Assembly: GCA_004123355.1 (NCBI GenBank)
Contig: SCHM01000002.1
Coordinates: forward strand, 9,831,569 to 9,895,568
Length of the DNA stretch: 64,000 bases
Origin: Amphirosellinia nigrospora
Taxonomy: Eukaryota > Ascomycota > Sordariomycetes > Xylariales > Xylariaceae
Direction: 5' to 3'
Positions 1 to 64,000 of this stretch are shown in pieces (positions within the stretch are counted from its first letter, which is position 1; each line of letters starts with the position of its first letter). The notes beneath the pieces were generated by a model. It was not told the DNA's origin. It saw nothing but the letters and a program-made list of their open reading frames with translations, and did not search any database. A program made the position numbers and the translations under genes.

Positions 1-3000
1 TGGAGCGGAGTCGGTCGATTGCGGCTGGATCTGCTTCAGCGCACTATTTTGCGCTTCTTTTTGGAGGGGCGCTAAGGATGGGAACTTCGCTCCGGCTACG
101 ATTCCGCATCATTATTATATACATATTAGTAGATGAATAAACATGGTTTCTGTCTGTACTGTATCAGATCGCAAGAGTTCTCCCTCGCGGCCAACGCGAA
201 AACAGCCAGCTCAGCTTCCGATGATGTGCCCACATACAGATGTGACAATTTGACGTGTCGTATCTTGATTTCTCCTCCTTTTCTAGTGACCATGTTTTCA
301 GCTCGCACCAGTTCTCTCGTCACAATGACAACCTAGCTGCTGCCAAGGAACACACTACTAAGTGGACTCTGTCCTTGCATACGCACATTATGGGAGAAAC
401 CCATGAGGCTATGTTTCTCCGGGTTATACTGTAATTGCTTACCGTCTCTCCTGACAAAACCAGGTGTCAAGTCACAGCAGGAATTTCATGTTGAAGGTTG
501 AACGGCGTGTGTAGGAGGTCCTCGGATGCAGCAAGGTCTAGACAGCAAGGATACCCCCGGTACCACCTTCTATCTTCTTCGGGATATCTTGGGGCCCAGA
601 GCTGTACATAGTCGTGTAGTAAGAACCCTGCTTACTGGTAGCTGCTACTGTGTCCTTCAGCAATCAGGCTGTCATTACCATGGGCATTCTAAGCACACAT
701 GAAAAAGCGGTAGTATACATCGAGGACCAGGTGACGGCGACTCAGATGGAGCGATCTAGTCTCCTCTTGTGGATAGGACAGGCCCCTAGTTAGAATAGTA
801 CCAAGACTACCTACATTGTGTATCCGTGCCGTAGTGTAGGTAGCTGCATCCGTGGTGCGGCAGGCCATTGATTGAAATTTCGGAAGGGATGCTGCATGTT
901 GCAGTCCATTTTCCGAACATGGGTCTGGTCACTTGAGCATTCGAGGGGACTGTACGGCACTGGACAGATCACAGATGATGGTGCCAAGACTGACGCGCTG
1001 GTAGATACACATATTAAAATGACAGATGCTGAGAAGATAGATCCCCCGCATAGTACTGACTTGGATGCATGGCATGGCATAGCATCAGACTCAACAAATT
1101 GCACTTGCGAGAGGGTGTCTGTGTGACAGACACACTGCTATGAGACATTGATCATCTCTCGACTTTCTTTTCCTTGTCGCCACGACGCGATTGGACAGCC
1201 TCGATCTTGGGATGCGTGGTTCTTTTTACCTAGGGTTAGCTCTCACTGGGGCGGAAGATGGGTACCGATACGGCAAGAAGTTAAAGTTGTCCATGATCGG
1301 ACAAGGCTCGCCGTAGACCAACAACGAACAACACCGGAATCGCAACTCGACTATGTAGGCAACCCGAGCGTTAGAAGAAAAGCAACTGTACACTAGTAGT
1401 GCGAGGATTGGTGTCTACATGATTACAGGACTGAAGATGACGCTCAGTACAGCAGCGGAAGCGTCCAATTTTAGAGCAAACAGTCTTGCCGTAGGCATTA
1501 CCCGACTGACTTCGTGGCAGGGAGAGCTTGTTGAACAACAGGGGGCCAAGAGAGTGAAAATAAAAATAAGCATTGTGTGACTGACACCACCAACTTACCT
1601 ACACCGTCAATCAAAAGCTGACAGGCAAAATGGTCCTGGTCCTGAAGAACGCCGCAGGCGCCAGTGCCCATGCTTTCTTCCTGGGTACTTCATCCCACAC
1701 CTCTCCATGTCTCTGCCCCCAAGGCCCATCAACAACCACCGACCGAAGGGGGAGAAAGATAGCAAGGTTGACGGCCATGGCTGCCTTGGCTACTGCACTC
1801 CGCCAGAAAACCCCAGAGGCGTCCAAAAGCTGGTGAGATGGAGGCAACCAGATCTGTGCGACAAATCTACGATGCCATGTGTGTCCATGCGTGGCGTCTA
1901 CACTAGGAACTCAAAGTCTATACCCTTGGGATCTTGGCGTAACCTTGGATTGTCTAGGCACCTGCATGGCGCATACCAGGGTCAGTCGAGATGCTACAGC
2001 ATGTCGTGGGGTCAAATGGTATACGGTAACAGTAACATGTCATGAGCTATAGCTCTACTGTGTATATAACCGCACATGCTCCATATTGTTATCTAGACTA
2101 TTTCGCAGCATTTCGCCTCTTTAGGCGATTCATCATCATCCCCATCATCTATATGACTATATTCGAAGTGTATGTAGTCGAGAGTGGGAGCACAGTAAAG
2201 TAAAGGTGCAGCCAGACGATGCCGGTAACCGGGATGCAGTACAGTATAGGTGTTCATCCGCTGAACTCGAGGAGCAGATCCAAGAATGGAAGTGCCCGCG
2301 TTCTTTGGCCCGCAATTGGGGTTCCCGATGTTGAGGTTAATTGATTTGCTCGGGACCGCGGAGACATGTCATTGTCTAGATTGTGTCGCATGTCTCGGGA
2401 AGATGCAGACTTCGACGAGTTTTCCGGGGCCGTGGTGAGCCGGACCTTTCATTTGATCATATCGTATGGAGTATGACGCCGGGATAGGAGTATCATTATA
2501 TTAAGTGTGTGTGTGTGAGGAGAAGAGAAGGTATCCTCGAGTCTCTCCCAACACTCCCCACGTCACGCGCCTTCGCCAGCTCCATCCCGGCGGCCAAGCT
2601 ACCCATGAGAAGGACCCGGCCGCTGAGTCTAAGTTAGTGTACTTGGTGTAGGGGCTCGATGGACCCATCCACTCTCAGAGTCTAGACTTCCTGCAATCCT
2701 TGGCTGAAAAGGAGAGTGTTTCCGAGTGGAGTGCACTACCGAATTGGCTGGCGCTTGAGCAGTCTACCGGCACCATGGTCGTAGGCTAGCTACATAGTAG
2801 TATGGACATATAGTATTGTACTAAATACCAGTAGTAAATAGCCTACTATACAGTGCTTACTTATCTCGAACCCTTTCGAAGACTCGTTGCTGAAGAACCC
2901 CTATCTTTCTCACGTTCAACCTCGGCATCTCTTATTGATCTACAAACGATTTTGGAGAGGAAAAATGAATGGCTTTGGTAGGCAACTACGTTGAGTTATG

Positions 3001-6000
3001 AACGACATTGACCGTTCGTTTATTCAAATTGAAACTCCAGGCAAAACGATCTAATTCATACTGTACAAGGGTTAGTAGACGCAAAGTAATACTGCCAAGA
3101 TCCCTGTCAAGTGACTTTAAACCTATCAGAATCACCAATAATGCCATTCTTTTTCGGTATCATCCGTGTTACTCGGAGCAATACGAAGCGTCTAATCCTT
3201 GTCGTTACCGAAATAGCACGCAGGATTGCCCAGCGTACTTTATCGTTCTCGATCCCCTATTCCAACATAGGGGAACTTGTGGTTCTTGTAAACAGCACCT
3301 ACCAGTCTGCCGGTATTACAGCACCTCTCTTCTAGACCAACTATACTAGACCAAGTTCCATTTCCCCAGCTAGCCAAGTATACCTAGTGCCGGGGATCTG
3401 AGAGCAAGCCACCAGCACCGAAGACTAGATGTGGCTGCAGGAGCCGCTCCGCATGGCTCGAGAACGATGCAACCTCATATCGGGCATAGATCCCGTCAAT
3501 CACTATGGAACGATCAATTTACAAACATACGTTGGGTAGTATTAACACCTGACCTAGATAGGATGCAACATACTGTACAAAGCCAACAATAGTTATATCC
3601 ATCTCAACTTATGTGCATGATGCACATACACATAGGTTGTGTACACAACAGTCGGGCTCGCAAGCTGGATTATGACAAATATTTACATTTCCCGCCAGGG
3701 GTATGGCGCCTATCACCCTCTGTTTCTTTCTCTGCGAAAATTGCGTCCAAGTACAGGTGCGTGGGTAGATTTTTTTCGAGCAGGGTAGACATCATGGCTG
3801 CCTTGGTGGAGGTGAAGCATCTGCGTGCCATGGATCGGGAAAAACCCAAAGGATTCTTCAACATAACATCCATCGCTGTCATGCTGCAGGTCCTCGTCCG
3901 CAGTGTCGGGTCGTAATTCGGTTGGCGCACAGCATGAGAGTCTTGTGTGGCAACAGCACAAGGGAGCCTCAATCACGCCCGTTCCCTCTAAAACTTCCGA
4001 AACGGTTTTTCATGGCTGCTTATGGCTTTCGGTAAGAGTTCCGAGATAGAGACCCCCCCGCCGCCAGATCAAAGACTCCACAACGGAGAACTTTGGTTTG
4101 GGGGGGGGGGGTTGCTTCGTCGATCAACCGAGTCCTATCGTGACCCCCACAAGTGACGTTGCTTGCGATTTCATTCAGCACCCCACGATCATGCCAAGCA
4201 AGAAACAACTACACCATAACATTACTCAATGTCCATATTGGGTAACACCGTCAATCTCTTTGCCGTTATCACCAAAGGTGAGCATACGCTCTCTTCATGC
4301 AACAGCAAAGCCTGTTAGCGACATGGTGTCCTCTTTCTATCGCGAGATCCATACATTGTTGCAAAAGTTCTAGAACGGAATTTGGAGTCGTTAAGCGCCA
4401 AGATGCTCTGTTCGGCGGTTCAATGGGGTCGGTAGGTCGCGTTCCGCGGTGATTTACGTCCATATACCGTCTAGCATGCAGTGAATATGAAATTCCAAAT
4501 ACTATCCTTGTGTTGGTTCAGATACTTGCGTGGCCCATTATAAGGGATACCTAACTACGGACCACATGAGAAAGTAGATCTGTGGATATTTTTACTGCTG
4601 AGATCGCAAGGGAGAAGACACGAGGGACCAAGATGGGACTCAGTGATGGGCAGGGAATTCCGGAAGCTCCCAGTGTCCCGAGACATGAGCTAGTGCCACA
4701 CCTATGAATCCCTTGCATGAGGGTAGTTTCACAAGTTGACTGTATGTCTAAGACCTCCGTTCACTAATCAAGGGCTAAAATAGTGCCGGAGACTGTTGCT
4801 ATTGCCAACGAGGCAATCCAGGTCTAAGAGACACCTCTATAGACATGTCTCTCGGGCCGACCCAATAGCATTAGCAGACAGACATGCTAGTATTGGTAAA
4901 GCCGGGGAATATGCTCATACCTCTGGCAATATTATGCATCTTGTCTTAACTCAGCTTTTGACTCATAAGTTTGTCGTAATATCATAGGTGTAACTGTATG
5001 AATGAGTGACCCTGTGTGTGTATGGTGAAGCTCTGTCGATTTACCGGCATCCTGTATGTCATGGGACTTATGAACATAGAGCGCGCAAATTAACTATGCG
5101 GACTATATGAGGGGAGTTTTGTGAGAGTGATACACACTTAAAGACTTGCATCTTGGAAGTGAGATTTAAACAACCCTGCTCTCTTGTGTAAACGCCCGCC
5201 GAAGCCAAAACCGAAGCCCCTTTTCTATCTAATTATCTCAGTATTGCGTCTTGGTCTGTGGCGCCTTGCGGTCACGTTAGGGAGGCAACTATGGAGTTTG
5301 AGGGACATCTACTATTCCGTAGAAACATCAAGTCGTATAGTCCGCTCTTTGCTAGTCGAAACACGGGATCTCTATGAGGTTTGACCTGAATTCTGTCGTG
5401 AAGAATGAAGATAGCTTACTTCTGCTCGGTGTTGAGATTGGTGATAACTTCCCATCTGGAACATGCCCACATTGGTTGCTTAGAAGACAAACCAAGTGCG
5501 CAAGCATAAGGGTCCTGAAATGAATGAACGTTGAGGCATGACATTGCACACCTTTAAAATCAGAAGATAGCCGCCATAGTAGAACCGACAGGTATGAATA
5601 GAGAACAGCTCGCTATGTCTCATGTTATTTGGTAGGCATGAGGTGCTGTGTGGTAGCACCCTTAAGATGTTAAACATGCTCGATCAATTAGCTAAATTGC
5701 GTGATAGATCTGTCTAGATTATCTGAAGCTACTATAAGATAGCTGCTCGGCCTCTGAATACATACAATCCGTGGGCTAGAGAGATCTTGGATTGAACAGG
5801 CCAATCTCTATATGCCTATAGAGTATAAATGATGAAAGCTTGATATAACTACCTGTCTATCTACATTACCTAGTATGAGAGTGACGAGCTCAAACCTATC
5901 CTAGAGTATTACGTAGCTTGCATGTAGCCTCGGTCTTGATCAAGCTATATTTCACAACACACACCTACACACATACTGCAAGAACATAGTATCTAGAGAA

Positions 6001-6653
6001 ACTTACAATAAATAACCGGGAAGCCAGACTCTACGTAAACCAGGGCCAGTGATACTCACCACAACTCCCAGCTCTGCTATTATATCCACCAGCCGCCTCC
6101 TCGTACCAGAGTGGGGGCAGGACCCTACCTGGTCAAAAGGCAGGTAAATAAACTATAAATCCTAGTTAACCGCTAGCGAGTCAGTAAATCGCCGAACGAT
6201 ATAAAGTGCTTTTAGCCCGCCGCCGTCTCTCTCGGTTCCCGCACACTAGCGTCAGGCTAGGAGGGATGGGAAGGCTACGCGGCTATCCATTCGAATAGCT
6301 CGGCTATTGAGGAGACGACCGATGAACATGAGTGGTGTGCGTGGTTATACCTCGTCCATTTTCTCTCTCTAGGTTTCCGCGGCGCACATGATGGGTTGAG
6401 ATGAAAGACTAGTCTGCATGAGCTGGAATGTACAATTGACACACTATTCACTATTCACTAGATTCAAAACGTACCGTAATCTTGTCGCGAGAAGGAAAGT
6501 ATAGACAGGACGGTGCCTTGTGTCTTTTTGTTAGCAAGAAATTGGTGGTGAACTATGAACGGGGCTGAACGTGGGAGATGGTAGAATCGCGTTGGGACGG
6601 CATCGAAGAAATCACTAAGCGGCTGAGGAGACCAGGCAAGGACGTAGTCTAGT
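1..6653. other. Gene-poor region, no supported gene
   Basis: Both strands contain only short ORFs (about 110 codons at most) with no recognisable domain, no convincing splice-joined exons and no signal peptide or membrane pattern. Visible low-complexity items are a short GT run near 2505-2516, a C7 run near 4052-4058 and a G12 tract at 4100-4111. Base composition drifts AT-rich around 5.6-6.2 kb. I see no terminal repeats or transposase fragments. Confidence 0.6.
4100..4111 (+). repeat. G12 homopolymer tract
   Basis: Twelve consecutive G residues, about 40 bp after a C7 run. The tract lies in non-coding sequence. It is the longest mononucleotide run I noticed in the window, and its length is likely uncertain in any read set. 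Confidence 0.8.
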
Positions 6654-8241
6654 CTATTCTTGATTTATTCCATTATCATAACATGCATTAATCATCATCC
6701 CAAAGCCTACGACTGATGATAGGGCGTGCTTGGTCCCAAGGCCATTGATGGCGTTCTTGTATTTCTGGAGCGAAATCAGCCACCAGCTGCAGCCACCTAT
6801 AGCCACGATGGCGGCAAGGGCTGCGAGGAGCACGCCCAACAAGCCGCTCCTCCATAGCGAGACGCCGCCTTTTTCTTTACCCAATATCATCCCCACTCCG
6901 GCGCCTGCTCCTATGACGAGCATGACGGAAAGCGCCACATGGTACCTCCAGCTCTGATGTCTTGCATATCGCCTGAAAACGGGGAAAAGCCCGAAAACTT
7001 CGATACTGAAAAGGGTAAGGCTGAAGACCTGCCCTGTGGAGGGAAGTCGTGATGCCAACACGGTCGAAGCCATGAGGGCGGCGTTCGTGGAGAGGGAGGC
7101 GGGAAACTTGACACCCACGCCCCCGAATAATCGTAAAAAAAGATGTTTATGGTTAACAACCAGAAAGACATAGCCCAAATGCTGTCGGACGAGGTCGAAC
7201 GCGTAAGAGACTTGAGAATGGGCGACAGCCTAACAAAGTGGAATATATAAGAACGGCTGACTTGATGGTGCCCAACGTAGACTTGTGCGGCCGCCCGGGG
7301 CGGGGGACAGGGCCCTTTGTTTGGGCTCGTCGGACGTGTCGTTCACAAGGCGGGTTGCACTACTCGCCTGGGACGTCCCCGTCTGGAGAGAGAGAGTAGA
7401 GCTGGACCGGCCCATAGCGGCCTGGGGGTAGGCACGTTCGGTAGCTGCGAGGCTAGTCACAGAACCGGCAGCGGAGGCGGATAGACCCATGACAGAGGAT
7501 GGTGGGCGATCGCGTCGGCTCGACTGCTCCGTGGCGGCGCGGTTGCGGTTGCTGCGACGTCGCTGCAATGCCTCATCCTCATCTTCCTGGCCAACCCAAT
7601 TGTCCCAAACCAGCCAGCCAACGAATGTGGCGAAGCTACCCCAGCCCACGACAGAGACGGGCGACACACGCTCTTGGAAGATACCAACGAAGCAGACTAC
7701 GAAGATGGTGACGGAGCAGACCTGCTGGAGAATGACGCTTATGTCGGCGACAAGTGGCCAGAACTCATAGGGCTGGAGACGGGGATTTCGCTGCAGGTTC
7801 TCGAGAAACGTGGCCTGGTCGGTGTAGTTGTCGGGGTCTATAGGGCGACTGATTAGTGAAATGGAGGGAGGAACCGCACAGAGAGGCGAGAGGCGAGAAG
7901 CAGGAGATACACACATGACTGCTTAACCCAGAGCAGCTTCTTCCAGTTGCGCCTCCTTCGCCGGCTCCTGCTCCGGCTGTCGAGCTTGGATCTCGTCTGC
8001 CGCGGCCGCAGCTCGCTTGCCGAGTCATGGGCAGTCGAGGCATGGCTTCCACGGCGCTGGTCGGCTGCAAAGCTGAGGGCGAGGGCGACTGTGAGGGCAA
8101 AATGGAGGCGAAGGCGTCTTCGGGAGCGAGATGTGAGCGAGCCGAGCGAGGCGACGACAATTCGATGGGCGCCGTAGCCGAGCGCGTCAATGTCAAGCCA
8201 GGGTACGGCCCGTCGCGTGAGAATGATGGTGGGTCGGCCAT
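6654..8241 (-). CDS. GPI2: GPI2 / PIG-C, subunit of GPI-GlcNAc transferase (several frame breaks)
   Basis: PIG-C/Gpi2 is a multi-pass ER membrane subunit of the complex that adds GlcNAc to phosphatidylinositol, the first step of GPI-anchor synthesis. Recognisable family blocks in order: KLLWVKQ near 7925-7945; PDNYTDQATFLENLQRNPRL straight after an intron at 7838-7914 (GTGTGT donor, CTATAG acceptor, joining as WVKQ-SYPDNYTD); a hydrophobic block ending FVVCFVGIFQERVSPVSVV; a Ser-rich loop; and the C-terminal hydrophobic half with KFPASLSTNAALMASTVLA and FGLFPVFRRYARHQSWRYH. The proposed ATG at 8241 opens a Ser/Pro-rich N-terminus, but at least one frame change is needed before KLLWVKQ. Further breaks lie around 7260-7310, at 7229-7230 (one base short) and at the C5 run 7120-7124 (one base short inside the YSGGVGVKF motif). 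Family assignment is secure; the exact start is not. Confidence 0.85.
7838..7914 (-). other. Intron of GPI2
   Basis: 77-bp intron with a GTGTGT donor at 7914 and an AG acceptor at 7838. Removing it restores the conserved SYPDNYTD block. Confidence 0.8.
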
Positions 8242-11200
8242 GTTTGACCCGTGACAGCGGCAGATTGTGTTCGTTACATAAAAAACTACAAATACCGAAG
8301 AGAGATGTAAAGGTGTTATCGCCGACGGAATGAAGCCGGTCGGCCTTATGCAATGGCACTAACAAGGAAGATAAGGTATGATCGGATGTTAGTGGGTCCA
8401 CACCCCGCTGCCAAGCCCACCAGTGTTCAGTATCGATATTGCCCTGAGCAGTAGCAAGGTTCTTGCAAGGTTATGTTTGATAACCCTTCATGCTACCAAA
8501 CGCACAATGACATCACGCTATACACTACAGTACTTCCAAGTTCTCTAGTAATCATCATAACTGAGGACATTGAAATATACCAAGTTCATACCGAGGCGTA
8601 ATTACAAAGATACAAAGAATGATGTATCGAAAGTATACAGCATCAGTATAGGCATCAGCGTTGACGCCGCAAATTATCCTCTCTGTCAACAGACCAGGGA
8701 GTTGGGCCATTCAAATTAATTGCACCATACGCCGACCTTGTAGGCTCATGGCAAAATTACATTTTATATGTCGATTATTATAACCATATAAGAACAATAG
8801 GAAAGGGAACGTAGCATTCTAAACCCCTATATTGTAGTCCCCAAGAGGGTTCAGCAACCCAAAAGTCCCTTTTTTTCGACCCTAACTTACCTAATCCGCA
8901 TTCAGCAACAACTTTCGAACAGGGCCGAGAGAACGAATCCTCCGATCCCGCGATCCGACGAGGAAAATAGCATAGCGCTAAAGCCATTACAGTATGGCTT
9001 CGCCAAGTTTACCTGTATACCATATATGAGTGGGCCATTTGAACGTCTAGACCAACGTTTAGGCCAAAAGGACCTGCCTCTTCCCGTCTTGCTGGTGGAG
9101 GACTTGCTGTGTAACCGGGGACTTATTATCACTCCTTTTCAAGCCAAGCAATCTTGCTCGCCAATGCCCAAGCATGCAATTGGAATCTATGAGTCTCAAA
9201 TTGGGATATTGTCAGCACGAATGTCTCAAGAAACGAGGGGGCTGCTTACGAGCACTTGCAGGTTGTGATGCGACTGAAATTGGGAAACCCAAGATTTCCT
9301 GTCTGGTCGAGAGAAACACTTATGCCAATAGGCTCCGGGGTCTACTGAAGCCAATAAGCACGTACTTTAGGCTGCAACCTTTCGCAATAGGGGCACTGCA
9401 TCCGAACTATCATCGGGTATTCCTAGAAATACGCTGTATGTGTAAGCTGAGACATAAGCTCGACTTGGGAGGGGCGGCGAGGCGAGGAGAATGGAATGTC
9501 TTGTCTATGATTCACAAGTCGCAACAACTCTATTGGCCGAGCCTGGATAGTCGATTGTTGCCGAGCGAGTAATACTGCTTGTGCCCCCATCTGAGCTTAA
9601 ATTAGCAACTCAGACCATTGACACTGAAGAAATAATCGCCTGTCTGGTGAATGGCAGTCGTCGGGTTCCGATACATCTCCGACGATACACGGAAAAATAG
9701 GCGGTGGAAGCACTGATCGACAACCTTGTAGTGGGGTTTGTTGAAGGAACGGCAAGTTTCCATCAGGAATGGACTAGCATAGAAATCCTCGCATTGGTTA
9801 CCATCATTGAGTTCAACGGAACGGACACCGAGGTGTCAGCTTGTTTCAACATCTCGGCGAGTCACAACAACATGGCGTTCTGTAAGTTAGGAAACTAAGT
9901 ATTGTAATTTATGTCTATCATGACAACATTATCGGTTAAGTAAACAGGTAGGCGTTGAGTATCACTTTCTCCAGATCTCTGATCTGTCAACGGCAACAGA
10001 TGCAGTGGTGTAGCTGATCATAGCCCATAACCTTGCCCTTCATTCATATCGCATCACCAGAATATAGATTTATAGTATCGATCTATAACCATTGTACCTA
10101 TTTCCCTCACGGGAAATGCCTTACTTATCTGCTGTGCCTCGACATACATGTGAGGCAACTAACAGTATGCTTTGCCAACAACTTCAAAGTCGCAGCATGG
10201 TAGAAAAACAGATATAATAGGGAGACAGACCCCGCCTTGATCCAGTCTAATTGGCCGAATAACCTCCAGCTAAGACCTGTTGGGTCCGCCGTGCCAAGCT
10301 AACGGTGCCTGACGGGCTTGCCGGATACGAATACAAGAAACCCCCATTGAGGCAAACGAAGAGCAATGAAGGTATACCATGGACGGGAGCCAAGACGCCA
10401 TCTCGATATTCGATGGGGCAATCGGCATGCAAGCACATGGCAGATGAAGGTGCTTGGCGGTCTAAGCCCTCAGTGTTCCGTCAGCGGATTGTCAGCTCCC
10501 TACGCGTCAATGTGTGTGTAAAAGGTAGCATATCAAGAAATGCGGCCGTACATGTAGGCAGACACGCGTATACACTCTAACACTTTATAAATCAATGCCT
10601 TGCACAGAGACCTTACCTAGGTACCTTAGGTAGTGTACTGCCCGTTAGCGTTTCTTTTTGTTCCGGCAGAAAGGGACCCCCCTCACCCCTCCATCCGCAC
10701 CAACGAACGGGATGCCGGTCCACCGTCCTGAAACTGTGACGCCCTCGTTAGTAACGCGCTTGTTATCTGGTGCGCTGCCTGTCTACACTATTGCCCACTG
10801 TCTGTTGTCTGTGGGAAGGTAGGAGGTACTATGCAGGCACAGCTCTACTTTTATTACCCTTTTACAGCGTCGGCCACCATGTCGACCTCTACATTAATTT
10901 CCGGGGAAGGTGGGGGATCGTATACCTGTGCAGACCTGTGTAAGTGTAAGGGGGCCATGAATGATTGAATGTCTTGCAGGCTACCTACACCTACACTACA
11001 CTACTGGCGCCGGAACACTGTAACACTGCCCTCCCCCATCCCTGCCCATGGCCGTCTGCCGATGCCGAAAATGAATGCTAGTCTGCTTTATTATTGCGTC
11101 AGATAGGTTTCTACCACCACCAAGTAGAGTAGCATTCACGTGCATCCCTAGCTAGAGGCAAGAGCGCGAGCGCGGTACTTGGATGGATCCATATATATGA

Positions 11201-11865
11201 TACATGTCACCTGAGTTGGTAGGGACGACAGGATCGACAGGATCTCACTGGAGGCGTTCTTACCTACATAACATACCTTACGACATACCTGCCTACATAC
11301 AACATCCTCATACATTTACCCAAGTACCTACTATTGGTGCCACCGACCTGCTCAGGTATTATTCATCTTCAATTACTTGACAATTCGCACTCGCACAAAC
11401 ATTCGCGCACCACTCATTCTCATTCCCTTCTCTCTCTTTCCTCTCGGCCGAACTACTAAGTCCACCTCTTTCACTCCCCCTTTCGCTTGGACTCGTTGGC
11501 ACTTTGTACATTACATACCTTACACATCCTCCGGTGTAGGCTACCGACATACAAGACACCCGGCAGATAGATCGCCCCGTCCCATTCGTTACATTCCACC
11601 CTCTCTACCTTTGCCAGCCTTTTGTCCATCGGTATTTTAGCCGTGCTAGTGGAATTCACTTGTGAACAACCAAGGGATAGCACCGCCAGACGAGCATATC
11701 ATTGGCTACTTTCTTTATTTGGAAGTGTCTGCGCGGCGTACGGCGCCCCTCATCATTAACTGGTCATTCCTTGGGTTCGAGAGGCACTCACTCTTCTACC
11801 TCCTTGTTGGCAATACATTCAGTCCTTCTTATTTTCCCACTTCACAACCTGCAGAACCGCCCGTC
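8242..11865. other. Intergenic stretch, no supported gene
   Basis: No recognisable coding region on either strand. It contains TAGGTA/TACCTA-type motif clusters (10611-10633 and about 11260-11300). A pyrimidine-rich run at about 11377-11470 is the probable promoter/5' leader of the next gene. Confidence 0.55.
11377..11470 (+). promoter_or_regulatory. Pyrimidine-rich tract upstream of the 11866 gene
   Basis: Strongly CT-rich sequence about 400-490 bp before the proposed ATG at 11866. CT-rich stretches are common just upstream of transcription starts in filamentous fungi. Its use as a promoter is inference. Confidence 0.3.
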
Positions 11866-12646
11866 ATGAAGTTAACAGCTGCTGTCTTCTTCTTGGCGTG
11901 CTCATCTTGTGCCGTCGCGGCACCGATATCCATGGTACTGGACAAGATCCCCAGCCGAGTTGACTCATTGAACTCTGGCCTGCAACAAGAGCCAAGGATC
12001 AAGTTGCCAACCAAGGCGTCAATCCAAATACCAGTACCTCGCAAAGTTTCAGAGAAGAAAGGGTCAAAGGCACAGCGGATACATTCTAGCAATGTCCGAC
12101 CTCTGCGATCATCTCACGGCATCGCCTTAACAGCACCAAAGAAGCCCCCTCGCAAGCCCAAGTCTTCCTACATAGCTTCGATAGCCAATCGTTTGAAGAA
12201 TAAGACCCGTTTTCCGATTCAAGCATTGTCAGGGAAGAGACGAGGGCCAGTAGGGGAGATTGGGAACTGGAAGCGACTATTGTTGAATCAGAGACCAAGG
12301 CTTCGAAGGAAGCATATATCTTGATCCCCTCCTTTTCAACCGATAAGTCAATCCACTATCGCCGGGTGCGAATGTGCACAGACATGCTTGTAGTAGGTCT
12401 GGCACTCGGCGTCATTGCCATGATAGTTGTTATCGAGCTGTGGAAACCAGCCGCCGCAAGGTAAGGTTCGCCCTATAGGGAATTAGTACAGCGCTAAACT
12501 TGCTCTTCAGATTTCGCCGCTTCCGATATGGCCATGGTCCAATCCGCTTAGATGATTTAGATGTAACGAGCCGAGAGGTGCGGGTACGGGAACCGTATCT
12601 CTCTTGCGGACCGATGCCCGAAGCAAAAGTTGAGAACAATCGATAA
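11866..12646 (+). CDS. Unrecognised signal-peptide protein with one membrane segment (one frame break)
   Basis: I do not recognise the family. The chosen ATG at 11866 opens a classic secretion signal (MKLTAAVFFLACSSCAVAAP); an upstream in-frame ATG at 11662 would bury it. The signal is followed by a basic, Lys/Arg/Pro-rich stretch of about 120 residues. That frame stops at 12324. From about 12230 a second frame becomes the sensible one: an acidic stretch, then a strong hydrophobic segment (MLVVGLALGVIAMIVVIELW) at about 12385-12444, then an intron at about 12461-12511 (GTAAGG donor, TTCAG acceptor) and a final exon ending FRRFRYGHGPIRLDDLDV...ENNR with TAA at 12644-12646. The three parts give a protein of about 250 residues, predicted lumenal or extracellular with a short basic cytosolic tail. 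The join near 12230 needs a one-base correction. Function unknown. Confidence 0.5.
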
Positions 12647-14424
12647 ACTGGCAAGGACGAGGCAATGGGAGCGAGATAATGACATGTCTGGTAGTGCCAG
12701 TATTTCTAAGAGGCGGTGGCTTCTATGCATGGGCGTTCAGGGCTCTTCTATTGTGGCTGGCCGCCCAGGCCATCCTCCTCAATCGGCGCGTATCCGGATT
12801 CAGCAGGGACGAGAGGCTTCTTGGCCTTGCGGGTATTCACACGATATCATGGACCCCTTGAGTGAAGAAGGACAAACGACTTGAATCATATCGTGGGCAT
12901 TACGAAAAAGATCAACACCAACAAACCTGAATGACAGCATGACTAGACCTTGGACCTGAAGTGGTCGTTATGGAAAGCTCTGTTTCGAGTGTCAAGTTTC
13001 GAAGCATCGGCTGCGACCTGGACGTGTCATCTATGCACGTCCAGGTAAAACACAGAAGCTATTAGGTTCCAGGTCCACTGTAAGACAACGAGCGAAGCAA
13101 ATCCATGCACGTTTCATGTATTAATTTCACCTTCCTTTCGGGACGATAATAACAAAGCTGATGGCATTTGTAACTGTATTCGGGGTTCGCTGCCAATTAC
13201 ATACGTTAGATGCAAACTTTAGCCGAGAATACAACGACGCACCACGCTCAGCAGTGCGATAGAGTAGGCTTTGTCGTGCATCTCAATCAACATGAAATTG
13301 TTCGTTGTACGTGTGCACTCGTCCACGTAGCCCGATTAAATCCCCACCTCGTCAAAAAGATGATCTCTTGCATTGGCAACCGCAGTCATGATTACGCCCC
13401 ATGCTTGGACACTTACATGCTATCTATTTATCAAGGTTTACGTGATGACGAACTGGCCGCCCCATTCTCTCGATTGGTGTTATCCCGTCGGCGTTCTCCT
13501 TAAGCCACGGAAGAAAATACACCACGACACTGGGGCAAAGCTGACGAGCAATCTGCTGTTGACGAAGCTAAACCATTTTTCATTGCTCAACTGACTATGT
13601 ATCGGGTTTGACAGCAGACCGCCATGTACCTCGCTACACGTTTTGTCTGCCTGGATGACCACTTAGTATAGTTTATTGGTCGTAAATGCACCAACAAGTC
13701 AAGCCAGTTCATGCCGACTACGCTATGAACAGATGCTTAGTACGGCCCCAAAATGGGCCCTGCAGAAAGCCTTGCATTAACGCGGGTCCCCTCACATGCA
13801 AGAGACTGTCTAGCCTCGATGGAGCTCGTCTCAGCCAACCAACCAGCTCCCTCGGTACAGCTCGAGAGGTTGTGCAGCTCCCACAAAGGAAAGGCGATGA
13901 ATCCTGCGCCTCACGGCTTCTCCAACCCAGTGAACCCCAGTATTCTGTTGGATACTTGGGAAGCTTCTCGATTGTAGTCGGAATGGGAACAATATATTAC
14001 ATGAAGACCATATAGAAGTATCTTAAATATCAGACTTCGGATTCGATCTTCTCTCCTTCCATTCAAATTGTATAGGTAGCACGGCGCAAGGGTGAATTAC
14101 TGTTTGTAACACGGGTGACTAGTTGATATCCCAGAAACACCACTACAATCGAGTTAGCTCGGCTTCACCGTGACCAGGGGCTTCCACCACCCTGTTCAAG
14201 CTCCCAGGTCTGCCCAGGTAGATCCACTGTTGTGGGAATCCAAGAGACCAACTCCAGCCCTATAGTTCTGCTACCCCGCAGTATTTAATCCCATTCGCTA
14301 GGCTCTTCTTTTTCCTTCAGGAACCGTTTCGAGGTGGTCTGGATAGCTCACGAGTAGCCATTGGTCACGATAACCCGTTACCTGGCGGAAACCTATCACA
14401 TCACACTCTACGTACAGGTCGACT
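12647..14424. other. Intergenic stretch, no supported gene
   Basis: Only short ORFs. One at 12679-12861 encodes a hydrophobic stretch (FYAWAFRALLLWLAAQAILL), but it lies after the stop of the upstream gene, has no splice link to it, and is left unannotated. The last 150 bp or so before 14425 are the presumed annexin promoter. Confidence 0.5.
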
Positions 14425-16938
14425 ATGTCGTTACATATCGGTGATGATGGAGGGCGTGGACGCTCTCGGTCCCCTGTACCACGTGATCGCGACCGCCACC
14501 GAGTTTCACAGTCCCCTTCTATCCTTGACGCCGTCCGCATGCCTTCGCCCCCGGCTGGCTTTAGCTACGACGACACCGGTCCTCGACGGTCTGCCTACGA
14601 CAACCACCACAATGGCCACCGCGACTCGTACCGCATAGCCTCTCCCACCCAGGAGGCGCGGTACTACAGTCGCAGCCATGACGGTATCGACATGCCTACA
14701 ATGCCTGACATGGACTCACGATATTCCAGCCACAGCACCCAGGAACCTCGCCGATCGAAAGGCGATGTGGATGTGGTAGAGGCGGTGCAGAACACGCTCC
14801 GACGCGGCGCTGATGCCTTTTTGCCGGCCAAATACGCGTCCAAGCCAAAACCCTCGGGCAATGGCCGCGAGGAGAAGGGTCACAAAAAGGAGAAAGACGA
14901 GGAATATCTAGCTTACGGGAGCGTGCCATCTTTAACCAATCCCAAAAACCAAGTACCAACAAGTACGAGCCTGCACAACAACCACCAGCACATAATTACA
15001 CTATGCCCGGGCAGTGGGTTCACGACACGCCTGACGAGAAACCGTCGTACTCGAGCGCCAATGCTCCGACCCCTACGCATAGCTTGCCTCACCGCAATTC
15101 CTATGGCGCAGACCCTAGGGCTTCGGGGCCCAACGTCTTGACGGTCAATCAACCATCGAGTTACAGCCGTAGAGACCATTCGCCCAACCCCCGACCACAC
15201 GTATGTCCACACTCAGCGTCAACACCGGACACCATTCTGCGTCAGTGTCCTTCAGCAGTGGTGCTGCACCACCCGCCTCTCCCCTTCTTGAATCGTATCA
15301 CGGAACATACCAGCAATCATCTCCGATGCCGTCGCCGCTGCTTCTGCCCTCACACAGCCCCAGGGCAAGCGGAGTTGACATCATCGAACCACTCTCGCCC
15401 GGCTTCTCGGACGGGGAAGGTGGGGACAAGAAGACGCGACGGCGGGCTCGGTTCCACCACCCAGAGGAGGACGCAGAGCGTCTATCACAAGCCCTCAAGG
15501 GCGAGCACCGAGCTCCCAACACGGAGACACTCATCGAGGTCCTGCCGGGATTGACGCACGAGCAGGTGATGGAGCTACGGTCGCAGTACAAGAAACTCGT
15601 CAAGATTGGCCCAGATAAGCGCGGGGTGAACATTGCCAAGCACATTCGGCTGCGCCTCAAGGATGAGGACCCAGTGCTCATGAAGGCTTGTTACGCGACT
15701 GCTCTCGGCAAGTGGGAGTCGGATGCCTACTGGGCCAACTTTTGGTACCAGGGCGACAAGACGCGGCGCGAGCTGCTGATCGAAAGTCTCATGGGCCGCA
15801 CCAATGAGGAGATCCGCGCCATCAAGGATGCCTTCTCTGACAAGAAGTACAAGGACTCGCTGGTGCAGTGCATGAAGATGGAGCTGAAGGAGGACAAGTT
15901 CAAGAAGGCCGTCTTGATTGTCTTGGAGGAGCGACGAATGGAAGAGTTCGATGGGTACGGACGTCCGATGCCCATTGATCGTCGATTGGTCGAGGACGAC
16001 GTGGAAGCCCTATATAGCGCGGTCCGCGCCGAAAAAGGTGGCGAGACGGCCATGATTCAGATTGTGCTGCTCCGCAGCGATGCACATCTGCGCGAGGTGC
16101 TCAAACTATACGAGAAGGTGTGTAAGAGTAACTTTGCGCGGGATGCGCTTAGAAAGAGCGGGAATCTAGTTGTAAGTCAAACACTGTTCCTTTCATACTC
16201 GGGATATTCACCGCTACGTGCCTCATTTTACTCCCTTCCAAGTCATGGTCCACATACGTCAGGATGCTGGACTAGGCCAATGCTTATATTTTCAAAACAC
16301 AGGGCGAGCTACTAGCGCACATCCTCAACGGGATTATCAACAAGCCCGTCAGAGACGCGCTTCTGCTGCACCACGCGCTAACGGCCTCCAAGAAAGATGG
16401 TCTGCGCCGCGAGCTGCTCATCAGCCGACTGGTGCGCTTCCACTGGGACCGGCGTCACCTCGCAGCCGTCAAGAAGGCGTATCGCGAGCGGTACCACGAG
16501 GACCTCTCGGACGCGGTGCGCGAAGGCACGAGCGGGCAGTGGGGATTATTCTGCGAGCAGCTCGTCGTCACCCGCATGCCAGACGAGGTCAAGCGATTCG
16601 AGTCTGTCGATAAGGTGGTCGTCGACTCCCGCGCCCATGAGCACGATGATCGCATCCGCGAAAGGGAGAGGGAGGATCGTGTCCGCGAAAGGGAGAGAGA
16701 GATGGATCGCGAGAGGGAGAGGGAGAGGGAGCGCGAGCGCGAACGCGAGGAGAGGAGGCGAGAGAAGGAGAAGGAGAGAGAACGGGAGGAGAGGAAGAGG
16801 GAGAAAGAAAGAGAGAAGGAGAGGGGAAGCCATCATCGTCATAGGAGCAGCACCAACGAGTTGTTGGTGGTTCGAGATTCAAAGCATAGGGATCATAGCC
16901 GGAGCCGGGAGCGGAGCAGGAGCAGACGACGCGAGTAA
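14425..16938 (+). CDS. Fungal annexin with R/E/K-rich C-terminal tail (two frame breaks)
   Basis: Annexins are Ca2+-dependent phospholipid-binding proteins built from four roughly 70-residue helical repeats. The N-terminal 250 residues or so are disordered and rich in Arg/Ser/Pro (starting MSLHIGDDGGRGRSRSPV). The annexin core begins near 15490 with LTHEQVMELRSQYKKLVK and continues through HIRLRLKDEDPVLMKACYA, RRELLIESLMGRTNEEIRAI and FARDALRKSGNLV. An intron at 16172-16302 (GTAAGT, ACACAG) joins GNLV to GELLAHILNGIINKPVRDAL, followed by the last repeat (LLISRLVRFHWDRRHLAAVK). After the core comes about 60 residues of almost uninterrupted Arg/Glu/Lys, then an RS-type terminus (SRSRERSRSRRRE). 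Classical type II Ca2+ loops (GxGT-38-D/E) are not obvious. Two single-base losses interrupt the N-terminal half, most easily placed in A5 at 14944-14948 and C5 at 15188-15192. The gene converges on carB. Confidence 0.85.
16172..16302 (+). other. Intron of the annexin gene
   Basis: 131-bp intron, GTAAGT donor at 16172 and CACAG acceptor ending 16302. It joins the conserved LRKSGNLV and GELLAHIL segments in phase 0. Confidence 0.85.
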
Positions 16939-17405
16939 GGGGGCCTCAGGGAAGACGGCCAGTCTTCTTGAGTTATGATAATGAATGGGCTTTTTTCAAG
17001 AGGCTTGGAATACATGCCGACTTTGAGGGAGAAGAAGGGTCGAAATGAGACTACATTTCTAGGTTCAATGAATGGTTGCATGATAGACGATGGCTTGATA
17101 GCTACAGACTTAGTTGCTAGGTAGTATGAAACATTATATATAAGTACGTAGTAAATCCACTCCGAATACAACCCTGTAGGATACCCCGAGTTCTAGCTAG
17201 AATACGCAAAGCTTCCGCTTCCCCTAAAGTATTTGCATGTCCAAATAATCTTTTACTCCTAGTATGCTTTAGTTCAAATAGGGTCAGTCGCACACTATCA
17301 AGATATATAGAGTAGTGCATCAATAAGTATTACTATAATGTGTTCGTATATACGGAGTCAACGACTCAATATGTCCGACAACGCCAGCCGGGTTAATGTC
17401 GATAT
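16939..17405. other. Convergent intergenic region, annexin to carB
   Basis: AT-rich 3' flanks of two converging genes. No coding signal seen. It presumably holds both 3' UTRs and polyadenylation sites. Confidence 0.5.
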
Positions 17406-19229
17406 CTATGCATGAATCCCAAACCGCTGTCCTGAAAGAGAGGGGATATACCGAGCGAATAGATATATCAACAAACCAAAAAACATCGTCCAGATTGCCA
17501 AAAACACTGTTTCCCACACCGGTCTCCGTATTTTATCCAGCCTTCCCGTCGTCGAGTTCTGTGGCGTGCCCTGGTCACGGATCGAGCTCGGGACACCCCG
17601 CCAGGGCACAGCCACCCGCACGTCATCGAGGATCTGCTCGGCGGTGATCCTCGCGCCCGCGAGCACGATGGGGACCCCGGTACCGGGGTGCGTGCTGGCG
17701 CCGACGAAGTACGCGTTCCGGAACCCCCTCGCCCGTGTCGCGCGGCGGAAGGCGAGCACGTTGAAGAAGCTGTGGCTCAGCCCGAGGATGGACCCCTTGT
17801 CGAGGTTGAACTTGGCCTCCCAGGTGAACGGGTCGTTGACGATCTCGTGGGTGATGGATCGCTCGAGGGGCGCGCAGCCCGTCCGCGCCGATACGGTCGC
17901 CAGCACGGCCCGGCGCGCCCGCGACACGAGTGCGTCCCAGTCCTGCTCCCGCGACATCCCGCCCTCGCCGTCAGCAGCAGTCCCAAAGCCCTTGGACTCG
18001 AGCAGGTGGCCGACGGGCACGAGGGCGATGACGGAGTCGCGGCCCTCGGGCGCCGCGCTCGCGTCGATGCGGCTCGGCACGTTGACGTAGAAGCTCGGCT
18101 CCTCGGGCAGCGTCTGCCGGTCGAAGATGGCGTCGAACGAGTCCCGGTACTCGTCCGCCAGGAAGATGTTGTGCGTCTGCAGCTCCGGCACCCGGCGGTC
18201 GAGGCTCCAGTAGAACGAGATGGAGCTGCAGGACCCGTCCCGCCGCCGCAGGGACTCGCCGTACCTGGCCGTCTGCGTTGACGTCTGCGGGAAGAGGTTG
18301 CTGTAGGCGTATGTGAGGTCTGCGTTGACGACGACTATGTCCGCGGATACGATCTCGCCGCTCTCGAGCTCGACGCCCCGCGCCGTCTTGCCGTCGGGAT
18401 GCAGCAGGATCTGTCTCACGGGCGTGTCGAGGCGGTAGCGGACTCCCAATCTCTCTCCCACCCGCTGCAGCGCCGCGAGCACGGTCTGGAAGCCCCCGCG
18501 GGGGTACCAGATGCCCTCGGCGAGCTCGGTGTACTGGAGCAGCGAATACGTGGCGGGGCGTCGAAGGGGCTCATCCCCATGTACATGGTGGCGAAGGTGA
18601 AGACGCGCCGCAGCCTCTCGGACCAGAAGTAGCGGCTCGCGCGGTTCCAGATGGTGTGCAGCGGGTGCAGCTTCAGGCCGGCCCAGACGAAGCGCGGCGT
18701 GGCGAGCTGCCAGAGGGCCGTGAAGTTCCGGCTCAGCACCCGGGACACGCTGAAGCTCGTAGTGCGTGTGCGCCTCGCGCAGCCAGTCGAGGTAGCGGAG
18801 GAAGCCGTCCTTGCCCTCCCAGCGCTCGATCTGCGCCTTCATGCGGCGAGGTCCGTCGTCAGCTCGAAGCTCTCGCCGTCGGCGAACCACACGTTGTAGT
18901 TGTCGGGCACCGCAGCAGCTCGACGCCCTCGCCTCGAGCGTCGTGTCGAGGTCGAGGAAGGCCTGCCGAAGAGCTTGGGCAGCAGGAGGAGGGAGGGCCC
19001 TGGTCGAAGCGTGGCCCTCGTGCGTTATCAGGCTGCAGCGCCGCCGGTGAACGAGTTCTTCTCCAACACCGTCACAGAGCCCGGCTTTGCTAGTCGTGCG
19101 GCCGTTGCGATACCGCCGGCGCCGGCGCCTGTGTTTTTTTTTTATGTCAGCGGACGTGCAAATAATTAGACCCCCTCGTTATGAATTCTTACCGATCACT
19201 ATCACCTTTTTCCGCGGTAACTTTTCCAT
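17406..19229 (-). CDS. carB: Phytoene desaturase, CrtI/AL-1 type (many frame breaks)
   Basis: FAD-dependent desaturase that converts phytoene stepwise to lycopene or further desaturated carotenes. The start is firm: ATG at 19229 reads MEKLPRKKVIVIG, and a short intron at 19129-19192 (GTAAGA donor; CTGAC branch point and ACACAG) joins it to GAGAGGIATAARLAK. This completes the dinucleotide-binding GxGxxG motif typical of CrtI enzymes. Later blocks seen: VTVLEKNSFTGG, PSLLLLPKLF, VELLRCPDNYNVWFADG, MKAQIERWEGKDGFLRYLDW, SRVLSRNFTALWQLATPRF, ATYSLLQYTELAEGIWYPRG, the C-terminal FAD-binding region with RNAYFVGASTHPGTGVPIVL, and a terminal hydrophobic helix (WETVFLAIWTMFFGLLIYLF). Around six to eight single-base losses break the first third (about 18550-19120); from about 18540 down to the stop the frame is intact. 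The gene lies downstream of carRA on the same strand. Confidence 0.92.
19129..19192 (-). other. First intron of carB
   Basis: 64-bp intron, GTAAGA donor at 19192, CTGAC branch point, A/T-rich tract and CACAG acceptor at 19129. It splits the GxGxxG motif codon in phase 1. Confidence 0.85.
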
Positions 19230-20133
19230 GGTGTTTCTTACTTATTCGGCTAGCCAATTAGCATTACACGGGTGAAGTTATTTTACGAATATAAGACCGA
19301 ATTGTAAAACACTACGAGGGCAGTATCCCAAGGACAATCAAAATCCTGGGACCGAAAACACCCAAAGCGCATCTTAATAGCTACAAGCAGCCATGAATGT
19401 ATGATGCTCACTATACATGCTTACAATTCGCTAAGTAAGAGTACATGCCGCATGCCCGTGTTTTACAACAAAGATACCGATTTCCGAGCCGCGTGTGAAA
19501 GACCATGATCGAGCAATTGCGCTAAGAATCCCCATCGATCCGCAGCACAGAGTCTTTGCGCATCTGCAGCTAATATAGTTAGTGTAGATATGCAGACAAT
19601 GACCGTGTGTTCGAGATCAAAGGGCCCGCACGTGGTAAATTTATCTCCGTGATCTCATGTACCTGCATATAGCCCCCGGCATCAGGAAAGATCGAATTGT
19701 CCGAGTCCGAGTTCGATGATTCATCACTACATCTAGGGCGATCTCCTCGGGTCTCCACCACGGGCAGAAATCGAAGACATTGATCTATTTGTTATACACG
19801 TTACAATATAGGTGTTAGGCTCTTTATGGCGTTATCTTGTATTCCCAATTAGACTGATTGGACGCCTTGATTTTGTTCACCCCGGGCACTACTTGAGAGA
19901 TGTACGGCATGCACGTATGTTCAACCTAAACTTAGTAAAATTCCAAAGGCTATTAGACACACAATCGGGCTTTAGATTGAGTTCATAGATCATGTTTTAG
20001 ATCTTAGCAGGGTATTAATTAAGCCTAATTATTTGATTGGCATGTATGTGTCTAATTTTTGCATCTGTCTCGGCACGCACGGGTCGAGGACACAATGCTT
20101 GATCACCACAGATCCGGTTCCGGTACTGTCGTT
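19230..20133. other. carRA-carB intergenic region / carB promoter
   Basis: No coding signal. Two GATCGA sites lie at 19507-19512 (plus) and 19535-19540 (minus), about 280-310 bp upstream of the carB ATG. The region also holds the carRA 3' UTR. Confidence 0.5.
19507..19540. promoter_or_regulatory. Pair of GATCGA motifs upstream of carB
   Basis: GATCGA occurs at 19507-19512 on plus and at 19535-19540 on minus. GATCGA is the core reported for White Collar complex binding in Neurospora. A 6-mer occurs by chance about once per 2 kb on both strands, so function here is inference. Confidence 0.3.
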
Positions 20134-22034
20134 TTACACGGTCGACAGATTCTTCCAAGCAACCCACAGTCGCCTAGATCGAGGAACAGTCGCGCGCCCC
20201 TTCTTTGTCTTGGAAGGAACACCACTCTTCTCTCGGAGAACGCGGCCAATTTCCATGTAACTCTCCACCGCCACGATGAGAGGGCCGCGAATCTCGTCAG
20301 GTAACAAGTTCATGACAGTTCGTGACCTTTCGTACTCTTTAAACGCAAGGTCGAGTAGCTTCTGTCTAAGTATCTCCGCCTTTGGCTGTCTTGGGTTGTT
20401 CAGAATATCTTGAGGGTCAATCCTTCTTCTTTCAACCAGTTCGTAGGTAAATAGACACGCCCCATCTCGGCGTCGACTTGGATGTCGCGCGCAATATTGA
20501 CATATTGGAGCGCATGGCCCATAGTTATGGCAGCTTGAATAAGCCTCAATTCTTCGTGCTCGGGTAACCTTGCTGAACTGTGGCGGAATACCAGCCAGAG
20601 ACAGAGTTCACCAACAGTGCTCGCAACTCTTTGCGCATAAGTTTGGATACAGGCCTCGTTCTCGATGGGAAATTCCGCGTGAGCGAAGGCAAGATCCATT
20701 TGAAATCCCTCCATTAACTCATAGAGTGGCCTGCTTGGAAGCAGCCTGGTCGGCAAAAACTCTAAGGCTGACTGTGCATGGGTAGGAAAGTTCTTCTCGA
20801 CGTAGCCAGTGACATCGGTCGCATTATGTGACTTCTCGCCCGCAGTGCCGTATACCCGGTTAAGGTATCCAGTAAGTTTCTGTATCCATGCCAAAGCTTC
20901 AGTCTCTGTAGGAGAGTCGTCGACAAAGTCGTCTGCAACCCGACAAAATGAGTATCTGATATGTGATTAGCGCTCAGCAAGGAATTATGGATGTGGTTAT
21001 AGGGCTTACAATAATACTAAATCGATGCGAACGCGCCGGGAAATACAGCACTGGCGAGGTAGAAACTCCGGCTTTTCCTCTGTAGCGTACTGACGGCTTC
21101 TCTGAGGCCTCTAATCCGCTTCATATCGTATCTAGCGGGGTTCGTAAGTATTGCCTTGATGCAGAGCTGGCGAAATTTGCCCCGAGTTCGCAGGGAACAT
21201 CTCAGGGAATGTGTCAAAGACTGCCATGCCTCTATCGAAGCCCACTAGACCAAAAACTATTAGGGCATTAGTTGCTAGGAAGAAGACAGCTTCTTCTAGC
21301 TCGAGTTTCCCCATAGGCACCAGCCAAGCTTAGTTCCCGACTCGATGGCCCATGTTCCTCGGCCAAGAGCAAGCTCGTCAACAATCCATAGGTAAATGGT
21401 AGGTACACAGATTGGGACTGCGATACAAGCAGACGGGAGCTTGAGCATGAAATAGCCGAGAATGTCCAGGTCAGTAGAATAAAGGGGCCAGCCCAGATCA
21501 AAATGAGACCGAGATAAGTCCCTTTGCCTCCGATCCCAACGAGCACGGCACCCGTTATAATAGCAACGGACAGCAAGAGCTGCCCTATACTCCTAATGCG
21601 CCGAGCTTTGGGAGAGGAATCTGCACGGTTGGTGAGGTACTGGGGATGCAAAATAGGCTTGTTGAGTAGGATATAGAGTAGCGTGGTGATGTAAGTCTGT
21701 ATGATGAAAAAGAACAGTTCTTCTGCTGGGATGCCAAATAGTCGCGGTCCAAGAATAGCATCTGGAGGGTATGTCCAGATGCCATGTCGTATTAAATATG
21801 AGTCCCATGGTAAAGTCGCAGTGAAGGCCACCAGAATCAAAACCAAGGTCTTATACAGATCAATCCGCGTAAGAAGCGGTTTTAAGACGATGGTCAAGAC
21901 TCCGGCAAGCGGGATAGTGTATATGAGGTGTCTGGCAGCGAAGGTTAGCTAAGACGCCCAAAGTCACTAGCCACCGTATAGGACCAGTGAACATATCTAG
22001 GACTAGCTTACACGAAAGCATATTCGTAGGCCAT
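20134..22034 (-). CDS. carRA: Bifunctional lycopene cyclase / phytoene synthase, AL-2/CarRA type (several frame breaks)
   Basis: Fungal fusion enzyme: an N-terminal membrane-embedded lycopene cyclase domain makes beta-ionone rings, and a C-terminal synthase condenses two geranylgeranyl diphosphates to phytoene. ATG at 22034 reads MAYEYAFV; an intron at 21932-22011 (GTAAGC, CCAG) joins it to [19 protein letters not shown]. Cyclase blocks include [20 protein letters not shown] and [20 protein letters not shown]. Synthase blocks include [19 protein letters not shown], the first Asp-rich motif [11 protein letters not shown] directly after an intron at about 20951-21010, and the second Asp-rich motif [18 protein letters not shown]. 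The end, TAA at 20134-20136, follows ...WKNLSTV. Single-base losses occur near 21460, 21306-21312, 21165, 21033 and in the GGG run 20414-20416; the last causes the apparent early stop at 20400. All key catalytic motifs remain readable. Confidence 0.93.
21932..22011 (-). other. First intron of carRA
   Basis: 80-bp intron with GTAAGC donor at 22011 and AG acceptor at 21932. It joins the first eight codons to the cyclase domain. Confidence 0.8.
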
Positions 22035-23675
22035 GGCAGGGGAGATGAGTGTCCAAGGACGATGATGGATTTTGTAATAGCGACTTAAGAGCGAGATTTC
22101 GGGCCAATGTGCACATTCGCTCGAATGGCGCATGTTTATAATAAGGTTTGAGTGAAGCGGGATGATCCAATGCCGGTCTCCAGACGTTCGCCATGACCAC
22201 CGATGCAATTTGGCTTTGTTCTCGTCGCAGATCGCCGAGCCATCGTTTTCGGCACAAGCTTCACCACCGAGCCCGACGGCACATTTTGCAAATCCGATAG
22301 TCATGATGGGATCACTTTAGTTCATGAGATCATAGACTCACCACAGCTGACGGGTGGAAATGCTTCTATTGATCCACCATCCTGCCCGTTAGATACACTA
22401 TGCCTCCTCTGGGCAGGTTACCCTTTGATTGAGAGGGGCATCTTGTAGACTAGCTGCCGTAGCTAGCCCTACTCTAGTGCTACTTGTAGAGCCTCGTGAT
22501 AGCTTTGGGCATAGCATGGAAAGCCTATTTCTGGAGCAGCGCCAGTTACAGGGATTGATCGTTGTGTTACCCACCAACGGACTGTGTGGTGATTCATAAG
22601 TAAGTGTGAATTTATATAGTCACCGAGGCTAGTACTTTGTCAGTTTAATTAGCGCCAAACCAAAGCTTCGATGTGGAGCTAGCTGTACTCAAGCACGTTC
22701 CACATGAGCCCCTCGTTCGGTGGGGCTGTGTACCTATCTTGGTAAGTATCGATCTTATTGTAGTTCGGCACGAAACCCGATCGACTAACGCAGATGGAGC
22801 GGACAAGGGACAAGCTCAAACCCTTTCCAACCCCGTCACAACCATTTCATCGTATTTAACTTATGAAAATAAAGCTGCTATAATTATAAACTTTGTAATG
22901 AATAACCCCTTTAGATTTCTATTGATGATCAATGCTACACTGGTGTATAGATGGAAATTCGTGATAGAAGAAAAAAATCAACGACAACCAAACACACGCA
23001 CCTAAAAGTTTAGTAGAGGAGACTAGGGTCACAATATCCTTGAATTTTTTAAAGCCCGGGGACTTCATAGGCGTGAAGTCATACATAGAAGATCCTAAAG
23101 CCCTTTATTCCATGAGAGGGACTTTGTTTTCGCGCTCTGATGCCGCCTGGTTTTAGAGTAAAGGGGCAATCATTGCACAACTAATCCTTGAGACAAGAGG
23201 TCCTTGACATATAGCGAGCTCGGCCTATACTTATCTGAGTGTGGCGGGTTGGTAGCACAGTTGTTGTTACACCTAAATTGGTGCGTATAACACAATCGAC
23301 GACTATTTGTGTGTACTGAGAAGGTGGTGTATTAAGGGGCAGAGGACTCCCGAAAGGGAAGAAAATGCTTCGTCTGTATTTAAGAGACATATCAGTCGGG
23401 AACGTTTTCCAATCTTAGTCCAGTCATACTGTTAAATTGTCACTGTGTGTCACTCCTAACTCTTACAACTCTTACAGAGGATTGTTTCCCCCGGAATTTA
23501 ACGATGGTGTGAGGGTTTTCTACATTGCAGCGCACAGAATGCCGTCATTGTTGTCTTAAAAGGGGAAGAAACCCATGTTAGACAACTAAAGATCCCTTAC
23601 GGTACACGTAGATGTAGCTTTATCTTGTATAATTATGTAGTTGAGTTGCACGTTCGAGGGTAAATTATATCCAAG
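22035..23675. other. Region upstream of carRA, no supported gene
   Basis: An open frame on the minus strand runs into the carRA start but carries no known domain and is treated as 5' leader. A GATCGA motif (minus) sits at 22749-22754. The remainder is AT-rich non-coding sequence. Confidence 0.5.
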
Positions 23676-24500
23676 TTACGCTACTAGCCGAACTACTCGT
23701 CTGCCCTTGAATGATTTATCAGTATATCTCCCAACAAGACTCGGTTTATCATCCCAAGGCACCGCAGTTAAGTGTGAGCGTATTTGGCTCTTGTCAGCCA
23801 CCTTCATCATCCTCTCAGTTGACTCTCTGCTTGCCACATAGCTCCCCTTAATGATCAATTCTTTAAACATGATGATATCAGCCTCTAACTGCCATCGTTC
23901 CGGAGGCAGACCGAGAAGTACGAGGGCACCCCTGATCCGCAAAAGCCGTAAGGCCTACGCGTTCACCTCTAGCGAATCAGTGCATATCATAGACGCTGCG
24001 AGTCCCTCGCCATCAGTGAAGTTGAAGATCTGCTCAGTCACATCACTCGCCGTCGAGTCGACAACAAGGTCAGGGCGAAGCTCTAGAGATGGTACCTCGG
24101 TAGCTAGCTCCCTTGCTTCTGGGCGACTGTCAATTGCTATAGTTCGATACCCTGTCGCTTTAGTGAATTGAACGTCTAGATGACCTAAACTGCGGATGAC
24201 GATCACCGCAATAGTGTTCCCGGGAGCCAGTGCCCCGTCACTTTCTCTAAGGCACCCATAATGGGAATACGACGACGAAGTAAGCTCATGTGGTACTAAC
24301 GGCGCGATAAAGAGCGTGTACTTACACCTGCGCACATGAGGGGGGCCGCTTGCTCGAAAACCAACAGACGAAGGCAACGAGACAGTCGTCTCGGGATCCG
24401 TCACCACAAATTCTGCAAAGGCTCCATATATGCTCTCTAGGAATAAAGACCAAAATAATCGAGACGCAGGTCTTGGGTGAGTTTGGAATAGTTCATACAA
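23676..24500 (-). pseudogene. 5'-truncated zinc-type alcohol dehydrogenase (MDR family) relic
   Basis: Blocks of the medium-chain dehydrogenase/reductase family are clear: YGAFAEFVVTDPETTVSLPS, a broken VGFEQAAPLMCAG-like block in a second frame ending at a GTAAGT site near 24325, the nucleotide-binding strand region TIAVIVIRSLGHLDVQFTKA with GYRTIAIDSRPEA, and the C-terminal VLLGLPPERWQLEAD...KGSYVASRESTERMMKVADK. The N-terminal third, with the catalytic-zinc GHE motif and the structural-zinc cysteines, is absent upstream of 24440. An in-frame TAG at about 23953-23955 sits where a Gln (CAG) codon would be plausible, so this would be a C-to-T change. There is also an indel in the TTTT run around 24355. 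Unlike other genes here, missing the 5' third cannot be a base-calling error, so I call it a pseudogene. Confidence 0.7.
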
Positions 24501-24933
24501 GTAACGCCTTTTGCACCATTATAGTCCCCTATTTTTTCTCGATCTTATGTTTTTATATAGCCCACGTCATATCCATGTGATTGATAGATAAGTGTTGGGG
24601 ATACCAAGACCACAGGGAACCGGTTACCCCAACGAGACATTCCTAACAGTGAAACTGGCCAACCCCGCAGTTCACCTTTATCTTGGATAACGAGTGGGAG
24701 GTTGGCGATGAATAATTAGTAGATCTGTCGCGTGGGAGATAGCAAGGCAAGGAGAACCCTTAAAGCTGCTCAAGCTACGCTACTACACATAGTTATCCAC
24801 CTTCACTACGTCAACATTGTTATCAATTGAGCTCCGTCTGACCCTAACTCCCTTAGTCACTCTACCCCCTAATTATCAGCTTTGGATCGGAACTGAGTTT
24901 GTGATTCGTATATCATCTTCCTAGGTTTTCGAA
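24501..24933. other. Intergenic, promoter of the deacetylase gene
   Basis: No remaining dehydrogenase sequence was recognised here. It presumably carries the promoter of the deacetylase gene starting at 24934. Confidence 0.45.
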
Positions 24934-25974
24934 ATGGGCAAGAAGCGTGTTCTCATCAGCTATGGTGTCGATGTCGACGCCGTTGCCGGCTGGCTGGGGT
25001 CTTATGGAGGTGACGAGTCCACGAGCGACATCAGTAGAGGTGAGTGGGAGTAGGGTCCTACTTCTTATAGAATAATGAATCCAACTAGGGCATGCAAGTG
25101 ATTCTGATTGAACGTGGCGACACTTAGGGTTGTTCGCCGGCACCATCGGGGTTCAGCGTCTGCTCAAGCTATTTAAGAAATATGACATGAAGACCACCTG
25201 GTTCATACCAGGCCATAGCTTAGAGACCTTCCCGGAGGATATGGCGGCCGTTCGAGATGCGGGTCACGAAATCGGATTACACGGATATTCTCACGAGAAC
25301 CCATCCGACATGAGCATTGAGCAGCAGAGAGACGTGCTCGATAAGACGTACAAGATGCTCACAGAGTTCGCTGGCAAGCCGCCGCGAGGAAGTGTTGCTC
25401 CCTGGTGGGAATGCAGCAAGGAAGGCGGGCAGCTGCTGCTGGATCGCGGCATCGAATACGACCACTCGATGAGCCATCATGACTGCCAGCCGTATTACTT
25501 GCGCACTGGTGATACGTGGACCAAGATCGATTATACGCAGAAGGCGGAGACGTGGATGAAGCCTCTCGTGAAAGGACAGGAGACGGGCCTGGTAGAGATA
25601 CCGGCCAGTTGGTACCTGGACGATCTACCGCCGATGATGTTCATCAAATCTGCCCCGAATAGCCATGGCTTCGTCAATCCACGGGATATCGAGGATCTTT
25701 GGAGGGATCAGTTTGATTACTGCTATCGGGAATACGACGAGTTCATCCTCCCTATCACCATCCACCCTGATGTGTCTGGCCGACCTCAGGTTCTACTGAT
25801 GCATGAAAGGTAAGTAGAGGATCGGAATAAGACGCTCCCTTGGAACTATATACTGATGACAAACCCTCTAGACTTATCGAACATTTCAAGAAGCATGAGG
25901 GAGTAGAGTTCGTTACAATGGAGCAGATTTGCGACGAGTTCAAGAGCAAGAATACCCAGCTCCGGGCGCAGTGA
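24934..25974 (+). CDS. Polysaccharide deacetylase (NodB-homology) family protein
   Basis: Metal-dependent carbohydrate esterase fold (CE4/NodB) that removes acyl groups from N-acetylated sugars or related amides. The intact model has three exons: 24934-25039, 25128-25809 and 25872-25974, with introns 25040-25127 (GTGAGT, TTAG) and 25810-25871 (GTAAGT, CTAG), both in consistent phase. Motifs: the Asp motif near the N-terminus ([11 protein letters not shown]), [17 protein letters not shown], the metal-binding motif [14 protein letters not shown] (HxxxH type), the arginine-containing RGSVAPWWE block, and a C-terminal [20 protein letters not shown] strand-histidine block. There is no signal peptide, so it is probably cytosolic. 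This resembles the PuuE/HpPgdA-like subgroup more than secreted chitin deacetylases; the substrate is not determined. No frame break, unlike most neighbours. Confidence 0.88.
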
Positions 25975-26281
25975 TGCCAGCTCAGGTTGGTGCTGTGTAA
26001 TGAATGCCAATATCCCCTATCTTTTTCCTACTAATACGGACATACCGTATCTTTATTTCGACGGAGCAGGGAGGATGAGAGCTGAATTACAGACAATCCT
26101 CAAGTACAAGTCCTCCATCGTCCAAGACGATGAATCTAATAAATAGATAATACCGTATTAACTTATAATACGCTTTACTGCGATTAAGTAACTTCGTTTA
26201 TGTACTATCAAATGCCACTTAAATCGCAACCTCGGTTCAACACCAGAGTTTAACAACCTGCAGCACAGATGCCAGCCCGTG
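25975..26281. other. Short intergenic region
   Basis: AT-rich 3' flank of the deacetylase gene and promoter of the thioesterase gene. An ATG at 26269 is out of frame with the latter. Confidence 0.45.
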
Positions 26282-27280
26282 ATGCTCCGATCATCGCAGC
26301 GTCTGTGTCGTCAGGCCCTGGCCAGGCCAATCGGCCGGTCATTATTATGTGAAGGCACTTCGTCGGGCTCTTTGCGCGCACCAATAATAGCACAGGCCCG
26401 GCAGTTTGCAACATCCCACTTGCGCCTCGCCGAACCGTCCAAACCACCACCACAAGCGGATACCGCTCCCATCCTCGTAGCAACGACAAAGATACGGCCC
26501 CAAGATGTCTCGCCAACGCCCAGTCCTAGTCCTAGTCCCCAACCGCCCAACCGATCGCGGAGGCGCGGCCTCTACTACGCAACGCTCTTCATCTTCCTCG
26601 GCACCGCAACGGGGACGCTCGCGCGCCTAACCCTCGCACCACCGGCCCTGCCCGCCCCCGGCTCCGACCAGGACCTCTATCTCCAGCAGAAGATCCAGGC
26701 GCGGGGCGCCGCGCTGCCCATCGTGCAGCAGCTCTCGGCGGACCCGTCCTGGACGTCCTGGGAGGCGTACGCCGGCATCTCCTCGACCGCGTCGCCGGAC
26801 CATCCGCGGGGCCTGTCGGCGGCGCAGTCGCGCATCACCTCGGGCCCCATGTCCGGGTCCTCGGGGCTCGCGTTCCAGCGCATCTTCCACAACGCGGCCA
26901 CGGGCGAGGTCGTGACGGTCGTCTACTTCGGCGCCGGCGTCGCGGGCTGGCCCGGCGTCGTGCACGGCGGCGCCCTGGCCACGGTGCTGGACGAGTCCCT
27001 CGGCCGCTGCGCCATCCTCCGCTTCCCGAGCCGCACCGGCGTCACCGCGAACCTCGAGCTGCAGTACCGCGCCCCGACCCTGACCAACAACTTCTACGTC
27101 ATCCGGGCGCGGCCCGTCGCCAGCCCAGACGACGATGTCGTGGGCAAGGATGGCGTAAGGAAGGGTGATCGCAAGCTGTGGGTGAACGGCACGCTCGAGA
27201 CGGACAAGGGCAAGATCGCCGTCGAGACGAAGGGATTGTTCGTGGTGCCGAGAGGATACAAAGCTACGGCCACTTGTTGA
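26282..27280 (+). CDS. Hot-dog fold thioesterase, probably mitochondrial membrane-anchored
   Basis: Single intact exon of 332 codons, unusually GC-rich from 26570 on. The N-terminus is Arg/Ser-rich without acidic residues (MLRSSQRLCRQALARPIGRS), as in mitochondrial presequences. A Pro/Ser linker follows, then one hydrophobic segment (residues about 98-118, YYATLFIFLGTATGTLARLTL). The C-terminal half carries the 4HBT/PaaI-type signature VVHGGALATVLDESLGRCAI (HGG at about residues 228-230, DES at 237-239), followed by TANLELQYRAPTLTNNFYVI, matching the strand pattern of acyl-CoA thioesterases. It belongs with fungal mitochondrial proteins of the FMP10/UPF0644 kind. The substrate is unknown. The start is the first in-frame ATG; an in-frame GTG precedes it. 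Confidence 0.85.
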   Translation: MLRSSQRLCRQALARPIGRSLLCEGTSSGSLRAPIIAQARQFATSHLRLAEPSKPPPQADTAPILVATTKIRPQDVSPTPSPSPSPQPPNRSRRRGLYYATLFIFLGTATGTLARLTLAPPALPAPGSDQDLYLQQKIQARGAALPIVQQLSADPSWTSWEAYAGISSTASPDHPRGLSAAQSRITSGPMSGSSGLAFQRIFHNAATGEVVTVVYFGAGVAGWPGVVHGGALATVLDESLGRCAILRFPSRTGVTANLELQYRAPTLTNNFYVIRARPVASPDDDVVGKDGVRKGDRKLWVNGTLETDKGKIAVETKGLFVVPRGYKATATC

Positions 27281-27876
27281 AGGATTTGAACTTGTCGATA
27301 CTACATTTAAGACTAAACAAACTGTAAAGTAGAGGGCAGGTTTGCGTGTCCACGGGGTATGTTGGTCATGGAAGGCATTGAATAGCGCAGCTTTGCATCT
27401 AATGGCATCAAGGGAAGCGTGTATTCATTTTTAGATGAACCGTCCGCAATAGAGATTAAATCAGTGTGCTTAGATTGATCGAAGTGTTAGCTCATATGCA
27501 AAATCTCGTTTGGAACTTCTCGAGCGTCGCAATTCTTCACCATGGGCGGTTTTTTGCGCAGCCTCGCATTTGATTCGATGACGTGTGCGTGCGTATGTCA
27601 AAGTCGCAACACCTCTCGAAATTGAAGTAGGTTGGCAAACACTTTTGATTGGAATAGATTATACACCTTTTTCTTTTTTTCTTTTGTTCTATGGTCCTGT
27701 GTAGCCCATACATATCCATCTGATATCGGAACACGGCTTCCGAGCTAGTCTAATTGTTTTTGTTTAGATACAACCAAAAGTACACTCTTGCTGACCATTA
27801 ATCATTAAATTCGAAATGTAAGCGCTAAAAAAATAGTGAGCACCGCTCTAAAAAACCGAGCTCAGTAGAAAAACTG
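27281..27876. other. Intergenic region, thioesterase to cry-DASH
   Basis: AT-rich sequence with no supported ORF, between the 3' ends of two convergent genes. Confidence 0.5.
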
Positions 27877-30020
27877 TCACAAGTTGAAAGACAGACAGAT
27901 ACCCTGCTTGTTAGGCGCGGGCCAATCTGTGACCATGGGTGGTGTTGGTGTTGGTGTTGGTGCTGGTGTTGTTGGTGGTGTGGTGGTGGGGGTGGAGGAT
28001 TCGCGTATGGTTGTTGCAACCACCACGACCACCCCCCTGGTGTACCCTCTCCTAGGACCGCCAGGATGACCCCCTAAAGCCTCCCCCATATCCCCGTCCG
28101 CCTCCACGAGGGCACCGCGGGGATTGGTAGGGGGGTTAGGCGTCGGGTATGTCCTTTGCGGTTGCGGAGTTGACTGTTGCTCCTGAGGCGTTGTCGGTTT
28201 CGAGCTGGAAGAACTGGTCCCATCGCCGCGACCTTGTCCATCGCCACGACCTTGTCCACGTCTACGGAGAAAAGGCCGTCGAGTAGACTTCGGCTTCCCT
28301 CGACGGAGAAATCAATCTTCTTTACCGGGTCTCGGCCATGGGGAGTCCGACCAGGCCGAACGCTCCCAGTCTTCCTTCGGCGTCGTCCAGGGCTGGAACA
28401 GGTTCTCGAGCTTCTCGACCTTGCGGATCTCGGGCACCCAGCATCTGACGTAGTCGCCATTCTTATCGTAGTCGAACGCCTGCTTCACGGGGTTGAAGAT
28501 GCGCGCCTCGCCCCGAGGATCGTTGCCCACGCCCGCAACGTACTGCCAGTTCGACCAGTTCGAAGTTGACGTCGTAGTCGACGAGCATAAACTCGTACAC
28601 TCGGCGCCATAACGCCAGTCGATGTTGAGATGCTTAGTGAGGAAACTGCCGACGTTCTGCCGTGCCCGGTTGGACGTATACCCCGTGTGTATCAACTCTC
28701 GCGACGACGCGTCGATGAGGCTCTGACGGTCGTACCCTCGAGAATCCGCTTCATAATGGTAGTGACCTCATCAACCGATTCTGACTGAATTCCTGCGAGA
28801 TTATCGTCTTCACGCGCCGTTTTCCACTTATGGGGTGGTCGTTCCTAAACCGGAGCGATAGAAGAGCTTGGCTCGAAACTTTCGAGTACAGAGCCTCATA
28901 TAGTCACGCCAGAGCAGCTCGAACGAATAGCCTTAGTCCCTCGTTTTCTCCTTGACCATATTCCTCCGTCTCTGCGTACTTCTGGTCTGTTCCATTTTCG
29001 AAATGCAAGAGTTCTTCATGTATCTGACGAGCAGTGATGCATCCTTGGGAAAGGTAAGCTGACAGTTTAGTGCTATAATCTATACCAAGTAACCCATTGC
29101 GTGAAGTTTTGTACAATGAGGCAGTGCCTGACTTGATCAAATAAGTCAGTCGGTTCAAAGCATTGTCCTCGCCGCCGCGGAAAGGATGAGCAGATTTGCC
29201 TTCCTCAAAACCGGTAACTTTCGGAAGCTCAGACTCGACAGGACGAAGCAGGGCTGCCTCGAATACCTCAAGAGACAATGGAATCTCGAAAGGATGGGGC
29301 TGGCCCGGTATCTGAGAGCTCTCCAAGGCCTTAGGAAGAGACCTATCTGATGGTCGGGTTTCGTGGAACGCGGACGTTCTTTCAACGGCTCGTTCATCTT
29401 ACGGTACGTTGTAAATACATCTGGAAGATCTTGAGGGCATTCCAGCTTTACATCTCGACTAACAAGACAACACGTCAGCTTTTTTACTATAGGAGCACTG
29501 ATCGGTTCACTTACTCGTCGATGAAGTATTTTTCATCTACCCATTTTTGAAGGTCGATGCCAAGAGTCGAGCAGGCTTCGGCCACATTCTTCTCATCCCG
29601 CTCCTCCTCAAACCCTTCTTCTCCAATCATCCAGACTGCTCCTACTTTGTGCTGATGTTGCCGAAGACCTTTGACTAAATCATTTAGGACCTCTTCAGGT
29701 CGCCCGATACGAATAGTCAAATCGCTTCCCAGCTTTGTAAGATTTTCTTTCATATTCCAAAGTGACTGTGCCATGAACCGAGCCCGGTGAGGCCCACACC
29801 TCCAGAAGCGGGCAACCTCACTTCTGGCTTCGGGGAAGGGAGACACCTCGCCATCCTTAAGGAACCCGGACACCTCTATTTGATAGGGGGGAATGATATG
29901 CACAGGAAGAAGATGTGTAAATCCGTGGTCGTTAGATGACGCGAGACGGTGAAGAATTGGATTGTCTCCAACACGTAAGTCGTGCCGCACGATGTATATC
30001 AAGACGTTCGTGTCCTGCAT
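27877..30020 (-). CDS. Cryptochrome DASH (several frame breaks, low-complexity C-terminus)
   Basis: Blue-light/UV-A flavoprotein of the photolyase superfamily; cry-DASH members bind FAD and a folate and can repair CPDs in single-stranded DNA. The N-terminal photolyase domain starts MQDTNVLIYIVRHDLRVGDN (ATG at 30020). An intron at 29459-29514 (GTAAGT; CTGACG branch point; TTAG) joins KYFID to DRDVKLECPQDLPDVFTTYR. FAD-domain blocks follow: GGEDNALNRLTYLIKSG, LGIDYSTKLSAYLSQGCITA, LLWRDYMRLCTRKFRAKLFY, TGYTSNRARQNVGSFLTKHL, NWSNWQYVAGVGNDPRGEAR and YVRCWVPEIRKVEKL, all diagnostic of cry-DASH. The last 150 or so residues are low-complexity (Gly/Arg-rich, then His/Gln/Thr-rich depending on frame), as in other ascomycete cry-DASH proteins. 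Single-base losses fall near 29345, 28915, 28855, 28720, 28590 and 28360, so the exact C-terminus is uncertain. The frame stays open upstream to 30368, so a longer N-terminus cannot be excluded. Confidence 0.92.
27935..27995 (+). repeat. GGTGTT-type imperfect minisatellite inside the cry-DASH 3' end
   Basis: Imperfect tandem GGTGTT/GGTGGT hexamers on the plus strand, i.e. ACC/AAC/CAC codon-type repeats on the coding (minus) strand. They encode Thr/Pro, His/Gln or Asn/Thr repeats depending on frame, and probably vary in length between strains. Confidence 0.7.
29459..29514 (-). other. Intron of cry-DASH
   Basis: 56-bp intron with GTAAGT donor at 29514, CTGACG branch point and TTAG acceptor at 29459. 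Phase is kept between YFID and DRDV. Confidence 0.85.
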
Positions 30021-30292
30021 GCTTCCTAGGGTATATGACGTATACCGAGGGTAGCTTGAGAACTTTAAGTTGGCCGCAGATCGCTGATTTGGTGTATGTT
30101 GTTTATACAGTTGATAGAAAACGGAACCCGCTTGAAGTCGAAGAGTTTCTAACCTCGGACCAGGACGACAATTTAACTTGTGCAGCATGTATTCTGCCAG
30201 CAGTAAGAAGTAAATGACACACAAGAGTGTGGCGAGTGGTTCAAGCCGGCGAGGTTTGATTGGCGAAAGTATAACTAAACATCGAAGCTCAC

Positions 30293-30298
30293 GATCGA
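30293..30298 (+). promoter_or_regulatory. GATCGA motif upstream of cry-DASH
   Basis: Single GATCGA hexamer 273 bp upstream of the proposed cry-DASH ATG. It is a candidate light-response element by analogy to Neurospora White Collar sites; one hexamer alone is weak evidence. Confidence 0.2.
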
Positions 30299-32757
30299 AT
30301 GACGCAAAAACGAATGCAGCAGCCGATGCAGGAAATAGCGCGGCTGGTCTTAAACGACGGGAGAGCAACTACCTATGTGTTCGGCGTGAGAACGGAGCTG
30401 CGATCACCACGGCTTCAACAGGCGTGTAATGGGGCGATGGCAACCGGCATACACTTCGGGTGCGGTATTCTAGATTTGGATTAGCACACGGAACCATTTT
30501 ATCATAGTTTTCGTTTGCAGAGGCGAATGGGCAAAATAGCGGGCGGAGGGACGGGGATTGCATGTTGATGGTTTGCGGCTTCAATTATCACTACCAGATT
30601 CCGTTGTGTCATAGTTGTATTATTTGATGGGGCCGGGCGTAGTCTCACCACGATATGTTATATATGAGCGTCGATAGCTGTAATCGGATGCGTCATCAGA
30701 CGGTAGAAACGAGGGTATAGCCGCTAACGAAGCACACAAGATAAGAACGAGCCGTTGAGCCAGTCGACCGAGCGAGCTGATGTTGGCTTGATGGTGCCTT
30801 AGATGACAACTGAGATATACATGCACAACGCTAAGTGTACTGCGTATCGATGCTGTATATTGATCTAGAAGGGTAAAAAGAAGGCGAAAAGAGAAGAGTG
30901 AGATCTATGACGAAACTTCCTCTTCCACGTTCTCCTGTTCGTCGTTTTGTGAGGTTCCGCCATATTGGAAATCGGCTCGTGGGCTGGAATGGCCATATAA
31001 GAAGCGTGTTGTGTCCGTTGCCCTGAGCTTATTTTGGAGGGCCGATTCGCGATTCGGTCGCAGGATCTGGAGATCGGGAATCAAGATCGGGCTGGGTGTC
31101 AGAGGGGGGTCTCATAGGGTTATTGAGAAACGAACCCTGTCCACTTTGTGACGTCGCCCGTAGAATAGGCAGGTCTAGTCACCATGCCTGTTCGTCTCCC
31201 ACGTGCCATCTCCTTTCTTTTTATTTCCGTGATATTTTCAATCCGGGTAGTATGGCACGCCCCGTAGACTGTCCGATAATTAAAAAACACGATCGTCGCA
31301 CTGCGAATTTATACTTTGGCTTAGTGGCACAGGCTTCTCATCGGCATACGTATCGAGTGTGACCGTCGAAGCCAGTAGGCACTGAATGGCCAAATTCGGA
31401 ACACATGGGAATCGACATATGGTAATGAGGTAATACTATAGATGCATCATGCAGGGACTTTTTAGTGTGCTTTAGGTATGCCAAGTGCGGTAACCCACGA
31501 GGACACTGTACACTATTCAGGTAAGGCACTAAATGCTAAGGTAGGCGAGATGTGTGGCGGCCGTTGGCGTACGGTATTGCGTCGAAGCTGCTGGGCTAAT
31601 TATACGATAATTCTCATTCTAGTGTAGTGTGTCATCGGTTTCTAGTGCTTTACTGGTTTCAACTTCTAAATTTAGGTCAGGTTGGGGGTATATAGATATA
31701 GGTACAGTATTTACAAAACATTGCCAATATCGTATAACTGCACCAGTACAACATAAGACATCCAATCCCATGTCTCTCTCTTCCCTAATGTCTTAAGCAG
31801 TTCCTGCATGACGCTACACTTGCTTGGCTGCTCTGGGCAATACTACGATGGGGTGGGAGTCTGGCCAGAAGAGAATCTGGAGTAGGGTCTAGACAACCTC
31901 CTAACCACCACCCTGGCGGATAGGGCAGAGGCTATACCCTAGAGAGAATAGATCAGCAGCATAGTCAAGACATGCAGAAGATTTTCCATCGTGACTCGTG
32001 ATTGCTCAATTGACTTCATTTCAGGATTCAGGTTACTCAGTAAGGAGTATCTTGACGATATTTGAACAAGGAAGGATTATTGTGCTTACTCGCCTACACC
32101 GTTTTGTTCGCTTTGTGGGGCGCTTGAGGATTAAGCGCAATATATCCGGTCGACGAGAGCGTCTATCACTCACTAATACAGTAGGTCTTTTTTTGTTTAA
32201 TAATCTTATGTCCAGACATTCGAGTCAAAATGGTGGATGTCCCAATCCTCCATCCCCACTCCTATATTCCGCTCTGGACCGCCGCCGGAATAGTGGCGTT
32301 AATTAGTAAGTTCAACAACGAATCCAGGACTAGAGTTAGCGGCCGTCCCGTGTTGATGAATTGATCTTTGGCATGGCTACGTAGTCTATATCATGCGGCT
32401 GACACGAACGGCCTGATCTCGAACCCCACGAACTATACTGGTTGGTGTCTCAGCTATACGTACACTACTGATACGTCCCTTGACACCCAGAGTAGGGACG
32501 GCTCTACCTGTATAGTAGGACACCCTATTGCGACCTGCGGTGGTGAGATGAGAACAAGGTTTTGTATTCGTTAGATTCTTAGGCGTGTTCTTTAACAAGG
32601 CTCTGATTGTTGATAATTCCGATTGCCCGGGTAAATGAGTGATGTCAGTTATGAAGTGTTCGCGGGGCCATTCCACCGCTCCATGCCACCTCAGTGGTCA
32701 AGATAGCCGCCGAGGCAACCGTTTCCTAGTATTAGGGATCTAGCGGAGGACGCGGAG

Positions 32758-32885
32758 GACGGCCTCTGTGCATTTAAGTTGGAGCCGGCTTTATTGCACG
32801 TGTCGCAACTTAGATGGGGATGACGGCCTCTGTGCATTTAAGTTGGAGCCGGCTTTATTGCACGTGTCGCAACTTAGATGGGATG
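32758..32885 (+). repeat. 64-bp tandem duplication
   Basis: A unit beginning GACGGCCTCTGTGCATTTAA at 32758 is repeated starting at 32822. The two copies are identical over about 60 bp, differing only in the GGGG/GGG run at the unit end. There is no terminal inverted repeat and no coding content. Confidence 0.9.
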
Positions 32886-33250
32886 ACGCGATTCGGCGAT
32901 GAGAGCTAGTTTGTATGGGTAAGAATGGAACCGGCATGGCCGTCGAGTTGCCTCATGGCGGCATCGCGCCAAAGACAACTTGTGTGGCTCGGCAGGACTC
33001 ATGATGGGCCTAGAATGTGGCTTGCACGCTCTCTCTGATGGATCCCATCGCTGGATGCCTCCCGGACTTACTCCGACTTGGTTAGGATGGCATCCAAAAA
33101 AGGAATAGACGTCCACATAGTGCTCCCATCAACATGGTAGCTATTCCCAATAGGGTAATTCCAAGCCAACCACCAACCAACTTGAGGGCTCCCACTGGAC
33201 CGCTGGGAGAGGACCCAGCTGAAAATATCATTACATTGGAGATGGATCCC

Positions 33251-33285
33251 TGGGTCCCTGTCCTTGGGTCCTTGGGTCCTTGGGC
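33251..33285 (+). repeat. Short GGGTCCTT-type repeat
   Basis: About four imperfect copies of an 8-mer of the form TGGGTCCT in non-coding sequence. Confidence 0.6.
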
Positions 33286-34017
33286 GACGCGAGCGGCTCC
33301 TACCCGGTCGCCAATATTTTCTTGATCCCTAAGGTATTTCTCCCCTTATTACTTACCTATTCCATTATTATCTTACATACCTAGCACTAACGAGCGAGAC
33401 CCGCGCGCGTGTTGATGAGGCTGAAGGGCTTCCGTCTCCAAACCAAAGTTCAACGTCATCCCATCAATCCTCACTCATTGCGAACTGATTATGTCTGCGG
33501 CCGACTCCTTGCGAGCGCGCCATCGCTAATCACAGTGAGCGCAGTGGTGGCAGTTGTCGCCGTCACTGTCACTGTCCCTGTCAGCGCCCCATTATAATAG
33601 AGTAGAGACAGAGGCCGCCGGCGACTATCGTCGGTCTCATCCTGGCATTTTCCTCTGGGTCACAAGCGGAAATAGGAAGGTAGAGAACGCCTTGCTCACT
33701 TACTTGTTGGCTGCACGTTCGCTTTTGTGGTACTCACTCACTCACTCGGTCACGACGCGCACCATACCGGGAGTCACGTCCTTCCTTCGAGAGTCATTCA
33801 AATATCAAATACCTCAATCTCATTCACGAATCCCGCCAGGCGCCTGTTCGTCATTCGGTCTGTCTCATCCGGACAGTCAGGCGAACTTCATATTAAGTCG
33901 TTTCTGGACAAAGGTATCAATAGATCAGCTGGGGTTAACCACGGGAGTCAACCTTGGCATTGTGCAAGCATCTCCGTCCCGCACCTCGAGAGCTTTGACT
34001 CTCGCTAAGCTCATCCT

Positions 34018-35996
34018 ATGATGCCCAACATGATGATCCCCAGGGCAGTTATTGCCCCGCGCAGCCGTGCGCTGTCGCCCGGGGCCATTGCAGGTGCCGT
34101 CATCGGCAGCCTGGTGGGAGGCGGCTTTTTGCTGTTAATCCTGGGGTTTGTCTACTTTCGTTATAGGCGAAAAACCAGGATAGGCCAGGCGGAAGAGGCA
34201 TTGCCCGTCTCCGAGGCATCCAATCAACGCCATTCCGCCTCGTTGCCCGGGTCAGGCTTTTCCCAACAGAAGACAGACGGCATACACACTAGGGATAACC
34301 CGTCTGCTAAAGATGGAAAGTCTAACGGCACTGCTTCAGCGTTTGCCACACAAAGATCGCCGGTATCGCCTTATGGGGAGGATTGGATAAGAAACAATCA
34401 ATTTTACATCCAGCAACCCCTCGGCCACGATACACTACCGCAGGACATTGATTTCTCGCTGCCTGCGCGTCAACAAACCTTTCCCATTGCGGCCGAGCAG
34501 GCGACAACCACACCCTTGGGTCATGCGTCGACGGCACCTGAAGCTGCCAACTCTAGTTATTATGACACAAGAATATCTATGGACTCGGACCCTGTTCAGG
34601 CCATCACGCCTCCTTCGACCCAGATGAATGAGATGTACAAGGCGCAACTAAGGGAGGCGGAAGAACGTCGTAGAAGCAGTTCTCTTCACAAACGAATCTG
34701 GAATACTATAACGCGGCAATCGACACGTAACTCCAAAGGCACAGTGGGTGACGGCACACATTCTTCATTATCTCAACAGCATTTTGGAGAAGGATCTACA
34801 GAGCATACTGTGCCGATAAAGCAAGAGCCTGGTCAAGAACCGGCCGGAAGAGTGGATTGGCAAGGTATCGCTAGCTACTATGTTGAAGAGCCAGAACAGA
34901 TTGGTGGTGAAAATACATCGACTCTGCCTGACTTTGGACACGAAGGCGAATACCCTCCGCAACTGCAAAATGGAAGAAATGAACGACAAACCCAAGATTC
35001 TCAGTATGGAGGTTTTCCAAGTCGCATAGATTCGATGCCTCGGCAGACAACAGAGAGTGACCCTGCGCTTCCATCATCTGTTATAACGAGTGGCTCCACT
35101 TCTGGGTTGCCTCTCGCAACTCAGCCACAAAGTTCAAGTGAACAACGAGAACGTCTTAAGAGCCCCGATATCCCAGAACCTATGGTCATTGACGGCCTCC
35201 AACCAGAGACCAATGGCCATTCACCCTTTAGAGCATCACATTCTCCTCAACTGTCCCCGGATTCATTCACCATCAATCCCATGGCCATCTTGCACCCCAC
35301 CAACCCTGCGGAACAGGCAGCCTATACTACATACCAGATCAAACACTCTGTATCACCACCCGCTATGTCGCCGCCTGCTCCCGAGATCACTATGCAACAG
35401 CCGACACAAGAAGGCACTGCAGACTATTCACCTCCTAAGGGCAATGACTTCGCCGACATGTACCTCGACCTCCCTGATGATGATGATTACCGTCGGTCTA
35501 TTGATTCGTACGAGTACCCTTCAACCCCTGGGCAGAGCTCGACCGCCGGGTCGAGTGGAAGGACGCCCGACACTCGGCCCACAGCCTCCCATCACCGTTC
35601 CCTGCTATCCCCGAACATGGCCAACTAAAGCCTGACCCTGGTATATCACCTAGTTCATCGAAACCTTCACCTCAACCAAGTCCGTTAGCGTGTCCAGAGT
35701 GTGGCCGAGAATTCGATCAGATCCACAAGCTCAACCACCATAAGCGCTATCATGATCGCGCTCACGAGTGCACATATCCGGGTTGTGACAGAAAATTTGG
35801 CACCAGAACACATCTCGATCGCCATATCAATGACAGACATTTAAAGCTCAAGGCATACCATTGTACGGAGCCTACCTGTCAATGGTTCAAAGGTGGTAAA
35901 TCTTTCCCTCGGAAGGACAATTGGCGGCGGCATATGATCAAGAAACACGGGTCCACGCCGCAGGACTTTGAGAATATGGAGCTATCATTTGGGTGA
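34018..35996 (+). CDS. C2H2 zinc-finger protein with an N-terminal membrane anchor (one frame break)
   Basis: The first ATG gives a short Met-rich head, then a strong hydrophobic segment at residues about 22-47 (GAIAGAVIGSLVGGGFLLLI...), immediately followed by RYRRK. By the positive-inside rule this predicts N-terminus outside or lumenal and the long C-terminal part in the cytosol. About 480 Ser/Pro/Gln-rich disordered residues follow, with acidic patches (DMYLDLPDDDDYRRS). The frame stops at 35628. In the overlapping frame, from about 35585, the same kind of Ser/Pro-rich sequence leads into three C2H2 fingers: C-x2-C-x12-H-x3-H (CPECGREF...), C-x4-C-x12-H-x4-H (CTYPGCDRKF...), and a third with a longer loop, C-x4-C-x17-H-x4-H (CTEPTCQWF...RRHMIKKH). 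It ends MELSFG with TGA at 35994-35996. I infer one gene with a single-base break between about 35520 and 35620. The alternative is a TM protein next to a separate finger gene; no start codon or promoter for the latter is evident. Confidence 0.65.
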
Positions 35997-37559
35997 CGAT
36001 AAGCTATAGCTGGTCGCTTTTCCTTGTACGACATGGTGCTCTGGGGTTCAAAAAAGGATTTGGATATGAAAGCGTACATTAAACGGAAGTCGGTATTGGT
36101 TTCGTCCGGAATCTTTCACGCCACTCCCTACGTGGTACTTCGGCATGTTGAAGCCTTCTTGGCATCTTTCGATCATTTTCACCTTAAGTTTCGTCAACTG
36201 TAAAGCGGTATTGGGAAGCAAGCGATTGATTTATGGTTTTATAAATAATGGCATTGGGAACCGGCGGCAAGGATTTGCATGGGACCTCGTTTCGCTTGAG
36301 GAACTATTTTATATGTTAGTCTTGTCAAAAGAGCTCGACCACTTGGTGAGGCGCTTATGTATTCGAATATTCACGCACAATTTAGCCCAGTATCTTTCTG
36401 GGCATAATATTCCACTTGCTATTCGTGTTAAGTCGTGGCTTGATGCTGGTGAATAGAATTGTTGGGGTTGTGGCTGTGTAATAGGCTGATAACTACCAAG
36501 TAGCCAACCCATCTGTTGAGATATCATCGGTAGAAGTTATAATATTTAATCAAAGTTACCCACGTCCCTTATATACACCTCGGTATACTAGGAGGTCACA
36601 TGGCTTATGAATAAATGTTTGGTCTTAGTTCGATATTTATTTTCTACTACCCAAGCTACTCTACACCTTTCGGAATCTCACCGTCATAGCTAAGCACCCA
36701 ACAAAGACTAGCTGAGTCTGATGCACGTACAACAGTTGTTATTATAAGTTATATATGATTTATGGAATTAGTTAATAGTGAATTCTATCGGAACGCAAGG
36801 GACTGGCGCCGGGTTAGAGAGCTGTGCTGGGGCTGTGAGCTACCCTTGCTTTATTTACACATCACGATCTCCAAATATAAGTTCTCGAATCAAGTCGATT
36901 AAATTCGCCTCGCAAGTTCCTCTGGCCTGGGTACGCCAAGATGCAATGAAATCTTGGGTATCGATGTTCTCGTAGCGAAGTTGTGACCCTCTCCAATGTG
37001 GAGTTTAGCTGGGGTACCGTCTCGTCTCGGAATGGTTTCAACGCACACTGCGACCTCATTCATATGTGTGCAAGCCATACTCCAACGACGCTATTGAAAG
37101 ATGATATTTGGATATTGATGATCAAAAGCACAGTTGACGAAGAAAAGACTGAAAACCTGAATGATAGGGCTTCTTCGCCAATTATGACATCATCAGTGGT
37201 TGGCTACGAGTGTTCACCTCTCCTCAATTCAGAACCTGGGGTTTGAAACGATGATTGTATGGGATGCTCGAGAGGCAAAACACCCTCGTGACGCTCCAAA
37301 TTCTTAGACTCCTCCCTGCATGGGGTAAGCTTGCAAATAGCAATAAAGATCTATTTTTTCTTTAATACTCCTTACTTTTGAATATTTCTCAATTCCTAAT
37401 TCTCAATATCTATTTTCCCTCATCTCCAGCCCTTGACGGGCTCATTTTCGTTTCACCCATCAGCAGCTAGTCTGCCCACCGTTTCCAAGCCGTTTACTAT
37501 ACTTGTAATATTAATTATCTCACACAAATATATATATATATATATATTCGCCCGAGTGT
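35997..37559. other. Intergenic region
   Basis: AT-rich, no supported gene. A (TA)n run lies at about 37528-37548, just upstream of the next gene's start. Confidence 0.5.
37528..37548 (+). repeat. (TA)n microsatellite
   Basis: About ten TA dinucleotides, ending 12 bp before the proposed start codon of the secreted protein gene, so it probably lies in the 5' UTR. Confidence 0.8.
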
Positions 37560-38792
37560 ATGAATCGACGCACGATGTTGACTCTCCGCTCCGTTCTTCT
37601 CGTGTGCCTCTCCCTGCACCTTGTCGAGGCAGCGCCGCGAAATCGAAATGGGAACGGAAACGGGCGGAACGGGGCTTCGCAGGGACAGCAGCAGCGCTTG
37701 ACGGCGCAGGAACAAGCCGATCAGATTCCCCAAGGGCTTTCGGTGGCTACGGATGGCAGCACTATCTTAGATGCCACGGCACAAGTGAAGTGAGAACAGT
37801 CTTTGGACCCGAGCTCTAAGAGCAATTGGCAGTCAGATAAACATGAGTCGAGAGGGCTGACATCTAACCTGCACAGCGGCCAAGCACTCCGCTTCAAAGT
37901 CTCGGCGCCGGCAGACCAGTTCACGACCGACACGGGATCACGGGGGCCGGGCAAGCCGCAGGCGCGGCGGGGCCGCTGGGCGTCAACGTGCTACTCCACG
38001 GCGACGGGGGCCAGTCCTTCTTCGACTTCCCGAACCAGGCGGTGCAGAACAACTTCGCGGGCGTCGCCCTGCTCGCGCCGGACCCGAACCTGTTCTGGGG
38101 CGTGGCAGCGGGCTCGAGCGCACCGACGGCGCCGCGCACGCGCAGATCGTCAACGACTTCGTCCAGCAGATCCTGCCGCAGGTCATGGCGTTCGATAACA
38201 ACAGCGTCAGCTTCACGGGCGTGAGCGGCGGCTCGCTGCTCCTGTCCGGTTTTTTCATGCCGGCGTTCATGCAGAACTTCGCCTCGCCTGCCGCTGCGGC
38301 GGCGGCTACTACTGCGGCTCGTTCTATGGTTCGCGGTCGTCTCGCGCTGTCGAGTAGAGCCGCCAACGCCACGGCGGCAGGGCAAAAGACGAGCCAGGTC
38401 CTGCTCAACTGCGGCGCCCTGGCGCCCCAGGTCGCCGTGTCTGCCGACGCGGCGGCCGCGTTGGCGAACACGCGCGTCCACTTCCAGTCGACGCAGGACG
38501 ACCTCGCCGAGCTGCAAGTCTCCATCCCGAGGCGGTCGTGGCGTTTGAACAGGTCGTGTCGGACGCCGGGTTGACGGCGAAGCAGATCGCGGCGCTGCAG
38601 ACGGTGGACAACTCTCCCAACGGTGGACACTGCGAGTTCGACGAGAAGGACTTCGTCTCGGGCGTCCAGCTCATGGCCGACTCATTCTCGGCCGTCGTTC
38701 AGGGCGGTGATGGACTGCTGGCTGGCACGAATGTCAATGTGTTGAATCCAGTGCCGGGAAATGAGAAGCTTGTCTTCTCGGGCGCTTCTTAG
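37560..38792 (+). CDS. Secreted alpha/beta-hydrolase-like fungal protein (several frame breaks)
   Basis: A signal peptide is clear (MLTLRSVLLVCLSLHLVEAA, from the second in-frame ATG at 37575; the first ATG is 37560). An Asn/Gly/Gln-rich linker follows. An intron at 37790-37876 (GTGAGA donor, GCACAG acceptor) joins ATAQVN to GQALRFKVSAPADQFTTDT. Downstream blocks: GVNVLLHGDGGQSFFDFPNQ, GVALLAPDPNLFWG, AHAQIVNDFVQQILPQVMAF, the nucleophile-elbow-like FTGVSGGSLLLSGFFMPAFM (G-x-S-G-G-S), and DNSPNGGHCEFDEKDFV near the end. Together these indicate an esterase/lipase-like fold, with HG near the first strand as a possible oxyanion element. Related fungal proteins are widespread, and some are mislabelled 'cyclin-like F-box'. 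Frame breaks occur near 37930-37985, 38115, 38300-38390 and 38525. The enzymatic activity is unknown. Confidence 0.75.
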
Positions 38793-39167
38793 TCGCGAGG
38801 GGAACGTCTACTTCGTAGAAATAGCTCCTGTGAAAAGGGGCTTTAGTATAAGGAAAGAACATAAGAGTAGTAAGCATTTTACTGCTACCTGTAGGTACAA
38901 GGTGGAGAAACCAGATATAAGACAATTATTTGACATGCTCTCTCAGCTGCTTCTATTACATGAGGGATCCCATAAACAGCGAAACAGCGGCGGGTTAATA
39001 TAAGAATTTTCACATTAATAAACCTCTTTTTGTCATGATACATATGTTATATGAAGAGAATATGGCGCGTATGCTCAAGTTAGAATGCTTTATTACTTTA
39101 AGATAGCTAGTTGATAGAAATTAGTTCCGATGATCGTATATGCATACGACCCAGACCTGGGAAGTGC
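38793..39167. other. Convergent intergenic region
   Basis: AT-rich 3' flanks between two converging genes. No coding signal. Confidence 0.5.
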
Positions 39168-42115
39168 CTAGCTACTTAGAATACGCAAGAACCATGTAAC
39201 CTCCTTCTCGTTCTCTAGTTCTACTATCAGCTTCTCAATCTTCTCACACCGCGGAGCGTCGTGATCGCCGAGCGCTTGGTTCCAATTCATCTCTAACCAA
39301 TCGCTCATTTCCGCCTCAGACAACACGTCCCCATTCCCAGCGAGCAAAGAGACCACAGCCTTAATCACCCCAATGCCTCGCTTCTCTTGAGGTCAGACGA
39401 AAGTCCGAAATGAAAGCGTCTAACGAGTTCGCTCCCACTTGCCAGGTCCGCAAGGTCCTTTCGTCCCTTCTTGTGAAAGCACTCTGCCAGAAACTTGTCA
39501 TCCGCACTAAGCCCAGTGGACGAACCCTTGGGGCAATACAAGTTGTTTGGGTCGGCGGTGAGGATGGATGGACCGAAGGCCTCGCACGCCGGGACGAGAC
39601 GTGCAAATTGCCAGTCGATGATGGCTGTGATGGTGTAGTTTTCGTCAACGAGGATGTGATCGCCCTTGTCGTCGACGTGCTTGAGGAAGAACGCCTCATT
39701 CCCAATACACGAGGATGCGTTCGTAGCAGCTAGAGCAGGGCTAGCTCTGTCTCTTAAAAGCCGATAGAAGAGGAACGCTTCTTTCGGATATTCTGGATAG
39801 AGCTGCCCGTCGGCAACGAGATCTAAGTGAAGCTCTGCGATGGAAGTGAAATATTCGAGGGATTTGGGGAATGGCCCGTATCTTCCCAATGATATGAAAC
39901 GATTGCTGGCGATAGCACTCTCTCTTATTCCTCCTTTGTGGGGGATGAGTGAACAGGCCTGTGTACTAGTAAAATGACTCATCTTGATGAGAATATCGGC
40001 ATATTGGTCGTAAACGAGCGACTTCTGCTCAGCGGTTGCTTGGTAGGCGTAGAATGGTTTACCCGGCATGGCGTCTTCGAGTATGTAGCTCACTCCAACC
40101 AGATTATTCGAGTCAGAAGAAAGCCCGTATCCATGAGCTCTAGGAGCGGGAATGCCGATATCCTCCAAGGTCTTTAGAGTTGCGTACTCGCTCTCGACTA
40201 GATAGTCGACAACATCTAGCGGTGTGTCGCCGAAAGCCGTAGTCCGAGGAATCCGAGCAAGCCACTTGACTCCATCGTCAAAGACAATCCAGCCGTGGTA
40301 ATTAGCACAGCCCATGACGGCCTCATCTCCTATGTGCTTACCAGGAAGGAATTCGCATTGTTTGTCCTCGCGAAGGGAGCTAGCTACGCGAATGAGTTCG
40401 GGGACATTTACTTGGGCGAGAAGCGCCTCGACTTCCGTATTGATACCTTTCTCCCAGGCAGCATCATCAAGCTTAGCCCAGTTAGTCAGCATAACGGCGG
40501 CCCAGGCAATACTCTATTTAACTCTGGAATACTCACATCTCTTATCGATAGGCATTTATGATATCGAGGAAGAAGGTGTATAGCACATAGATGGTTCATG
40601 CAGGTTGAACAACTTCTGCCGCGGACGGATGGGCGATCACAGCCTAGCATAGAGCAACTTGCAAAGCGAGGAACTTTCGACTTCGGTACTGTATCACCAT
40701 TTAGGCGAAGTGGCATATTTTTCAACGACAATTGGGACAGATTGCATAGTTGAAGATCATCCGTCCACTCGCTTAGATTGGTTTCTAGCCATTGTTGCTG
40801 TTCAGGCACAGTACCTTCGAAGGTAGCCACCAGGGTTCGAAAGAGGTTGAAAGCCTCACTCTTTGTAGGACCAAGACCTATCCCTGGACCGAAGAGGAAC
40901 CGTCGCATTTCGTCGGATTGAAAGTAGCAATAGGGTGCGCCGCAACGGCGGAGTTCTTGGCCCAAGGCCTTGTCCTCTCCACTCAGCCCCGGGTTTCCAT
41001 TGAAAAGGTCTATGGTGTTTGCAGACACAAGCGAGGGCCCAAACGCCTCGTATGCTGGAACCGTCCTTGCAAAAGTCCAGTCGATTATACCGGTGATTTG
41101 TAAGTCATCGTCCACGAGAATGTGACCTCCTTCGTCGTCCATGTGCTTGAGAAAGAATGGTCCCGAGTGGAGGTTCTGCCATTTCTTAAACCAACGGCCT
41201 GCTTTAACCTGATCTTCTAAGAACTTGAACATAATATACGCGTCAATTGAAAAATCTGAAAAGAGCTGATCGTCGGCGACAAGTTCGAGATACGCTTTAG
41301 TCCAGGAGCTGAGGTATTCATTCGCATTTTCATATGGCCCTATGCAAGGCAGCGATCCAGTTCTGTCGCTCGCTATAGGTCCTATCTTCACAGCCTCATT
41401 CAGGCCAAACTGCAAGGAGCCTATCTTGTCGAAAGGATGTTTTCCCAATTTGCAGAGTACATCGGCCCACTGGCAGAATACTTTCGACTTCTGTCCCGGC
41501 GAAGCTGCCTCGGAATTAAATGGGTGACCAGGCATCCTGTCAATGATCATATATGCGACGCCTACTTCATTATGGGGATCACCACGTAGTCCAAAACCGT
41601 GAAGCCGTGGCGTAGGTAGGTCAAGAGACTCTAGCCATCGAAGAGTCGCACACTCGCTCATCAATATTCGGCTACTCAGCTCATCGTCAAAAGACGTGTG
41701 GTTCTTTCGAGGTATCCGAGCAAGCCAAGCAGTGCCGTCTTCGAACAGAAGTTGAAAGTGAATATACATGCCGCCCATGCGATGGCGTTCCAGAGGGTCT
41801 TGGTCATCTAGACGGCACTCCAGGCCGCCCGAAAGCTCTTTTGCACGCTGAAGAAGGGCCATACGATCGATCTTCTTGCTGAGAGTAGCCAACTCTTTCG
41901 TCTGGTTCGCTAACCTGGCGTCATCGTCAAGAGGCTTTTTCTGTAACAACTTGAGTACATATCCACGGGTTGGGTTGGTATCTTACTTCACATAGATGCA
42001 GCACAGAGTTCACATGTGTTGCGCAATACATAGATTCGCATCGCTCGCAACTACCGACATCGATTGCAGCAGCATTTGGGCACCTTGCGATGGCGCAGTC
42101 CCAAAATCGTGCCAT
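39168..42115 (-). CDS. Tandem-module protein: (AN1-like zinc finger + APH-type kinase) x 2
   Basis: The first in-frame ATG is at 42115. Exon 1 (41987-42115, 43 codons) is one zinc finger, C7-x4-C-x10-C-x2-C-x4-C-x2-H-x5-H-x-C42. An intron at 41941-41986 (GTAAGA, TTACAG) joins it in phase 0 to exon 2 (40537-41940, 468 codons). Exon 2 is an aminoglycoside-phosphotransferase-type kinase with TAWLARIPR, HMDDEGGH (residues 309-316) and TGIIDW (D330), then a second finger at residues 472-506, C-x4-C-x9-C-x2-C-x4-C-x2-H-x5-H-x-C. A stop follows at 40486 if translation reads through, but a GTGAGT at 40536, a CTGACTAAC branch point and a TAAG acceptor at 40472 define a 65-bp intron, also phase 0. It leads to exon 3, a second kinase with VKWLARIPR, HVDDKGDH (776-783) and TAIIDW (D797). 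Exon 3 is broken at the C4 run 39368-39371 and ends at 39168. Total about 945 residues. The finger spacing matches AN1 except for the first pair (x4, not x2). Substrate unknown. The alternative is two adjacent genes. Confidence 0.75.
40472..40536 (-). other. Predicted intron joining the two finger-kinase modules
   Basis: GTGAGT donor at 40536, CTGACTAAC branch point and TAAG acceptor at 40472; 65 bp, phase 0. It lies five codons after the last Cys of the second finger, and the first intron (41941-41986) lies one codon after the last Cys of the first finger. Its use decides whether this is one gene or two. Confidence 0.65.
41941..41986 (-). other. First intron of the finger-kinase gene
   Basis: 46-bp intron, GTAAGA donor at 41986, ACAG acceptor at 41941, phase 0. 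It joins the first zinc finger to the first kinase domain. Confidence 0.75.
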
Positions 42116-42761
42116 GGCTTTGGTGAATTCAGTAGGCTCTTCGATTCTAATCACGGGTTGTTAGAACAAGAGGGATAGAGTGTGGCTTGTATTAGGGAAA
42201 ACAAAAGCACGTAGGCTTGCTATTGGTTAGGTACTAAGACTGTTGCTGATAACGGGACTGCGGATAATCTATAGGTCACACATTAACTCAACCAATTACG
42301 ATGCGTACTTAGGTAGAGTTGTGTTCCAAGAGCCGTGGACCAAAGTCATTTGTCTAATCACCAATTATTGTACAGCTGGTTTGAGCGTTGTAAGCTATCG
42401 GGCTTGCTCAATGCTCCTGACATGAAATTAGTCAATGGCTCGTTCTACTTTATTGATTAGACCAAGTTCTGTTATTCGTCATACAGTAGCTGAGGGAGGG
42501 TTCAAGAATCGCGGTCAGGTGGTGTCAGGAATCCGTGCTTGAGGTGTGCATGAAGGTCTCTCGAACCATCTCCGTAATCTATCCGACTATACACGAATCT
42601 TCCTCGTATACGTCTGTGTATACATGCTTTGTGACACGTGGTGCTCTACTGCTACAAAGACCAGCACATATCCCGCAAGTCTGGTCAGTGTTGTCTCTTC
42701 ATCTCATCTCATATCACTGCTACAACTTACTGCTATCAACACGTACTTCTACAGCATCAAA
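42116..42761. other. Divergent intergenic region
   Basis: About 645 bp between the finger-kinase gene (minus) and the small Cys/His ORF (plus). No coding signal. It could serve as a shared promoter. Confidence 0.45.
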
Positions 42762-42978
42762 ATGTGCACTGCCAGCGGCAACAAGACTATGCCTTTTACC
42801 AATGAAGCCAAAGGACCTGAAGAAACTCTAGTTGACAACACCACTTATAGCATGCGTTGCTGCGTCGAAGGTTGCGGGACGTGGGCTTTGGCTGGATCGC
42901 GATTCTGCGCCGCCCGTATGTACATCTATCTTAGTAATCTGTCGATGTGCTAAAAAGCAGTATCTAGATAAGAAGTGA
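42762..42978 (+). CDS. Small Cys/His-containing protein, about 54 residues
   Basis: The ATG at 42762 has a good context (CAAAATG). Exon 1 (42762-42915) ends in a GTATGT donor. A 52-bp intron with a GCTAAA branch-like sequence ends TATCTAG at 42967. Exon 2 adds three codons and TGA (42976-42978). The predicted tail carries C-x4-C-x10-C-x2-H (RCCVEGCGTWALAGSRFCAA then H), one possible zinc site. The motif resembles half of the fingers in the adjacent divergent kinase gene. It may be a genuine micro-protein, or the 5' remnant of a larger finger protein whose rest has decayed. I cannot tell which. Confidence 0.4.
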
Positions 42979-45029
42979 ACTCCCAACTTTACGACCCCTA
43001 GTAGGCCTGTTTTTACCACAATACTGATGCTGGGTTAAAGCTGTGTTGGTGGCTGAGTGGTTCTTTGGATAACTTGGTCAAGGGAAATCTACGAAGAAAC
43101 GCTCTTACTATATGTATGGTGATATCAAGTTTGAAATATTGGTCTGAGCTAAAATTCGAAGAAAAGTCATGATTGATCAAGGCTGGACGTGCCGCGGGGT
43201 TTACTAGATCTTACTTCCTCCATTGATAATAGAGAAGTGAAGGACTAAGCATAATTTGACACTAAAAACTTGTGTAATTGATCTAAGTGTACGTGATGGC
43301 GACCTATGAAACTTGAAATTTCGTAGTCGAGGTGCTATGAAACCGTGAAATTTGGTGTGCGGGTCACTGCTGTCACCTTCATATTATCCTAAGAACGCTC
43401 TATTTAGTGTTTTCGCCTAACGGGTTTTGTTATCAACCCAATAGATTTGAAATATCACCTAATTTATATGGTACATCTCCGGCTGCATTGTCGTAGACAG
43501 GGATTGGCCCCTTTGGACTAACCAGAAAACAAACCAGTTGTCCAATACCGTCTTATGTGACTATATGACTATACATATAGAAGCTCTTTGCCTGACCAGT
43601 ATGTCTAGATCCCCGCTCATGATAGCTTGATCCATCGCTCCGGGCGGGCTCAGAAGATTAAGTAACACACGTGTAAGCTCGGGAGATGAAGTCTCATACA
43701 AAGTTCCAGACTCATATAGCCAGATACAAGATATACAAAATTCAGTGCTCAAGTCTCGGGTGTAATTGAATTTCAGCTATATGAATACGAGTAACAGACA
43801 CCTTGTTAGGCACGCCGCTTTGGCAATACTATCGCCGCCTTCGTAGATCGCTAGTACTGTCTCGCTGGGACTGGCAAAGGGTCTGGGATTTGTGTATATA
43901 GCTGGGAGTAGCCCATGGATGGTATTAGGGCCCTCGCGCAACCATAGATGTCATACTGTACACACTATGGGTGACACCTCGACCTTAACATGGCTTCACG
44001 ATTGGTGAGTATGACTTCACATGTCGCTAAATAAGTGGGAGACGGGAGACTAGCTTAGGACGCAAGGGATTTTAGGCTCTTTGCGTGACAACAATTATCA
44101 TATTATACTCATACCTAGAGATCCTGATAGGTGTAATAACGTAGCTTGTTGTGGTTACCAAAGTCTGAGCCCTGACCTGCAAGTATGTTGGGCCAGCACT
44201 GGACTGCACCAGTCTCCGGGTTACTAATACGTAAGCGATTTGCGGACGGGTAGGGGGTATCGATATATAGATAATTAGTCAAGGAAACGTAAAGTCGGAA
44301 CCTAGGGCCTTATCTTGACAAGATATATAGAGTCGAATTGCCATTTTGAAGCGTCAAAACCCGTAGAATAGCATATTTAGCTAACTATCTCAAGTCTTCG
44401 TCCCTATTAAGTACGTATGATACATGTTTTGCCAGCGAGCCTTACCCCCCGATACGGAGAGTCGAACTTGACTTGTTGAGGGAAAGTCACGTAGCGGTAC
44501 GTGGTAAGTAGGCTTTGGTTCGAGGCTGAAAATTATATTTCATTGCTTTGCATATACGCAGGTATCTAGGTAGTGATCAATACTCGTATGTATCTTTTGA
44601 AGGTGCTCGAGTTTTAACTCTGCCCGTATAACAAGAGTTTTGCATCAGCGATCCTCAAGAGGTTCTACCTGGTTAGTTGAGAGCATTATCCGCCTAAGAA
44701 GACAAGGCAAACAATTTGAACGATCAGATATGTAAGGAGTATGTATAATTCGGCACTAATAATCGGCCTGGAAAGAACTCTTTCTCTCTCTTGTTTATCT
44801 ATACCTAACCTATAAAATGCTTATCGCTGAATGCGTGGGTGGCGATATTCCTTGAAACCCAAACTCCCAAAATGCCATGAATGATCCTCGGCTAACCTAT
44901 ACCTGCCCATTATATAATCCGAGAAACCGATAAGAGAGCGGCGGTGGATAAAATGCAGATATACTCGTCCACCCAACGGGGAGTTATATAACCCAAACAA
45001 GTAGTCGTCATAACAATGTCCAATCTACT
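42979..45029. other. Intergenic region, no supported gene
   Basis: Only very short ORFs; AT-rich. No domain, repeat or mobile element recognised. Confidence 0.55.
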
Positions 45030-46211
45030 TTAATCTTCCTCGCTGACTTCACTTTCTTCCTCAAGCTCAGCTATTAGCATGGCCTCTAGATCAACCGCCA
45101 TATCATCCTGGGCAACGGAAGCACCGCCTGCCTCCACGTCTTCCATTTCCTCTTCGTCCTCGTCTGATACCTGCTCTTCCGGTGCGCTCTGCGTGGTTAT
45201 ACCTAAGCTATTATGCCCACCGATTCCATTGATATTCTGGCCCATCATCTGGCGATGGATCGGACTTGGCAGCTTGAAGTTTTCTGATGCGTCATCGTCG
45301 TCGTCTTCCTCCTCTTCTTCCTCTCCATCTGCGTCATTTAATGCTTCAACTTCTTCCAACCCATCGTCTTCCTCTTCCTCTCCATCCCCCTCCTTGCTTT
45401 GTTCCTCTATAAAATCGGAGAATCGACGAGGATGGTCTATGAACCCGGGAGAAAAGTCACGATTAGTTGCAGGCGCGACACCACCCGGGTCTTCGATGGT
45501 TAAGAGATCGTCGTCTGAACTCTCGTCTTCCGAATCATGATGCGCCTTCTTTGACGGGGCGGGTTTGGGCGCGTCCGCTTTCTTGGCCGCTGAGGGTTTA
45601 GAGTTGTTAAATGTAGGCTTCTTGGGCTTGGAGGCTTTACTAGAAGGGGCCTTGCTCGGAGGGGCCTTGCTCGCCGGCTTGCTCGTTCTCGACGGCCGGT
45701 GGGCTTCGAGTTGCGAATACTCTTGTTGCAGATGCTCAGGGTCGGTATCGGTCGGTGTGCGCGTCAGGTTCATGTTGAACATGGAATCGACGCGGTGCAG
45801 AACAAAGACCTCTCTCTCGGGGTCGAATATGAGGACATACTTGTTTTCCTCATGGCCGCGCGTGCCCTGGTAGGCGTAGCGGCCACCGTCATCCTGGAAA
45901 GACAATTCGTATGAAGAGGAAGCGGATGACGAATCTGTCGGGTTGGTGGATTTTATACGCGCTTGGTGCGGTGCTGTGTTCGAAGATAGTTTTGGCTTGT
46001 GGTTATCTAGAGTGTTTCTTACGTCAGTCTTTGGTTGAAGTTGATGGTTTTGTCTCTATGCAACAAGCAAGTAGCAGTAGAAGAGACGTGAGCTTACATC
46101 TGATTCCCGTGTATAGTTCTTTGGGGTCTTTGCCTAGCAACGCATCGCTTAGGACAACACGATACTTGCCAACCTTGGTGGGATCGATGATGCCGCGGCG
46201 AGGGACGTCAT
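45030..46211 (-). CDS. ELL-associated factor EAF, RNA polymerase II elongation cofactor
   Basis: EAF proteins bind ELL and stimulate transcription elongation by RNA polymerase II in the nucleus. The EAF domain is split by an intron at 46007-46097 (GTAAGC; CTGACG branch point; CTAG). The upstream part reads KVGKYRVVLSDALLGKDPKE LYTGIR in pieces, and the downstream part starts YNHKPKLSSNTAP and continues DDGGRYAYQGTRGHEENKYV, LIFDPEREVFVLHRVDSMFN, the family signature. The remainder is disordered: Lys/Ser/Pro-rich (SKAPPSKAPSSKASKPKKP), then very acidic (several Asp/Glu runs), ending EEESEVSEED. The proposed start, ATG at 46211 (MTSLAAASS), requires a small frame correction around 46185 to reach IDPTKVGKY. 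The acidic tail is typical of EAF transactivation regions. Expression is likely constitutive. Confidence 0.85.
46007..46097 (-). other. Intron of EAF
   Basis: 91-bp intron, GTAAGC donor at 46097, CTGACG branch point, CTAG acceptor at 46007. It joins YTGIR and YNHKP within a Tyr codon. Confidence 0.85.
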
Positions 46212-47012
46212 GTCGGGTCGTTCACACGTCGGTCACAGTGAGCGTGGTTGAAGGAGTCGAGCCGAGGTGGCTGGGTGATGGCTGGTCCCGGGATGGGGAT
46301 AGGAATGGGGATGGTGGAGAGGAACGGGTGGATCGTCAGTCTCGGGACGGCGGTTCGCAGGTTGAGCGGGTTGGTGATGGGAGAGTGGAGAGGATGGGTT
46401 GCTGCTGGGACGAGCGAAGGATGGTGGAACGGACGGGAGGCGGCAGGCCATTATGAACGCTGGACCGACAGACGGGCACGCGCAGCGCCTGCAGCAACGC
46501 TAAGCCTAACTATTACGTACGCTACCTTATCTTAGGTACCTACAGGTAAATAACTCTGCGCTAGCCTCGCCCAACAAGGTACTTACAGCGGCATCGGGTA
46601 CTATCTATAGCTTCCCTGCTAGCCACCTACAGTACCAACCGAAGGCTCCTAGTGGTTCGCCTCTAATTCGGTTTACTTAGTACTACCTACGGTAGAAGTT
46701 CATATGCTTCAATAATTACTTACAAACACACTTGATTTAAATTTAAATATGTCCAAACCCATATGTCCCACTACATGGCGTAAGGTCCAAGATGATCTAG
46801 CAGGTAGTTGATACAAAACTAATGTACTGCCTCTGAAAAACCGGCCTTATGTGGATGTCCCATGATTAGATCTGTGAAGATGTAGAATGTAGTTGAGAGG
46901 CCCCAGAATCGCCAAAAAAAAAAGATCATTATATCATCCTTATACCTTACGCGGTTAGGTTAAGTTGAGTAATCATACCTCCTAGGATGTACGGGACCAA
47001 GAAACACACGCA
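46212..47012. other. Intergenic region
   Basis: The first 240 bp contain Pro/His-rich minus-strand ORFs upstream of EAF, taken as 5' leader. Then a TACCTA/TAGGTA cluster (about 46521-46550) and AT-rich sequence. No gene supported. Confidence 0.45.
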
Positions 47013-48933
47013 TTACTGGGGAACTGGGTCCTGTATGTCGTCGTCGCCTGAGTCTGTACCAGGCTGTGCTGTGGAGGCGAGGGGGAAACCAGGAATCACG
47101 CCCCAAAGCCAAGGAGGCGGATTCGACAGTAGCTCGGCAGCCGCAACATGATCGACCTCGTTGTATAGTTCACTTTCACTATCGACATCTTCATCGTGTG
47201 GATCCCACATGTCGTCTAACATGTCTTCGTCGTCGTCGTCGTAGCCTAAGCCGGTCGGCGATCCAAATGCGCCTGCCATCATCATGTGAAAGGAAAAAGA
47301 CGCGTTCGCCCTAAAGAGGCTGTCCATTGAGCCGTCACTCATGCCGCCGTCAAGATCGTCGTCAGAAACATCCTCCCAATTTCCATCGTTGTCCTCATCC
47401 GAGATATCAATCCCGAGATCATCGTCATAATCGTCGTCAATGTCATCGTCATTTTTCGAAGAAAGGCTCAACATACTCATCATAATGTTGATCCACTACG
47501 AATTCGCACTGCACAGACCAGATGTTAGTGTTTGGCAGTTTCAATGATTCCGGAGACCATGGAAATAATCACTACCATCGACCCATGTTAAAAGAGGCAA
47601 CTGAAAAGCTCGCAAACCTTACCAGAGGCAGCTCATCCGGATACTTCTCACCACCTTGCCGGCAGTACATATTAATACTTTGTCTCATGTCATGAGACCC
47701 CACCTCGGGCACCGACAGATCCCAATATTCGAAGCCTGGTGGCTCTAAGGAGTCATTCCATGTGCTATCAATGTCGTCTTCATCTTCACATTGGCCGTAT
47801 ATATCCCCACAGATGCATGCTTCTTCGAGACGAAGGTTTTTCCTGATATCTGGCAGAAACTTTCGCCACGATGTATTGGCCAGGGTCACATCTCGTAGGC
47901 AGAGCTTTTGAAGTGTGTCCTTATGTGGCAAGAGGACCTTCATGAACTCCATTCTGTCGCCCACGATGCCGCCGAGGACCAACTCCTCGAGGTTGGGCCA
48001 ATGAAAGCCGGGTTCGATCACGTCCTTTAGGCTTGCTCCTTTTTCTTGCTGATCACATTCCAAATTAAGAATCTCGACGTATAAACACTTCAGGTGTGGC
48101 ATTGATTTGAGGATCTTTCGTATGGCGCCTTTGGCAAGGAGGTGTTGGCATTTTCTGAGCGAGTTACCCTCGCGTATTCTGTCGTCAGCTGGATCTACGT
48201 TGACACTAAGTTCGATGGAGGTGAGGTTTGCGAGTGGTCTGAACATGCGTGCAAGATCCCGTTCGCTCCTTTTGAAGAATCTCCAATGCAGCGACCCCGC
48301 GCGAAGGGTCGTCAAAGCGCAAGGGCAATGGGCGTTGGCCGTAAGCAGGGCGTCAAGCGGGCGTTTGCCCTCAGGGTGAATTCCGCTCATATAGCCACTT
48401 CGAAGGACTTCGGCAAAAGGTCTTTTCCTCTGAGTCCGATAGCGCCCCTCATAGAAGAGGTTACCTGCCGACATGGTCAGGCTCTCGAGCTTTGGGAAAC
48501 GGGGAAGAACCTCCTGGAGTAGGTTCGAATCCTTTTTCGCAAGCATGAGTAGGTCCTGTTCGTCGACGGCGTCGCTATAATTTTTGTATTCATTCATCAA
48601 TTGAGCTGGTGTTAAATTACGTTTCCTGAGCTTCCCATTCCATCTCATCATGCCCTTATGATCCCGCACGAACTCACGCCATGAGACCTTGGGAGAGTCG
48701 AGCGTCTCGGCAAAATAGGTTAGTGAGCTCACATGCTTTGAGAAGATAGGATGTAATGATATGGCCTCTAAGCGGTCCAACTCTTCTTGATGCATGTAAA
48801 AAGTAACCTCAGGGAGCATATAGGCGGCGCCAACATCGGCAAATAGCTTGTTCACGAGCCGAAAATTAAGGATGTCATCGACATCCAAGAGCGAACAGAC
48901 GACATATATAATCTCGGGCGGTACCCTATCCAT
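47013..48933 (-). CDS. F-box protein with acidic C-terminal tail
   Basis: The N-terminal F-box is clear (MDRVPPEIIYVVCSLLDVDD, then ILNFRLVNKLFADV), predicting a substrate adaptor of an SCF ubiquitin ligase. The body (about residues 60-430) has degenerate leucine-rich strands such as LANLTSIELSV, MPHLKCLYVEILNLE and WPNLEELVLGGIVGDRMEFM. An intron at 47509-47622 (GTAAGG donor, ACTAAC branch point, GTGCAG acceptor) joins DELPL to CEFVVDQHYDEYVEPFFEK, which stops at 47449. Immediately after, the neighbouring frame encodes a highly Asp-rich stretch (DDDIDDDYDDDLGIDISDED) down to 47013. The stop follows a five-T run on the plus strand (47452-47456). One extra base there would make the acidic tail continuous, which I favour. 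Without it, the protein ends at 47449. The substrate is unknown. Confidence 0.8.
47509..47622 (-). other. Intron of the F-box gene
   Basis: 114-bp intron, GTAAGG donor at 47622, ACTAAC branch point, GTGCAG acceptor at 47509, phase 0. Confidence 0.75.
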
Positions 48934-51426
48934 CTTGATGAGATAGACATGCGACGCCGAGGATAGGTAGATAAATGGAGAGAACCTTGGCTAGATATAT
49001 ATCCTGTCACATTTATACTCGCTCAGTTCCGCAGTGTGGATTTTGTGTGCGCGTGTGTGTCTTGGAGGTGTGCATACGATGTACGCAAGGATAGGCGGAA
49101 AGGTAATGAGGGTAGCGAGGAGCTCTCGTCTTAGGTGATACCATAGGTTCGTTTATCAAACTGGGATTGTATCTGCTGGGCTCATCCTCTGATAAGAAGA
49201 AGAAGTCGGTATGGGACTTATTAAAATGGAGTCAGCTGTCTGTCTCAGGCAGGGGAGGTTTCGGGTGCTGCTATTGGTTGCACGGGCCATTTCTGCCCCT
49301 CCGCGCCTTTGTCTACCGAGACACTGACGGAGCTGAAAAGTGCAGGTACAACTTTACTACTACCTACCTAGCTTCGACTCAACTTGCGCTGCTATGGCTT
49401 TCTCACCTTAGCAATGGAAATGAGGGCAGTTCTTCTGAAGCTGTCAATAGCTAGGGAACTAATAAATAAAGACGTTGTCGTTGCGATAAATGAGTTGCAG
49501 GGGAGAAGTAACGGTGGCAGCCTTATACGAGGTTACGTTCCACGCGAGTTCCCATTCAGCTACTCCATCACATCCAATCCTTCCGGACTTATAGCACCAA
49601 TATCACTTCATGTCACCCCTCTTTGCTACAATATAGGTACATAGATAGGATTGTTACTAATCTACAAAAATTTGGCGGTTGGAATATGGATTTCATGTCT
49701 TCAATCTTCACATGCCAAGCATCCAAAGTTTAAAATTAAACTTCTACTGGACTCGGACTATCACCAATATGGGGGCCACTCTGAACGATCGAAGGTAGTA
49801 GAATACGACACCAAGATACCCAGTAGGTTGCTGAGCAGGGAACATATGTTAAACCTCTTTCTACCTTACTCCAACATTACTTCACCAACGCATCCAGACT
49901 CACTCATAGGATATGTGCAGCCTCGATATGTTGGAGGAATACCACGTCAACGATTAAACTATTGCTTAGTGTTGATATTAGACACGAGCCTGAATGGTCA
50001 TTAGCAAGTCTTGCATCAGTTAACTTATGTCTCCTTAGGAGCGACTGGGGCCGCTAGTTTGAGAGATACCATGAATCTAGGACGTCCAGTGCCCAATAGT
50101 GATAACCTAGGATTTTATTCTAGCCAGTAGTATTCAACACACCGCTTGCCATTGCCATGGCGAAATCATGAATGAGCAGCTGGGAATTGTTGCGCAGTAT
50201 CATAAAGCATCAAAGCGATTGAGTTGTATACGCTCGTAATTTTCTTCTTGGTACTGTAAACGAGCGCAATCCCAATTGGTCCCGGATGACCAACATGTAC
50301 CGTCGCTCACTGGGGGGAGACGAGATAGGAGAGATGAGAGTTACTATGATGGATATCCTGGAAGCCATCAGCGAATATCTTGGTCTACCACCTGAGTTCA
50401 AGACCACGATCGAAGCCGAGATCCTCTTGTATGATCCCCGGATACAAATATCTAAATCGCGACCATACCGACGTATATACGATCGTCGCCCAGCAATTCC
50501 ATTCTTCCATGATACCTTGGCTCTATATGTTTTCCAGTTCGGTTCATTCGTCGATATAGTACGAAACACTCTCGTCGCCAAGCAAGAGACATGGATGATC
50601 ATTTTTCACCACCACAGATAGACTTAACTAGGCTGGTCCTGGACCAGCAGTCACTTAGCAGAATCAACCCCATTTTACCATTCACATTTTTGATTGATCA
50701 GTACCTTGAAAATCTTATACACGTGAGTATTTTGTGTTACTAAATTGGGTTACAATTTATAGTTTGACTATTCTAAGCTACCAAGCCAGAGCCAACAAAA
50801 GTCGAATTGACTCATTCCTAGAGAAGAATGTATCATGAATATCGTTGGAGGATAGATCGCATATACATATGTGATTCTTCATCAAAATACCAGAATGTGT
50901 CTTGTCACTGGGAATTTAGTCATCTAAATATATGTACGTGTACACCACTCTAAAGCATCTTGGTAATAGTGTCTAGAGATCTATCATTGCGCAGAGAGAA
51001 AGTTCGAGAGAAAACCCGATAGAAATTACTGCCAAGAACAAGTCGTATATATTCCGTTACTCGCAATCTGCGAGGATAGGAATCCCAGGGGTGGGTTACG
51101 CGATCGAGTTGGAGGATTAGTACCATCCACGCAAGCGCCAAAATCCACAAAGGGATCCTTCGTCGAATGTGACAACAGAAGGAGGCCTTATCGGCACACG
51201 TCGTGGTCGAGTGGCAACGTACGTAGGTATGCCAACCGTAGCAGACAAGGGCCGTATTCCGGACAGCCTTGTCAGTGTATACAACCGTAGAGCTTCGCAG
51301 ACATAGCACACAAGCATGGAATTTGGGAATTAGTAATGTGATTCCAGTGCCATGGCCTCTCCGGGCTGACTATTTACAATGCTAGAGTACACAAAGGGAA
51401 GAAAGCGGTGGTATGCATCATATTGT
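48934..51426. other. Intergenic region, one weak ORF
   Basis: Mostly AT-rich non-coding sequence with a short TACCTACCTAG motif near 49360. The only ORF worth noting is at 50286-50621 (listed separately). No mobile element seen. Confidence 0.5.
50286..50621 (+). CDS. Hypothetical ORF of uncertain reality
   Basis: 111 codons beginning MTNMYRRSLGGDEIGEMRVT, with mixed-charge, moderately hydrophobic composition that looks protein-like but matches no family I recognise. There is no signal peptide or convincing splice site, and the region around it has no other coding signal. It could be a fragment of a decayed gene. Confidence 0.2.
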   Translation: MTNMYRRSLGGDEIGEMRVTMMDILEAISEYLGLPPEFKTTIEAEILLYDPRIQISKSRPYRRIYDRRPAIPFFHDTLALYVFQFGSFVDIVRNTLVAKQETWMIIFHHHR

Positions 51427-52254
51427 CTATAGTACGGAAAGGTCACCGAATTTCTCCTGAAAAGGGGGGTCAGTACAAGCGCATCTCTAATTTTTGGTCT
51501 GGACCATTGACGGGGCAAAAGCCATACCTTGTATCCCGGAACGGACCAGCGGCCCTTGGAAACCAACTTCGCGGTCTTCTCGTCGATCGACGGCTCGGCA
51601 GCAGCAACTTCGTCCTATAACGCGCAAGGTCAACAACCATCTCCCAGCATAAATCCGTCATCACCGCCGAACGGATAGGCCCGCAACATACCACAGTGAG
51701 CTCCTCGAACGGCCGGGCGGTCTCGATGTTCTTCAGGGTAGCCTCGAGGTCTTTGAGCTCGAGGTCAACCTTCTCCTTGGTGGCCTGGGCATTCTTCACG
51801 GCCTCGATCTCGAAGGCGTCGATGGCCTTGAGCTGGCGGGCGACGTCGTACTTGGCGGGTTGGAAAGAGCTGAATCGCTTCTCGATCTCGTCGATGACGG
51901 CCTGGTTCTTGAGGATGGAGCGGTAGTGGGCGAAGTCGACGGTGGTCGGCTGCTCGGAGAGGACCTGCACCTTGCGGCGGGCGTTCTCGTTCCGCGTCTT
52001 GAAGGCTTGCAGGGAGGCGACGGTCTGGCCGCGGAGTCCGAGTGAGGAGGTGACCTTGGCCCAGTCGAGCTTTAGGGCTGCGCTGCGCTGCGGTTGGCGG
52101 AAGAGATAAAATTAGCTCATCTGTTCGCGAAGTGCGTCGTGGGCAAGAAATTGAACATTGGTGGGCCAATTGCACTCATAGATTAATGGGCATAAAGATC
52201 GGAAATCCAACAAAACGTAGCAATCAGGAAAGCACTTACTGCAGGGGCGGCCAT
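51427..52254 (-). CDS. ATP7: Mitochondrial F1Fo ATP synthase subunit d
   Basis: Peripheral-stalk subunit of mitochondrial ATP synthase. The intact four-exon model gives 175 residues, matching the family: 52240-52254 (MAAPA), 51692-52087, 51528-51614 and 51427-51456. Introns are 52088-52239 (GTAAGT, CCGCAG), 51615-51691 (GTATGT, TATAG) and 51457-51527 (GTATGG, TTTCAG), all in phase 0. Exon 2 starts [20 protein letters not shown] and includes [20 protein letters not shown] and [20 protein letters not shown]. Exon 3 gives [17 protein letters not shown], and exon 4 EKFGDLSVL. The five-codon first exon is easily missed by gene finders. There is no frame break. As is usual for this subunit, there is no strong cleavable presequence. 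Confidence 0.93.
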
Positions 52255-52813
52255 GGTTGCGGTAAATGTGAGGAATGTAAATGAGTGGAGATCTGAAGCA
52301 ATTCGCAGCGAAGGTTGCTTGGTCTTTACCGAAGGGCTCGGCGTATGGGATGGAGCAGCCCCGGCCTAGAGCCCCGTGACTTGCATCACGTGACCCACCT
52401 GAGGATTTATATGCTGATTTTGCATCACCCCTCCTATAGGTATTTTCATACATTTTATAATGAATACCCCCTGCTCGTGAGGTTCAAACTGCTTAACTAA
52501 TCCTTTACGCACATTCACTACTCGCTATCATCGTGGGAAGGTTCACGGCACAGGCTATAATTAAACAAAAGCAAGATATCTGACACGGTTGTTCATCACT
52601 GTTGCATATCAACACATCAGATCGCGTACGAGAACTCTACGATGATCCTAAGTCTTCATTTGGCAAGGTATCATAGTTATCATGACAAAATGCGTGTTCC
52701 TTCCTGTGGTCCATACATCTTTATCGCGCGCATGATGATGCCGTCGTAATGCACCCAACCGACTGAGATTGCAGTTTATGCCAACATCTCAGCAAAGACT
52801 TCCAATAAAATTC
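52255..52813. other. Intergenic region, ATP7 promoter and NAC alpha 3' flank
   Basis: No coding signal. It holds the presumed ATP7 5' UTR/promoter on the minus strand (about 52255-52450) and the NAC alpha 3' UTR. Confidence 0.5.
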
Positions 52814-53690
<877 letters not shown>

Positions 53691-55383
53691 GGTGGAGGTA
53701 GAGTACACTGGCTAGAAGGACGACAATTAGTTCAGATGCAGGCGGAGAAGGCTGCCAGGGAAGCGAGGCTAGCGAAATGTAGTGTGGCAGCGATACGGCG
53801 CAACACAGACCAACTGCAACCCAATAGCAGAAATCTCTAGGGGCTATGGTAGAGGCGAGAAGGAGAAGAGGTCAATGTGCCAATAGAAAGTCACTCACAT
53901 GCAGCAGCGACAACAATCACAAAGCTCGCAACCGGAAGGTTATTACGGGGAAGAGGTGAGGTAGTGGGGGATTTGTCGCTCAATGTACCTAGAATTTGGC
54001 GAGGAAAAGTTGCGGCACCTGGTTCACAAATTGATGTCAATTGTTTGGCTAGGGTTATTGCAGGTGGCCCGACCGCCCACACCCGACCCCTCCAACGCAC
54101 CCTCCCCGCCTGAGCGGCATTATGTCGTGTATAAAGATAGGCCCCCGATTGTCGAATTCAATCACAATGGAGGAACGACCGGGGTGTGCTTACCTCTAAA
54201 TGTTTTTAGTTCAGGCTTTGGCATGCACTCTGTGGCTTAGTCAATTACTGATGTAAGCTGTACTAGGTAGGTAGGTTAGGTACCATGGTGTTGTTTTCTG
54301 GACAAGAGGTTAAGGTTCGGTGCCCTATGTCTGGTGGCTATGTATTTATACACCTAATCACAGTCGGCACAAAGACATGCTCGCCTGGGTAACTGCCTAG
54401 GTAGGTGTCTGTTACCTGGGTTCTATATGTATTTGTACTTACACTTACATAGTGGGGCTTATCATGGATTATGCCTCCTACAGCCTCAACATATCAGATC
54501 TCAACATATCCATAGGTAGCCACAACAACCTCCTACCCTGATTCGGTAGTACCTAACAAATTTGAGTACAGATAACCCCTTGGAACCTGAGTTCTTCGAA
54601 GTAAATGGCTTGATCTACTCACTTGTTGCGCATTACTTTGCCATAGTCACATGGTCCCATAACTCAGTTGGTCGAGAGTGTCGCGCTAATCTTACAATGC
54701 GATTATGACGCTGCTCATGCAAAAGTCGTGAGCAAGCCTCACTGGGACTACCTAATTCCATCCTTTTTGGTGCCTTGGGCAACTTAGGAGGGTTACAAGT
54801 TGTTTCTCGCGACGTCACGCTCAGTGTTGAAGAAAAGTGTATGCCAGCCTACAGTATTGGCGAATCTGAGTTCGGGCCGTACTGTCCTATGCCTACGGTT
54901 CAACCCGCTGATACATTATCTGAGAAGGGTGCCTAGTAGGAGATGAGTTGTATTGGTTGTAATATTTTGATTCAGCTTTTGCGGGCATCTCAACCAAACT
55001 TCACTCGCGGGCGGTACGGGCTATCAGATTGCATCATGAGACAGGACGGGTATCTTGATACATGCAAAGCTCGGAGTTGAGGCAAAATGGTTGTCTCCGC
55101 CTTCCAAGTCCGATGTCCCATCCTACACAGTCACAAACGTCGATGCCCGATGAAGAGAACACATCATCAAAATGCTTGTGAATGGTCCGTAATCATTGAC
55201 GCCGGTCACCTCGGAAATAAGTTTTGTGTGTGACATACAGGTCTTGCCAGACGATGCAGCAAAAGGAATCCGTCAACCCCGTGCCCATGTACCATGCAAA
55301 AGACCGAAACCGCTCCCGTTGCGAGAGCCTCTTGTTCCTTCCCCAGAATCGAGCGCCATCCCTCCTATTCCCCCTTTAAATCT
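53691..55383. other. Intergenic region
   Basis: NAC alpha promoter side (53691-54100), then non-coding sequence with TAGGTAGGTAGG/GGTACC-type clusters at 54261-54283 and 54396-54420. No supported gene. Confidence 0.5.
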
Positions 55384-55897
55384 CTATGCCGCGGCCTTGA
55401 CCTTGGCGAGGGCCTTGCGGACCTCGTATCGTTGCTGCTTCTTGGCGCGGAGGAGCTGGAAGCGTTGGAAGTCGGTCAGAGCTTTTCTGCGCTCTGTCCG
55501 CTGGCTGCGCTGGGCCCACTTGCTGTCCTGCCACTTCTTGTCGATCTCTCCGTCTTCCCAGAATCTCTGTAGCGTGCCGGTTCGGAGAGCGCGGGGTATC
55601 TCGAGCTTGAGGTCGGTGAGGAGTACATCGGTTAGGGCGATGGGTCCCTTGGGGACGACGAGTTTCTCCTCGGAGCTGGGTCCATCAACCAGAACCTAGA
55701 CGCAGATTGCCATGTCAACCACCAATTCTTTCTTTTCTCCTTTCCACGCTTCCTAAAAGCCGGGCGACACTTACGCGCTTCTCGGAGATGATCTCGACAA
55801 TGGCGGCGATCCGGCCGGCGTGAGGGCCCTTGTTCACGAGGACGAGGCGGCCGACCTCGACGGTGCGCCACGACGGGGACTCAACAGACGCGGACAT
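55384..55897 (-). CDS. RPL14: 60S ribosomal protein eL14
   Basis: Component of the large cytosolic ribosomal subunit. Two intact exons: 55775-55897 (MSASVESPSWRTVEVGRLVL ... HAGRIAAIVEIISEKR) and 55384-55695 (VLVDGPSSEEKLVVPKGPIA ... RYEVRKALAKVKAAA). The 79-bp intron 55696-55774 (GTAAGT, CTAG) is in phase 0. The KOW-like N-terminal region (VGRLVLVNKGPHAGRIAAIV) and the Lys/Arg-rich C-terminal helix (QRSQRTERRKALTDFQRFQL) are typical. Length is about 144 residues, normal for fungi. No frame break. Confidence 0.94.
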
Positions 55898-57427
55898 AGT
55901 GACAAGATTCTGTGCAACTGGCGGTCAGAAAAATATAGCAGCGGTATTGTAATTGTGTTGCTGTGTATAGTAACGGGAGAGTTGTGGAAGCCCAACCCGA
56001 GGTACGTGATATGTTGTGTGTAATGTATAATGTATTATCGAATCAGGGCTCAAGGTTGCAGGGATGGGAATTGGAGCCGACTCGTACTTGTGGTCATACG
56101 CAGAGGGATGGTCGAGTAGAAATGAGTTCGATGGGCGGTCGTGAAGCTGTACTTACAGATTGAGTGATGGGTGCAAATTTGCCGTGATGTGAGGCTCAAT
56201 CGGTGTCGTCTTGCTGTCGTTGGAGGGGATTCCGGGATGGTGGATTTTTGTTCGCACTTTCTCAAAATTTCCTGTGTGCACCAAATCTGGGAGTAACCAG
56301 CTGCTACCCGAGCTGCCAGCTGCCAAGTCTGGGCAACGCCTTTCCCCGGCCACTAGCAAGTACGTATCCAATCAGAGCGCGTCCTACTGCGGGTTATTTG
56401 TGGGTTCTCATTTGCTGTAGCTCTATCGAAAATATTTCAAGATCAACTATAAATGGCGAAAACCCTTCACTGTCCCCTTCCATTCTGTTTTGCTGTCTGC
56501 ACCGATCCCGCTGTATGGTTTTGTCAACCAGCAGCATATCAGTATTTATCCTGATGATTTCTTACAGGTAAGCATCGCTCACACACCAACATTTTGTCGT
56601 TTCTTTCTATCGCTTCTGATGAGGTAATTTGCGATTGATTCTACTTCGATGGCGCTCTCGCCGGAGCTGCTATATCGAGTGGAAAACTGATATTTATTTC
56701 TTACATATTCTGACGGCATTTTTTAATCTGTGGTTGTCAATTGAGATCTATGATGTTTCACCTCAACTGACCACACTCTAGATCTACAGATTCGCAGCAT
56801 TGATTATACACCCCAGTCTTGCCTTCGACACTTGTGCGAGAGGTGTACTGATGACACTGGTAACTGGGAGTTTTTCGGTGGGCTATTTTCGACGAGGAAC
56901 GCTTTGGCCGTAGATATGCACAAGGTTTACAAGCACGTAGCTAATACAGATAATAATCAACTCAGAATTTATTCTATTCTCTTGTAATTCGTTCAATTGA
57001 TTGCATGTTTTGAAAGAGTCAATTTGACTACATAGTAGTAGCTAAGACCTCTGGAGCATTCCTTTACCTGTGAGGCAGTTTGGCTGACTGCATTGAGCCA
57101 CCCTTTAGGAACAGTTTCCGGACATTATCAGGTAGCTGCTTACCTGGCCACAGATATGAAATCAGAACGCCGCCAATCTTCTGTGCGTCCAATGCATTAC
57201 CGCAAATGCTGCCAACGCCTTTTGATGATACATGAAACAGTTTGCCGCCGCCTGGGTATATCTGTCGCTTGAGCTGATGAGAACAAATGAAAGGAAAATC
57301 AAGTCCGTAATCCCGACGGGCAGATCATCAATAAACGGCCAAAATGTGCCGACCAGGCCCGAACCGAAAGATACCTTTCGCCTGGCGAAGCTGAATGTAG
57401 TCAGAGTTCTAAGTTCCATGGAACCAA
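55898..57427. other. Intergenic region
   Basis: eL14 promoter on the left side. The remainder has short ORFs without domains. An ORF on the minus strand at 57162-57479 overlaps the 3' end of the RBR gene in another frame and is considered a shadow. Confidence 0.5.
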
Positions 57428-59521
57428 TCACTCCTCTACAACGGCAAGGCTGTCGAATACGTCCTTGTCCCGTGGCCACTCCAACGGGGGCAATAGGTTG
57501 TACTTCTTTCCTCGTTCATTCTCCAATTCTTTCCGCATAATCTCCATCTCCAGTGTCCAGCGTGTATCGAGCATCGATTGGCGCCCACTGAACGTCGTGG
57601 CAAGGGAGTCTTCTTCATCCGCAAAACCCGACTCGAGATGTTCTACTTCCTTGATGTTCTTTTCTATCAATCTTTCCACCTCGGATTCCTGTCTTTCCAG
57701 AAGCTGCTCCAAGGCTTTAGCCTGCCGGTCTCGCAACACATTAATCTTAGCCTGATGGAGTTGCTTCATGTTCTTCTTGAGATTATATTGTTGTCCAAGT
57801 TCTCGCAGGTCTCTTTCGGTCACGACCCGGGATGGCATCTCTGAAGCGGGGGTTTGAGCTGATCCTTCACAGTACGCCTCCATATGTTTCAGTCGCACTC
57901 GGACATGATTTTCACTTTGTTCCAGCGTACAGCGCAATTCCATCTCGCCGGCAACTTGCCGATCTTCGAGATTCGCAGACGTCTTGGCATGTCGCTCAAG
58001 CATTTTCTCGACGGCTGCCGAATGCTTTTCGACAAGTGAGTTCTTCTGCTTTGCGTGTCGTGTCCAAAGGAGCCATATTGATTTCTGTTCAAAATCTCTG
58101 AATCGTTCCATCTCTTTGGCCTGTTCCTCACGTAGTTTCTTGAACTCGCAACAGCTTCGCGTTCGCGCCTCCACCTCTAGTCCTCAGCTTCTTCCTTCGC
58201 CGCAGCCTCTTGTTTGATGGCTTCTTCGGCTTCGAGCGCCGCAATGCGCTCCTCCTCCTCCTGCCTTCTTCGCTCCAGCTCCTCATCACCGTTACAGAAA
58301 TTTGGACAACCAACAAGGGGATCCCAGACAGCACCGCATATATAGCAGAACTGAGCGCGGCACCTACACGTCATATGGGTGCATCCATAGGTAAGCTCAA
58401 CTAAGGTGCGACACTTATAACACCTCCGCCAGCCCGACCTCTCCCCTATTTTCAGTACAGCATCCATTTCCCAATCATTTGGGCAATCTTGGCCGATAGG
58501 ATGAGCATCCTTTTTGCACATGATACATACGCGAGTCCGACATTTGCGGCACACAACTTTGAAGGGGTGCTTCGGGTCAACTTTGGCGCGCGGTGGAATA
58601 AACTCCCCACACGATGGATTCGAGCAAAAGATCCGGGCTTCCCATGGTGTATTAAACTGGAAAACCGCCTTTAGAAATTTGGTCTGCTCTTCCCGCGAGA
58701 GTATCGTTTTGATGATTTGGCTTGGTATGGGTTGCGTACAACACCGAGGCGGCATATTGGATTCTTCGGCCGTGGCTTGATTGATCATGATACGTAAACA
58801 AGCGTGACAGTAGCTATGGCCACACGGTAACTTTTGCAGACGTTGTTTGGGTTGTATGTCTTCACGGCATGCGCTGCAGGAGCTATAGAAAGCATCAGTC
58901 ATTTGTCTAAGTCTTTCTTGTCCCATATAACCCAGTGACCAATACGATATAGGCTCACCTAATCACAGCTGTCGCTTTCCTCCGTTCCCATAGCATTGAT
59001 ATGCTTTCCCGAAGTCTCTTATAGCTTTTCGTCGCGCTCAACTTAAAGACGCTAGGCGTCGCTACAGCTATCGGAGACGCTAGGAATTTGGACGGGCTAA
59101 AATTCGGCTTGATATGGGACAAGTAGCTCTCGTATTGCGTGAATGTCAGTCCCTGCGACCTTTTTCTTGTGAGGACCTTGCTTGTATGGCCATTAGTTGA
59201 TGAATGTGATGTAAGAGCAGTATTCGCAGACGCCTGTGACCCTGTGGAAGTTGTGCGCGCATGGGTCACATCTAACGTCGCATTCGAATTGGTACCCGAA
59301 GTGCCGTGATCCTCAGGCATTGAGTGAGTGGGAGGTGGTCGGGGGAAGGAGATGTCAAGTTTTTCTGCCTTCGTAATGAGTTCGTCGATATAGGCCTCGT
59401 AGTTGTCAATTGACGATCTGAACACCTCCTCCTGGTAGTCGACCTCTTTAAGCTCAGGCACGGCGTTGGTGGCACCATGGGGCCGATCTGGAAGCAGGAA
59501 GCTCCGGAGCTCCTGAGCCAT
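57428..59521 (-). CDS. RBR (RING1-IBR-RING2) E3 ubiquitin ligase with C-terminal coiled coil
   Basis: RBR ligases take ubiquitin from an E2 onto a catalytic Cys in RING2 before transfer to substrate. The start is ATG at 59521 (MAQELRSFLLPDRPHG). An N-terminal disordered region of about 190 residues follows. An intron at 58907-58958 (GTGAGC, CTTAG) joins TAVIR to QMTDAFYSSCSACRED. RING1: CSACREDIQPKQRLQKLPCG then HSYCHACL. IBR: FCSNPSCGEF, CRKCRTRVCIMCKKDAHPIG and QDCP. RING2: RRCYKCRTLVELTYGCTHMT then CRCRAQFCYICG. The Cys of GCTHMTCRC is at the usual catalytic position. The RBR frame stops at 58177 after KEEAED. The adjacent frame from about 58165 continues LEVEARTRSCCEFKKLREEQ and runs through about 240 residues of charged coiled coil to 57428. 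A one-base loss near 58177-58180 is the likely reason. The substrate is unknown. Confidence 0.82.
58907..58958 (-). other. Intron of the RBR gene
   Basis: 52-bp intron, GTGAGC donor at 58958, CTTAG acceptor at 58907. Phase is kept through an Arg codon. Confidence 0.75.
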
Positions 59522-62500
59522 GGTGGGGATCGGACACACAAAGAAAGGAAAGGAAAGGAAGGGGAAAAACGAAAATGAGAAGAAGAAACTCAGAGTTCAG
59601 ACAACCCGAATCATCATCTGATGATCAGCGACACGGGTCGGAGCAGTGGACAGACAGGATTGGGCCGAGTTTAAGAGACGTTATCGGCGTACACGCTCAA
59701 TATTGTGGCCGGCGGCATAGCAGGCACAAACAGAGTTGCAGGGGGTGATTGAGCAGCGCAGTGCAGTGCGGGGCGCGATAGTTTCCAGATCTCTGTTAGT
59801 GTGTGTTGTAGCGTCGATGACCCCTGGAGTGCGGGCGGGCGGGTGAAGCCTGACCAGGCAGGGAGTTTGGGAGTGGGGGGGAGATGAGGTCAATGACGAC
59901 GGAATTATTCTACTTAGTGTGCAGGACGTCGACCGGCGGGACCCGATCACGCTCCAATTGTGCAATACCCCATACGAAGGGCTGCAGAACTGAGTGGAAA
60001 GGGACTGCAGTCGACACTCTACTCAGAGAGTGAGTAACAATGTGAGGGCTTCGCGACGAAGATGAACAAGGCCAGACAAAATAAGAAGAGATTGCCAACC
60101 CCCTTCTGCTTGAGCTTGGGAGCTTGGGAGCTTGAAAGCTGTGGCGTGCCTAAGAAGGTGAAGGTGAGTGAGCCAGCCGTCGGAGACCCACCGATTCGAG
60201 GATGCACGGCTAGCGGTATACCGATAGATTGGAATGCAACACATGCAGCGCCCAACCTATCTACTTGTCCATGAGCTACTTCCGTAAGTATTGGGCTAGC
60301 CAGGTAGAGGTAGGTGGCTGCTGGTGAGCAACTTGGGAACTTACATGTAAGTTAGGTAGAGTAGAAAAGCTTTCACACGTAGTCCATGTCCTTACCTGTG
60401 AGTGAGTATTACAAGCCAACACAGAAGGATAAAAAACGGTAACAGTGGAAGATAGTCGTAGTCTCACAAGTACTATAGTGAACCCATACCTCAAGGGAAT
60501 CTGAATTCCGGTTAGCTTGTGCATAAGGCGGTGGAAAGACCGATACGTTAATAGGTAAGTACATATACTAAGTGTACCTAGGCCACAACAGTCTAAGTGG
60601 GCTAGGTTGTGCAACAACGCTTTAACTGGCAGGAGACTAATTAATCATGTTGGAGAGCCCGGCAATGTAGGTACTTGCTTAGACGAGGCGCAGGGCCTTG
60701 GTGCCTTGGGTGCCGCCCTGTTGGCCCGTTTGGCCCTTTTAGCCCTTTTGGATTTCGATCCTGTCAATGTCCCTCGCAGGCAACTCAAAGGACCTTACCT
60801 TGCCTTGCCTTGCCTTGCCTTGGCCAGCCCAGACCTTTCATCTGCAGTGATGGCGATCAGTGGATCACACGGATAGACGAGTGGAGTTTGCGGGGTTGTT
60901 ACAGGCGAGACGGACACCCAATTCCTACCACCCCTCAGCGGCTTGGCGGTTTAGATTGCACGACATACCGCCGTGAGAGAGTCTAGATCTAGTTGCCATC
61001 AACCCCTAGCATCTGATCTTTCATCTGCTAAATGGCTGGTAAGGTACTTGGATGTAGATTATGTCGTCTACTGATACAAACATGTATCTTAGTTGGGGGG
61101 ATATGCAGCCCAAAGCCCAGATTGCTGCTCTGTTTCCAATCCTATTCAGCTTCGATAATGTTCCGATGGTGAGGGAACCTCGGGCTATCATGTGAAACAC
61201 ATTCTGACTTGCGGTGTGTGTAAGGAGGTAATGGCCACCTCGAGCATCTTTCTACGTTCACTGAGTTCCTATGGTATGCCTAGAGACTGACTAATCAATT
61301 CCTTGCGGCTCTAACTTACCTGATTTGATTCGCCTTATTATACCTACCGCTGTTTTACATGCGGTCTCAACCCTTTAGCATTGAGCTATTGCGAGCCCTT
61401 GATATTCTGTGCTTGGTGTTTAGGGCGATGGGCACGTGGCACAGAATGCCACGCTAGTTTTATTTGATATCTGCTGTAAGCCTCCGAAGCTCACTCACAT
61501 CCGGGCGGCAGTACCTCAGCCGGATTCGGATCTTATCAACAACATCAGCATATCATCTACTTCCGAGGTGACAATTAACAGAACGCCCTAACCAACTTGG
61601 GCAGCAGCTATCAGGAAAGAATTTGAGGCTGATTCTACATGACTTAACAGCTCCGGCCTTTTTAGGCCCGAGACATATGGCGTTGACCGAGCCTTACAGC
61701 TTTCTTGTACGCTTCATGATGCGTCTCCAAGAGGCTGAAAACTCTTCCAACACCTTAATTCATCGGGACTCAACCACTGCTGTGCTTCGAGCTCAGCTCT
61801 CTCACCTAGCTATTGCCTCTCAAAAGATATACACGACCTTGTTATTTGGTTTCCCGAAGCTCGTGTATGTTCAAGTTTGTAAATACCCAGTCCATGTGGC
61901 ATGGTAGACTATGCAAAACATTTTATTCGATATACACCCACAATGTTTTGAGACTGGCCCGGGACTAATTAGAATGTCTCTAGACGGATGTATACCGGGT
62001 TTCCGCCACATTTTAGCTTTGTTGTCTAAGCTCAGAATCTTCTGTCTGACTTTAGTATGTTGATTTCTCTGAAACGCCGGTCTAGAAGCCTCTCAGACTT
62101 AATATCCTACCAAGTACGAATGAGAACACCGTGTGGGTGAGTGTATGGAAGAAAAGGAAGCGATAAAAAAGGTTTTCACTAGAAAAAATAATTAAATAAA
62201 GGAAACAAGGAGGAATTAAAAGGGTTTATTACGGCCTTAAATGAACAGTGTATCTCATGTTGATGTTCACAATTGAAAGACAACTCAGGATAATTCGTGT
62301 TTACGAATCCACAAAAGGAGCAAACATACGTAAAAAGTCCTGCAGCTCTCAGCATTATTAACAGAGTTTAATAATGTGCGTGAAGAGATAGAAAGATGGG
62401 GAGAGCGTCTTTGAATGTATTCGATTAGGATATGTTAAGCGTAAAGCAGCCTACTGACATCCTAATGAACAGTAAAGAGCACTTGGTACCAAAATAACCA

Positions 62501-62548
62501 TTAAGCTCTATTCGTTGACGCGGCGAACATCTACTACCTAACTACTAC
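59522..62548. other. Intergenic region, no supported gene
   Basis: About 3 kb with only short, domain-free ORFs. It contains a (CTTGC)n pentanucleotide run at 60795-60824, a GGCCCNTTT-like repeat at about 60721-60750, TACCTA/TAGGTA motifs and AT-rich sequence toward 62.2 kb. Confidence 0.55.
60795..60824 (+). repeat. (CTTGC)n microsatellite
   Basis: About five tandem CCTTG pentamers in intergenic sequence. Confidence 0.8.
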
Positions 62549-64000
62549 TTAACTATTACTGAGGAGCTTTTCTACAGCCCATTTAACAGAAAAGTTTCTA
62601 ATATCCGAGTAGTGCTGCCCAACACCAACAAATAGGACTGGGACATTCGTGGCGTGCACAATGCTGACCAACGTTCCCACCATGTCACCCACTGTGTCAC
62701 ACTTGGAAATAATGAACCCGTCAAGGTGCCGTCCAGGACCGAATGATGAGTTGAAGTTCCGAGCTTGAGCGACTGAGTCTGTCCCTACGAGAGCCTATTA
62801 TGCACCGTTAGATGAACAGACGTGGAATTTAGAATAGCGGGGATACTAACCTCGCCAACCATCAAAATCTTGTCAGGTTGGGCGAACTTGGCAAATTTCT
62901 CAAGCGAGGACATCAAGCGTTGGTCATTGTGTCGCCGTCCCGCCGTGTCGATGAGAACAACGTCATAGCCTTCATTTGCGGCCTCTCTCACGGCGTCCTT
63001 GGCAACAGTAGCTGCATCGCCACCGTAGCCCTTTTCAAAGATCTCTACCTTGCCGCCTTCTCGTTCTGTCAGTTCCTTTAGATTTCGCACATGAACCTTG
63101 AGTTGCTCGACAGCCCCCGAACGGAATGTGTCTCCGGCGGCGATAAGAACCTTGTACTTATTTTGCAGTAGGAAGAAGCAGATTTTAGATAAGTTTGTAG
63201 ACTTGCCCACGCCATTGACACCCACAATGGAGATGACGTAGGGTCTGCGCTTGCGCATCGATGTTGCTGGTCTCGTGATCGCATCGATCTCTCGTAGAAG
63301 ATCCAATGATGAGGTCGGGGTTAGCATTTTGGTCAGCGACGCCTCCATAGCCGTAGCTATACGCGAATCGATGCTTTCAAAGCTTCCCGTCTTAACGCCT
63401 AGCAATTCCTTCTCTACGCCGTCGCAAAGACGGATGGCCGCCTCGCGAGCGACGTTCTTCTTGAGAAGGTGGTCTTCCATGCCCTTCATGGCTTTGTCCA
63501 GATCCTCTTTCGTCAAGGTTTTACCGCCCACCACGTTACGGAAGAGCCCACCTATTGTGCTTAAGCCCGAGCCAACAAGTCCTCCCCGTGGCGTGGCACT
63601 CGACGCGGCATTCTTTGCCTCAGCCGACTTGAGGATCGAATGTACCTCATCGCCCAAGTCTTTCAGCACAAACTGACCTTTGGAGGTCGTTGTCCCCAAC
63701 TTGTGGAACTGACTCCTTCTATAGCGGTCGATCGACCGGCGGTTTCCACTTCGCTATCACTTGTCAATGTGTTCTGCGTAGCAGAATAATCCAACTGCAC
63801 ATCATCTTCCTCGTCGGCAAAACCGTCAGCGTCCCACCTCCGATTCTTCTTGGGTGCCTTCTTCCCCTTTCTCGAGGGCGCCTCGTCGCCTGAGGATGCC
63901 GGTGCCGAATGGTTGTGCTGCATCTTCCTAGCCTTCCGAGACATACGTGTGATGGGACCACTTTTGCCGACCAGCAAATTACTATTTCCACCAGGTGTCG
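62549..64000 (-). CDS. SRP101: SRP receptor subunit alpha, C-terminal part (runs off the window; one frame break)
   Basis: GTPase of the ER membrane that docks the signal recognition particle with its ribosome-nascent chain. The frame is open at the right edge, so the N-terminal SRX domain lies outside. Inside: a charged linker (SRKARKMQHNHSAPASSGDE and onward), then the N domain (GLVGSGLSTIGGLFRNVVGG, LTKEDLDKAMKGMEDHLLKK) and the G domain with P-loop VGVNGVGKSTNLSKICFFL, AAGDTFRSGAVEQLKVHV, DTAGRRHND, and after an intron at 62795-62850 (GTTAGT donor) ALVGTDSVAQARNF and the G4 block FIISKCDTVGDMVGTLVSI. It ends VPVLFVGVGQHYSDIRNF ... KLLSNS with TAA at 62549-62551. The frame breaks in the C4 run 63694-63697, between SSTSWG and TTTSKGQFVL. 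All GTPase motifs are intact. Confidence 0.93.
62795..62850 (-). other. Intron of SRP receptor alpha
   Basis: 56-bp intron, GTTAGT donor at 62850 and AG acceptor at 62795, phase 0. It joins MVGE to ALVGTDS. Confidence 0.8.

What the first reader, a model, noticed from the sequence alone, without database searches (positions are those of the whole stretch)
39168..42115. A duplicated zinc-finger/kinase module fused into one predicted protein
Seen: two units in tandem on one strand, each an eight-ligand Cys/His finger (ending C-x2-H-x5-H-x-C) followed by an APH-type kinase. In each unit an intron in phase 0 follows the last finger Cys, by one codon in the first and five in the second. The sequence just after each intron starts with a related LDD(D)A motif. 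The second intron (40472-40536) has a perfect CTGACTAAC branch point and removes the stop that would otherwise separate the units. Inference: an internal duplication made a single polypeptide of about 945 residues. AN1-like fingers bind ubiquitin or membrane-linked partners in other proteins, so a finger-guided small-molecule or protein kinase is conceivable. I know of no described role for this architecture.
Basis: partly seen in the sequence, partly recalled or inferred. Interest (0 to 1): 0.75.

Follow-up and report, generated by a model that had tools for sequence, protein, structure and literature searches.

The report
Double-headed fungal kinase with zinc fingers
One fungal gene encodes a protein made of two zinc-finger-plus-kinase halves; the same two-headed protein is kept across many mould groups, both halves look like working enzymes, and I found no description of what it does.

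Summary
On the minus strand, 42115-39365, finger 1, kinase 1, finger 2 and kinase 2 lie in three exons; kinase 1 runs into finger 2 in one open frame. The fusion is not a quirk of this genome: 34 relatives (810-1088 aa, 30 of them 880-950) from six fungal orders in three classes were aligned. Nine of eleven metagenome proteins inspected carry kinase 1 across finger 2. Module 1s form one clade; module 2s fall in another. Stand-alone module 1 or 2 gene models also exist. Both kinases keep β3 Arg, αC Glu, HxD, His at D+5 and Asp-Trp in 32-34 of 34 rows, the active-site pattern of bacterial macrolide kinases (Mph) rather than of a dead kinase. The fingers are AN1-like, nearest to ZFAND1. Corrections: the model is 879 aa, not 945, because the frame breaks at 39368-39374, probably by an assembly indel; a single internal duplication is neither shown nor excluded. 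Best reading: a conserved, undescribed double-headed hydroxyl kinase, probably acting on a small molecule, with fingers for protein contacts. Substrate unknown.

The parts
41987..42115 (-). Exon 1 (43 aa): start codon and AN1-like finger 1 (ligands 42097-41990)
   Evidence: tblastn of Xylaria acuta P0001 residues 1-56 at 42115-41951
41941..41986 (-). Intron 1, 46 bp, phase 0
   Evidence: metagenome proteins P0042 and P0051 begin within a few codons of its 3' end; P0055, P0057 and P0058 read finger 1 straight into kinase 1, so this intron is not universal; phase-0 intron at the same place in single-module paralogs L008 and L005
40537..41940 (-). Exon 2 (468 aa): kinase 1, linker and AN1-like finger 2 in one open frame
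   Evidence: 72.6% identity to P0001 residues 38-558 over a stretch that reads into both introns
40756..41934 (-). Kinase 1 (APH fold). R118 in WLARIPR 41727-41704, E139, H309/D311/H316 at 41157-41122, D330 W331 at 41091-41071
40552..40656 (-). AN1-like finger 2, ligands C472 to C506
40472..40536 (-). Intron 2, 65 bp, phase 0, with CTGACTAAC at 40489; unspliced it brings a stop at 40488-40486
   Evidence: nine of eleven metagenome proteins printed run into non-conserved sequence just after finger 2
39365..40471 (-). Exon 3 (368 aa and stop): kinase 2. R584 in WLARIPR 40264-40241, E606, H776/D778/H783 at 39691-39656, D797 W798 at 39625-39605
   Evidence: 83.4% identity to P0001 residues 512-879
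39204..39374 (-). C-terminal helices of the protein, readable only in another frame (frame break between 39374 and 39368)
   Evidence: 41/57 identical to P0001 878-934, E 9e-26 for the tail alone

Best explanation
The gene encodes one protein with the order AN1-like finger, APH-fold kinase, AN1-like finger, APH-fold kinase. SHOWN from sequence and relatives: the fused order recurs in Pezizomycotina of three classes; both kinases keep a full active site of the macrolide-kinase type (β3 Arg, αC Glu, HxD, His at D+5, Asp-Trp); both fingers keep eight zinc ligands; the linker is free to vary. INFERRED: each kinase binds a nucleotide (GTP as likely as ATP) and transfers phosphate to a hydroxyl group. 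The two sites probably act on two positions of one small molecule or on two related molecules, as modification or detoxification enzymes. Each finger sits at the N-terminus of its kinase as a protein-docking piece, perhaps for proteasome/Cdc48-linked partners as in Cuz1 and ZFAND1. The copy in this assembly is probably intact in the organism, its last ~57 codons being thrown out of frame by an assembly indel.
Against: No substrate, expression or activity data. The Mph resemblance is limited to short motifs and fold, far below family cut-offs, and by VIA-align Mph is not ahead of other APH-fold kinases. Relative orientation of the two halves is unsure (pTM 0.52). Some lineages do with one module, so two heads are not always needed. 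The fingers lack the LDFLP motif of the Cuz1/AIRAP subfamily. Gene models of relatives are themselves predictions.
Confidence: 0.55

Rival explanations
1. One of the two kinases is a catalytically idle, regulatory partner that folds against or scaffolds the other, as in pseudokinase pairs.
For: Tandem kinases often divide labour this way (recalled). The β3 Lys and loop Asn of textbook kinases (recalled) are replaced by Arg and His in both modules.
Against: Arg and His at these places also occur in active macrolide kinases, and both modules are equally conserved, with catalytic residues kept in 32-34 of 34 rows (identities).
Confidence: 0.2
2. It is a protein kinase directed by its fingers to ubiquitin/proteasome machinery.
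For: AN1 fingers; Cuz1's finger is needed for proteasome binding (PMC5035049, passages). A weak Haspin (protein kinase) profile match appears in 7 of 34 relatives, E 0.005 at best.
Against: Fold and sequence place the kinases with small-molecule kinases: the named structure hits listed are mainly aminoglycoside, macrolide, fructosamine, homoserine, hexosamine and steroid kinases. No ubiquitin-like domain is among the 11 Pfam families listed for the 34 relatives.
Confidence: 0.15
3. Two separate genes or transcripts, wrongly joined by reading through a stop.
For: Module-1-only models (P0190, P0191, P0192, P0195) and module-2-only models (P0103-P0105) exist in some fungi. In Elsinoe batatas the two carry distant gene numbers (names; its module-1 row sits on a long branch).
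Against: In the window kinase 1 and finger 2 share one exon with no stop. Fused models cover the whole query in many species. Metagenome proteins show the same join. The intron that removes the stop sits where single-module paralogs also have one.
Confidence: 0.05
4. In this genome the gene is a pseudogene truncated by a real frameshift.
For: The frame breaks at 39368-39374 before the last C-terminal helices.
Against: The tail after the break is still 72% identical to Xylaria acuta. The neighbouring gene (judged by eye) and two paralogs in the same assembly also seem to change frame without introns, as homopolymer indels of an unpolished long-read assembly would do.
Confidence: 0.12

Closest known systems
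Single-module AN1-finger/APH proteins of fungi (e.g. P0157 Durotheca, P0177 Trichoderma; four loci in this genome: C4, C6, C7, C8)
   Same: Same finger, a phase-0 intron after the finger where I checked (L008, L005), LDD-type start after it in several, same catalytic-loop signature in the C4 and C7 loci printed; the C8 one has KPVDD in place of KHxDD
   Different: One finger and one kinase; most form a separate clade next to module 2, the C7 one lies with Xylona and Letharia rows
Bacterial macrolide 2'-phosphotransferases (Mph; PDB 5igi, 5ih0, 5uxd)
   Same: APH fold, W-x-x-R-[IL]-P-R in β3, HxD with His at +5, I-D-W
   Different: Bacterial enzymes of about 300 aa without fingers; NCBIfam Mph scores here at most 28 bits against cut-offs of 500 or more; similarity confined to short motifs
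AN1 fingers of ZFAND1 / Cuz1 (PDB 1wfe, 7y7l, 5ij4)
   Same: Eight ligands; C-x4-C first pair as in the second ZFAND1 finger (1wfe); E 7.3e-5 (1wfe) and 1.2e-4 (7y7l) for profile A2
   Different: No LDFLP motif, no ubiquitin-like domain; attached to kinases
Bifunctional AAC(6')-Ie/APH(2'')-Ia
   Same: Two catalytic domains in one drug-modifying polypeptide (PDB titles)
   Different: Acetyltransferase plus kinase, bacterial, no fingers (recalled); here two homologous kinases

Membership tests
APH (Pfam PF01636) kinase superfamily | Profile score above the curated cut-off in each module | tested here: met
   Window kinase 1 40.7 and kinase 2 30.7 bits, cut-off 23.2; 34 of 34 relatives match at E<=1
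APH (Pfam PF01636) kinase superfamily | APH kinase fold | tested here: met
Macrolide 2'-phosphotransferase (Mph) | Catalytic acid/base, loop His at +5 and Asp of the metal site | tested here: met
   D311/H316/D330 in 33, 34, 33 of 34 rows and D778/H783/D797 in 34, 34, 33 of 34; compare MphH Glu196/His201/Asp214
Macrolide 2'-phosphotransferase (Mph) | NCBIfam family score | tested here: not met
   Best 28.3 bits against 612 in three relatives scanned
Macrolide 2'-phosphotransferase (Mph) | GTP-dependent macrolide phosphorylation | not testable with these tools
   Needs purified protein
AN1-like zinc finger (Pfam PF01428) | Eight Cys/His ligands in AN1 order | tested here: met
   Window fingers; each ligand kept in 29-33 of 34 rows
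AN1-like zinc finger (Pfam PF01428) | Score above the curated cut-off | tested here: inconclusive
   Window finger 2 16.3 bits, below 27.9; Xylaria acuta whole protein 29.1, above; its isolated finger 2 22.6, below
LDFLP subfamily of AN1 (Cuz1, AIRAP, ZFAND1) | LDFLP motif after the first ligand pair | tested here: not met
   Absent from the fingers printed; motif defined in PMC5035049 (passages)
Single internal duplication | Modules 1 and 2 are each other's nearest kin | tested here: inconclusive
   Free trees put module 2 with single-module genes; AU test does not reject sisterhood, p 0.265 and 0.432

The most novel reading that the evidence does not exclude
A fungus-wide, undescribed class of double-headed, GTP-using small-molecule kinases. 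Two Mph-like catalytic heads are fixed in one chain and each is led by its own AN1 docking finger. They may couple modification of toxic natural products to the protein quality-control machinery.
Probability: 0.2. Interest if true: 0.75.

Novelty: new variant of a known kind. Interest (0 to 1): 0.45.

Why it matters
APH-type kinases are numerous in filamentous fungi: two genome papers of which I saw passages report enriched APH domains or a multi-member APH orthogroup. I found no assigned function for this architecture in the searches named below. The protein gives a concrete handle: a conserved architecture with two testable active sites, a signature shared with bacterial macrolide kinases, and a finger with known binding behaviour elsewhere. 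Knowing the substrate would show whether fungi keep their own antibiotic-kinase-like modification or detoxification system.

Tried and rejected
Pseudokinase reading from the β3 Lys-to-Arg and loop Asn-to-His changes: set aside once the same residues appeared in macrolide kinases. Internal duplication versus fusion of two paralogs: not resolved. Intron signals alone as evidence: no excess over shuffles (the stricter of its two patterns could not match intron 2's AAG acceptor). Biosynthetic cluster: 10 of the 38 long open frames in the window were scanned at E<=0.01; annexin, amine oxidase, photolyase, thioesterase, EAF, ATP-synthase d and a sub-cut-off F-box-like hit came up, three frames had no hit, no backbone synthase; the other frames, two of them this gene's own exons, were not scanned there. 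Literature: six searches for this architecture or for fungal APH families listed 0, 0, 10, 0, 4 and 1 papers; no title or abstract start names it; I looked at passages of three of the listed papers and not at the others. The library lacks most subscription journals. Count of AN1 genes in the own genome: not answered. Vertical descent against horizontal transfer of the fused gene: not tested.

Row choices. A1 took 34 of the 84 hits, mostly those covering the query nearly fully. The tree used 20 of those 34 plus the window (21 module 1s, 21 module 2s) and 29 single or partial rows. The tree dropped 20 of those 71 rows, put one of them (P0069) back, and added 13 module-1-only rows and 4 others (69 rows). 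The module identities used 25 of 34 rows (300 pairs; 210 for the linker).

Full report
Gene structure. The gene lies on the minus strand. Exon 1 (42115-41987) holds finger 1. A 46-bp phase-0 intron follows, then exon 2 (41940-40537), which holds kinase 1, a linker and finger 2 without a stop. A 65-bp phase-0 intron follows (40536-40472), then exon 3 (40471-39365) with kinase 2. The spliced model is 879 aa. tblastn of the Xylaria acuta protein P0001 recovers the exons at 72.6-83.4% identity (75% for the stretch with exon 1), and the last 57 residues at 39374-39204 in a different frame (41 of 57 identical). The neighbouring plus-strand gene (37515-38790) appears by eye to change frame several times, and two single-module paralogs of this genome seem to change frame without introns, so an assembly indel is the likeliest cause.

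Is the fusion real? One search found 84 relatives with the fused query; 34 that span it almost fully were aligned. Named sources include Xylaria, Biscogniauxia, Durotheca, Nemania, Annulohypoxylon, Diplogelasinospora, Stylonectria, Fusarium, Sporothrix, Ophiostoma, Penicillium and Lachnellula. The six species looked up belong to Xylariales, Hypocreales, Ophiostomatales and Sordariales (Sordariomycetes), Eurotiales (Eurotiomycetes) and Helotiales (Leotiomycetes). With module-specific profiles, 59 of 181 fetched proteins hold module 1 then module 2 and one scores in reverse order (at least four of the 59 have one very weak or partial module). Eleven metagenome proteins were printed. Nine of them (P0042, P0051, P0055, P0057-P0061, P0065) start in or before module 1, cross finger 2 and then run into non-conserved sequence; in P0060 finger 2 is imperfect. 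One (P0067) loses the frame inside finger 2, and one (P0048) holds both modules. This places intron 2 at the same point in unrelated sequences. Intron 1 is not universal: P0055, P0057 and P0058 read finger 1 straight into kinase 1. Single-module paralogs in this genome carry a phase-0 intron at the same place (L008: SE|ILDDAA; L005: NPQ|DNFDEF).

Against a universal fusion: module-1-only models that end at the junction (P0190, a cluster of 67 sequences, P0191, P0192, P0195) and module-2-only models (P0103, P0104, P0105) exist. The Penicillium module-1-only rows nest inside fused Penicillium rows (100/99), which reads as later loss or fission. Some may be annotation splits: by eye P0063 begins with the end of module 1.

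Origin. In one search module 1 forms one clade (100/99) and all module 2s lie in another clade (100/100) together with 14 rows annotated as single. If inherited vertically, the pairing is older than the split of the three classes sampled; transfer between lineages was not tested, and the Diplogelasinospora (Sordariales) rows sit among Xylariales rows in both modules. The free trees place module 2 beside single-module genes, which would suit fusion of two paralogs, but the sister arrangement is not rejected (AU p 0.265; 0.432).

Active sites. In 34 rows the β3 Arg, αC Glu, HxD His and Asp, the His five residues on, and the Asp-Trp are kept in 32-34 rows in both modules. Over 25 undamaged rows the mean pairwise identity is 0.607 (kinase 1) and 0.619 (kinase 2), against 0.229 in the linker. 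The sequence search of the PDB finds macrolide kinases, weakly (E 0.01-0.023), sharing W-x-x-R-[IL]-P-R and the loop with His at D+5. NCBIfam Mph models touch the same stretch far below cut-off. Foldseek puts an Mph structure first for both models, while VIA-align ranks several APH and fructosamine-kinase folds as high or higher. Passages of PMC5760710 name Glu196, His201 and Asp214 as the catalytic residues of MphH, and passages of PMC6109786 state that MPHs use GTP. So the Arg/His pattern is that of a working enzyme class. GTP use here is inference.

Fingers. Profile A2, from 15 fingers, finds ZFAND1 and other AN1 structures (1wfe 7.3e-5, 7y7l 1.2e-4, 1x4v 1.7e-4). All 15 hit Pfam zf-AN1 at E<=10, best 1.3e-7. 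The LDFLP motif of Cuz1/AIRAP is absent. In Cuz1 the finger is needed for proteasome binding; whether these fingers do the same is not known.

Structure models. P0001 with A1: mean pLDDT 85.1, pTM 0.52, so the halves are well modelled but their arrangement is not. P0055 (finger 1, kinase 1, finger 2): 85.0, pTM 0.82.

Literature. Six searches list no paper whose title or abstract start names this architecture. PMC4059230 reports enrichment of APH domains in two fungi, PMC9864908 an orthogroup with PF01636, and PMC3532085 a truncated APH gene in one Penicillium strain (passages only). The passages seen do not treat this protein.

Verdict. A real, conserved, apparently undescribed domain architecture built from known folds. 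The mechanism (double-headed hydroxyl kinase with docking fingers) is well grounded for the catalytic step and weak for substrate and partners.

Noticed in passing
37515-38790 (+): Neighbouring gene of a probably secreted protein whose coding stretches appear by eye to jump between frames (0, 2, 1, 0) without evident introns, suggesting several single-base assembly indels.
   Followed up: partly
42842-42925 (+): A short finger-like stretch (MRCCVEGCGTWALAGSRFCAA) opens divergently from the gene and ends in a GTATGT donor-like site; possibly the remnant of another finger exon. A genome search for it did not complete.
   Followed up: partly
L008 (G000 C4:10918362-10921559) and L010 (G000 C8:995602-998904): Single-module finger-kinase paralogs with apparent frame breaks in the kinase (L008, nt 2139) and in the finger (L010).
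   Followed up: partly
L003 31-813 (G000 C4): Another APH-like kinase lies just upstream of the C4 single-module paralog; it has Asn (HADLGPGN) in its catalytic loop, unlike the finger-kinase family.
   Followed up: no
P0018, P0025, P0033, P0052 (relatives): Gene models of Fusarium albosuccineum, Fusarium lateritium, Sporothrix bragantina and Penicillium malachiteum lack most or part of finger 2, probably spliced away by the annotation.
   Followed up: no
P0015 (Diplogelasinospora grovesii): Both modules of this Sordariales protein group with Xylariales rows: horizontal transfer, mixed-up sample or poor sampling.
   Followed up: no
L004/L010 (G000 C8): The C8 paralog has Pro in place of the HxD His (KPVDD), so it may be a decayed or altered kinase.
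   Followed up: no
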